Positions 1 to 35,953 of a stretch of DNA of 35,953 bases are shown piece after piece. Source of the stretch: an uncultured Bacilli bacterium. GTDB taxonomy: Bacteria; Bacillota_I; Bacilli_A; RF39; UBA660. The stretch is taken from assembly GCA_944363605.1 (NCBI GenBank), contig CALVUM010000055.1:1-35953 (forward strand). The letters are read 5' to 3'. The position numbers and the translations under genes were made by a program. How positions within the stretch are numbered: position 1 is the first letter of the stretch; every line of letters starts with the position of its first letter. Below the pieces are notes generated by a model, which saw only the letters and a list, made by a program, of their open reading frames with translations, searched no databases and was not told the origin of the DNA.

Positions 1-132
1 ATGACTATATTTATTATTATAATTATGATAGAATTAAAGTAAAATTAAAAGGACTGTCCCCTGTAAAGTACAGGTTACAATCCTCTAATTAGAAACTATT
101 TATAAACTGTCCAACTTTTGGGGTTCAGTTCA
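1..132 (+). mobile_element. 3' end of an IS3-family insertion sequence (truncated by window edge)
   Basis: The first 92 bases encode the end of an IS3-family transposase. Bases 107-132 read in reverse as TGAACTGAACCCC followed by AAAAGTTGGACA, which is the terminal inverted repeat style of IS150-group IS3 elements. The element therefore ends at about base 132 and the accessory genes begin right after it. The other end lies outside the window, so target duplication and full length cannot be judged. Confidence 0.8.
3..92 (+). CDS. IS3-family transposase OrfB, C-terminal fragment
   Basis: Only the last 29 codons are visible, ending in TAG at 90-92. The peptide contains YNYDRIKVKLKG followed by LSPVKYR, which is the conserved extreme C-terminus of IS3-family (IS150-like) DDE transposases (consensus N-x-R-I-K-x-K-L-K-G-x-S-P-V-x-Y-R). 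The enzyme catalyses copy-out/paste-in transposition; the catalytic DDE residues would lie upstream of the window. The reading frame is open to the window edge, so the gene may be intact. Confidence 0.85.
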   Translation, partial: DYIYYYNYDRIKVKLKGLSPVKYRLQSSN

Positions 133-246
133 AAGAGTGTCTATTTTTTATTATGCGAAGAAAATGTTAAGAAACGGCTAAAATAGTTTTTTAACCTATC
201 TCTGCTCTTTTAATTAATTATTCTCAAATACCAATATAAGATATAT

Positions 247-268
247 GATATAATAATAAGGAAAGGAA
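247..268 (+). promoter_or_regulatory. Extended -10 promoter and ribosome binding site of the 277 gene
   Basis: TGATATAAT at 246-254 is an extended -10 element (TG-n-TATAAT). It is followed by a purine-rich AAGGAAAGGA Shine-Dalgarno stretch at 259-268, just ahead of the ATG at 277. No convincing -35 hexamer is visible, which an extended -10 can tolerate. Confidence 0.6.
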
Positions 269-276
269 GACTTTTT

Positions 277-1056
277 ATGCAAAAAAAAGATTATTATACT
301 TTAAAAGAAATTATATTAGGATTACGTAATGAATACTTAATTCATCAACAAAAATTGCAAGAATTAAAACAATTTTGTGAAATGGATAAAAGGGCTGTTG
401 ATTTTTATTTTCGAGTATTCCAACCTAATGGAAAACGTCCTATCTTACTTTGTGAATATGTTCCAAAACAAAATAATATCCAAAAGTTTATAACAGATAT
501 CAGTAAAAAAACAGGATATTATATATATGGAAGGCAAACTTCCCGCTTGGTAACAGATCATAATCAATATTACTTTTTATCTGGAAAAACAGAATACCCT
601 ATTCATATAAAATATGATTATGGAATGGATACAAAATTTACCAATCAGGCCAATTGTATTTTAAATTCTGAATTTTCAAATAATATACAATCTCAATATA
701 TAGAAGATAATCGTTCAGATATAAATGCAACTCTTGCAATTAACTCAAATCTAGTTGAATTATATATAAGAAATGAATGTAGAGACATACCGAATTCTAT
801 TATATTATATGATTCAAGAGATGATATTTTGGAATTTAAGTCATTTGAAGGGAAATATAACAAACAATGTATAGCAAGAGCTTTAGATATAGAATTTCCA
901 AGTGAAAAATTAAATCAATATCACATTCAAACTCTTGCAAATAACGAAGAATCTGAAAAAACTATAGTCTTAGAAGAATTTAATCCCTGTGATATGGCTA
1001 AATTTGATATTCAAGTTAAAGAGAAACAATACGTTTTGCAAAAAATAAGAAAATAA
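277..1056 (+). CDS. Hypothetical protein, 259 aa, first gene after the IS element
   Basis: I do not recognise this protein. It has 259 residues, no signal peptide, no clear membrane segment, and a charged, mixed alpha/beta-looking composition typical of a soluble cytoplasmic protein. The N-terminus (residues 1-45) looks helical and lysine/glutamine-rich. The ATG is chosen because AAGGAAAGGA lies 8 bases upstream and an extended -10 lies just before it. The zinc-ribbon gene begins 37 bases downstream on the same strand with no terminator between, so the two are probably co-transcribed and share the terminator at 1915-1943. The position directly beside an IS3 element suggests an accessory cargo gene. 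A role in defence or nucleic-acid handling would be a guess. Confidence 0.75.
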   Translation: MQKKDYYTLKEIILGLRNEYLIHQQKLQELKQFCEMDKRAVDFYFRVFQPNGKRPILLCEYVPKQNNIQKFITDISKKTGYYIYGRQTSRLVTDHNQYYFLSGKTEYPIHIKYDYGMDTKFTNQANCILNSEFSNNIQSQYIEDNRSDINATLAINSNLVELYIRNECRDIPNSIILYDSRDDILEFKSFEGKYNKQCIARALDIEFPSEKLNQYHIQTLANNEESEKTIVLEEFNPCDMAKFDIQVKEKQYVLQKIRK

Positions 1057-1093
1057 AAATTATCATACAAAGAACCAAATTGAGGTGATGAAT

Positions 1094-1903
1094 ATGGAAT
1101 GTCCAATATGTGATGGTCTCTTAGTGCTAGACGAAAATATGTATACACACAAAGAATATTTAATTTGTATAAAATGTGGTACTACTTTGTCTACCGAAAC
1201 ATTTTGTAGTTTAAGTGATTATAAATGCTTAGAATGTAAAAGTACACTTTACTATCAAAAAAATCAAAATAACGGTACAACTTATCTGCGATGTTATAAC
1301 AAAAAGTGTAACAAAACATATAGCTTAAACCAAATAAAAATAGAAAGAATAGAAAAACATCTTCCTTGCCATGATTGTAACGGATTTTATTTTTTAAAAG
1401 AAGGAAAATATGGTATTTTTGCTGGGTGCAGTAACTACCCCAAATGTCAAAGTCATATCCCTCTAACCGAATTTATTATAAATATCCTAAAAAAAGATGG
1501 ACTTTTAATTTATAAATGGTCTAAAAAATGTTGGAAATGTCATCAAACCACTTCCATTTTCTCTTACTATTTAGCTTATGAAATAGAAAAATATTCTAAT
1601 GAGAGAATGAACAGCGAAATGGGCATAGGCGACATCCCTATCCTTGATGAATATTTAAAAAAACAAATAACAACTATAAAAGATTGCTATAGCAAAACTA
1701 AAGAGGAGACATACATTGCAAATACATGTGAACATTGTGGAGCTCTTCAAGGCTACAATTATGTAGTTGATGATCCCCACGAAATATTTGATGATTTATA
1801 CGGAACCAACACTATGGAGAAATATTTATTCACAAAAATTCCATATGCCAAACTCAATATAAATGAGAGTGAACTAATAAAACAATTAGAAAATATAATT
1901 TAA
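1094..1903 (+). CDS. Multi-zinc-ribbon protein with topoisomerase-type C4 finger
   Basis: A 269-residue protein with repeated cysteine pairs: C3/C6 with C25/C28, C45/C48 with C67/C72, C92/C95 with C112/C118, then CWKC (146-149) and CEHC (212-215). The third set, CHDCNGFYFLKEGKYG followed by GCSNYPKC, is a classic zf-C4_Topoisom finger as found at the C-terminus of bacterial topoisomerase I, where it binds single-stranded DNA. No toprim, nuclease or helicase domain is present. A longer ORF starts at a GTG at 1085, but that GTG lies inside the AGGTG Shine-Dalgarno. The ATG at 1094 has proper spacing and is preferred. It follows the 277 gene, probably in one operon. Zinc and nucleic-acid binding is well supported; the cellular role is unknown. 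Confidence 0.75.
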   Translation: MECPICDGLLVLDENMYTHKEYLICIKCGTTLSTETFCSLSDYKCLECKSTLYYQKNQNNGTTYLRCYNKKCNKTYSLNQIKIERIEKHLPCHDCNGFYFLKEGKYGIFAGCSNYPKCQSHIPLTEFIINILKKDGLLIYKWSKKCWKCHQTTSIFSYYLAYEIEKYSNERMNSEMGIGDIPILDEYLKKQITTIKDCYSKTKEETYIANTCEHCGALQGYNYVVDDPHEIFDDLYGTNTMEKYLFTKIPYAKLNINESELIKQLENII

Positions 1904-1914
1904 AAGAACTTTTC

Positions 1915-1943
1915 AACTAGTTATTCGCTATAACTAGTTTTTT
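1915..1943 (+). terminator. Rho-independent terminator with UUCGCUA loop
   Basis: A perfect 9-bp stem AACTAGTTA/TAACTAGTT (1915-1923 and 1931-1939) closes a TTCGCTA loop and runs into a T tract. It ends the 277-1903 unit. The loop sequence is the same as in the antisense RNAs at 11101, 30019-30145 and 35751. Confidence 0.85.
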
Positions 1944-2013
1944 GTAACTAAAATTAACATTTAGCCAAACTTTTCATTCAAAAATATAATATAATTTCAA
2001 CAAAAAATACTTT

Positions 2014-2853
2014 TTATTTTAGATTTTTTTCTTTTATCAATACTGGTAAAGTATAGTACATATATGCACATTGATCGTTTTGCATTATATAATTTTGAAT
2101 TTCCTGCTCAGCATTTTCTCTACAAGAAGTATATATTTGAACATTTGGTTTTCTTGAAATACCAGTTATGATATCGATTTCATCATGTTTTCTTTCACGT
2201 TCTTCTTTAGTTATATTTTTTAAAGAGGAAACTTTTTCATGAAGTTTATAAAATTGCTTAACTCGATCAATTGTATATTTCATTCTTTGCAATTGTTCTT
2301 TAGAAAAATGTGTCGCATTGTTTAAGCAAAATTCATAAGTATTTAATAAATCAGAAACTTGTTTTTTTGTTAATAATCCATTTAAAAACATAAATTCCAA
2401 CATATCCATTTTTTTATCAATCATATCATATCTTTTATAAAAATGATCCATATCATAGTTATCCATTCTAATAAAAGAACGATTCCACACATCTAAAATA
2501 GAATAAATACCGAAACATTCAAAATTCAAATTAACAGGATAATTTTTTATAATATAATCCATTAATTCTAAAGCAAAATTTTGGGGATTTAAGGATAAAT
2601 TTCCCACAACATTCTCTTTTTGCGTATGTTTAATACCATTTCTTTCTATAAATTCTAAACAAGTATTGTGAGCATGAATATTAAAAGGTTTATCAAGTCG
2701 TTTTATCTCACTAGCTAATATAAGTAATTTTAAAGTCTTTAGAGCATTAATATCCGTTTGCTTAGCTAAATAAATCCCAAGATTATTTAAATTTTCCAAA
2801 TTTTCTGTAACATCGTTTAATATTTCTATCCCACTTCTAACACAGTTTTGCAT
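2014..2853 (-). CDS. Hypothetical protein, 279 aa
   Basis: I do not recognise this protein. It looks soluble and largely helical, with leucine, isoleucine and aromatic residues in helical spacing and no signal peptide or transmembrane segment. A charged stretch near residues 205-225 (KNITKEERERKHDE) could be a short coiled coil. The possible start at 2862 is rejected because the GGAGG Shine-Dalgarno would touch that ATG. The ATG at 2853 lies 9 bases after GGAGG and is preferred. The gene is monocistronic and convergent with the 277-1903 unit. There is no clear terminator of its own; the reverse complement of the 1915-1943 hairpin lacks a T tract on this strand. Confidence 0.7.
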   Translation of the reverse strand: MQNCVRSGIEILNDVTENLENLNNLGIYLAKQTDINALKTLKLLILASEIKRLDKPFNIHAHNTCLEFIERNGIKHTQKENVVGNLSLNPQNFALELMDYIIKNYPVNLNFECFGIYSILDVWNRSFIRMDNYDMDHFYKRYDMIDKKMDMLEFMFLNGLLTKKQVSDLLNTYEFCLNNATHFSKEQLQRMKYTIDRVKQFYKLHEKVSSLKNITKEERERKHDEIDIITGISRKPNVQIYTSCRENAEQEIQNYIMQNDQCAYMYYTLPVLIKEKNLK

Positions 2854-3161
2854 AATTAACATCCTCCAAATTCAAATACTTGGTAATAATATATCAAAAA
2901 AAACGCAATATTTACAGCATTTGTTAATATTCAATTAAAATTTTTTCAATAAATTATTCGAAAAATTATTTTTATTTAAAAAACAATTTTAAAAGATTTT
3001 TTAGATTTTTTCTAAATTAGACAATAAAACAATCTCCTAATCGCGACTAATACACTATTGTCTATTCCACTATCTAAATTTCTAAAATTTGTTCTTACGC
3101 TTTAAAAAATGAATAAACAATTAAAAATATTGAAAATTTTTATAAGATCTTAGTCTTATTT
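2854..3161. other. Gene-free AT-rich spacer with one long-range inverted repeat
   Basis: About 300 bases without a credible ORF. The only structure I see is a perfect 9-bp inverted repeat TAGACAATA (3018-3026) / TATTGTCTA (3056-3064) around a 29-base loop containing CTAATCGCGACTAA. It may be an operator or a fold in a decayed transcript. The region adjoins a frameshifted regulator and may simply be degenerating. Confidence 0.4.
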
Positions 3162-3418
3162 TTAATCTGCATTCTCTTCAAAAAATTTATCAATTCTTAC
3201 GTCTAAAACCTTAGATATTTTATAAACAGTCTTTAATGAATATCCTCTTTTACCATGAGAAGTTTAACTCTTCTCACAAATTCATTAGATAAATCCGTAT
3301 AAAACGCTAATTTTTCTTGAGTAAAACCTTTTTCTTTACGATATTTAACAATATTTTTTACAACTGTATCCATAATATTCTCATTAAAATGAAAATCTTT
3401 TGGCTCATAAAAAACCAT
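3162..3418 (-). pseudogene. Frameshifted XRE-family HTH regulator
   Basis: From the ATG at 3418 (GGAGG 8 bases upstream) the frame reads an XRE helix-turn-helix: IVKYRKEKGFTQEKLAFYTD then LSNEFVRRV. It then runs out of frame and stops at 3233. A second frame resumes the expected end of the fold, KRGYSLKTVYKISKVLDV followed by RIDKFFEENAD, and stops at 3162-3164. The two halves join near 3245-3262, so one small indel has broken a regulator of about 85 residues. The gene is divergent from the adhesin-sortase pair and may have been its repressor. A sequencing or assembly error is the main alternative. Confidence 0.75.
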
Positions 3419-3452
3419 ATTACCTACCTCCATTTCTTTTTATAAAAAAAAG

Positions 3453-3458
3453 TATAAT
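3453..3458 (+). promoter_or_regulatory. Candidate -10 for the adhesin-sortase operon
   Basis: TATAAT at 3453-3458 is the best -10 on this strand between the broken XRE gene and the adhesin. The leader to the ATG at 3576 is over 100 bases and contains an A/T palindrome near 3508-3530 (T-run, AG, A-run) that could form a hairpin. The -35 is weak. Confidence 0.4.
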
Positions 3459-3575
3459 AGAAAATTCTTTTAAATGAAAGAGCTTATCTCTGCAAAATTT
3501 GTCGAACACTTTTTTTTAGAAAAAAAAGGAAATTCATATTTTTTTACGAATGTATTAGTAGAAGGAGAAAAAAAT

Positions 3576-6035
3576 ATGAAAAAAACATTCATACTTCTAC
3601 TATTTCTTAGCTTGTTAGGAATAATAGAAGTTAAGGCGGCAACTGTAACCGACCAAATAACAAGCACTTTTTTAGGAGATTATCATTATGTTTACGATGA
3701 TGGAAAATTTGGGGACTTTGAATTATTCAAAAGAAATAGTAACCAAAATATTGCATATTGTATTGAACCTGGTGTCTCAAGACATAAGGGAGATTATACT
3801 GGATATCTTGGATTATCTAATGCTGAACTAGCTTTAAAAGCTGGAATATCTACTACCCAACTAGAAAAAATAAGTTTATATGCATACTATGGATATGGAT
3901 ATAAAAATCACACTAGCACAGATTGGGTAGTTGCAACTCAAGCAAAAATTTGGAATGTACTAGGAAAAAATTTTCAGTTTACAAGTAAAAACTATTCACC
4001 AAATCCCTGGCAATACGTTATAAGTACACCTGTAAATATCGAAGAAAAATTTAAAGAACTTGACACATTAATCGAAAGACATTACACCAAACCAAGTTTT
4101 GATTGGCAAACCATTTTAATTCCATACAATGAAGGATCTTATATATTAGAAGATAAAAATGGAATATTAAATGAATTTGAAATTAAAACATCAACAAATT
4201 GTACTTTAAAAATTGAAAACAATAATTTGATCATTACCCCAAATAAGAGTAACAGCGAAGGAGTAATTTATCTCGTCAAAAAAAGACAAGATTGGAATCA
4301 AGATATTATCCTCTTTCATCACGATACAGGGCAAGATTTACTAGCCACAGGAGACGTTAAAAATGTCGAAAGCACTATTGTTTTTAAAACGATTACAGGA
4401 AAAGTCAAAATTCAAAAACAAGATCAAGACACAAATAAATGTCAAGCCCAAGGAGAAGCTTCTCTAGAAGATGTAGAATACACCTTATATAAAGAAGATG
4501 GAACAAAAATGAAAACAGTTAAACTTCAAAATTGTGAAGCCACCATAACTAATTTACCATTAGGAAATTATTATATAAAAGAAACTAAATCCCCAATAGG
4601 TTATAAATTGGACGAAAAAAAATATGACTTTGCAATCACAGAACAAAACATTACCCAAGAACAAACAATCATTGTTAAAGACGAAGTCTACAAAACCGAT
4701 TTAACCATTGATAAAAAATATTTGACAGCTGAAGGCTTAAAACCAGAAGCCAACACTAAATTTGCAATTTTAAACAAAAAAACTGGAGAAACACTCTATA
4801 CCTTAATAACTGATGAATTTGGAAAAATAAATATTACCCTACCCTATGGGGAATACATTATTAAACAACTTACAGGACTGGAAAACTATTATAAAAGCGA
4901 AGATATTTCTTTAACTGTTGATGAAAAAACAGAAGCAAAAACCAATATCGATTTAATAAATGAGCCATATACTTCTAAAGTAAAAGTTCAAAAAATAAAT
5001 AGTGAAACCAATGAGGCACTTACTCTAGCTAATATTGCATTTAAAATTTATGATCTAAAAAATGAAAAATACATCTGCCAAACGAGTGACTGTATTTTTA
5101 AAACCAATGAACAAGGAGAATTTACTACAGAAGACCTCTTCCCTTCTACTTATCGCTTAGAAGAAGTAAAAACGAATATTCCAGGTTATTTATGGAATGA
5201 AGAAACAATCACTTTTACAATCGATAAAAACTCTCCGGATAAAATTGAATTAAAATTTACAAATAAACGAGTAAAAGGCAAAATAAAAGTTCAAAAAATG
5301 GATACCCAAAAAAAGCCTTTAAAAAATGTCGTCTTCACTCTCTATGCAAAAGAAGATATTTTTGAAAATGGAAAAATCGTTTATTATCAAAACGAACAAA
5401 TTGATTCTTTTATTACGAACGAAAAAGGAGAATTTGAAACTAAGCTTTTACCATTAGGAAATTACTACATTATAGAAACGAATCCATTAGATGGATATAT
5501 CCCGTTAAAAGAACCGATTCAAGTTTCTTTAACATTTCAAGATTCTTTCACAGAAATAGTTGAAAAAAACATTACAGTTACCAATACCCCACTTCAAAGA
5601 GGAAAATTACTTATTAAGAAAATAGATGAAAAGAAAAATCCTTTAGCCAATGTTGGATTTGCCCTTTATGCAAAAGAAAACATTTTTGAAAATGGTAAAG
5701 TCATCTATTTTCAAAACGAAAAAATTATGGATTTTTATACAAATGAACAAGGAGAATTTGAAACAGATATTCTTCCTTTAGGAACCTACTATATAATAGA
5801 AACCGAACCACCAAATGGTTATATCCCGATAACTGAACCCATAATCATAACATTAACGTCTTCAAAAAAAGAAGAACAGATTATTACAAAAGAAATTGAA
5901 ATCGAAAATGAAATCTATAAAGTACCCAATACCAATTTAAATCAAGTAGTTATCCCATCTATTACAGTTTATCTAGAAGGAAAAAATGATGAAAAAAAGA
6001 ACAAATATTTTCATATTAACTATAAGTATATTTAG
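3576..6035 (+). CDS. Secreted thioester-domain adhesin with five Cna_B/SpaA-type repeats
   Basis: An 819-residue surface protein. A signal peptide (MKKTFILLLFLSLLGIIEVKA) precedes a thioester domain, with the thioester cysteine likely C62 (AYCIEPG) and the glutamine Q122 in the TQxxIW signature (ATQAKIW). Such domains bind host targets covalently. Five Cna_B-like repeats follow from about residues 274, 371, 467, 565 and 673. Most open with a lysine strand (VKIQKQD, VKVQKIN, IKVQKMD, LLIKKID) and close with an E-box such as YYIKETKSPIGY or YYIIETEPPNGY, as needed for Lys-Asn isopeptide bonds. The C-terminus is odd: VPNTN at about 783 resembles a sorting motif, but only a weak hydrophobic stretch and no proper membrane segment follow. 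The start is taken at 3576 (AGAAGGAGA upstream), not 34 codons earlier. It overlaps the sortase gene by 50 bases. Confidence 0.85.
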   Translation: MKKTFILLLFLSLLGIIEVKAATVTDQITSTFLGDYHYVYDDGKFGDFELFKRNSNQNIAYCIEPGVSRHKGDYTGYLGLSNAELALKAGISTTQLEKISLYAYYGYGYKNHTSTDWVVATQAKIWNVLGKNFQFTSKNYSPNPWQYVISTPVNIEEKFKELDTLIERHYTKPSFDWQTILIPYNEGSYILEDKNGILNEFEIKTSTNCTLKIENNNLIITPNKSNSEGVIYLVKKRQDWNQDIILFHHDTGQDLLATGDVKNVESTIVFKTITGKVKIQKQDQDTNKCQAQGEASLEDVEYTLYKEDGTKMKTVKLQNCEATITNLPLGNYYIKETKSPIGYKLDEKKYDFAITEQNITQEQTIIVKDEVYKTDLTIDKKYLTAEGLKPEANTKFAILNKKTGETLYTLITDEFGKINITLPYGEYIIKQLTGLENYYKSEDISLTVDEKTEAKTNIDLINEPYTSKVKVQKINSETNEALTLANIAFKIYDLKNEKYICQTSDCIFKTNEQGEFTTEDLFPSTYRLEEVKTNIPGYLWNEETITFTIDKNSPDKIELKFTNKRVKGKIKVQKMDTQKKPLKNVVFTLYAKEDIFENGKIVYYQNEQIDSFITNEKGEFETKLLPLGNYYIIETNPLDGYIPLKEPIQVSLTFQDSFTEIVEKNITVTNTPLQRGKLLIKKIDEKKNPLANVGFALYAKENIFENGKVIYFQNEKIMDFYTNEQGEFETDILPLGTYYIIETEPPNGYIPITEPIIITLTSSKKEEQIITKEIEIENEIYKVPNTNLNQVVIPSITVYLEGKNDEKKNKYFHINYKYI

Positions 6036-6543
6036 TCTATTTTGTTTACTTAGCTTTGAAAAAATCCAAACAACCACGACCGTGGCTACTACTATCCCTA
6101 CACCGATAAACCAAGTACCTTCTATAACTACCCAAAAAGAAGAAACAAATAGTAGTTTAACAAAAAAAGAAGCTACTTTAGAAATACCCAAAATTTCTTT
6201 AAAAAAAGATTATTATTCAATAAATGATTCAAAAAACACAGTAAATATTGGAATTGAACAATTAAGTGATTGTAAACCAACAGAAAACTGTACCATTGTT
6301 CTTGCCGCCCACTCAGGAACAAGCAATATCTCTCATTTTAAAAATTTAAACCAATTAAAACAAAATGACTTAGCTTTCATTACTTATCAAAATACTACAT
6401 ACACGTATCAACTTATAAATATTTTTCATGAAGAAAAAACAGGTTTTATTACCATTCCTAAAAATAGCTATGATTTAGTTTTAACAACTTGCAATAAAGA
6501 AAAACAAAATATTCAAGATATCTACTTATTTATAAAAAAATAA
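5986..6543 (+). CDS. Sortase-family transpeptidase lacking the usual catalytic arginine
   Basis: A 185-residue protein with an N-terminal signal/anchor segment (about residues 7-24), a threonine-rich linker, and a sortase core from about residue 63 (ATLEIPKISLKKDY). The catalytic histidine is H109 in AAHSG and the cysteine C169 in LTTC. The arginine normally found 6-12 residues after the cysteine is absent: the tail reads NKEKQNIQDIYLFIKK, with K or Q where R is expected. The gene overlaps the adhesin by 50 bases, which ties it to that substrate. It probably attaches the adhesin to the wall or to another protein on the outer membrane face. At 185 residues it is within the normal sortase size range. 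Confidence 0.85.
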   Translation: MMKKRTNIFILTISIFSLFCLLSFEKIQTTTTVATTIPTPINQVPSITTQKEETNSSLTKKEATLEIPKISLKKDYYSINDSKNTVNIGIEQLSDCKPTENCTIVLAAHSGTSNISHFKNLNQLKQNDLAFITYQNTTYTYQLINIFHEEKTGFITIPKNSYDLVLTTCNKEKQNIQDIYLFIKK

Positions 6544-6555
6544 GTAGATTTTTTT
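6520..6555 (+). terminator. Strong terminator overlapping the sortase stop codon
   Basis: A perfect 12-bp stem ATCTACTTATTT / AAATAAGTAGAT (6520-6531, 6538-6549) is followed by a T tract to 6555. The last sortase codons and its TAA form part of the hairpin. Confidence 0.9.
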
Positions 6556-6557
6556 CC

Positions 6558-6600
6558 TAACAAAAGTGTAAGAAAGTTTTTCTTATCTTTTTGCTATAAT
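6558..6600 (+). promoter_or_regulatory. BceR-type operator and extended -10 promoter of the ABC transporter
   Basis: TAACA-AAAG-TGTAA at 6558-6571 fits the TNACA-N4-TGTAA consensus described for BceR-like response regulators. An extended -10, TGCTATAAT, lies at 6592-6600, placing the operator just upstream of the -35 position, where activators of this type bind. The cognate regulator is probably the response regulator at 9422. Confidence 0.65.
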
Positions 6601-6606
6601 GTTAAT

Positions 6607-6630
6607 AACCAAACAAGTGCACTTTTGGTT
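6607..6630 (+). promoter_or_regulatory. Inverted repeat in the bceA leader
   Basis: AACCAAA (6607-6613) and TTTGGTT (6624-6630) form a 7-bp stem around CAAGTGCACT, which holds the palindrome AAGTGCACTT (shared with the flanks). It lies between the transcription start and the GAAAGGAA Shine-Dalgarno of the ATPase gene. It could be a second operator or an RNA hairpin that modulates translation. Confidence 0.4.
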
Positions 6631-6645
6631 GAAAGGAATTTATTT

Positions 6646-7398
6646 ATGAAAGAAATAGGTAAAATTAATCATTTAAAAAAATATTATGGATCAAAAACGA
6701 ATATTACTAAAGCAATCAATGATATCTCTTTTACCATCAATGAACAAGAATTTATAGCTATTATGGGAGCAAGCGGTTCAGGAAAAAGCACTCTTCTTAA
6801 TTGCATAGCAACCATCGATAGAGTGACAAGCGGAAATATCTATATCGATAATCTTGATATAACAGAAATAAAAGATGATGAACTAGCACTCTTTAGAAGA
6901 AAAAATTTAGGTTTTATTTTTCAAGATTTCAATTTACTAGATACACTAACTATTGAAGAAAACATCGCCTTATCCCGAGTTATCAACAAAGAAGATGTCA
7001 CAAAAATCGATGGACAAGTTTTAGAAATAGCCGAGAAATTAAAAATTATAGATATTCTAAAAAAATATCCTTATGAAGTAAGTGGTGGTCAAAAACAACG
7101 GTGTGCTTGTGCAAGAGCCTTAATAAATAAACCGAAACTAATTTTAGCAGACGAACCAACAGGGGCTCTTGATTCAAAAAACGCAAGGCTTTTATTAGAA
7201 ACATTAGAAGAAATGAATCAAAACTTACAAGCAACAATTTTAATGGTTACTCATGACCCCTTATCAGCAAGTTTCTGTAAAAGAGTTTTGTTTCTAAAAG
7301 ACGGTCGTATTTTTAATGAAATCATTAAAGGCGAAAAATCACGAAAAGAATTTTACAATGAGATTTTAGATGTGTTAACCCTACTTGGAGGAGACTAA
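6646..7398 (+). CDS. bceA: Bce-type ABC transporter ATP-binding protein
   Basis: A 250-residue ATPase of the MacB/LolD-like subfamily. Walker A is GASGSGKST at 41-49, the signature VSGGQKQR follows the helical domain, Walker B is LILADEPTGAL, and the switch histidine is in MVTHD. With the large FtsX-type permease next to it, it belongs to a BceAB peptide-antibiotic detoxification transporter. These protect against cell-wall-active peptides such as bacitracin-like compounds or lantibiotics. An upstream TTG at 6625 is rejected in favour of the ATG at 6646, which sits 7 bases after AAGGAA. The permease start is 1 base beyond the stop. The operator at 6558-6571 suggests induction by the linked two-component system. 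Confidence 0.9.
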   Translation: MKEIGKINHLKKYYGSKTNITKAINDISFTINEQEFIAIMGASGSGKSTLLNCIATIDRVTSGNIYIDNLDITEIKDDELALFRRKNLGFIFQDFNLLDTLTIEENIALSRVINKEDVTKIDGQVLEIAEKLKIIDILKKYPYEVSGGQKQRCACARALINKPKLILADEPTGALDSKNARLLLETLEEMNQNLQATILMVTHDPLSASFCKRVLFLKDGRIFNEIIKGEKSRKEFYNEILDVLTLLGGD

Positions 7399-7399
7399 C

Positions 7400-9376
7400 A
7401 TGTTAGCAAAATTAACTTTTCAAAATTTAAAAAAAACATGCAAAAACTATCTAATATATATAATCTCTATTACTTTATCATTTTCCTTAATGTTTTCATT
7501 TAACCTAATAGCCAATGCCAAAGACGTTATCGATTTATCTACTACTATGGAAAATTTTAAAGCGACCATGATCCTTGTTAATTGTATTATCTTATTCGTT
7601 CTAAGCTATTTAATTAACTACACCATTAAATTTATGTTTCAAAAAAGAAGCAAAGAATTTGGAACCTATATGCTTCTTGGAATCGAAAAAAGACAAATAA
7701 GCAAGATGTTTCTTTTAGAAAACTTACTAATGGGAATTATTGCCTTACTATTTTCCTTTTTCATCGGCTATATCTTTAGTCAAATTCTAAGTTTTATCAT
7801 AATGAATATTTTTGAACGCCCTTATAAAGTCATCTTAGCAAATGATCTAGGAATTCCCATTTTATATTCTATTATCTACTTTGCTATAATTTATTTTATT
7901 GTTCTTTTTTTAACTCATCGTCGAATCAAAAAAACAACTATTCACAATCTTTTAAATTTAGAAAAGAAAAATGAAGAGCGAAAAAACACAAAAAGAAAAT
8001 ATGGAACCCTTAAATTTTTCTTCTTTTTACTTTTAGGAATCATTGCTTTACTTATGATAAATCACGAATTTATTGGTATCGGTATTGAGCCATCGTTCAC
8101 AAAAATCGCCCTCGCTTCACTCATACTCATCATAAGTATTTACGGAATAACCTTTAACCTAGGAGATACTCTAATAAACTTCATTTTAAAAAAAGATAGT
8201 CGCAAATACAAAAAAAATCATCTATTTATTGCAAGGCAATTTACTTCAAAAATAAGAATTTTGTCCTTTACCCTATCAACTATATCTTTGTTAATTCTTC
8301 TAACATTTTTATCATTAAGCATCTCAAACTTAATGAATAGCATCTTAGAACATCAAATAAATCTTGTCGCCCCAAACGATATTACTATTATTGATGATGA
8401 AGAAAACTTTCCAAAATATCTAGATGTTATTCATAAAAACTATACAATAGAAGAACAACTCATCTATCATAACTATAAAAACGATAACGATTCCATTTAT
8501 CAAAAACTATCGGAAGAAGAAAAAAGTTGGAACGAAAATGATACAATAATACGCCTAAGCGATTATAATAAACTAATGAAAATGCGAGGAGAAAAGCAAA
8601 TCAGTTTAGCATCCAATGAATATGCCTTAAATGTTTCCATGGAAATGAATCAAATTCTTTCCAAGAAAAAAGAAGAAATCAAAACCATCACTTTACCAAA
8701 TCAAGAAACATTAGAACTTAAAAATATATTTACAGAAAACTATTCAAGCATGTATTCCCTAGGTTCAGGTTATCTTGTAATTGTCCCCGATGAAAAAATT
8801 CATAATTTAGAAATTGAAGAAAGTAACTTAATTATAAACACTGTAGAAAAAACAAATGAATTACTAGAAAATGAACTAATTAATGCCGTAAATAATGAAC
8901 TATGTGAAGAAAATGAAAATGGCTATACCTATTGCTATTCCATGGCAAACATTTCCGTGAAAGGAAGCTACGAAAGTAGAAATAAATCCACAACAACGAT
9001 TTTATCTTTCACATTATTTTATCTAGCTTTCATTTTTACAACTGTATGTGGAGCAATTCTAGCAATTCAAACATTAAGTGACCAAGAAAAATACAAATAT
9101 CGGTTTCAAGTACTATCAAAACTTGGCATGGAAGAAAAAGACCTTCACAAAAGTATATTTGCAGAGACAAGTATTTTCTTTATTTTTCCAATTATTTACC
9201 CATTAATTACTAGCTTTATAATTAATTGTATTTTAAACAAACTATTTAAACTCTTCTTACCAAATAATCATTCATTCATATCCATTTATTTATCTGGAAT
9301 AAGTATTTTCTTAATCATTTATTTCATATATTACCTTGCTACCTATTTTGGAATCAAAAAAAATATCGAAGACTAG
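7400..9376 (+). CDS. bceB: Bce-type ABC transporter permease (FtsX family)
   Basis: A 658-residue membrane protein with the layout of BceB permeases. There is one N-terminal helix (about 15-38), a group of three helices, further helices to about residue 310, a large extracellular region (about 310-530) and a C-terminal FtsX block of three helices (about 535-650). The extracellular domain between helices 7 and 8 is the hallmark of peptide-sensing Bce transporters, which also signal flux to the cognate kinase. The start is the ATG at 7400 after GGAGGAG; the TTG at 7385 lies within the ATPase gene. The stop codon is inside the terminator hairpin at 9369-9391. The substrate cannot be told from sequence. 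Confidence 0.9.
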   Translation: MLAKLTFQNLKKTCKNYLIYIISITLSFSLMFSFNLIANAKDVIDLSTTMENFKATMILVNCIILFVLSYLINYTIKFMFQKRSKEFGTYMLLGIEKRQISKMFLLENLLMGIIALLFSFFIGYIFSQILSFIIMNIFERPYKVILANDLGIPILYSIIYFAIIYFIVLFLTHRRIKKTTIHNLLNLEKKNEERKNTKRKYGTLKFFFFLLLGIIALLMINHEFIGIGIEPSFTKIALASLILIISIYGITFNLGDTLINFILKKDSRKYKKNHLFIARQFTSKIRILSFTLSTISLLILLTFLSLSISNLMNSILEHQINLVAPNDITIIDDEENFPKYLDVIHKNYTIEEQLIYHNYKNDNDSIYQKLSEEEKSWNENDTIIRLSDYNKLMKMRGEKQISLASNEYALNVSMEMNQILSKKKEEIKTITLPNQETLELKNIFTENYSSMYSLGSGYLVIVPDEKIHNLEIEESNLIINTVEKTNELLENELINAVNNELCEENENGYTYCYSMANISVKGSYESRNKSTTTILSFTLFYLAFIFTTVCGAILAIQTLSDQEKYKYRFQVLSKLGMEEKDLHKSIFAETSIFFIFPIIYPLITSFIINCILNKLFKLFLPNNHSFISIYLSGISIFLIIYFIYYLATYFGIKKNIED

Positions 9377-9402
9377 CCACATTCTAGTCTTTTCTGTATA
9401 AT
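9369..9402 (+). promoter_or_regulatory. Terminator of bceB followed at once by the bceRS promoter
   Basis: AAGACTAG / CTAGTCTT (9369-9376, 9384-9391) is a perfect 8-bp hairpin with a short T tract that includes the bceB stop codon. TATAAT at 9397-9402 follows and lies 19 bases before the response regulator ATG. The transporter and the two-component system therefore look like separate transcription units with some readthrough. Confidence 0.65.
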
Positions 9403-9421
9403 AAAAGAAAGGAAGGATATT

Positions 9422-10081
9422 ATGAACATAGCAATTATTGAAGATGACGAAAAAATAAGAGAAGAATTAGCTATTCTCTTAAAAAAAGAAAATTACATAC
9501 CTCATATACTTACCAATTTTGAAAATATTTTAGAAAGCATTTTAAAAACACCAACTGATTTAATTCTTTTAGATATCAATCTACCTTATGAAGATGGCTT
9601 TGCAATTTGTGAAAAAATAAAAAAAGAAAAAGATATCCCCATCATTTTTGTGACGTCTAGAACAAAAGAAGAAGATGAGCTAAAAAGTATTCGTTTAGGG
9701 GGAATAGATTTTCTAACCAAACCCTATAATAAATTCATTTTATTAGAAAAAATCAAACGTGCTTTAAATATTACCAATCCAATTCATTATCAAGAAATTA
9801 CAATTAATGATGTAACCCTAAACTTACATTTATCCACTATAAAAAAAGAAAACATCGAAACAGAACTAACAAGAAATGAGTTTCGAATTCTTTACTACTT
9901 CTTTTTAAAACCCCATACCCTTATTACCAAAGAAGATTTACTAGAATCCTTGTGGAATGACAAATATTATTTAGATGAAAATATTTTAAATGTTAGCATA
10001 AATCGTTTACGAAAAAAACTAGAAGAAATTGGCGCAAAAGATTTTATCAAAACAAAACGTGGAGTTGGTTATTATATATGA
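9422..10081 (+). CDS. bceR: OmpR-family response regulator, BceR-like
   Basis: A 219-residue two-domain regulator. The receiver domain (1-115) has the acidic pair ED-D at 7-9, the phospho-acceptor D51 in LILLDINLP, the switch Thr/Ser in FVTSR and the conserved lysine in FLTKPY. A winged-helix DNA-binding domain (about 125-219) includes LTRNEFRIL and NVSINRLRKKL, typical of OmpR/PhoB effectors. GGAAGGA precedes the ATG. The gene ends in TGA, overlapping the kinase ATG by 4 bases (ATGA). It most likely activates the bceAB promoter through the TNACA-N4-TGTAA site at 6558-6571. The TGA stop shows that this genome does not read TGA as Trp here. Confidence 0.9.
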   Translation: MNIAIIEDDEKIREELAILLKKENYIPHILTNFENILESILKTPTDLILLDINLPYEDGFAICEKIKKEKDIPIIFVTSRTKEEDELKSIRLGGIDFLTKPYNKFILLEKIKRALNITNPIHYQEITINDVTLNLHLSTIKKENIETELTRNEFRILYYFFLKPHTLITKEDLLESLWNDKYYLDENILNVSINRLRKKLEEIGAKDFIKTKRGVGYYI

Positions 10082-11070
10082 ATATTTTTAAATTTTTAGA
10101 AAGCAAAATTATCACCATTCTCTTCCACTCTACTTTTTTTCTTATTGTATATATTTTTCTTAGATTATGTAAATTTCCAATAAGTATCACATTGCTAATT
10201 ATAAGTAGTATGATATTCATATATATTTTCATTTTAGGAATAAAATATATTTATTTAAAGAGAAAAGCCCAAAAGATTATCTGTCAAGTAGATGAATTAG
10301 AAGAAAAATATTTAATTACGGAACTTTTAAAAAAGCCCCAAAATTTAGAAAATCAAGCCTACTATTATGCTCTTTTAAAAGCAACTAAAGCAATGAATGA
10401 TAAAATAAGTGAATTAGAAAATGCCAAAAAAGAATACGAAGAATATATTGAATCGTTTGTTCATGAAATAAAAACCCCACTCGCGGCTCTTTCATTAACA
10501 ATTGAAAATCAAAAACTTAACGATTTAAGACCTGAAATAAGTAAAATTGATGAGTTAACCGAACAAATTCTTTATTATGCCCGAAGCCAAAATCCTGAAA
10601 AAGACTGTTTTATAAAAAAAGTAAATCTAGAAGATATTATCCACTCGTTAATTTTAAAAAATCAATTTTATTTACTTCAAAACAAAATTCAAGTGCATGT
10701 AGAAAAACTAAAAAAAGAAGTATATACAGATGAGAAATGGTTAAGTTTTATTCTTTCCCAAATTCTAAGTAACGCAATAAAGTATAAGAAAAAGGACTAT
10801 TGTCAAATCAAAATTTATACAATAGAAAATGAAAAAAAGCTCAGTTTAATCATTGAAGATAATGGAATAGGTATTAAAGAAAGTGAACTACAAAGAGTTT
10901 TTGAAAAAGGCTTTACGGGTAGCAATAGAACAAAAAAATATGCAACCGGCATGGGCTTATATTTAGCCAAAAAATTAGCAGAAAGCTTAAATATTCATTT
11001 AAAAATCGAATCAAAATATCAAGAATTTACTAAAGTCATTTTAGAATTTTCACATCAAAAAAAATTATAG
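10078..11070 (+). CDS. bceS: Intramembrane-sensing histidine kinase, BceS-like
   Basis: A 330-residue kinase with two transmembrane helices (about 13-31 and 36-58) separated by only a few residues. With no extracellular sensor domain, it must sense through its partner permease, as Bce-type kinases do. The phospho-acceptor is H129 in SFVHEIKTPLAAL. The ATPase domain carries an N box (LSNAIKYKK), G1 (IEDNGIGI), F box (VFEKGFTG) and G2 (TGMGLYLAKKLAE). It is translationally coupled to the regulator by the ATGA overlap. No terminator follows; 18 bases after the stop codon comes the promoter of the small RNA of locus A, so readthrough into that RNA is possible. Confidence 0.9.
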   Translation: MNIFKFLESKIITILFHSTFFLIVYIFLRLCKFPISITLLIISSMIFIYIFILGIKYIYLKRKAQKIICQVDELEEKYLITELLKKPQNLENQAYYYALLKATKAMNDKISELENAKKEYEEYIESFVHEIKTPLAALSLTIENQKLNDLRPEISKIDELTEQILYYARSQNPEKDCFIKKVNLEDIIHSLILKNQFYLLQNKIQVHVEKLKKEVYTDEKWLSFILSQILSNAIKYKKKDYCQIKIYTIENEKKLSLIIEDNGIGIKESELQRVFEKGFTGSNRTKKYATGMGLYLAKKLAESLNIHLKIESKYQEFTKVILEFSHQKKL

Positions 11071-11085
11071 AAAAAATAAAATCTA

Positions 11086-11094
11086 TGATATAAT
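11086..11094 (+). promoter_or_regulatory. Extended -10 promoter of antisense RNA A
   Basis: TGATATAAT at 11086-11094 is an extended -10 element. It is preserved in copy B at 11412-11420. Transcription would start near 11101. Confidence 0.7.
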
Positions 11095-11100
11095 AAATGT

Positions 11101-11207
11101 GTCAAGAATAATGACATAAAAAAGGGAATACTTAACATTCGCTAGTTGAGTACTTACCCAAAAAAGTGTATGTACTTAATTCAACACGAATTGAGTACTA
11201 TTTTTTT
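11101..11207 (+). ncRNA. Candidate antisense RNA A (type I antitoxin-like)
   Basis: Predicted RNA of about 107 nt. It starts with a small hairpin (GTCA/TGAC, 11101-11115). The second hairpin (11124-11159, GGGAATACTTAAC ... GAGTACTTACCC) has an ATTCGCTA loop. It ends at a terminator with an 11-bp stem GTACTTAATTC/GAATTGAGTAC (11172-11198) and T tract to 11207. Its complement contains the terminator and stop codon of the peptide mRNA read from the other strand, so it overlaps the mRNA 3' end over roughly 90 nt. This is the arrangement of type I antitoxin RNAs. No Rfam search was possible, and expression is inferred from promoter and terminator only. Confidence 0.7.
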
Positions 11208-11287
11208 ATTAATATTATCATTAAAGATAAAATCAATAATAGATTAGCCAAGAGTAAAAAGGAGATTAGTAGATCCTTTCTCTTCAT
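11198..11287 (-). CDS. 29-aa hydrophobic peptide A, type I toxin-like
   Basis: A 29-residue peptide that begins MKRKDLLISFLLLANLLLIL, has a hydrophobic core to residue 27, and ends in IKK. It is a single membrane-spanning helix with a positive N-terminus and lysines at the end, like Fst/Ldr, TxpA and BsrG-class toxins that perturb the membrane. AAGGGAG lies 8 bases before the ATG (11296-11302). That site can be partly paired by CCTTC/GAAGG (11299-11315), and AAGCGCTT abuts the ATG. The TAG stop lies at the foot of the antisense RNA terminator. Copy B encodes the same peptide with only R3K, which argues for selection on the peptide. Toxicity is inferred from architecture. Confidence 0.75.
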   Translation of the reverse strand: MKRKDLLISFLLLANLLLILSLMIILIKK

Positions 11288-11313
11288 AAGCGCTTCTCCC
11301 TTCTTTAAATGAA

Positions 11314-11377
11314 GGTAAGTACTCATACGTTAAATATTCCCTAATCAAAATATAACATAAACAAACTGCATTTGCAA
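11314..11377 (-). promoter_or_regulatory. Promoter and fold-back 5' leader of peptide A mRNA
   Basis: On the reverse strand TTGCAA (11372-11377) and TATATT (11349-11354) are 17 bases apart, placing the start near 11342. The mRNA then opens with GGGAATATTTAAC-GTAT-GAGTACTTACC (11341-11314). That segment repeats both arms of the antisense RNA hairpin and is complementary, with 13 plus 11 pairs including one G-U, to the 3' end of the same mRNA (11159-11124). A long-range 5'-3' fold-back is therefore possible, as in hok-like mRNAs. Confidence 0.65.
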
Positions 11378-11426
11378 AATTGCAAAAAAATTAAAATATA
11401 TCAGAAATTTGTGATATAATAAATGT

Positions 11427-11531
11427 GTCAAGAATAATGACATAAAAAGGGAATACTTAACATTCGTTAGTTGAGTACTCACCTTAATGGGTTTTGTACT
11501 TAATTCATCACGAATTGAGTACTATTTTTTT
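11427..11531 (+). ncRNA. Candidate antisense RNA B
   Basis: Second copy of the RNA at 11101. The extended -10 is at 11412-11420, the hairpin GTCA/TGAC at 11427-11441, and the second hairpin at 11449-11483 with loop ATTCGTTA instead of ATTCGCTA. The terminator stem GTACTTAATTC/GAATTGAGTAC is at 11496-11522, with a T tract to about 11531. Both stems are preserved while loops and linkers vary, which is how paralogous antisense RNAs diverge in specificity. Confidence 0.7.
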
Positions 11532-11611
11532 ATTAATATTATCATTAAAGATAAAATCAATAATAGATTAGCCAAGAGTAAAAAGGAGATTAGTAGATCC
11601 TTTTTCTTCAT
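11522..11611 (-). CDS. 29-aa hydrophobic peptide B, type I toxin-like
   Basis: The peptide is identical to peptide A (11198-11287) except that residue 3 is lysine: MKKKDLLISFLLLANLLLIL, then a hydrophobic stretch and a final IKK. The ribosome binding site AAGGGAG, the palindrome AAGCGCTT before the ATG, and the TAG stop at the base of the antisense terminator are all conserved. It is a small inner-membrane peptide, inferred to be toxic when unpaired from the RNA at 11427-11531. Two intact copies in tandem suggest either dosage or recent duplication. Confidence 0.75.
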   Translation of the reverse strand: MKKKDLLISFLLLANLLLILSLMIILIKK

Positions 11612-11637
11612 AAGCGCTTCTCCCTTCTTTAAATGAA

Positions 11638-11701
11638 GGTAAGTACTCATACGTTGAATATTCCCTAATCAAAATATAACATAAACAAACTACATTTGCA
11701 A
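11638..11701 (-). promoter_or_regulatory. Promoter and leader of peptide B mRNA
   Basis: On the reverse strand TTGCAA (11696-11701) and TATATT (11673-11678) are 17 bases apart. The mRNA would begin at GGGAATATTCAAC-GTAT-GAGTACTTACC (11665-11638). It is divergent from the DUF4186 gene, whose ATG is only 20 bases from the -35, so the two transcripts start in overlapping control regions. Confidence 0.65.
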
Positions 11702-11721
11702 ATTGATAGAAAGGTTAAAGT

Positions 11722-12090
11722 ATGTTAAAAATAAATGAAGTTTTGGAAAGATTAAGTAAATCAAAATTTAGAAATAGTTTTCATTTAAAAGAACAAGACA
11801 AAAAATATATAAAAGAAAAAGGCCTATCTAAAATCGAAAGTCATGCTAGGGACTTTATTTCAAAAAGACTTGCTCCAAAAAATCCTTTAAATGATGGAAA
11901 ACAAACTCCTATGAAAGGTCATCCTGTTTTTATAGCCGAACATGCCACAGCTACATGTTGCCGAAACTGTCTATATAAATGGCATCATATTTCTAAAAAT
12001 AAAGAATTATCCAAAGAAGAACAAGAATATATAATCACTATAATTATGACTTGGATCAAAAAAGAGCTAGTTTCTAATAAAGAAAACTAA
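11722..12090 (+). CDS. DUF4186 family protein
   Basis: A 122-residue protein with the clear DUF4186 signature: SKFRNSFHLKEQD near the start, FISKRLAPKNPLNDGKQTPM then KGHPVFIAEHATATCCRNCL, then KWH. The conserved His/Cys cluster (H, H, CCRNC, H) suggests metal binding, but the family function is not known. AGAAAGG lies 7 bases before the ATG. The gene is divergent from peptide B, and its leader overlaps the end of repeat unit 2. Its C-terminal codons contain the stem of the terminator at 12062-12097. Convergent with the arginine operon, whose last stop codon is 13 bases away. Confidence 0.85.
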   Translation: MLKINEVLERLSKSKFRNSFHLKEQDKKYIKEKGLSKIESHARDFISKRLAPKNPLNDGKQTPMKGHPVFIAEHATATCCRNCLYKWHHISKNKELSKEEQEYIITIIMTWIKKELVSNKEN

Positions 12091-12097
12091 CTCCTTT
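12062..12097 (+). terminator. Terminator overlapping the end of the DUF4186 gene
   Basis: GAGCTAGTTTCT and AGAAAACTAACTC form an imperfect stem around AATAA, followed by CTTTTTAT. It ends the DUF4186 transcript in the narrow convergent gap with the arginine operon. Confidence 0.55.
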
Positions 12098-12102
12098 TTA
12101 TA

Positions 12103-13548
12103 TTATAAAATAATTGAGAAAAGTGTTAATAAAATCACATTCACAATTGCTATACATAGAACGACTTTAAATGCCCATTTAAACCAAGTCGAATATTCAA
12201 CCTTAGCAAGAGCTAAACCACCCATAATTGCACCACAAGTTGGTGTAATTAAATTAACTAATCCATTTGCTGCAACCATTGTCATAACTGTTGTTTCAAC
12301 ACTATAACTTAATTGAGTAGCTAAAGGCCCAATAATAGGTGCTGATAAAGTAACAAGACCAGATGATGATGGAACTAAAATAGATAGCACAACATGTAAC
12401 ACATAATTAAGTGGTGTAAAGACAAAAGCCGGAACATTGCGAAGTAACTCAGCCGCATTATAAATAATAAAATTATCTAAATGCGTTGTTTGCATTAACA
12501 CTGATGCCCCTCGAGCAATGGCAATAATTAAAATAACACCCACCATGTCATCAGCACCATCTATAAATGTATCCACAAAACCTTTTTCACCAGTTCGATT
12601 AATTACTCCAATTAAAACAGACATCACTAAAAACCATAAAGCTGCTTCAAAGAAATACCATCCACCTAACGGAGTTCCTGTTAACCAACCTGTAAATTTT
12701 GTGAAAAATGTAACTCCAAAATCCTCCCAAGGAATAAAGCCAATAATCATAACTACAAAAGTTAAAGCAAATAACCATAAAGTTACCTTTTGATGAAAAT
12801 CTAAATGAACAGTCTTGCTTTGAGCATCTTCATCTTTAACTCCATATTCTTTTTCCATATTCTTTTGTTCTCTTAAAGAAAGAATTGTTGAACCTTTTTT
12901 CTTAATTACTCGTTTAGCATACATCATAACAAAGAAAATAGAAATAGCTAAAGTCGTTAGCCAAAGTGCCACACCAATACCAATAATCAAACCTTGGTTA
13001 ACAACCGTTCCTTCTGGTAAAGCACTTATCGCAGCGCCAACTGCAAATGGATTTATCGTCGAACCTAATACACCACTTCCAGCACCAAGTAAAACGATCG
13101 CTGATGCAACTACAGTATCCATTCCAGCCATAACCATTGTTGCCGATAAAAGTGCATAAAAACCTACTGTCTCTTCAAGCATCCCATAAGTTGTTCCCCC
13201 TAATGAGAAGATAAACATTAAAATCGGAATCAAAACAAGTTCATGTCCTTTTAACTTCCGAACTAAAACTTGAATTCCTGTTTCTAAAGCTTTCGTTTTT
13301 GCAACAACTGCCAAGAATCCACCTAAAATCAAAACGAAAATCCCGACATCAATTGCATTTTCAAAGCCTAAAATTGGAGCCATCAAAATGTCAGATAGAC
13401 TAGCGCCTACAACACCGCTACCATTAACAATTTCTTCTCCAATAAATTCTGCTTTTGGTAAAAAATGCGAAACAATACCAAGCACAAAAATCAAAATTAA
13501 AATAATTGAGAATGAGGTTAAAAACCCCTTTTTCTTAGATTTTGCCAT
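12103..13548 (-). CDS. arcD: YfcC-family (DcuC-type) exchanger, probable arginine/ornithine antiporter
   Basis: A 481-residue polytopic membrane protein with about 11-12 helices, beginning at residues 9-29. Family motifs include GGTTYGMLEETVGFYALL, GSTINPFAVGAA, PSSSGLVTLSAPIIGPLA and TPTCGAIMGGLALAK, all typical of YfcC/C4-dicarboxylate-carrier-like transporters. It is the last gene of the arginine deiminase operon, 9 bases after arcC, with AGGAGGATATA before the ATG. In many Firmicutes a member of this family replaces the APC-type ArcD and exchanges extracellular arginine for ornithine. The substrate here is inferred from position. The symbol arcD is used in that functional sense. Confidence 0.85.
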   Translation of the reverse strand: MAKSKKKGFLTSFSIILILIFVLGIVSHFLPKAEFIGEEIVNGSGVVGASLSDILMAPILGFENAIDVGIFVLILGGFLAVVAKTKALETGIQVLVRKLKGHELVLIPILMFIFSLGGTTYGMLEETVGFYALLSATMVMAGMDTVVASAIVLLGAGSGVLGSTINPFAVGAAISALPEGTVVNQGLIIGIGVALWLTTLAISIFFVMMYAKRVIKKKGSTILSLREQKNMEKEYGVKDEDAQSKTVHLDFHQKVTLWLFALTFVVMIIGFIPWEDFGVTFFTKFTGWLTGTPLGGWYFFEAALWFLVMSVLIGVINRTGEKGFVDTFIDGADDMVGVILIIAIARGASVLMQTTHLDNFIIYNAAELLRNVPAFVFTPLNYVLHVVLSILVPSSSGLVTLSAPIIGPLATQLSYSVETTVMTMVAANGLVNLITPTCGAIMGGLALAKVEYSTWFKWAFKVVLCIAIVNVILLTLFSIIL

Positions 13549-13557
13549 TATATCCTC

Positions 13558-14490
13558 CTATACAATCCAAGTACCTGTTTTACCTTGTAAAGCGGGTAAA
13601 GCTTTTGAAAGTGACGTAATAATTGCCACATTTTTAGTTTTCTTTACAAACTCCACACATGCTTCTACTTTTGGCTTCATACTCCCTTCTTTAAACTCTT
13701 TATTATCCATATAGTTAAGAGCCTCGGATACAGTCATCTCATCGATCTTCTGCTCATGATCCGTATTAAAGCCAATACAAACTTGCTCAATTGCGGTTAA
13801 AATCAAAAACACATCTGCCTTAATATCGATCGCAAGTCGCGCACTTGTCCGATCTTTGTCAATAACTGCATCTACTCCAACTAAATGATTCCATTTTTGA
13901 ACGACGGGAATCCCGCCACCTCCTGCTGCCACGACAATATGTCCTTTATGTAAAAGATCTTTAATAACATTTTTTTCAATAATCTTAATCGGATTAGGAG
14001 AAGGAACAACTCTTCTATAGCCCCTTCCCGCATCTTCTTTCATAACCCAACCATTATCTTTTTCAAGTTCTAGGGCTTCCTTTTTCGAATAAAAACTCCC
14101 AATAGGTTTTGTTGGATTCTTAAAAGCTTTATCTTTCGAATCAACCAAAACTTGAGTAACAATTGTAACACAACTTTTAGCAAGATCATTTTTAAAAAGC
14201 TCTTGCTGAATCGCTTGCTGTAAATGATAGCCAATATACCCTTGACTCATCGCCCCACATTCAGCAAAAGGAACTTCTGGTGTATTTTCCTCTTCATGAG
14301 AATATTCTAAAGCCATATTAATCATTCCCACCTGCGGTCCATTTCCATGCGTCACAACAACTTGATACCCCAAAGAAACCAAAGAAACAATACTTTTTGC
14401 TGCTTTCTTAACCAACTGTAATTGTTCTTCTGGTGTATTACCTAATGCGTTACCACCTAATGCAATAACAACCTTTTTATATTTACTCAT
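13558..14490 (-). CDS. arcC: Carbamate kinase
   Basis: A 310-residue enzyme that transfers phosphate from carbamoyl phosphate to ADP, yielding ATP, CO2 and ammonia: the energy-conserving last step of the arginine deiminase pathway. Family motifs are [10 protein letters not shown] at the N-terminus, [27 protein letters not shown] and [16 protein letters not shown]. The length matches the family (about 310). Its start overlaps the end of arcB by 8 bases, which implies translational coupling in the reverse-strand operon. Confidence 0.95.
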
Positions 14491-15487
14491 CTTTTAAAGT
14501 TGCAAGCATAACCGCTTTAATTGTATGAAGTCGATTCTCTGCTTGATCCATAACCTTAGACTGATTTGATACAAACACCTCATTCGTAACTTCCATTTCT
14601 GAAATTCCAAATTTTTCAAAAATTTCTTTACCAATTGTCGTATTCGTATCATGAAAAGAAGGTAAACAATGTAAAAATATTGCATTAGGTTTTGCATAAC
14701 TCATCATTTCTTTATTTACTTGATAAGGTTTTAAAAGACGAATCCGCTCTTCCCATAAAGAAGCATCCTCACCCATCGAAACCCAAACATCAGTATAAAG
14801 TACATCCGCATCATTTACTCCTTCTAAAGGATTTTCGGTAAGTAAAATAGTCGAACCTTCTTTTTGAGCAATTTCCCGGCAAGTTTGAACTAAAGCTTCA
14901 TTAGGAAATAATTCCTTTGGAGCACAGCAAGCAAAATGAATTCCCAACTTGGCACAGATAACCATTAAAGAACATGCCACATTATTACGAGCATCTCCTA
15001 AAAAGACAAGTTTCTTTCCTCTAATATCCCCTAAATTTTCTTGCATCGTTAAAATATCAGCTAACATCTGTGTTGGATGAAACTCATTAGTTAACCCATT
15101 CCAAACAGGAACCGAAGCATTACGCGCGAGTTCCTCGACAATTTCTTGAGAAAATCCCCGATATTCAATGCCATCATACATCCGAGATAAAACTTGAGCC
15201 GTATCCGCAATACTTTCCTTTTTACCCATTTGAGACCCCGTTGGCCCTAAATAAGTAACGCCCATTCCTAAATCCATTGCTCCAACTTCAAACGCACAAC
15301 GCGTTCTTGTCGAATCTTTTTCAAATAATAAAACAACATTCTTTCCTTTTAAATAAGCATGATTCTCATGATTCTGTTTCTTTTCTTTTAAAATTTTAGC
15401 TAAACTAAGCAAATAGAGAATTTCCTCTTTAGAGTAATCCAACAATTTTAAAAAATCTCTTCCTTTTAAATCAATATTCATATCCAT
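14483..15487 (-). CDS. arcB: Ornithine carbamoyltransferase (catabolic, ADI pathway)
   Basis: A 334-residue enzyme that phosphorolyses citrulline to ornithine and carbamoyl phosphate. The carbamoyl-phosphate site STRTR is at 59-63, HPTQ at 136-139 and HCLP at 272-275, with the catalytic cysteine in the last motif. The sequence cannot separate catabolic from anabolic forms by itself. The place between arcA and arcC makes the catabolic role clear. The start is 1 base after the arcA stop, with AGAAAGAGAAG as ribosome binding site inside arcA. A second in-frame ATG two codons later is possible. Confidence 0.95.
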
Positions 15488-15488
15488 C

Positions 15489-16727
15489 TTAATCTTCTCT
15501 TTCTAAAGGCATACTCATACATCTAGGACCTCCACGTCCCCGAGATAACTCTGCCCCATGTAACTCTAAAACAACAAGACCCGCTTCCCGTAAAACTTGG
15601 TTTGTCACATCATTACGGTCATAAACAACAACAACTCCTGGTGCAATACATAAAGTATTAGACCCATCATTCCATTGCTCACGTTCACTTCCAACTTTGT
15701 CGCCACCAGCGCAAGGAATTAATGTCACAGGAACACCTAAATAATGTTCTAAAATATTTCCTAAAGAATCATTAATTTCTCGAACATTCAAATCCTCATC
15801 ACTATCTGGATCATTGCCTTCTGTAATTTCAAAAACTTGCAAAGTGTCCAAAATTCCAGGATGATATGTAAATATATTGCGATCAATCTGTGTGAATACC
15901 GTATCCAAATGCATAAATGCTCTTGAATTTGGAATATTAAACGCCAAAACTGTATCAATTTTACATTTTTTATCTTTAAATAAATTCTTAGCTAATTGGT
16001 CAATAGATTCTGCTCTTGTTCTTTGTGAAATACCAATAGCTAAAGTATGTTCATTTAAATTTAAAATATCCCCGCCTTCAATATGATAATCATACGTCCG
16101 ACTATAATATTTTGGAACATCTTTATAGTCTGGATGATACGTAAAAATATACTCTGCATAAATTGTTTCACGGTTTCTTGTAACAGAATACATTCGATTT
16201 AACGAAATACCATTTCCAATACTCGCGAAATTATCTCGGGTAAAATATAAGTTCGGCATTGGATCAGCTAAGAAATTCGTCTCATCCGTAACCAAATCCA
16301 CCAAAGATTTTTCTGTTTCTCTTTTTCTCCGATTAATTTCCTTTACTTGAATTCCTTCCATCGTTTTTAAAACAAGTTCTTTTGTATTTTTAAAACTCAT
16401 TAAATATTCAAAAACCAAATCCTTATATTTAGGAGTACAAATACCAGCCTCCAAAATAAATTGTTTTAAGAATTTTTCTTTAATCTCATCACTAATATTT
16501 AACACATCCGTCATCAAATCTTCTAAATAAACAACTTCAACGCCATTACTTTTTAAAATTCTCGCGAATTCATCATGTTCTTCTTGAGCATCCTTTAAAT
16601 AAGGAATATCATCAAAAAGTAAATCGTGAAGTGTGTCCGGTGTTAAATTCAAAAGTTCATTACCCGGACGATGTAATAAAACTTTTCTTAGTGGTTTAAT
16701 CTCACTAGTTACATGAATTGCATTCAT
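15489..16727 (-). CDS. arcA: Arginine deiminase
   Basis: A 412-residue guanidino-group hydrolase that converts arginine to citrulline and ammonia. Conserved elements are LLHRPGNEL at the N-terminus, [30 protein letters not shown] and the terminal [13 protein letters not shown], with the nucleophile at C403. The active-site Asp, Glu and His are all in place and the length fits the family (about 410). AGAGGGAT precedes the ATG. The gene follows the ABC ATPase gene by 18 bases, so arginine uptake and degradation are transcribed together. Besides ATP, the pathway gives acid protection through ammonia. Confidence 0.95.
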
Positions 16728-16745
16728 TTTTATCCCTCTTTCTTT

Positions 16746-17462
16746 CTAATGTTTTATTTTTCCTAAAAATACTTTTAATCGCTCCGATTTTGGATGTGAA
16801 AAAATATCTAAAGGAGTTCCCTCTTCAATAATCTTTCCCTCATCCATAAAAATCACTCGCGTTGCAAATTCCTTAGCAAAGGAAAGTTCATGAGTAACAA
16901 CAACCATGGTCATTCCTTCCCTTGCAACATCCATCATCAAATTTAAAACCTCATCAATCATCTCCGCATCTAAAGCACTCGTCGGCTCATCAAACAAAAT
17001 AATATCTGGATGCATCATTAAGGTTCTTATAATCGCGACTCGTTGTCTCTGTCCTCCAGATAACGAGGATGGATAGACCTCACTCTTATCCTCTAAATGA
17101 ATTTTTTCTAAATACTTTTTAGCATTTTTATAAATAATTTTTTCATCTTCAATTTTTCTCGATAAAGGAGTAAGAGTGATATTTTTCCAAACAGTTAAAT
17201 TTTCAAATAAATTAAAATTTTGAAAAACCATTCCAACTTTATGTCTCATCTGTTTAAACTCATGTTTTGTAATATCTTTATTCTCAAAGAAAACCTTACC
17301 TTGAAAACTTTCTAAACCATTTAAACACCTTAAAAAAGTTGATTTTCCACTGCCACTTGGTCCAATAATAACAACTCTTTCCCCCTTAGAAATTTCTAAA
17401 GAAATATCTTTCAAAATTTTATTTTTTCCAAAAGATTTGGATAACTTTTCAACTTTATACAT
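16746..17462 (-). CDS. Polar amino-acid ABC transporter ATP-binding protein
   Basis: A 238-residue GlnQ/HisP-like ATPase: Walker [10 protein letters not shown] near 33-41, signature LSGGQRQR, Walker [13 protein letters not shown] and switch histidine in VVVTHE. It energises the importer formed with the permease at 17455 and the lipoprotein at 18166. The ORF can be opened from a TTG at 17486, but the ATG at 17462 (MYKVEKL) is preferred. It overlaps the permease stop by 8 bases and follows an AAAGGAG site. Because it sits directly ahead of arcA, arginine is the likely substrate. Confidence 0.9.
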
Positions 17463-18153
17463 ATCGATTAAGTCTCCTTTCACCAAAGGAAATCAACTTT
17501 GTCAAAAGAAAAGTACAAAGCAAGTAAATAACGGCTGTGATAATTAAAGGAAAGAAATAATCATATGTTCTAGAAGAAATAATATCGGATGCTTTAATAA
17601 GCTCCACAATACCAATATAACTTGCTACCGAAGTTTCTTTTAAAAGTGTGATAACTTCATTTCCTAGAGCCGGGAAAATCTTACCTATTGCCTGAGGAAA
17701 AACAATACTTTTCATCGTTTTAAAATACCCGAGCCCCAAAGTTTTCGCAGCTTCTTTCTGTCCTCTAGAAACCCCGTCAAAACCTGCCCGAATAATCTCA
17801 GCAACATAAGCTCCTGAATTAATTCCAAAAGTAAGCACACCAACAGTAATAATCGAAATATCAACACTTCGAAAAACCACATAATATAAAATCATTAATT
17901 GCAAAAGTGTCGGCGTTCCTCTTATGATATACACATAAATATTTGAAAGAGCATTTAAAATTTTTAACCTTCCCGTTTCTTTATGATAATCACGAATAAT
18001 CGAAACAACAGTTGCAAGAACAAAACCAAGTACCGCGGCAAAAAAAGCAATGAACAAAGTGTTTTTTAAACCTTCCAAAAAATACAAGTATCGTTCATCA
18101 TAAATAACGCTTCGATAAAAACGTTCTCCTAAATCTCTAAACCATTCAACCAT
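17455..18153 (-). CDS. Polar amino-acid ABC transporter permease
   Basis: A 232-residue HisM/GlnP-type permease with about five membrane helices. The EAA cytoplasmic loop is [20 protein letters not shown], the coupling element that contacts the ATPase. A conserved RGTPTLLQL stretch follows the second helix, as in GlnP/ArtQ proteins. Only one permease gene is present, so the transporter core is probably a homodimer. The gene lies 12 bases after the binding protein and overlaps the ATPase gene. Confidence 0.92.
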
Positions 18154-18165
18154 ATTCTACCTCAA

Positions 18166-18894
18166 CTACTCTGTATATTTTAAAATATACTCTTCGATTT
18201 TACCTTCATCCATCAATCGTTTTAATACTTCGTTAATTTGATTTAGTAATTCCGTATTACCTTTTTTAACAACCATTCCGTACTTATCAGAAAATAAAAT
18301 TCCTTCCATAATTTTTAACTCTTGATTAGAAGCCACCAATTCTTTGGCTGGAAGCTCATCCATAACAATCGCGTCAGCTTTCCCACTTTTTACATCTTCA
18401 GCAGCCGCTAAATACTTTTTTTGAGAAAGTAAAGTTGCGTCAGGAAAATTTTTCTCAACATAGCTTTCGCCAACCGTTCCAAGTTGAACAGCAATTTTCT
18501 TATCTCTTAACTCATCAAAACTTTGAAGACTACTATCCGTTCGAATTACAACAACTTGATTAGAAACCGTGTATTCGATTGTAAAATCAACCTGTTCTTT
18601 TCTCTCATCCGTAATACTTATCCCAGCTGCTCCAAAATCTGCTTTCCCGCTCTGGACTTCATTAATAATAAAATCAAAAGCTACATCTTTAACTTCTAAT
18701 TCTTTTCCTAGAGTACTCGCGATTTCTCTAGCAATTTCAATATCAACTCCAACAATCTCACCATTTTCATAAAATTCATAAGGTGCAAAGCCCGCTTCTG
18801 TCGCCATAATAAGCTTACTATCTCGATCACTCCCACACCCACTAAAGAAGAAAACACATATAGTAAGAAGTATCCAATATGCAATTTGTTTCAT
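18166..18894 (-). CDS. Amino-acid-binding lipoprotein of the ABC importer
   Basis: A 242-residue solute-binding protein of family 3. The signal peptide ends in a lipobox (FFSGC, lipidated Cys at 20), so it is tethered to the outer face of the membrane. The ligand fold shows EAGFAPYEF, GVDIEIAREIA, DFGAAGISIT-DERKEQVDFT and a second lobe with KSGKADAIVMDE. This is the first gene of the seven-gene operon; GGTGGGAG precedes the ATG. Co-transcription with arcABC points to arginine, possibly also citrulline or ornithine, as ligand. Confidence 0.9.
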   Translation of the reverse strand: MKQIAYWILLTICVFFFSGCGSDRDSKLIMATEAGFAPYEFYENGEIVGVDIEIAREIASTLGKELEVKDVAFDFIINEVQSGKADFGAAGISITDERKEQVDFTIEYTVSNQVVVIRTDSSLQSFDELRDKKIAVQLGTVGESYVEKNFPDATLLSQKKYLAAAEDVKSGKADAIVMDELPAKELVASNQELKIMEGILFSDKYGMVVKKGNTELLNQINEVLKRLMDEGKIEEYILKYTE

Positions 18895-18910
18895 TTCTAC
18901 TCTCCCACCT

Positions 18911-18956
18911 ATTATAACTATTGTAACATCGAAAAAAGCTTTTGTAAATTCACAAA
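18911..18956 (-). promoter_or_regulatory. Promoter region of the arginine operon with a palindromic operator
   Basis: TATAAT (18911-18916, reverse strand) is a good -10 for the operon. TTTGTAAATTCACAAA at 18941-18956 is a near-perfect 16-bp palindrome just upstream of the -35 position. Its AT-rich symmetric form could suit an ArgR-type or a CcpA/CRP-type regulator. I cannot decide which. Confidence 0.5.
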
Positions 18957-19042
18957 AAAAGTATTTTAGATTTGCTTGACTAATTCTTGAAAAAAACTAG
19001 AATATACAACAATTAAAAATATTTTATGAAAGAAAAAAAATA

Positions 19043-19543
19043 ATGAAGTATTATCCTCTAACAACACCAGGAGAACAAGAAACTCTATATATTGATAAAA
19101 ATAATAATATTTATTTTCTACAGGCTATCCCTTTAAAAAAAAGAAAAAAAATTGAACAAAAAAATAACTTAAAATTACAATTAAACATGTATTTACTAGC
19201 TCTTCAAAAATCAAAAATTAATAAAAAAATACTATTAGAATGCTACGAATATATATTGAATCTACTACGAACTAAAGAAAAATTTGTTTTTTCAACAAAC
19301 ATACTCATTTTACAAATATTAACCTTACTATTAGAAAAACTAAAAGAATTAGAAACAGAAAAATTTTATCTTTTAGCAGAAAACTTTTTTGAAAATACTT
19401 CACTTTTAGATTATAATTCGAAAATTTCCTATCCCAGTTTAGATCAAGCAAGCCTTGGATTATCACGAAGCTTATATTTAAAACTATCCCATCAACAACA
19501 AATAGAAGAATTAAAAAAAGAAAAAAACTGTAAGAAAATCTAA
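19043..19543 (+). CDS. Hypothetical protein, 166 aa
   Basis: I do not recognise this protein. It has 166 residues rich in Leu, Lys and Glu, predicted mainly helical and soluble. Short lysine-rich stretches lie at about residues 32-42 and 155-166. It has no signal peptide. The ribosome binding site is weak (GAAAG, then A-rich). It is divergent from the arginine operon and monocistronic, ending in a clear terminator. Codon use and AT content match its neighbours. Confidence 0.65.
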   Translation: MKYYPLTTPGEQETLYIDKNNNIYFLQAIPLKKRKKIEQKNNLKLQLNMYLLALQKSKINKKILLECYEYILNLLRTKEKFVFSTNILILQILTLLLEKLKELETEKFYLLAENFFENTSLLDYNSKISYPSLDQASLGLSRSLYLKLSHQQQIEELKKEKNCKKI

Positions 19544-19556
19544 AACCTTACAGTTT
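19526..19556 (+). terminator. Terminator of the 19043 gene
   Basis: AAACTGTAAG / CTTACAGTTT (19526-19534 and 19547-19556) forms a strong stem with a T tract. The TAA stop (19541-19543) lies in the loop. Confidence 0.9.
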
Positions 19557-19638
19557 TTTAATACTATATAATAACTTATATATTTCTAGTCACTATTTTT
19601 AGTATTCTTAATTAATAAATAAAATGAGGATATTTCTA

Positions 19639-19764
19639 TTATTTTAAATCGTCTATATCATCATAAAATTCTTCCATTACATAAAAGCCTTTCAAATCAT
19701 AATCATGTGCTTTTAATGTTTGTGAGTAATCTAGCTGATGACCATTTTCATATCTAGATAATAC
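19639..19764 (-). pseudogene. Remnant of a small regulator downstream of the HipA-like kinase
   Basis: On the reverse strand an open stretch of 41 codons reads VLSRYENGHQLDYSQTLKAH then DYDLKGFYVMEEFYDDIDDL and a stop. LSRYENG is the recognition-helix end of XRE-type HTH proteins. The frame is closed by a TAG immediately upstream and there is no start codon or ribosome binding site, so the N-terminal half is gone. It lies downstream of the kinase, where a HipB-like partner could have been. The HTH assignment rests on one short motif. Confidence 0.35.
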
Positions 19765-19802
19765 CTAAAAACAGTTTTTAATTTTTTTATAAAGTCTTAA
19801 AT

Positions 19803-20759
19803 TTACATTTCGTTACTTGTATTATTATCAAGTTTATTATAGATAGGAAGCAATAGCTTATCATATCTATATTCCAATGATTTTAAATAATATGCTTTTT
19901 GAATTTGACTTAATACGGATAAGCCATTATATTCTTCTGGTATTTCATCAAATATTTTTTTTATTTCATTCATATTTATTTTAGGTATAATTCTTAACAT
20001 AGCTTTATTACAATCATCATTATTCATACTTTCAATATATTTTAATGGATTTATTTGTTTTCCATTTAATCTATATATTGAAATAGAACTATCATAAACT
20101 GATTGTTTGAACTTAAAATTATCTTCATAAATGGACATTAATTTATCATCGCTTGATTTATTATAAAATGCTGCTCCATTATCAAATACTGGTGCTATTT
20201 TTAAACAATTAGTATCTTTATTTAAAACTAATCCCCAATTTCCTTCATTTCTATCATTGTTACTAATAAAAGCATCTATAACAAACATATCCCAAAATCT
20301 TTCCTTTAATTCAGGAATAGATTTAAAATATGGATTTTCTTCCATAATAAGCAATACTTCTTCTAAATTCTGATTTGAATTCATATTTGAGCTTGTTGAT
20401 AAATGTTCTATTGCTTGTTCTACTTTTTCATCATATTCATTTTTTATCATATTATAGTCAATTATAGTTTCATTACTAGCCAAGAAGTCTTTACAAGCAA
20501 CTACTATTTTGCCATTAGCAAATCCTAATTTTGTTTTATATGAATCTATTCCAATTGATTCATATATATGTGAACCAAGATATTCTGATAATGGCGTTGT
20601 TGAATAAGATAATCCTTCTACATCCATACTTCTAGTTGATTTTGGATATTTTAAAAGCCATCTTTCATTATCTATAAGAATTCCTCTTTTACTTCCTCCA
20701 TGTCCTCCATAACTGATTCCACTCGTTTTAAGTATATCAAAATTCTCTATTTTAATCAT
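19803..20759 (-). CDS. HipA-like/CtkA-family serine-threonine kinase
   Basis: A 318-residue protein of the HipA_C kinase group. A glycine-rich nucleotide loop YGGHGGSKRG is at 17-26 and the ATP-binding lysine is K37 in WLLKYPK. The catalytic loop is NNDRNEGNWG at 167-176 (D169, N171... N174), and the metal-binding aspartate is in PVFDNGAAF (D193). It lacks the extra N-terminal subdomain of full-length HipA, so it is nearer the short CtkA/HipT type. Related kinases are toxins that phosphorylate aminoacyl-tRNA synthetases or other targets. The upstream 86-aa ORF overlaps its start by 8 bases; a broken regulator follows. Whether it is a toxin here is inferred. Confidence 0.8.
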   Translation of the reverse strand: MIKIENFDILKTSGISYGGHGGSKRGILIDNERWLLKYPKSTRSMDVEGLSYSTTPLSEYLGSHIYESIGIDSYKTKLGFANGKIVVACKDFLASNETIIDYNMIKNEYDEKVEQAIEHLSTSSNMNSNQNLEEVLLIMEENPYFKSIPELKERFWDMFVIDAFISNNDRNEGNWGLVLNKDTNCLKIAPVFDNGAAFYNKSSDDKLMSIYEDNFKFKQSVYDSSISIYRLNGKQINPLKYIESMNNDDCNKAMLRIIPKINMNEIKKIFDEIPEEYNGLSVLSQIQKAYYLKSLEYRYDKLLLPIYNKLDNNTSNEM

Positions 20760-21012
20760 ATATTCCTCCGTACTTTTTTAATAATGTCTTGTAATCATAT
20801 TCTGTAATCACCTTATTACGCCAATAGGATTTTGCATTTATATCTAATTCAGGAAATTTCATATCATAGCTAAACCAATCTCCAACTTTATCAAAACTTT
20901 CTAATTCAGATATTATCTCTTTTAATGTATCTGGTAAATGCGAATAGTCATACTCTATATTATAATCATAAAGCGGTTTATCTGTTTTGAATGGATCCCT
21001 TTTTTGTTCCAT
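20752..21012 (-). CDS. 86-aa partner protein of the HipA-like kinase
   Basis: A small acidic protein (86 residues) rich in Asp, Glu, Tyr and Lys, with no membrane segment and no recognised domain. AAGGAGAG precedes the ATG. The last codons overlap the kinase start by 8 bases, so the two are translationally coupled. Small proteins in this place in HipA-like systems can act as antitoxins or specificity subunits, as HipS does in HipBST. I see no sequence likeness to HipS, so the role is a guess from position. It is the first gene of this short operon. Confidence 0.65.
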   Translation of the reverse strand: MEQKRDPFKTDKPLYDYNIEYDYSHLPDTLKEIISELESFDKVGDWFSYDMKFPELDINAKSYWRNKVITEYDYKTLLKKYGGIYD

Positions 21013-21115
21013 AATACTTCTCTCCTTACCATAAAAATTTTAATAAACTTCATTATAATTATATCATGCCACAGACTCTATCCGCAACCTAAGCATTATA
21101 TAACAGGCAAGAAAA

Positions 21116-21139
21116 AACAGCAAATTTAACTTTACTGTT
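21116..21139 (-). terminator. Probable terminator after the thioredoxin-like gene
   Basis: On the reverse strand AACAG ... CTGTT (with an interrupted AAA/TTT extension) precedes a run of six T at 21112-21117. The stem overlaps the stop codon of the thioredoxin-like gene. The internal mismatch lowers confidence. Confidence 0.5.
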
Positions 21140-21596
21140 CTTGAAATGCTTTCATTACATCGTATTCTGAATCTTTTTGTTCTTCTAAAATTCTATTTAA
21201 CTCGTCTATAGAGTTTGTACTAAAACCAACCATTACTTCATCACCAATCAAAACAGTTGGAGTACCTTCATTTTTTCTTTCTAAGAAAGCCATGACATCA
21301 TCCATTAATTTATCATTTTCAGCATCTTTCCACGTTTCAAAAGAAAATATTTGATAATCATTTTTCCATAAATTTGTATTATCTTCTAAATAAACACGTA
21401 AATCCTCACAATGTGCACAACCATTGCCCCAGAAAATATAAATGTTTTTCTTATCCTCATCATAAGTAACATCACTAAGATGATCATTTTTTAAAATTTC
21501 AATCTTCGTCGCATTATCATAAATAACTAGTCCAACAACAAATACGATAAAAACAACACAAAATATTAAAAATGCTTTTACTACCCTTGTATCCAT
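21132..21596 (-). CDS. Membrane-anchored thioredoxin-like protein (CAHC)
   Basis: A 154-residue protein with one N-terminal membrane helix (about 7-26) and an extracytoplasmic thioredoxin fold. The active site is C60-A-H-C63 in IFWGNGCAHCEDL; the His-containing dipeptide is usual for oxidising DsbA-type sites. A cis-proline candidate is in GTPTVLIGD. The start is 2 bases after the stop of the sulfotransferase gene, so the two are co-transcribed. In enterobacteria AssT is made with its own DsbL/DsbI oxidase pair. Here the pairing is similar, but no DsbI/DsbB-like gene is visible. Confidence 0.85.
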   Translation of the reverse strand: MDTRVVKAFLIFCVVFIVFVVGLVIYDNATKIEILKNDHLSDVTYDEDKKNIYIFWGNGCAHCEDLRVYLEDNTNLWKNDYQIFSFETWKDAENDKLMDDVMAFLERKNEGTPTVLIGDEVMVGFSTNSIDELNRILEEQKDSEYDVMKAFQEQ

Positions 21597-21598
21597 AT

Positions 21599-23545
21599 TT
21601 AAAACCTCACATAATGTTCTGTATTATATAGTATACCATCAATTTTCAAATAAATCGAGTATTTTCCTTGCAATCCTTCTTGATTAATATATTTAGTAAC
21701 AACAATTCCGTTCTCTGTTTCCTCTTCTGTAAACACATCAACACATAAAGCAGTATAAGGTTTCTTACTAATAGGTACATCATAGCTTTTCGCAATTCCA
21801 TTTTGATAAAGAAGTACTTCTACATCTGTTCCTCTTAAAAAACGCCCTGAAAAAATCAAACGATCAACTTCTTTAGTAATTTTAATTTCATGAGAATCTT
21901 TAATTTCACTATAATCTTGAGCTCCCAAACTAAAGAACAACGATCTATTATTTACTTCAGTTTCCCCAAGACTACCAACTTTAGAAGGACTTCCTAAAGA
22001 AAAGACTTCCGCACCATACAAATCCATTTTTTCAACCCGATAATTATTAGTAGGTAAAACAATTTCAAAAATCACTTGATCATTTAAAAGTTCAACTGTA
22101 TCAGAAGTAAGCTTCACATTTCCACTCGTTAACCCAGCGGGCTGATTAGACGGAACCCCATCAACCGAAACAATTCCTCCCGAATGAACAATATAGTGAT
22201 TTTTATTTAAATAATCCACATCAGAAATATAAGGACTATAAAAAGAACTTCCTCTTTCCTTGCCATATTCCCAAACTTGCTCAATAGTCATTTTTTCTGT
22301 GTCAATTTTATACATCACACCTCTTGTATACCTATTACTTGCTGAAACATATTCACTAGGAATTTTACTTTTATTATTACCATTATCTAAAATAAACACA
22401 TAACCTTCAGGAGTAATCATCGCAGCATGTTGACTCCATTGCCATTCAAAATCATCTCCCACTGGTGTAAAGAAATACTTTTGATATTCTTCACTCCAGT
22501 TTGTCGAGTCTCCAATAATCCAATTAAGTTCTCCTGTATCATAAGAAATATTAATTACAGCATCCATGTGTCTACCAGATAAAGTTATCGAATTTGTGTT
22601 TTCATCATACCAAACAGAATTATTATGAAACCAATCATATTGACTCCAATTCTCACTTTTACCGTCTTCCTTATTTAAAATTTTTGTTAAATCAAAAGTT
22701 TTAACAATTTCTCCAGTTTCTCGGTCAACTTCTACTATATAGTCTTCAACTGTTCCAGATGAAAAATTATCACTCGCAACTAAAAAATTTCCATTAGCCA
22801 TTTCGTAATAATCATGATGATATCCGCCTTCTAAACTATATTCTTTAACAATTTTACCAAGTAAATTCATTTCATACATTCCAGTCATATAATAAGGAGA
22901 ATTCACAAGTCTTTCTGTGCTGACAAGCAAATTACCATTTTCTAAACGGTCAATTTTCCACAAAGCATAATTTGTTAAATACCAGCGAACATCTCCATTC
23001 ACATCATATGCGACTGTATAACCAGAACTTGATGGTGTAAAAAAATACAGTTCATTTCCTAATTTACTTTTATCTGCTTTAACATTAGTAGGTAAAGCCA
23101 TATTATCTGGTAATTTTTCAGTTTCAATAACTATCTTTTTTGTTTGTTCCCCAACCTTTAAAGTAATTTCATTTGCTTTTCCAGCATAAAGTCCATAAAC
23201 TGGAATATAATGATTCTTTGTAGCATCAAAAGTATGTGTAAAAGTTGTATTTTTATCCTTACCAGGAATAGTAACAGTAACCTCTACTTCTTCATCCGTT
23301 TCAAAAATTACTAAAGCAGTTAAAGGAGAATTTCCATAAGGATTAACTATCACATTTGGCTTATCAAGCGTATATCCTTTAATTTGAAATTCTTTTTCTT
23401 TTTCAATTTGACTATCCATCAAACTAACAACCTGTTCTACTTCCATAGAATTTTGGGAAAATAAATCAAGTCCAACATAACAAAGTAGTAAAAGAATTAC
23501 TAAACATAACAAACCAATCCCTATTATTTTTTTGCTTTTTTTCAT
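21599..23545 (-). CDS. assT: Arylsulfate sulfotransferase (PAPS-independent), membrane-anchored
   Basis: A 648-residue ASST-family enzyme that moves a sulfuryl group from one aryl sulfate to another phenol through a sulfo-histidine. An N-terminal membrane helix (about 7-29) anchors it outside the membrane. An immunoglobulin-like N domain (about 55-140) precedes a six-bladed beta-propeller. Candidate active-site residues are H243/H244 (GYHHDYYE), H307 (FHNNSV), R325 (LSGRHMD) and the nucleophile H373 (WSQHAAMI). The H307-R325 spacing of 18 equals that of the E. coli enzyme (H356-R374). The exported part has a single cysteine. The start at 23545 follows GGAGGGAAAG; the TTG at 23560 is rejected. 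Confidence 0.88.
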   Translation of the reverse strand: MKKSKKIIGIGLLCLVILLLLCYVGLDLFSQNSMEVEQVVSLMDSQIEKEKEFQIKGYTLDKPNVIVNPYGNSPLTALVIFETDEEVEVTVTIPGKDKNTTFTHTFDATKNHYIPVYGLYAGKANEITLKVGEQTKKIVIETEKLPDNMALPTNVKADKSKLGNELYFFTPSSSGYTVAYDVNGDVRWYLTNYALWKIDRLENGNLLVSTERLVNSPYYMTGMYEMNLLGKIVKEYSLEGGYHHDYYEMANGNFLVASDNFSSGTVEDYIVEVDRETGEIVKTFDLTKILNKEDGKSENWSQYDWFHNNSVWYDENTNSITLSGRHMDAVINISYDTGELNWIIGDSTNWSEEYQKYFFTPVGDDFEWQWSQHAAMITPEGYVFILDNGNNKSKIPSEYVSASNRYTRGVMYKIDTEKMTIEQVWEYGKERGSSFYSPYISDVDYLNKNHYIVHSGGIVSVDGVPSNQPAGLTSGNVKLTSDTVELLNDQVIFEIVLPTNNYRVEKMDLYGAEVFSLGSPSKVGSLGETEVNNRSLFFSLGAQDYSEIKDSHEIKITKEVDRLIFSGRFLRGTDVEVLLYQNGIAKSYDVPISKKPYTALCVDVFTEEETENGIVVTKYINQEGLQGKYSIYLKIDGILYNTEHYVRF

Positions 23546-23588
23546 TTTCTTTCCCTCCAACTAAAATTCTACAAAATTTTTCTTCAAA

Positions 23589-23622
23589 TAAAAAGAAACG
23601 CTTAGTTGAATTAAACTAAACG
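23589..23622 (-). terminator. Terminator between the XRE gene and assT
   Basis: On the reverse strand CGTTTAGTT / AACTAAGCG (23614-23622 and 23599-23607) forms a 9-bp stem with one G-U pair, followed by TTTCTTTTTATTT. It separates the regulator from the sulfotransferase unit. Confidence 0.8.
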
Positions 23623-23632
23623 CATCGTTTAC

Positions 23633-24340
23633 TTAATGAACCGTACAACTTGTAAGCTCTAACGGAACAATATAAGTTTCCGTTTTACCTTCTTTTGTTA
23701 AAGCGTGAATCGCTAAATAAAGAGTACTCTCACTCAAATTCTTACAACTTATTTCAAATGAATCAATATGAAATTCAATTTGTCTTAAAAACTCATTTAA
23801 ACTTTGAACATTTTCACTTTCCAAAGTTCCACTCTCACCAATTTTTCTTTCTACATTGCCATCAGCTTCATATAATAAACAATCAATCGAAACATATTCT
23901 TCATGAGTATTTTCCTCTTCTAAATAAACAATATCTGAAATAAAAATAGAACTTTGTTCATTAGAATAAGCAGCAACACCTTTAATCGCAAAAGAATCAT
24001 TTGAAGAAACAACATCCGAAAAAGAAAAATTTTGATTATTATGAAAAATAAAATAAAAAAGAATCACAATACCAACAAAAACTATAAAACCAAGAACAAA
24101 AAATATTTTTTTATCAACCTTTTTTTGCTTTTTCTCTTCCCCATTTAAAAGGGTTTCTAAATCAACTTGAAAAAGTTCACTAATTTGCTTTAACATTTCT
24201 ATATCAGGAATACCCCTTCCATTTTCCCATTTCGAAACAGCCTGACTAGTAACCATTAACTTTTGAGCAAGTTCATTCTGCGTCATTCCATTTTTTTTTC
24301 GTAGTTCATATATAAAACTACCAATTTTCTGCGGATCCAT
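23633..24340 (-). CDS. XRE-family HTH regulator with a membrane anchor
   Basis: A 235-residue protein. The N-terminal HTH (about 5-65) reads IGSFIYELRKKNGMTQNELA then QKLMVTSQAVSKWENGRGIPD, a standard XRE domain. A linker with lysines leads to one membrane helix (about 80-99) and a C-terminal extracytoplasmic domain of about 130 residues without a family I recognise. The layout suggests a regulator that senses an outside signal. It lies upstream of the assT unit on the same strand but behind its own terminator. Two copies of an 11-bp repeat between its promoter and start codon suggest self-control. Confidence 0.85.
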   Translation of the reverse strand: MDPQKIGSFIYELRKKNGMTQNELAQKLMVTSQAVSKWENGRGIPDIEMLKQISELFQVDLETLLNGEEKKQKKVDKKIFFVLGFIVFVGIVILFYFIFHNNQNFSFSDVVSSNDSFAIKGVAAYSNEQSSIFISDIVYLEEENTHEEYVSIDCLLYEADGNVERKIGESGTLESENVQSLNEFLRQIEFHIDSFEISCKNLSESTLYLAIHALTKEGKTETYIVPLELTSCTVH

Positions 24341-24360
24341 ACTTCACTTCCCTTCAAAAT

Positions 24361-24432
24361 TTACTGCGACATTACTGCGACATTTTCACAAAACTGTAAA
24401 ATTATTATACTAAAAATCAAACCAAGAAACAA
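24361..24432 (-). promoter_or_regulatory. Promoter of the XRE membrane regulator with tandem 11-bp repeats
   Basis: On the reverse strand TTGTTT (24427-24432) and TATAAT (24404-24409) are 17 bases apart. Downstream of the start site TTACTGCGACA occurs twice without a gap (24361-24371, 24372-24382). This is a good candidate autoregulatory operator in a region otherwise poor in G and C. Confidence 0.65.
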
Positions 24433-24438
24433 GCAAAC

Positions 24439-24460
24439 AAAAAAGTACATCTCTGTACCA
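24439..24460 (-). terminator. Weak terminator after the surface protein gene
   Basis: On the reverse strand GGTACA-GAGA-TGTAC and six T form a short hairpin about 56 bases after the stop codon at 24516. Only five base pairs are perfect. Confidence 0.5.
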
Positions 24461-24515
24461 TTTTGCTCTTATCATAATATTAATAAATAATAATTTCCAA
24501 TAATTCTAAAGAAAA

Positions 24516-26078
24516 TTAATACAAAATCCCTATTCCTCCAGCACCACTCGCTTTAACATCTGTTTTCAAATATACCGTTGGATAAATAGGTCCAGGACTA
24601 GCAGCAGGATAAGAAAGTCCTTTACCTTTATCTCCTACCATCGAACGAATAATCGGAGAGTATCGCAATTCTTCAACAGACGTTATTGATGCTCCCATAG
24701 CCATATTTATGTAAGTTGTTGCTGTATCCCAACCTTTCATATAATAAAAATCTGATAAACTGGGTAACCCTACATATCCTGTCCACGATGTTGTCCGATT
24801 AACCGTGTCGGTACAATAATCTTCATCTGTACAGGCACTTCCAGTATCTGTATTATTACTTCTTTCTAACTCATAGATCCTTTGTATATCCTCCAAAGTT
24901 GTTATAGATGAAATGTCATCAGAAGTCACTGCTCCAGTGTTCCAAGTCACTTTATCGATCATACTTTTAGCTTTTTCTGTTAGACCTATATCTGTAAAAT
25001 CACAATTCTCATAATCATTATTATTTGAATTATAACAAGCGCCACTTCCTCTATTCCAATATAAACTATTGTTGACTAATCCTTCATCTGAAGTAGAAGC
25101 ACTTGTCTCCTCATCATAAGAAGTAAGAATATCGATATTTGCTTCATAACCAGGATTTAAAAGTTTCATTAAATCGGCTCCATTATAAACGCTTCCATCT
25201 TGATACGTACTTTCTCCCCATTGATTGATTCCATATCCTCCATTTACTTCTTCACTTGAAGTATCCCAACTATATGCTCCGATGGGTTCATCTCTCATAA
25301 TCTTGACTCTTTGCCTTTCTGGAGTATTAACTAAACCAATAACTTGCCATAATTCATCATTAAAATAAACATATGGATGATAACCAACATATCTTAATTC
25401 AGTTTGTTGTAAATTATTAATGATGGTCGCCTCATCGGTATAGGTTATGCTAGCATCCGCATGACTAATTTCATACAAACCTTCTCCAGATGTCACAACT
25501 GAATCACTTTTTATCCAATCTACTAATGTCATAGAAGAACACTCGCCTAACTCTCCAATAATCTTTCCACTAAAAGCTTTACCAATATCTGCTGATTGAT
25601 CTTCATCTGTTTCATCATACGTTATTACTAAAGTAAAAGTATCTGTTGTATTTGGTGATATATGCATACCATTTAGTAAAGACACCGTTCCATCAGTTTC
25701 TGATGGAAATACTCCAGAAGAGGAAGTAACCTTCATATTATTAAAAATTAAAAGATAATATAAATCATTTTTATTTACAAAAGTATTAATAACATCAGTC
25801 CATAACAAATTATAGCATACATCAATATTATTAGGATTTTCTACAGTAAAAGTATATTCTACACTATCTCCAGGAATCATATTACTACTTGTAACATTAG
25901 CACCTTCACTAATTACTAAATCCCGAAGTTCCTTAGTCGTACCCGATGACATGTTATTTTCTGTATTTCCTGTTCCTTCCACTCGTGATGAAAAATAAGA
26001 ATAAGTCCCTTGATAAGTCAAAGAAATCATAATAACTAATGCCGATACTAAAACTACAAACATTCTTTTTTGTTTCAT
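24516..26078 (-). CDS. Secreted surface protein with SipW/TasA-type signal peptide
   Basis: A 520-residue exported protein. The N-terminus (helix about 6-23, then TYSYFSSRVEGTG) resembles TasA/camelysin-type precursors cut by SipW-like signal peptidases. A beta-rich domain (about 35-175) with VEYTFTVENPNNIDV follows. The C-terminal part (about 225-520) contains YFNDELWQVIGLVNT and INQWGESTYQDGSVYNGADL, like substrate-displayed domains common in uncultured Firmicutes. Cysteines come in likely pairs (GACYNS/YENC, ACTDEDYC), so it may be disulfide-bonded. No sortase motif or lipobox. It is monocistronic. Function unknown; matrix or surface-layer role is a reasonable inference. Confidence 0.75.
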   Translation of the reverse strand: MKQKRMFVVLVSALVIMISLTYQGTYSYFSSRVEGTGNTENNMSSGTTKELRDLVISEGANVTSSNMIPGDSVEYTFTVENPNNIDVCYNLLWTDVINTFVNKNDLYYLLIFNNMKVTSSSGVFPSETDGTVSLLNGMHISPNTTDTFTLVITYDETDEDQSADIGKAFSGKIIGELGECSSMTLVDWIKSDSVVTSGEGLYEISHADASITYTDEATIINNLQQTELRYVGYHPYVYFNDELWQVIGLVNTPERQRVKIMRDEPIGAYSWDTSSEEVNGGYGINQWGESTYQDGSVYNGADLMKLLNPGYEANIDILTSYDEETSASTSDEGLVNNSLYWNRGSGACYNSNNNDYENCDFTDIGLTEKAKSMIDKVTWNTGAVTSDDISSITTLEDIQRIYELERSNNTDTGSACTDEDYCTDTVNRTTSWTGYVGLPSLSDFYYMKGWDTATTYINMAMGASITSVEELRYSPIIRSMVGDKGKGLSYPAASPGPIYPTVYLKTDVKASGAGGIGILY

Positions 26079-26104
26079 AATTTTTTCCTCACTATCCTAT
26101 AGTC

Positions 26105-26142
26105 ATTATAAAAGATTTTTTTGAATTTTTCAATTCAAAAAA
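26105..26142 (-). promoter_or_regulatory. Promoter of the surface protein gene overlapping an A/T hairpin after pheT
   Basis: On the reverse strand TTGAAA (26128-26133) and TATAAT (26105-26110) are 17 bases apart. The -35 lies in the loop of a symmetric hairpin TTTTTTGAATT / AATTCAAAAAA (26117-26142) right after the pheT stop. The hairpin may end pheST transcription, though its T tract is poor. Confidence 0.6.
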
Positions 26143-26145
26143 GGC

Positions 26146-28479
26146 TTAAGATAAAATATCCAAGCCATTTTTTGCAACATGTTCCATAAATTTTTCTTTA
26201 AACTTATCAATTTCTTTAGTTTCTAAGGTTTTTTCTTCACTGCCTAAAATATATCTCATCGTATATTTTTTAACCTCTTTATCTTCATAAGTTCCAACTA
26301 AGCGATACTCTTTAACATATTTATTATTAAAAGGTTTTAAAATTTTTAAAAGTTCATCATACTTAAAATCTTTACTTGTTAAAATGGTATAATCTAAAGT
26401 AACATTAGGATACTTACTAATATTTTCATAAAGAATTTCATTTGCATCTTCATCTACATACTTATCAAAATCAATTTCAATAGCTACCATAGCTTTTTTC
26501 TTACCAATATATCGGACACATTCACCATTAAAAACATGAACATAGCCAATAGCTTTTTTATTAACTATAATTTCATTACTTAAATTTTCATTATAATAAG
26601 AAAACATTTTTCCCTTTTTAAAATCAACTTGAATATGTTTCAAAGATTTAAATAAAGAAACAACAATTTCTTTAGCTTGATAATAAAGATTCATCATCTT
26701 ACTTTCATCATCGGCTAAAAGAATAGATAAACGCCTTTTATTTTCATTATCAACAATAACTGTTCCAATTTCAAAAATACCTAACTTATCCACATTTTTC
26801 AGATTATTTTTAACAACAGGTAACAAACTTAAAGATAAATCATCCCGAAGTAAATTATTTTCATTTTTCCCAAGCAAAGTAACTCCTGTTTTTTCTAAAT
26901 GACAAGCCTTTAATAATGAAGAATCATACCATAAATAAGAATGAACTTCATTTAAAGAATAACGAGTCGCTAAATACTTCTTAACATCATATTCTTTATT
27001 CCAAATCGTATCTTCTTCTTTTCCTGTTAATTCTAATTTTAAAGGAATTTCCTTTATATTTTCATATCCATAAAGTCGAACGATTTCTTCAATAATATCC
27101 GCATCCATCGAAACATCCTTAGTAGCTCTATAGGTAGGAACGATTATTTTATATGCATCTTCTAATACTTTTACTTTAAAGCCTAAAGATTCCAAAGAAG
27201 CTACAACTTGATCATCAGAAAAATGAATAGCAGTATAAGTTTGCAATTTATCCTTTTTCAAAACCACAATTTTTTCTGTTAAAGGATTAGGATACACATC
27301 TGTTAAATTAGAAACAATTTCCATATCCGGATTTTCTTGTTTCAATAAATAAGCAAGTCTTTTAATGGCAACATCACACATATTTGGATCTAAACTCTTC
27401 TCATAACGAGCACTCGCCTCTGTCCGTAAACCTAAACGAACCGCACTCTTCCGAATACTACCCGCATCAAAACAAGCGGATTCAAGAAAAATACTATTGG
27501 TATCAGGTAAAATCTCACTATCAAGACCTCCCATAACTCCAGCAATTCCAAAATATTCATCGCCATTCGTAATCATCAAAGTATCTTTAGAAAGAACCCT
27601 TTCTACGCCATCTAAAGTAGTGTAAGTATCTTTTTCTTTTGCAAGTTTAACCTCAATACTTTTAACAACACGAGCATCAAAAGCATGCATTGGTTGCCCA
27701 AGTTCAAGCATCAAATAATTCGTTAAATCAACAAATAAATTAATGGAACGCATACCAGCATAATATAAGAAAATTTGCATATCTAAAGGTGTCTTATTAT
27801 TTTGTAAATTCTCGATTTTTAAACCACAATATCTCTTACATAATTCTGGATTATGAATTTTTATTTCCAAATCTTTTTTATCATTTGAAAGTTCTAACAA
27901 TTCTAATGGAAGAAGTTCATGATTCGTAATTGCACATACCTCACGAGCAATCCCATAATGTCCCCATAAATCCGGACGATTTGTTAAACTTTTATTATCA
28001 ATTTCAACAATGATATCTTCTACAGGATACATTTTTTTAAAATCAACACCAATTGGCGTATCACTAGGCAGTTCTAAAATTCCTTCATGATCTGTTCCAA
28101 TTCCTAATTCGTCAACTGCACACATCATTCCTTCAGATGGATACCCAGCAAGTTTACGAGTCTTAATTTTAAAACCACTTACCATGCCACCATCACGAAC
28201 TAACGCTCCAATTAGTCCAACTCGTACATTGGGAGCACCACAAACAATATTATATTCCTTTTCTCCATCACTTACCTTTAATAAAGAAAGCTTTTCACTT
28301 TCAGGATGTTTTTCACAAGCAACAATTTTAGCAGTCACAACATTATCCATATCATTACCCTTAACCGTTACCCCTTCAACCTCAGCAACGCGTAAAGTAA
28401 AATCATCCCAAATAGTTAAAAAATCAATATCTGAAGCATTTTTAATATATTTTTTTAATCGATTACATGAAATTAACAT
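26146..28479 (-). CDS. pheT: Phenylalanine-tRNA ligase beta subunit
   Basis: A 777-residue subunit of the heterotetrameric PheRS, which charges tRNA-Phe. Domains in order are the EMAP-II-like tRNA-binding fold (about 40-150, VTAKIVACEKHPESEKLSLL), B3/4 editing domain (about 210-360), B5 (about 400-470), the catalytic-like core (about 480-680) and the C-terminal FDX-ACB anticodon-binding domain (about 690-777). Length is near the family norm of 790-800. It lies 11 bases after pheS and is controlled by the shared T-box leader. Confidence 0.95.
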   Translation of the reverse strand: MLISCNRLKKYIKNASDIDFLTIWDDFTLRVAEVEGVTVKGNDMDNVVTAKIVACEKHPESEKLSLLKVSDGEKEYNIVCGAPNVRVGLIGALVRDGGMVSGFKIKTRKLAGYPSEGMMCAVDELGIGTDHEGILELPSDTPIGVDFKKMYPVEDIIVEIDNKSLTNRPDLWGHYGIAREVCAITNHELLPLELLELSNDKKDLEIKIHNPELCKRYCGLKIENLQNNKTPLDMQIFLYYAGMRSINLFVDLTNYLMLELGQPMHAFDARVVKSIEVKLAKEKDTYTTLDGVERVLSKDTLMITNGDEYFGIAGVMGGLDSEILPDTNSIFLESACFDAGSIRKSAVRLGLRTEASARYEKSLDPNMCDVAIKRLAYLLKQENPDMEIVSNLTDVYPNPLTEKIVVLKKDKLQTYTAIHFSDDQVVASLESLGFKVKVLEDAYKIIVPTYRATKDVSMDADIIEEIVRLYGYENIKEIPLKLELTGKEEDTIWNKEYDVKKYLATRYSLNEVHSYLWYDSSLLKACHLEKTGVTLLGKNENNLLRDDLSLSLLPVVKNNLKNVDKLGIFEIGTVIVDNENKRRLSILLADDESKMMNLYYQAKEIVVSLFKSLKHIQVDFKKGKMFSYYNENLSNEIIVNKKAIGYVHVFNGECVRYIGKKKAMVAIEIDFDKYVDEDANEILYENISKYPNVTLDYTILTSKDFKYDELLKILKPFNNKYVKEYRLVGTYEDKEVKKYTMRYILGSEEKTLETKEIDKFKEKFMEHVAKNGLDILS

Positions 28480-28490
28480 ACCAAAACCTC

Positions 28491-29498
28491 CTATTCAATC
28501 TCAAATTCCTGTAAAGACCGCACGTCTCCACTATTTAAAACTCGAATATCACTAATCTTATATTTCATCATAGCAATTCTAGTTACTCCAAAACCAAAGG
28601 CAAATCCCGTATATTCTTCAGGATCAATGCCACTTTCCCTTAACACATTTGGATGAACCATCCCACAACCACAGAACTCAAGCCATCCAGAATTTTTACA
28701 AGTTGGACACCCTTTTCCACCACAAATCAAACAAGAACAATCAAGTTCAAAACTAGGTTCTGTAAAAGGGAAAAATCCGGGACGTAATCGTACTTTAACA
28801 TCTTTTTTAAAAGTTTCAGAAAGTAAACTACGCATCACATAAATTAAATTCGAAATCGAAATACCTTTATCAATAACCATTCCTTCAATTTGAAAAAAGG
28901 TTGTATCATGATTTGCATCCATATCTTCATTTCGAAAAACTCGTCCTGGCGCACACACTTTTAAAGGAGCACCATATTTTTGCATCGCCCGCACTTGATT
29001 AGGAGAAGTATGAGTTCTAAGAAGCTTTCCATTACTAAGATAATAAGTATCTTGCATATCACGAGCTGGATGATCTTTAGGAATATTTAAAGCCTCAAAA
29101 TTATAATATTCTTCTTCCATCTCTGGTCCACTTACTACAGTAAAGCCCATTTTTTTCATAATATCCGTCATCTCTTTAGTAACTAAAGTAATTGGATGCA
29201 TTGAACCAGTTTCTACATAAATGGGTAAAGTTTCATCAAAATCATAAGAAATTTGATTATTAATTTCTTCTAATTTATGACTAAAAGCCTCCTCAAGTTC
29301 TTTTTTTGTTTGATTAAGAAGAGGTCCCATAATCTTTTTCTCATCAACTGCAAGCTCCTTTAAAGAACCTAAAAATTCATTTAATTCACTTTTTTTACCT
29401 AAATATTTTGCCTTACAATTTAAAACATCAGCTTCTTTAGAAAGCGTCTTTAACTCTTCCAAAGCTTTATTTTTTAAATCGAATACTTTTTCTTTCAT
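28491..29498 (-). CDS. pheS: Phenylalanine-tRNA ligase alpha subunit
   Basis: A 335-residue class II aminoacyl-tRNA synthetase subunit. An N-terminal coiled coil (about 1-85) is followed by motif 1 (HPITLVTKEMTDIMKKMGF), motif 2 (RVFRNEDMDANHDTTFFQIEG region) and motif 3 (FGFGVTRIAMMKY). The phenylalanine pocket elements EPSFELD and GWLEFCGCGMVHP are intact. It is the first gene of pheST and follows the T-box terminator/antiterminator. Confidence 0.95.
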   Translation of the reverse strand: MKEKVFDLKNKALEELKTLSKEADVLNCKAKYLGKKSELNEFLGSLKELAVDEKKIMGPLLNQTKKELEEAFSHKLEEINNQISYDFDETLPIYVETGSMHPITLVTKEMTDIMKKMGFTVVSGPEMEEEYYNFEALNIPKDHPARDMQDTYYLSNGKLLRTHTSPNQVRAMQKYGAPLKVCAPGRVFRNEDMDANHDTTFFQIEGMVIDKGISISNLIYVMRSLLSETFKKDVKVRLRPGFFPFTEPSFELDCSCLICGGKGCPTCKNSGWLEFCGCGMVHPNVLRESGIDPEEYTGFAFGFGVTRIAMMKYKISDIRVLNSGDVRSLQEFEIE

Positions 29499-29731
29499 TA
29501 TTTCACCTTCCTACAATAAAAAAACTTCTAGAACATTGGGACGAGTAAACCCGTGGTACCACCCAATTTCTAGAAGAAATCTAGCACTTTAATTCTTTAA
29601 CGCAAGACATACGATGAAAACTCCAGTATCGAAATTCATTTATTTTTTCTTCTTAAAAGTACTCTCAGCTTATAATACTTTCTCTCTTTAAGGAACAAAA
29701 CAAACTACTTAAATACCTTCTTTGCTTTCTT
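29499..29731 (-). promoter_or_regulatory. T-box riboswitch leader of pheST (tRNA-Phe sensing)
   Basis: The reverse strand holds the conserved T-box TGGGTGGTACCACG at 29565-29552. The terminator stem CTTCTAGAA-ATTGGG / CCCAATGTTCTAGAAG (about 29576-29525) runs into seven T. Stem I lies upstream with an AGAGAG element and a GAATTTCGATACTGGAG segment; a TTC phenylalanine codon at 29633-29631 is the likely specifier. When uncharged tRNA-Phe binds, the antiterminator forms and pheST is transcribed. Confidence 0.93.
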
Positions 29732-29737
29732 AAATGT

Positions 29738-29766
29738 ATTTTAACACTTTCTAATTTTAGGTTCAA
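29738..29766 (-). promoter_or_regulatory. Promoter of the pheST leader
   Basis: On the reverse strand TTGAAC (29761-29766) and TAAAAT (29738-29743) are separated by exactly 17 bases, placing the start near 29731. Confidence 0.7.
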
Positions 29767-29844
29767 GTCCTAATAATCAGAAAATAAAAGTAAGAAATAG
29801 TTACACTTGTTACAAAAAAACTAGCCATTTCATTAGTTTTATAT

Positions 29845-29895
29845 TATAACTTTATCGAGATACATTTATACATTAGGTGTTTTTACCTCAGTCCT
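29845..29895 (+). promoter_or_regulatory. Promoter and fold-back 5' leader of peptide C mRNA
   Basis: TATAAC (29845-29850) places the start at about 29857. The mRNA then begins with GAGATACATTT (29857-29867), TTAGGTGTTT (29873-29882) and CTCAGTCCT (29887-29895). The same three blocks occur in the antisense RNA from the other strand (30106-30066), so this leader can pair with the 3' end of its own mRNA over about 30 bp. The -35 is weak. Confidence 0.6.
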
Positions 29896-29938
29896 GTTAA
29901 TTTATTATGATAAATTTTATAGGAAAGAGGTGGTCCTT

Positions 29939-30020
29939 ATGGAAGAAATTTTCAGTGGAGTATTTGATTGCTCTTATAGTAATAGTATTACTTACGAAAT
30001 TTTTAGACCACAAGAACTAA
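29939..30020 (+). pseudogene. Type I toxin-like hydrophobic peptide C, probably frameshifted
   Basis: AAGAGGTGG is followed 6-8 bases later by an ATG at 29939, but that frame (MEEIFSG...) gives a 42-residue non-hydrophobic peptide. One base out of frame, 29955-30020 reads VEYLIALIVIVLLTKFLDHK and N, a membrane helix with a charged tail, as in peptides A and B. Removing one G near 29955 would join MEEIFS to EYLIAL and give a 26-residue toxin-like peptide. The stop codon TAA lies at the edge of the antisense terminator, the same geometry as in loci A and B. A GTG start at 29955 (GGAAG nine bases upstream) or an ATG at 29907 without a ribosome site would keep it alive. Confidence 0.6.
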
Positions 30021-30145
30021 AAAAAGGCACCTACTCATCATTGAATAGGTGCTTTCCCAGAAAATAGGACTGAGAAACACCTAACTAGCGAAATCAAATG
30101 TATCTCTTTTTTTGTCCGAATAGATAGGAAAATGACATTTCCTAT
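30019..30145 (-). ncRNA. Candidate antisense RNA C
   Basis: On the reverse strand TTGCAT (30174-30179) and TATAAT (30150-30155) are 18 bases apart. The RNA begins with a hairpin ATAGGAAA/TTTCCTAT (30124-30145). Next comes GAGATACATTT-GATTTCGCTAG-TTAGGTGTTT (30106-30076) with the TTCGCTA element. It ends at a terminator, GCACCTATTCA / TGAGTAGGTGC (30027-30052) with seven T (30019-30025). It overlaps the end of the peptide C mRNA, including that mRNA's own terminator. Confidence 0.7.
30072..30113 (+). terminator. Terminator of peptide C mRNA
   Basis: GAGAAACA ... TGTATCTC with a long loop and a run of seven T (30107-30113). It lies entirely within the antisense RNA C gene on the other strand. 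Confidence 0.6.
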
Positions 30146-30243
30146 TACTATTATAGTACAATTTCAAAAATAAATGCAACAAATAATTTTTGAAAAGTGA
30201 CTATATCCTATCAAAAAGACTTGAAAAAGTCAAATAAAAATGG

Positions 30244-30768
30244 TTATGGAATGACTTCCATAAGTTTTACACTTATTAGTTGATAACCTGTATCTTTTTG
30301 TTCAAAAACATATTCATAAGTAGTTCCATTATCTAGCATAGCATCGATAGTCTCATCATCATAATTTCCAACAAACGTATCATCAATTTTAAAAAGATTA
30401 TTCTCTATTCTTTTTAAAACGTTTACATGTAACACAACTCCAATATCATTATAAGTATAACCGATCATCTTAGAATAATAATTATCAGTATGACAAGCAT
30501 TTGTCGAAGCCAAATTATCAATAGCAATAACTTCACCGACATCTAAATCCCAAACCAAAGCACCACTACACTCATTTATTAATGTAGAATACATATTTTC
30601 AGCTTCTTCAGGCTCTACTTCTTCTATTGGATGATTATCCAAAATAGAATCACTTGGTTCATTTTTAGGTTTAGCAAATAATAAAATTCCTCCTCCAATA
30701 ATTACAACTAATAGAAGAAATATTCCGCCAACTAACACTTTTTTTTGCTTTTTATTCAGCTCTCTCAT
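30244..30768 (-). CDS. Membrane-anchored hypothetical protein, 174 aa
   Basis: One N-terminal membrane helix (about 11-31) after a lysine-rich start (MRELNKKQKK) anchors a small extracytoplasmic domain. A Glu/Pro-rich linker (about 33-56) precedes it. The domain has two cysteines (NECSG, NACHTD) that could form a disulfide. I do not recognise the family; similar short anchored proteins are common in uncultured Firmicutes. A ribosome site of AGAGGGATAAA precedes the ATG. It follows the rubrerythrin terminator region on the same strand order but is its own unit. Confidence 0.65.
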   Translation of the reverse strand: MRELNKKQKKVLVGGIFLLLVVIIGGGILLFAKPKNEPSDSILDNHPIEEVEPEEAENMYSTLINECSGALVWDLDVGEVIAIDNLASTNACHTDNYYSKMIGYTYNDIGVVLHVNVLKRIENNLFKIDDTFVGNYDDETIDAMLDNGTTYEYVFEQKDTGYQLISVKLMEVIP

Positions 30769-30798
30769 TTTATCCCTCTATTCTAAATAAAGTATATC

Positions 30799-30825
30799 AA
30801 AAAAAAAGAAGTATATCCATACTTC
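30799..30825 (-). terminator. Terminator of the rubrerythrin gene
   Basis: On the reverse strand GAAGTAT-GGAT-ATACTTC (30808-30825) is followed by nine T. It starts at the base next to the rbr stop codon. Confidence 0.9.
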
Positions 30826-31365
30826 CTAATAATTTTCAGCTTTAATTTCCATAAAGCTTTGTGGATGCTTACAAATTGGGCAAACAGCTGGTGCAGTCTC
30901 TCCAACATGAATATGTCCACAATTACGACAGATCCAAACTTTTTCTTCTCCTCTTTGGAATACTAAATTATCTTCAATATTTCCAACAAGCTTCAAATAA
31001 CGTTCTTCATGATTTTTTTCGATTTTAGCAACTCCTTCAAAAAGATATGCAATATCATCAAAACCTTCTTCACGAGCAACTTCAGCAAAGTTTTTATACA
31101 TGTCTGTCCATTCGTAGTTCTCGCCACTTGCAGCATCCTTAAGATTTGTTAAAGTATCAGGAATACTACCACCATGTAAAGCTTTAAACCAAAGTTTAGC
31201 ATGTTCCTTTTCATTATTAGCAGTTTCTTCAAAAATGGCAGCCATTTGCTCATATCCATCTTTTTTAGCTTGAGAAGCATAATATTTATATTTTGTATGT
31301 GCTTGACTTTCACCAGCGAAAGCAGCCATTAAATTTGCTTCAGTTTTACTTCCTTTTAATTCCAT
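30826..31365 (-). CDS. rbr: Rubrerythrin
   Basis: A 179-residue non-haem iron protein that reduces hydrogen peroxide in anaerobes. A four-helix ferritin-like domain (1-140) carries the diiron ligands: [18 protein letters not shown] and [15 protein letters not shown], then the second pair in [10 protein letters not shown] and [15 protein letters not shown]-terminal rubredoxin-like domain has [10 protein letters not shown] and CPICKHP as the FeS4 site. GGAGGTAAATT precedes the ATG. It is monocistronic with a strong terminator. Its presence fits an obligately anaerobic fermenter. Confidence 0.96.
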
Positions 31366-31415
31366 AATTTACCTCCTTACTACAAAAATATTATACTAAA
31401 TTTTTTTTAAAAAGT

Positions 31416-31442
31416 AAAATAAAAAGCAAACACTCTGTTTAC
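31416..31442 (-). terminator. Terminator after the DUF1292 gene
   Basis: On the reverse strand GTAAACA-GAG-TGTTTGC with one G-U pair (31426-31442), followed by TTTTTATTTT. Confidence 0.8.
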
Positions 31443-31445
31443 TTT

Positions 31446-31691
31446 TTACAATTGATTTTTTAATAATTTTGTAAGTTCAATAATAAGTCTAGAATCCTCT
31501 ACTTTAGAAACATAAACATCTTCATTTTCTTTTTCTTCTTTAAAAATTGCTACTTTAGAAGACAAAATTTCATGATTATCATCTACACCCATTACCAAAA
31601 AATAATGATTATTTTCAAAAATTGTTTCATTTAAAACCATATATTGTTCATCATTCGAAAGTGTAATAATTGAATTAATCTTTATTTCCAT
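31446..31691 (-). CDS. DUF1292-like small protein
   Basis: An 81-residue protein with the short beta-rich layout of DUF1292/YrzB-type proteins: ITLSNDEQYMVLNETIFENN, YFLVMGVDDNHE, then a helical end. A longer ORF starts at 31739, but its first residues are the overlapping frame of the preceding gene. The ATG at 31691 has AAGGTG upstream. It overlaps the end of the coiled-coil gene by 17 bases, so the two are translationally coupled. Function unknown; the family call is tentative because the protein is short. Confidence 0.65.
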   Translation of the reverse strand: MEIKINSIITLSNDEQYMVLNETIFENNHYFLVMGVDDNHEILSSKVAIFKEEKENEDVYVSKVEDSRLIIELTKLLKNQL

Positions 31692-33687
31692 CCTCATCAC
31701 CTTCCAATAAATTATTAAAACTAATATATTCATCATCAATATTTTCTGTATCTGAATCTAGCTTTTCCATATCTTGTACGTCTAAAGTAAGAGGCTCAAC
31801 TCGAATGACCTTAAAACGATTATTTACTTTCTCTTTTGGTTCTTCAGAAGAAAATTCTAAATTATTTTTTCCCTCTTCTATTACAGAAACTTCATTTTCT
31901 TTAACAGGCTCAAATATTATGGAATCATCATTTTGTTCTTCTGTAACAGGTAACGAATCTTCCATCTCCTCCATAAATACCGGTTCTAAAGGAATGTCCT
32001 CTTCCACAAGCATTGGATCCATATCCACATTTTCTTCTACAATCACAGGCTCTGGAATACTAGTCTCTGCATCACTATCTTCAATTACAGAATCTTCATC
32101 AGAAGAAACAAGGTCAATTCGGTAATCACTTAAATTTACAAAGTCATCTGGTTCAGAATTTTTTTGAGGTTCTAAAGGTGTCATTGAACCTAGCAATAAT
32201 TCAATTTCATCATAAATTTCATCAGGCATTTTTTCAAATTCTTGACGATGAACAATTGCATGAACATCATCATTTAATTTTTTTAAATTTTCTTTATCTT
32301 TTTCAACAGCTAAAATGTCTTTTGAAGAATTCATCAAAACTTGATTTTTTTGAATATCTTTTATTTCCACTTCAATATTCTCTAAAATTCCGGTTAATTC
32401 CTGTAAAGTTTTCTCTTCTAAATTACGAGATCGAATAACCAAATTTTCCAAATCCTTTTCAAAAGAAAGCACTAGCTGATTAACAAAAATATATTCTTCT
32501 TCTTTCTTTTTTAAAGCTGCTCGTAAACTAGCTTCTTTCTTAGGTGTTTTAAATTCTTGATGAGAAGAAATAACTTTTTTATATTCATCAATATCTTCTT
32601 GTAGAGAATCTCGACAAGCCTTAGATTCTTCCACATATTCCATAAGGGATTTTACAGATACAACATCCATATTTTTTATTTTTTCTTCTAAAGAATGGAT
32701 TTCTTCTAAAAGTTCTTTCTTGCGTTCTTCTAAAAATTTCAAACGAGTTTCAACCACCATCAATTCTTTATTAGAATATATTTTATTTTCAAGTTGAGTA
32801 GCTAAACCATCTCGTTCATTTATCGTTCTTTCAAGCAATTCTTCTAAATCCGTTTTATCATACTCCATAAAAGGTCTAGATTTAACAATAGTTACTAACT
32901 CTCGTACTTTTTCTAATGCCTTATCTTCTTTTTCGTCAACCATAAGCATAACAGCATCATGAGCAATAAAAGATGGATCTGTTAAAATTTCTAAACGACG
33001 ACGTTCCATTTCTTCTAATTGAGAAGTAAATTGATCAATTAATTTCTCATCATTTTGCTTAGCTTTTTGATCAACATAAGAAGTAGGACTAGCTAAAAAT
33101 TGATTAATTTCTTTTAAACGTTCTTGTTCTTTTTGAAGACTTTCTTCTACATCTCCACGCCGATTACCAAATTGTTCTAATTTATCACATACTTGCTCAT
33201 ATTTTGTTTGATAATCACTTAAAAGAGAGTTGTTTTTATCTAAATCATTTTTGGTTTTGTCAATTAATTCCTCATAAAAATGATAAACACTTTTATCTTT
33301 TTTTCCAATAGTTTTTAACTTTAATTCTAATGATGAAAAGAAACTTTCTAATTGTTTTTTTTCTTCTTCTAAAGAAATAATAGAAGAATGAATAGCCATT
33401 TCTTCTTGTGAAAATCCTTTCAATTGAGAAAGCAAATCCTCTAAACTATCTTGATAATACTGAATTTTATTTTCAATACTAATCTTAATATTTTCATCAA
33501 TAATTCGATCACTTGCTTTAATATAGGTATTCTCAGAAATACTTTTCTTTAAATTACGAACTTGATTTTTTTTATTTTCAATCTGTTTTTCAAGTTGAAG
33601 CAATTCTTCTTGTAAAGGTTCATAACTATTAGTTGTACCTGACATTGCTACTAATAAATCGATTTTTTCAATCACATCTTTTTGCAT
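31675..33687 (-). CDS. Large coiled-coil protein with acidic tail
   Basis: A 670-residue protein. Residues about 20-500 are almost continuous coiled coil with heptad-like Leu/Ile spacing and abundant Glu and Lys (LEKQIENKKNQVRNLKKSI, LEEEKKQLESFFSSLELKL). Residues about 505-640 form an acidic, Pro/Val-rich low-complexity tail (EPVIVEENVDMDPM, EEDIPLEPVFMEE). There are no Walker motifs, so it is not an SMC ATPase, and there is no signal peptide. It is likely a cytoplasmic scaffold or cell-division/cytoskeletal factor. It is first in a two-gene unit with the DUF1292-like gene. Confidence 0.75.
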   Translation of the reverse strand: MQKDVIEKIDLLVAMSGTTNSYEPLQEELLQLEKQIENKKNQVRNLKKSISENTYIKASDRIIDENIKISIENKIQYYQDSLEDLLSQLKGFSQEEMAIHSSIISLEEEKKQLESFFSSLELKLKTIGKKDKSVYHFYEELIDKTKNDLDKNNSLLSDYQTKYEQVCDKLEQFGNRRGDVEESLQKEQERLKEINQFLASPTSYVDQKAKQNDEKLIDQFTSQLEEMERRRLEILTDPSFIAHDAVMLMVDEKEDKALEKVRELVTIVKSRPFMEYDKTDLEELLERTINERDGLATQLENKIYSNKELMVVETRLKFLEERKKELLEEIHSLEEKIKNMDVVSVKSLMEYVEESKACRDSLQEDIDEYKKVISSHQEFKTPKKEASLRAALKKKEEEYIFVNQLVLSFEKDLENLVIRSRNLEEKTLQELTGILENIEVEIKDIQKNQVLMNSSKDILAVEKDKENLKKLNDDVHAIVHRQEFEKMPDEIYDEIELLLGSMTPLEPQKNSEPDDFVNLSDYRIDLVSSDEDSVIEDSDAETSIPEPVIVEENVDMDPMLVEEDIPLEPVFMEEMEDSLPVTEEQNDDSIIFEPVKENEVSVIEEGKNNLEFSSEEPKEKVNNRFKVIRVEPLTLDVQDMEKLDSDTENIDDEYISFNNLLEGDEDGNKD

Positions 33688-33876
33688 AAAAGATCAACCT
33701 CTCTTTTATTCTTTCATTCTTACTATTTTATCATACCAAAATCTTCAACCAAAGTAAATGAAAAAAAGAAAAAAATCCCTAAAACAACCAAGCACTTTTA
33801 TTATAAGATTTAAAAAAGAAAACATTCAGTTTAAAGAAAAGTTTTTCTAGTATAGAGAAAAATACTATGTATATTT

Positions 33877-35616
33877 TTAAGAAAACCACTCAAATTTATA
33901 GTTTTCAAAATAGTTTGTTTTGGCAAATATCTTACCAAACTTTTTAAAAATAAAATCCATTCTATCGTGATCATTATTAACAAATGCTTCTTGTACTTTA
34001 AGAAGAAATTCATAATATATTGTAAATGCAATTTCTTTATGGAAATTATCTGGTATTTTATTATTAAATAATCCTTGAAAAATCCCCCTATACATCGCCT
34101 GTTCATTTAATTTATTATCTCCATCCCAAGTCCACCAGCATATTCCCCTAAAGTCCAATGCACAAAAACTTATTTTACCACCATCTGTATCAACAAAATA
34201 AGGTACATTATTATAGATGATTACATTATTTAAATTAACATCTTTATGGATGAAAGAAGGACAGGTTTCATATAAATATTCTTTTAAATAATTAAAATTT
34301 CTAATCACTCTATCTGTATTAATAAATTTATTTTTTTTAATTTTAAATAAAATTTCTATTAATGATTCAAATTCACTATTACATGTTTTTATCAATATTT
34401 CTTTATTATCACTAATATTTTTAAACTTTGATAGATAATTTCCAACCATTTTCCCTATCATTTCAAGCTCTTCAACTTCTAATTCTTCAGTAAGTTCTTT
34501 CAGCGTTTTTCCTTTAATATATTCATATATAACATAAGTTTTATCATAAACTTCTAAATAACCATTTTCTACTATTTTAGGCGTTGGAATTCCTAATCTA
34601 TCATAAATACTTTGAATAGAATCTAATTCTTCAATTCTATTATTTTTATATATTTTTACAAAATAAGTTATACCATCTTTTACACATACATATCTTAAAG
34701 CACTTGAATGACCTCTTAAATCTTGAGTAACAGAAAAACATCCCTTTAAAAAGGGTATACTTTCTAATAAAACTTCATCATTTGTAATAAAATTTAATTT
34801 ATTTATAGTATTTTTACCAATAATTTCATTAGCTAACGTAACAAGATTATTAAATAAACTTATTTGCCCTTTATGATGCACATCTATCCCATATAATACT
34901 TTAATATTGTAATTAGCAACGACTTCCCAAAATTCTTTGCATGGATAAGCAATATCTATTATTCTTTTTCTTTGCACTTGAATAGAATCATCATTCAACT
35001 TTTTATCTTTATAATATGTATCACTAAATATTTTGTTTAAATTTATTTCCAATGGAACACTATATTTTTCGGCTATTTCACATATTCTATGAGCTATTTC
35101 ACTCTCAGTTTTTCCAAAACTATCCCTACCTAACATATAAATATCAGGATGAGCAATTAAAGATGGAATTCTTAATTTAACCGCTTCTTCAATATAGTTT
35201 ACATATTCTTTCAATTCTTCTTTCGTAAATTTATTTTTACTTCCAAAAATTTTCAAATTCTTATTTCTATCATATAGAAAATGTTGCCCTAACAAGATTT
35301 TATCAGTTTCTTTTTTTAATTCTAAAAGACTCGCTTCTTCTCCTGGTAAATACTCTACTTCATATCCACTTTCAATAATAATTTGTTTGGCATATTTTTC
35401 TCTTAATTTTTGTATATTTGCTAAATACTCATTTTTTAGGCTATACTGCATTCTTATATTCACTCTAGTATCTATCAATGTTCTTTCTGGACAATGATCA
35501 GTAAAAACAATTTTCTTAAAACCCATTTTTATATATTCTTTTACATATTCTTCATCTTCTATTAAGTCAGCATGCCCACATCTAAATGTATGTGTATGAT
35601 AATTAAAATCTTGCAT
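33877..35616 (-). CDS. PHP phosphoesterase fused to an APH-like kinase
   Basis: A 579-residue two-domain protein. The N-terminal half (1-285) is a PHP domain like histidinol-phosphatase HisK: H7 and H9 (YHTHT), H15, D40-H41 (FTDHCPE), E86/E88 (GYEVEY), H112, H156 (AHPD), E190 and D245/H247 (GIDVHH) are the expected metal ligands. The C-terminal half (about 300-579) is a protein-kinase-like/aminoglycoside phosphotransferase fold: K321 (YFVKIYK), catalytic H457-K-D459 with N464 (FIHKDVNLNNV) and the metal aspartates D476/D478 (FVDTDGG). No stop or repeat lies at the junction. AGGAG precedes the ATG. The substrate is unknown; a small phosphorylated metabolite handled by both domains is a plausible inference. 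Confidence 0.85.
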   Translation of the reverse strand: MQDFNYHTHTFRCGHADLIEDEEYVKEYIKMGFKKIVFTDHCPERTLIDTRVNIRMQYSLKNEYLANIQKLREKYAKQIIIESGYEVEYLPGEEASLLELKKETDKILLGQHFLYDRNKNLKIFGSKNKFTKEELKEYVNYIEEAVKLRIPSLIAHPDIYMLGRDSFGKTESEIAHRICEIAEKYSVPLEINLNKIFSDTYYKDKKLNDDSIQVQRKRIIDIAYPCKEFWEVVANYNIKVLYGIDVHHKGQISLFNNLVTLANEIIGKNTINKLNFITNDEVLLESIPFLKGCFSVTQDLRGHSSALRYVCVKDGITYFVKIYKNNRIEELDSIQSIYDRLGIPTPKIVENGYLEVYDKTYVIYEYIKGKTLKELTEELEVEELEMIGKMVGNYLSKFKNISDNKEILIKTCNSEFESLIEILFKIKKNKFINTDRVIRNFNYLKEYLYETCPSFIHKDVNLNNVIIYNNVPYFVDTDGGKISFCALDFRGICWWTWDGDNKLNEQAMYRGIFQGLFNNKIPDNFHKEIAFTIYYEFLLKVQEAFVNNDHDRMDFIFKKFGKIFAKTNYFENYKFEWFS

Positions 35617-35711
35617 TTGTTCAACTCCTAAATACTTTAATTTCTAATTTAACTATACCTTAAATATCAGATAATTGCTATAATATAATACACAACAGTT
35701 TTAAAAGCAAC

Positions 35712-35740
35712 TTGTAAAAACACTTTTTCTATGTTAACAT
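35712..35740 (+). promoter_or_regulatory. Candidate promoter of RNA D
   Basis: TTGTAA (35712-35717) and TAACAT (35735-35740) are 17 bases apart, giving a start just before the 5' hairpin at 35750. Confidence 0.45.
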
Positions 35741-35749
35741 GTATATAGA

Positions 35750-35840
35750 TGAAGGAAACTTCATAAAATAATAAAGGAACATTCAATTCGCTATGTTGAG
35801 TGTTGCCAAATATGTTTGGTTCCACCTAAATCATTGTGAA
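35750..35840 (+). ncRNA. Candidate antisense RNA D, 3' end cut off by an IS element
   Basis: The RNA begins with TGAAG-GAAA-CTTCA (35750-35763), like the first hairpins of RNAs A to C. A perfect 9-bp stem AACATTCAA/TTGAGTGTT (one G-U) at 35778-35804 holds the TTCGCTA element in its loop. A third segment, TTCCACCTAAATC-ATTGT-GAA, looks like the start of a terminator whose second arm is replaced by the IS3 end at 35841. The peptide gene expected on the other strand would lie beyond the IS, outside this window. Confidence 0.55.
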
Positions 35841-35953
35841 TTGTACCCTATAAAATGGACACGATAGTGGTATAATTTATTGGTTAATTTGGTTATTTTG
35901 AAGAAGATGATTTCTGTATTGTACAGGACTCATCTTTTTTAAATTCCATTGGT
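35841..35953 (-). mobile_element. 3' end of a second IS3-family element (truncated by window edge)
   Basis: TTGTACCCTATAAAATGGAC at 35841-35860 has the form of an IS3-family terminal inverted repeat, followed by the transposase end on the reverse strand. Its sequence differs from that of the element at 1-132, so the two are different IS types. It is inserted into small RNA locus D. Confidence 0.8.
35877..35953 (-). CDS. IS3-family transposase OrfB, C-terminal fragment
   Basis: Read from the window edge, the reverse strand gives WNLKKMSPVQYRNHLL followed by QNNQINQ and TAA at 35879-35877. MSPVQYR is the hallmark end of IS3-family transposases. Only 25 codons are inside the window. The upstream part, including the DDE residues, is not visible, so integrity is unknown. 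Confidence 0.85.
   Translation of the reverse strand, partial: QWNLKKMSPVQYRNHLLQNNQINQ

Follow-up and report, generated by a model that had tools for sequence, protein, structure and literature searches.

A probable new family of type I toxin-antitoxin loci, arranged in tandem in the genome of an uncultured Bacilli bacterium

The analysed DNA (the window) was a 35,953-nt stretch of contig CALVUM010000055.1 from the uncultured Bacilli assembly GCA_944363605.1. Two tandem units of about 290 nt each, 95% identical and spaced at about 325 nt from copy to copy, were located at 11086-11380 (copy A) and 11412-11702 (copy B). In each unit a plus-strand small RNA (sRNA) of about 105-107 nt is convergent with a minus-strand mRNA for a 29-residue peptide (11084-11342 and 11410-11666). 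An earlier sequence-only reading had described two near-identical units of this kind, each with a promoter-driven RNA and a convergent peptide mRNA, and the promoters, terminators and Shine-Dalgarno (SD) sequences were found accordingly. The extended -10 element of the copy A sRNA promoter (TATGATATAAT, 11084-11094, plus strand) was kept across 32 aligned homologs; its counterpart in copy B is TGTGATATAAT (11410-11420, plus strand). The antitoxin-like sRNA of copy A (11101-11207, plus strand, about 107 nt) was matched by covariance model R1 with 121 bits and contains a middle hairpin and a terminator hairpin (11172-11198) followed by a T-run. For the sRNA of copy B (11427-11531, plus strand, about 105 nt) the R1 match was 119.5 bits. 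The two sRNA terminators lie at 11172-11207 and 11496-11531; they were the only 2 terminator-like sites in the kilobase scanned, with 0.3 expected in shuffled sequence. Fold stability of the sRNAs relative to shuffles corresponded to z-scores of -5.4 (A) and -5.0 (B).

On the minus strand, a promoter of the form TTGCAA-17-TATATT with a TG element precedes each peptide ORF (11349-11378 in copy A, 11673-11702 in copy B). The predicted toxin mRNAs are about 225 nt (copy A, 11118-11342, fold z -7.3) and 224 nt (copy B, 11443-11666, fold z -7.2) long, the ends of the former being inferred from sequence. In copy A, the 5' leader GGGAAUAUUUAACGUAUGAGUACUUACC (11314-11341, minus strand) is complementary to the 3'UTR segment GGGUAAGUACUCAAC...GUUAAGUAUUCCC (11124-11159, minus strand), to which it is predicted to clamp and which is also antisense to the sRNA. 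The ribosome site of both ORFs is GGGAG, and that of copy A lies in a hairpin (CCUUC..GAAGGGAG, 11288-11315, minus strand) upstream of the start codon. The peptides are MKRKDLLISFLLLANLLLILSLMIILIKK (MKRKDLLISF..., 11198-11287, minus strand) in copy A and MKKKDLLISFLLLANLLLILSLMIILIKK (MKKKDLLISF..., 11522-11611, minus strand) in copy B; an in-frame upstream ATG without SD would extend the peptide to 42 residues. The peptide stop codon is situated at the base of the sRNA terminator and the sRNA lies over the mRNA 3' end, as had been proposed and as the coordinates bear out. Repeats of 12 nt flank the peptide ORF and are inverted in the DNA.

Further copies were present in the window. A third, diverged unit (29868-30139) comprises an mRNA-like leader, an out-of-frame hydrophobic peptide and a 3'UTR clamp (29868-30111, plus strand) together with an sRNA on the minus strand (30016-30139), which was matched weakly by R1 (E 0.029). 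Its toxin is frame-shifted or has no SD-linked start. The clamp of this unit, of different sequence, was calculated at -31.4 kcal/mol; 200 shuffles averaged -12.8 and reached -24.7 at best. A T-box leader scoring above its own gathering threshold was located nearby (29534-29731, minus strand). The fourth copy is an sRNA remnant (35730-35842, plus strand) in which the toxin side has given way to an IS3-type element that extends past the contig end. The tandem pair itself lies between a histidine kinase gene and a DUF4186 gene (10078-12090), and a unit or tandem pair occupies the same place at L003, L004, L005 and L007; this shared position in four related genomes marks the window pair as an old resident. 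Elsewhere in the window (3474-6543), next to a sortase, a large surface protein is encoded that combines a thioester domain with five domains of the prealbumin-like (SpaA) type.

The 32 plus-strand sRNAs were aligned and yielded 18 consensus pairs in two hairpins. Stem cells were paired in 99.1% of cases, compared with 23-42% for slid structures, and 65 doubly changed cells were counted against 20 in shuffles; such covariation counts are inflated by the relatedness of the sequences, and permutations leave this uncorrected. Many stem cells are G-U and would be A-C on the opposite strand, which identifies the plus strand as the folded RNA.

By DNA search, units like those of the window were detected in 43 of 99 related genomes, weak matches counted in. 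The sequence-only reading had suggested covariance-model and peptide searches of related genomes, and both extended the family. Within the same family, R1 (E <= 0.001) matched 210 of 291 genomes (72%) and 116 of 150 genera, with up to at least 11 copies per genome, and additional, more diverged units were retrieved with the peptide. In a class-wide sample (R1 at E 1e-4), matches were obtained in 25 of 38 family genomes and 1 of about 258 others, the split having been counted from the match list. The window's own genome (about 70% complete) gave 12 matches at E <= 0.1; for 10 of these E was below 1e-4, and another contig carried three copies in tandem. Copies were often situated close to the end of a contig (L105, L110, L113, L145, L148, L161), and it is suggested that the repeats break metagenome assemblies, so that copy numbers are underestimated. 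Within the window's genus, genome G031 had sequence exactly in common with a Candidatus Ventrenecus stercoripullorum contig; further named carriers were metagenome-assembled genomes of uncultured Bacilli, Tenericutes or Mycoplasmatota, mainly from gut samples. No match to a 29-base sRNA pattern was obtained in a viral collection, nor to the unit DNA or the peptide in phage and plasmid records.

The peptide frame was conserved at homologous loci, as would be expected of a real gene. Among loci outside the model that were fetched with R1, 46 of 63 carried an ORF that was short and hydrophobic, had a ribosome site and stopped at the sRNA terminator. The test was nearly though not wholly independent because the last ~10 R1 positions overlap the final ORF codons. 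The corresponding controls were 0.16% for shuffled flanks and 0 of 61 at a mirror site. Family peptides are 24-30 residues long, with a best-window mean hydropathy of about 2.6-3.8, a K-rich N-terminus and often KK at the C-terminus. With fewer than 60 residues, a hydrophobic transmembrane helix and charged ends, they have the properties by which type I toxins are recognised. Peptide groups include MKKKDLLISFLILIIILLIVSLMILCIKK, M[NSHT]KKDFLIxxLIIIIxLLIxLLFxxLK and MKTKTFIIKVLKLIAIILFLLIIMIVVIKK. Within groups, dN/dS was 0.19 (the subgroup of copy A), 0.21 and 0.36, and on these sequence comparisons the peptide is under purifying selection.

Decay of the loci was asymmetric. Toxin remnants lay beside an intact sRNA in 28 of the 32 loci scored as having no intact ORF, about three of which are really intact (L116, L124, L151) and were missed through a GTG start or the SD filter. 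Many remnants were frameshifted (L084, L005, L022, L071, L072) or truncated at the 5' part (L087, L090, L018), one had a damaged ribosome site (L145), and at a few sRNA loci any toxin trace was absent altogether. Intact family peptides fetched by the peptide search had an adjoining sRNA in 20 of 20 cases, and the reverse case, a toxin kept after loss of the sRNA, was not seen among these loci. Such loss of the toxin beside a surviving sRNA would follow from a costly peptide and an sRNA that is either needed or harmless. At two more copies in the window's own genome, the toxin side was likewise replaced by an IS3-type element. This element (310-residue transposase, assigned by motifs only) was located at window positions 35843-35953 and at L098, positions 546-1478; insertion occurred at the same point and in the same orientation beside two different sRNA copies. 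Insertion elements adjoining hok genes are a known parallel (PMC6733600).

Taken together, purifying selection on the ORF, conservation and folding of the sRNA on the predicted strand, their linkage and the asymmetric decay uphold the type I toxin-antitoxin-like interpretation of the sequence-only reading, and each unit probably belongs to a new family of type I toxin-antitoxin loci. The composition of the peptide is generic, so a harmless membrane peptide is conceivable. In that case a small peptide with a membrane or regulatory role would be made, and the antisense RNA would merely tune its dose. The chromosomal position of the loci, with at least one pair syntenic in four related genomes, is what a host-serving gene would show; against this stand the frequent loss of the toxin with retention of the sRNA, the reverse not having been observed, the many copies, and the tight locks on the SD and between the mRNA ends. 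A non-toxic role is considered quite unlikely.

The sRNA start was located 60-70 nt (twice 34 nt) past the CCA end of a tRNA gene in 22 of 60 loci, always on the same strand (among others L106, L108, L109, L111, L113, L116, L119, L123, L128, L134, L137, L139, L154-L157, L160 and L163). Between tRNA and sRNA a terminator-like hairpin (AAACGACTTGTCAAAAAGTCGTTTTTATG) holds the sRNA -35 element in its loop and abuts the -10 element; judged by its sequence, it is a terminator and promoter in one. This placement in one orientation directly downstream of tRNA genes, together with the tandem arrays and the many copies per genome, would suit a repeat that is mainly selfish and colonises sites such as tRNA 3' ends and tandem arrays, with the peptide-RNA pair maintaining it or travelling as a passenger. 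A transposase or terminal repeats belonging to the unit were not seen, and the window pair has long been syntenic. In the genus (L288-L306), a variety of tRNA genes and tmRNA are followed by the trailer CCAGATTGATAGGAAACTCG, which occurs about once in each genome that has it, whether or not an sRNA unit comes next; an origin as a mobile element of tRNA ends was rejected because the trailer is found without the unit too. That the unit is mainly a selfish repeat is therefore regarded as unlikely, and it would be compatible with toxin-antitoxin function.

The sequence-only reading had been unable to name the family, and Pfam, NCBIfam, PHROGs and Rfam likewise provided no family match for the peptide or the RNA. 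In Rfam, no score for the unit RNA exceeded a gathering threshold. A ctRNA_pND324 match (0.028, minus strand) was not repeated at other loci, an HPnc0260 match in L106 was explained by antisense to the tRNA, and the HokA match (E 0.12) obtained with a single family member was attributed to chance among 18 scans. BsrG reached 11 bits in Rfam against a gathering score of 55 (E 6.3), and no TxpA/BsrG toxin was matched in Pfam or NCBIfam. A description of the family was not found in the literature searched, which was mostly open-access. According to a cyanobacterial study (PMC12390103), Proteobacteria, Firmicutes and Tenericutes were earlier the only groups with known type I systems; the family thus appears new, the phylum not.

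The units had been likened to Fst/par, TxpA/RatA and BsrG/SR4. The likeness held for the latter two, which are closer in layout: txpA/RatA and bsrG/SR4 of B. subtilis (PMC6562991) share with the window units convergent genes, an antisense RNA covering the 3' end of the toxin mRNA, a short hydrophobic toxin and an SD-sequestering helix. They differ in that sequence matches are absent, that the covering RNA here contains a near copy of the leader and that the leader clamps to the 3'UTR. For Fst/par it held in part. RNA I/RNA II of pAD1 (PMC7472228) has convergent promoters, overlap at the terminator and a small single-helix peptide, as here. The Fst/Ldr hallmarks are a PxxxG motif and a conserved Trp before the charged tail (PMC7472228), whereas the window peptides contain no P, G or W. 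The direct repeats DRa/DRb of Fst/par are transcribed both ways, but the repeats are inverted here, so that the two RNAs share rather than complement the repeat sequence; the sRNA is also about 105 nt long, compared with about 40 nt given for Fst RNA II (PMC7472228). Convergent overlapping genes, unannotated small peptides and several copies are likewise features of CD2517.1/RCd8-type loci of C. difficile (PMC6563280); those toxins have 50-53 residues and many lie in prophages, whereas the present family had no phage, plasmid or viral matches. Membership, in diverged form, of one of the known families (Fst/Ldr, TxpA/BsrG, Hok, AapA) would account for the broad layout of TxpA/RatA and BsrG/SR4 and for the hok- and AapA1-like clamp described below. 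It would leave unexplained the missing database matches, the peptide composition, the inverted repeats and an RNA antisense to the 3'UTR instead of the 5' region, and such membership is judged very unlikely.

Two features absent from the sequence-only reading, the hairpin at the ribosome site and the clamp between the 5' and 3' parts of the mRNA, bear on how the presumed new family may be controlled. The leader consensus GGGAAUAyUUAACxGUUGAGUACUUGCC is complementary to the 3'UTR of its own mRNA (GGyAAGUACUCAAC...GUUAAGUAUUCCC); put differently, the sRNA contains a sequence nearly identical to the leader. Mean leader-3'UTR energies were -39.9 kcal/mol (cognate pairs), -31.1 (non-cognate loci) and -20.6 (shuffled UTRs). 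One clamp arm contained 108 doubly changed cells (permuted mean 23, maximum 51), and both arms preferred the cognate partner (-13.1 vs -8.8 and -20.0 vs -15.2). The leader self-hairpin, an internal control of equal relatedness, gave -5.4 vs -5.2; no coevolution signal was present and it was rejected. The clamp dominated the predicted fold in 97% of 104 mRNAs. A long-distance 5'-3' interaction of the hok/aapA type is thus predicted, with covariation.

The SD is placed in a hairpin closed by the leader end (GCC..CUUUC..GAAAG.GGC). Its opening cost was 6.6 kcal/mol compared with 3.2 with shuffled upstream sequence, and was higher in 92 of 100 loci. Closing partners were GCC/GGC in 50 cases, ACC/GGU in 20 and ACC/GGC in 0, a distribution to which subgroup ancestry contributes. 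SD opening was 5.06 in the clamped state and 5.00 after deletion of the last 22 nt of the mRNA, so the clamp as plain SD occlusion is unsupported. When the whole 3'UTR was set as occupied, the mean rose from 5.06 to 6.93, with an increase in 93 of 104 loci, because the freed leader closes the SD hairpin; SD accessibility is here a thermodynamic estimate and the differences amount to only about 2 kcal/mol.

Several chromosomal copies and a long-distance interaction of the mRNA ends are shared with aapA/IsoA of H. pylori (PMC6733600) and hok/Sok. In those systems the antisense RNA is directed at the 5' region of the mRNA, whereas the sRNA described here would target the 3'UTR clamp partner; the aapA clamp hides the SD, whereas calculated SD occlusion is not raised by the clamp here. 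Binding of SR4 lengthens the bsrG SD helix from 4 to 8 bp (PMC6562991). By this analogy, the modelled tightening of the SD upon 3'UTR pairing points to an SR4/bsrG-like effect, unlike the AapA scheme. The wiring of the family is best read as distinct from that of hok/Sok, AapA/IsoA, Fst and BsrG.

Under the following proposal, transcription, toxicity, membrane action, RNase III decay and the switch are all predicted from sequence. The minus strand would encode a membrane peptide of 24-30 residues that forms a single helix and is presumably toxic in excess, and the plus strand an antisense RNA of about 105 nt, nearly all of it complementary to the toxin mRNA 3'UTR. In the mRNA, the 5' leader would be clamped to the 3'UTR, with the ribosome site in a local hairpin that the leader end can close. 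Pairing of the sRNA with the 3'UTR would form a duplex of up to about 100 bp that could be attacked by RNase III, an enzyme encoded in the genome. It would also displace the leader, the last bases of which could then close the ribosome-site hairpin. Where the sRNA is scarce, the peptide would be translated and insert in the membrane. A more tentative suggestion, for which the modelling leaves considerable doubt, is that the polarity of control is reversed relative to hok/AapA1, the clamped state being the more translatable one and the sRNA competing with the leader for the 3'UTR. The clamp would draw the leader GCC away from the ribosome site, and the sRNA would free the leader and so shut the site.

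If true, a reversed-polarity switch would be used in many paralogous copies per genome of about 1.2 Mb. Because the natural alignment is deep, compensatory mutations could be used to test the RNA switch directly. Uncultured gut Bacilli, namely the genus of Candidatus Ventrenecus and its family, would gain a large suspected type I repertoire that has so far been unannotated, which bears on why reduced genomes retain many such loci.
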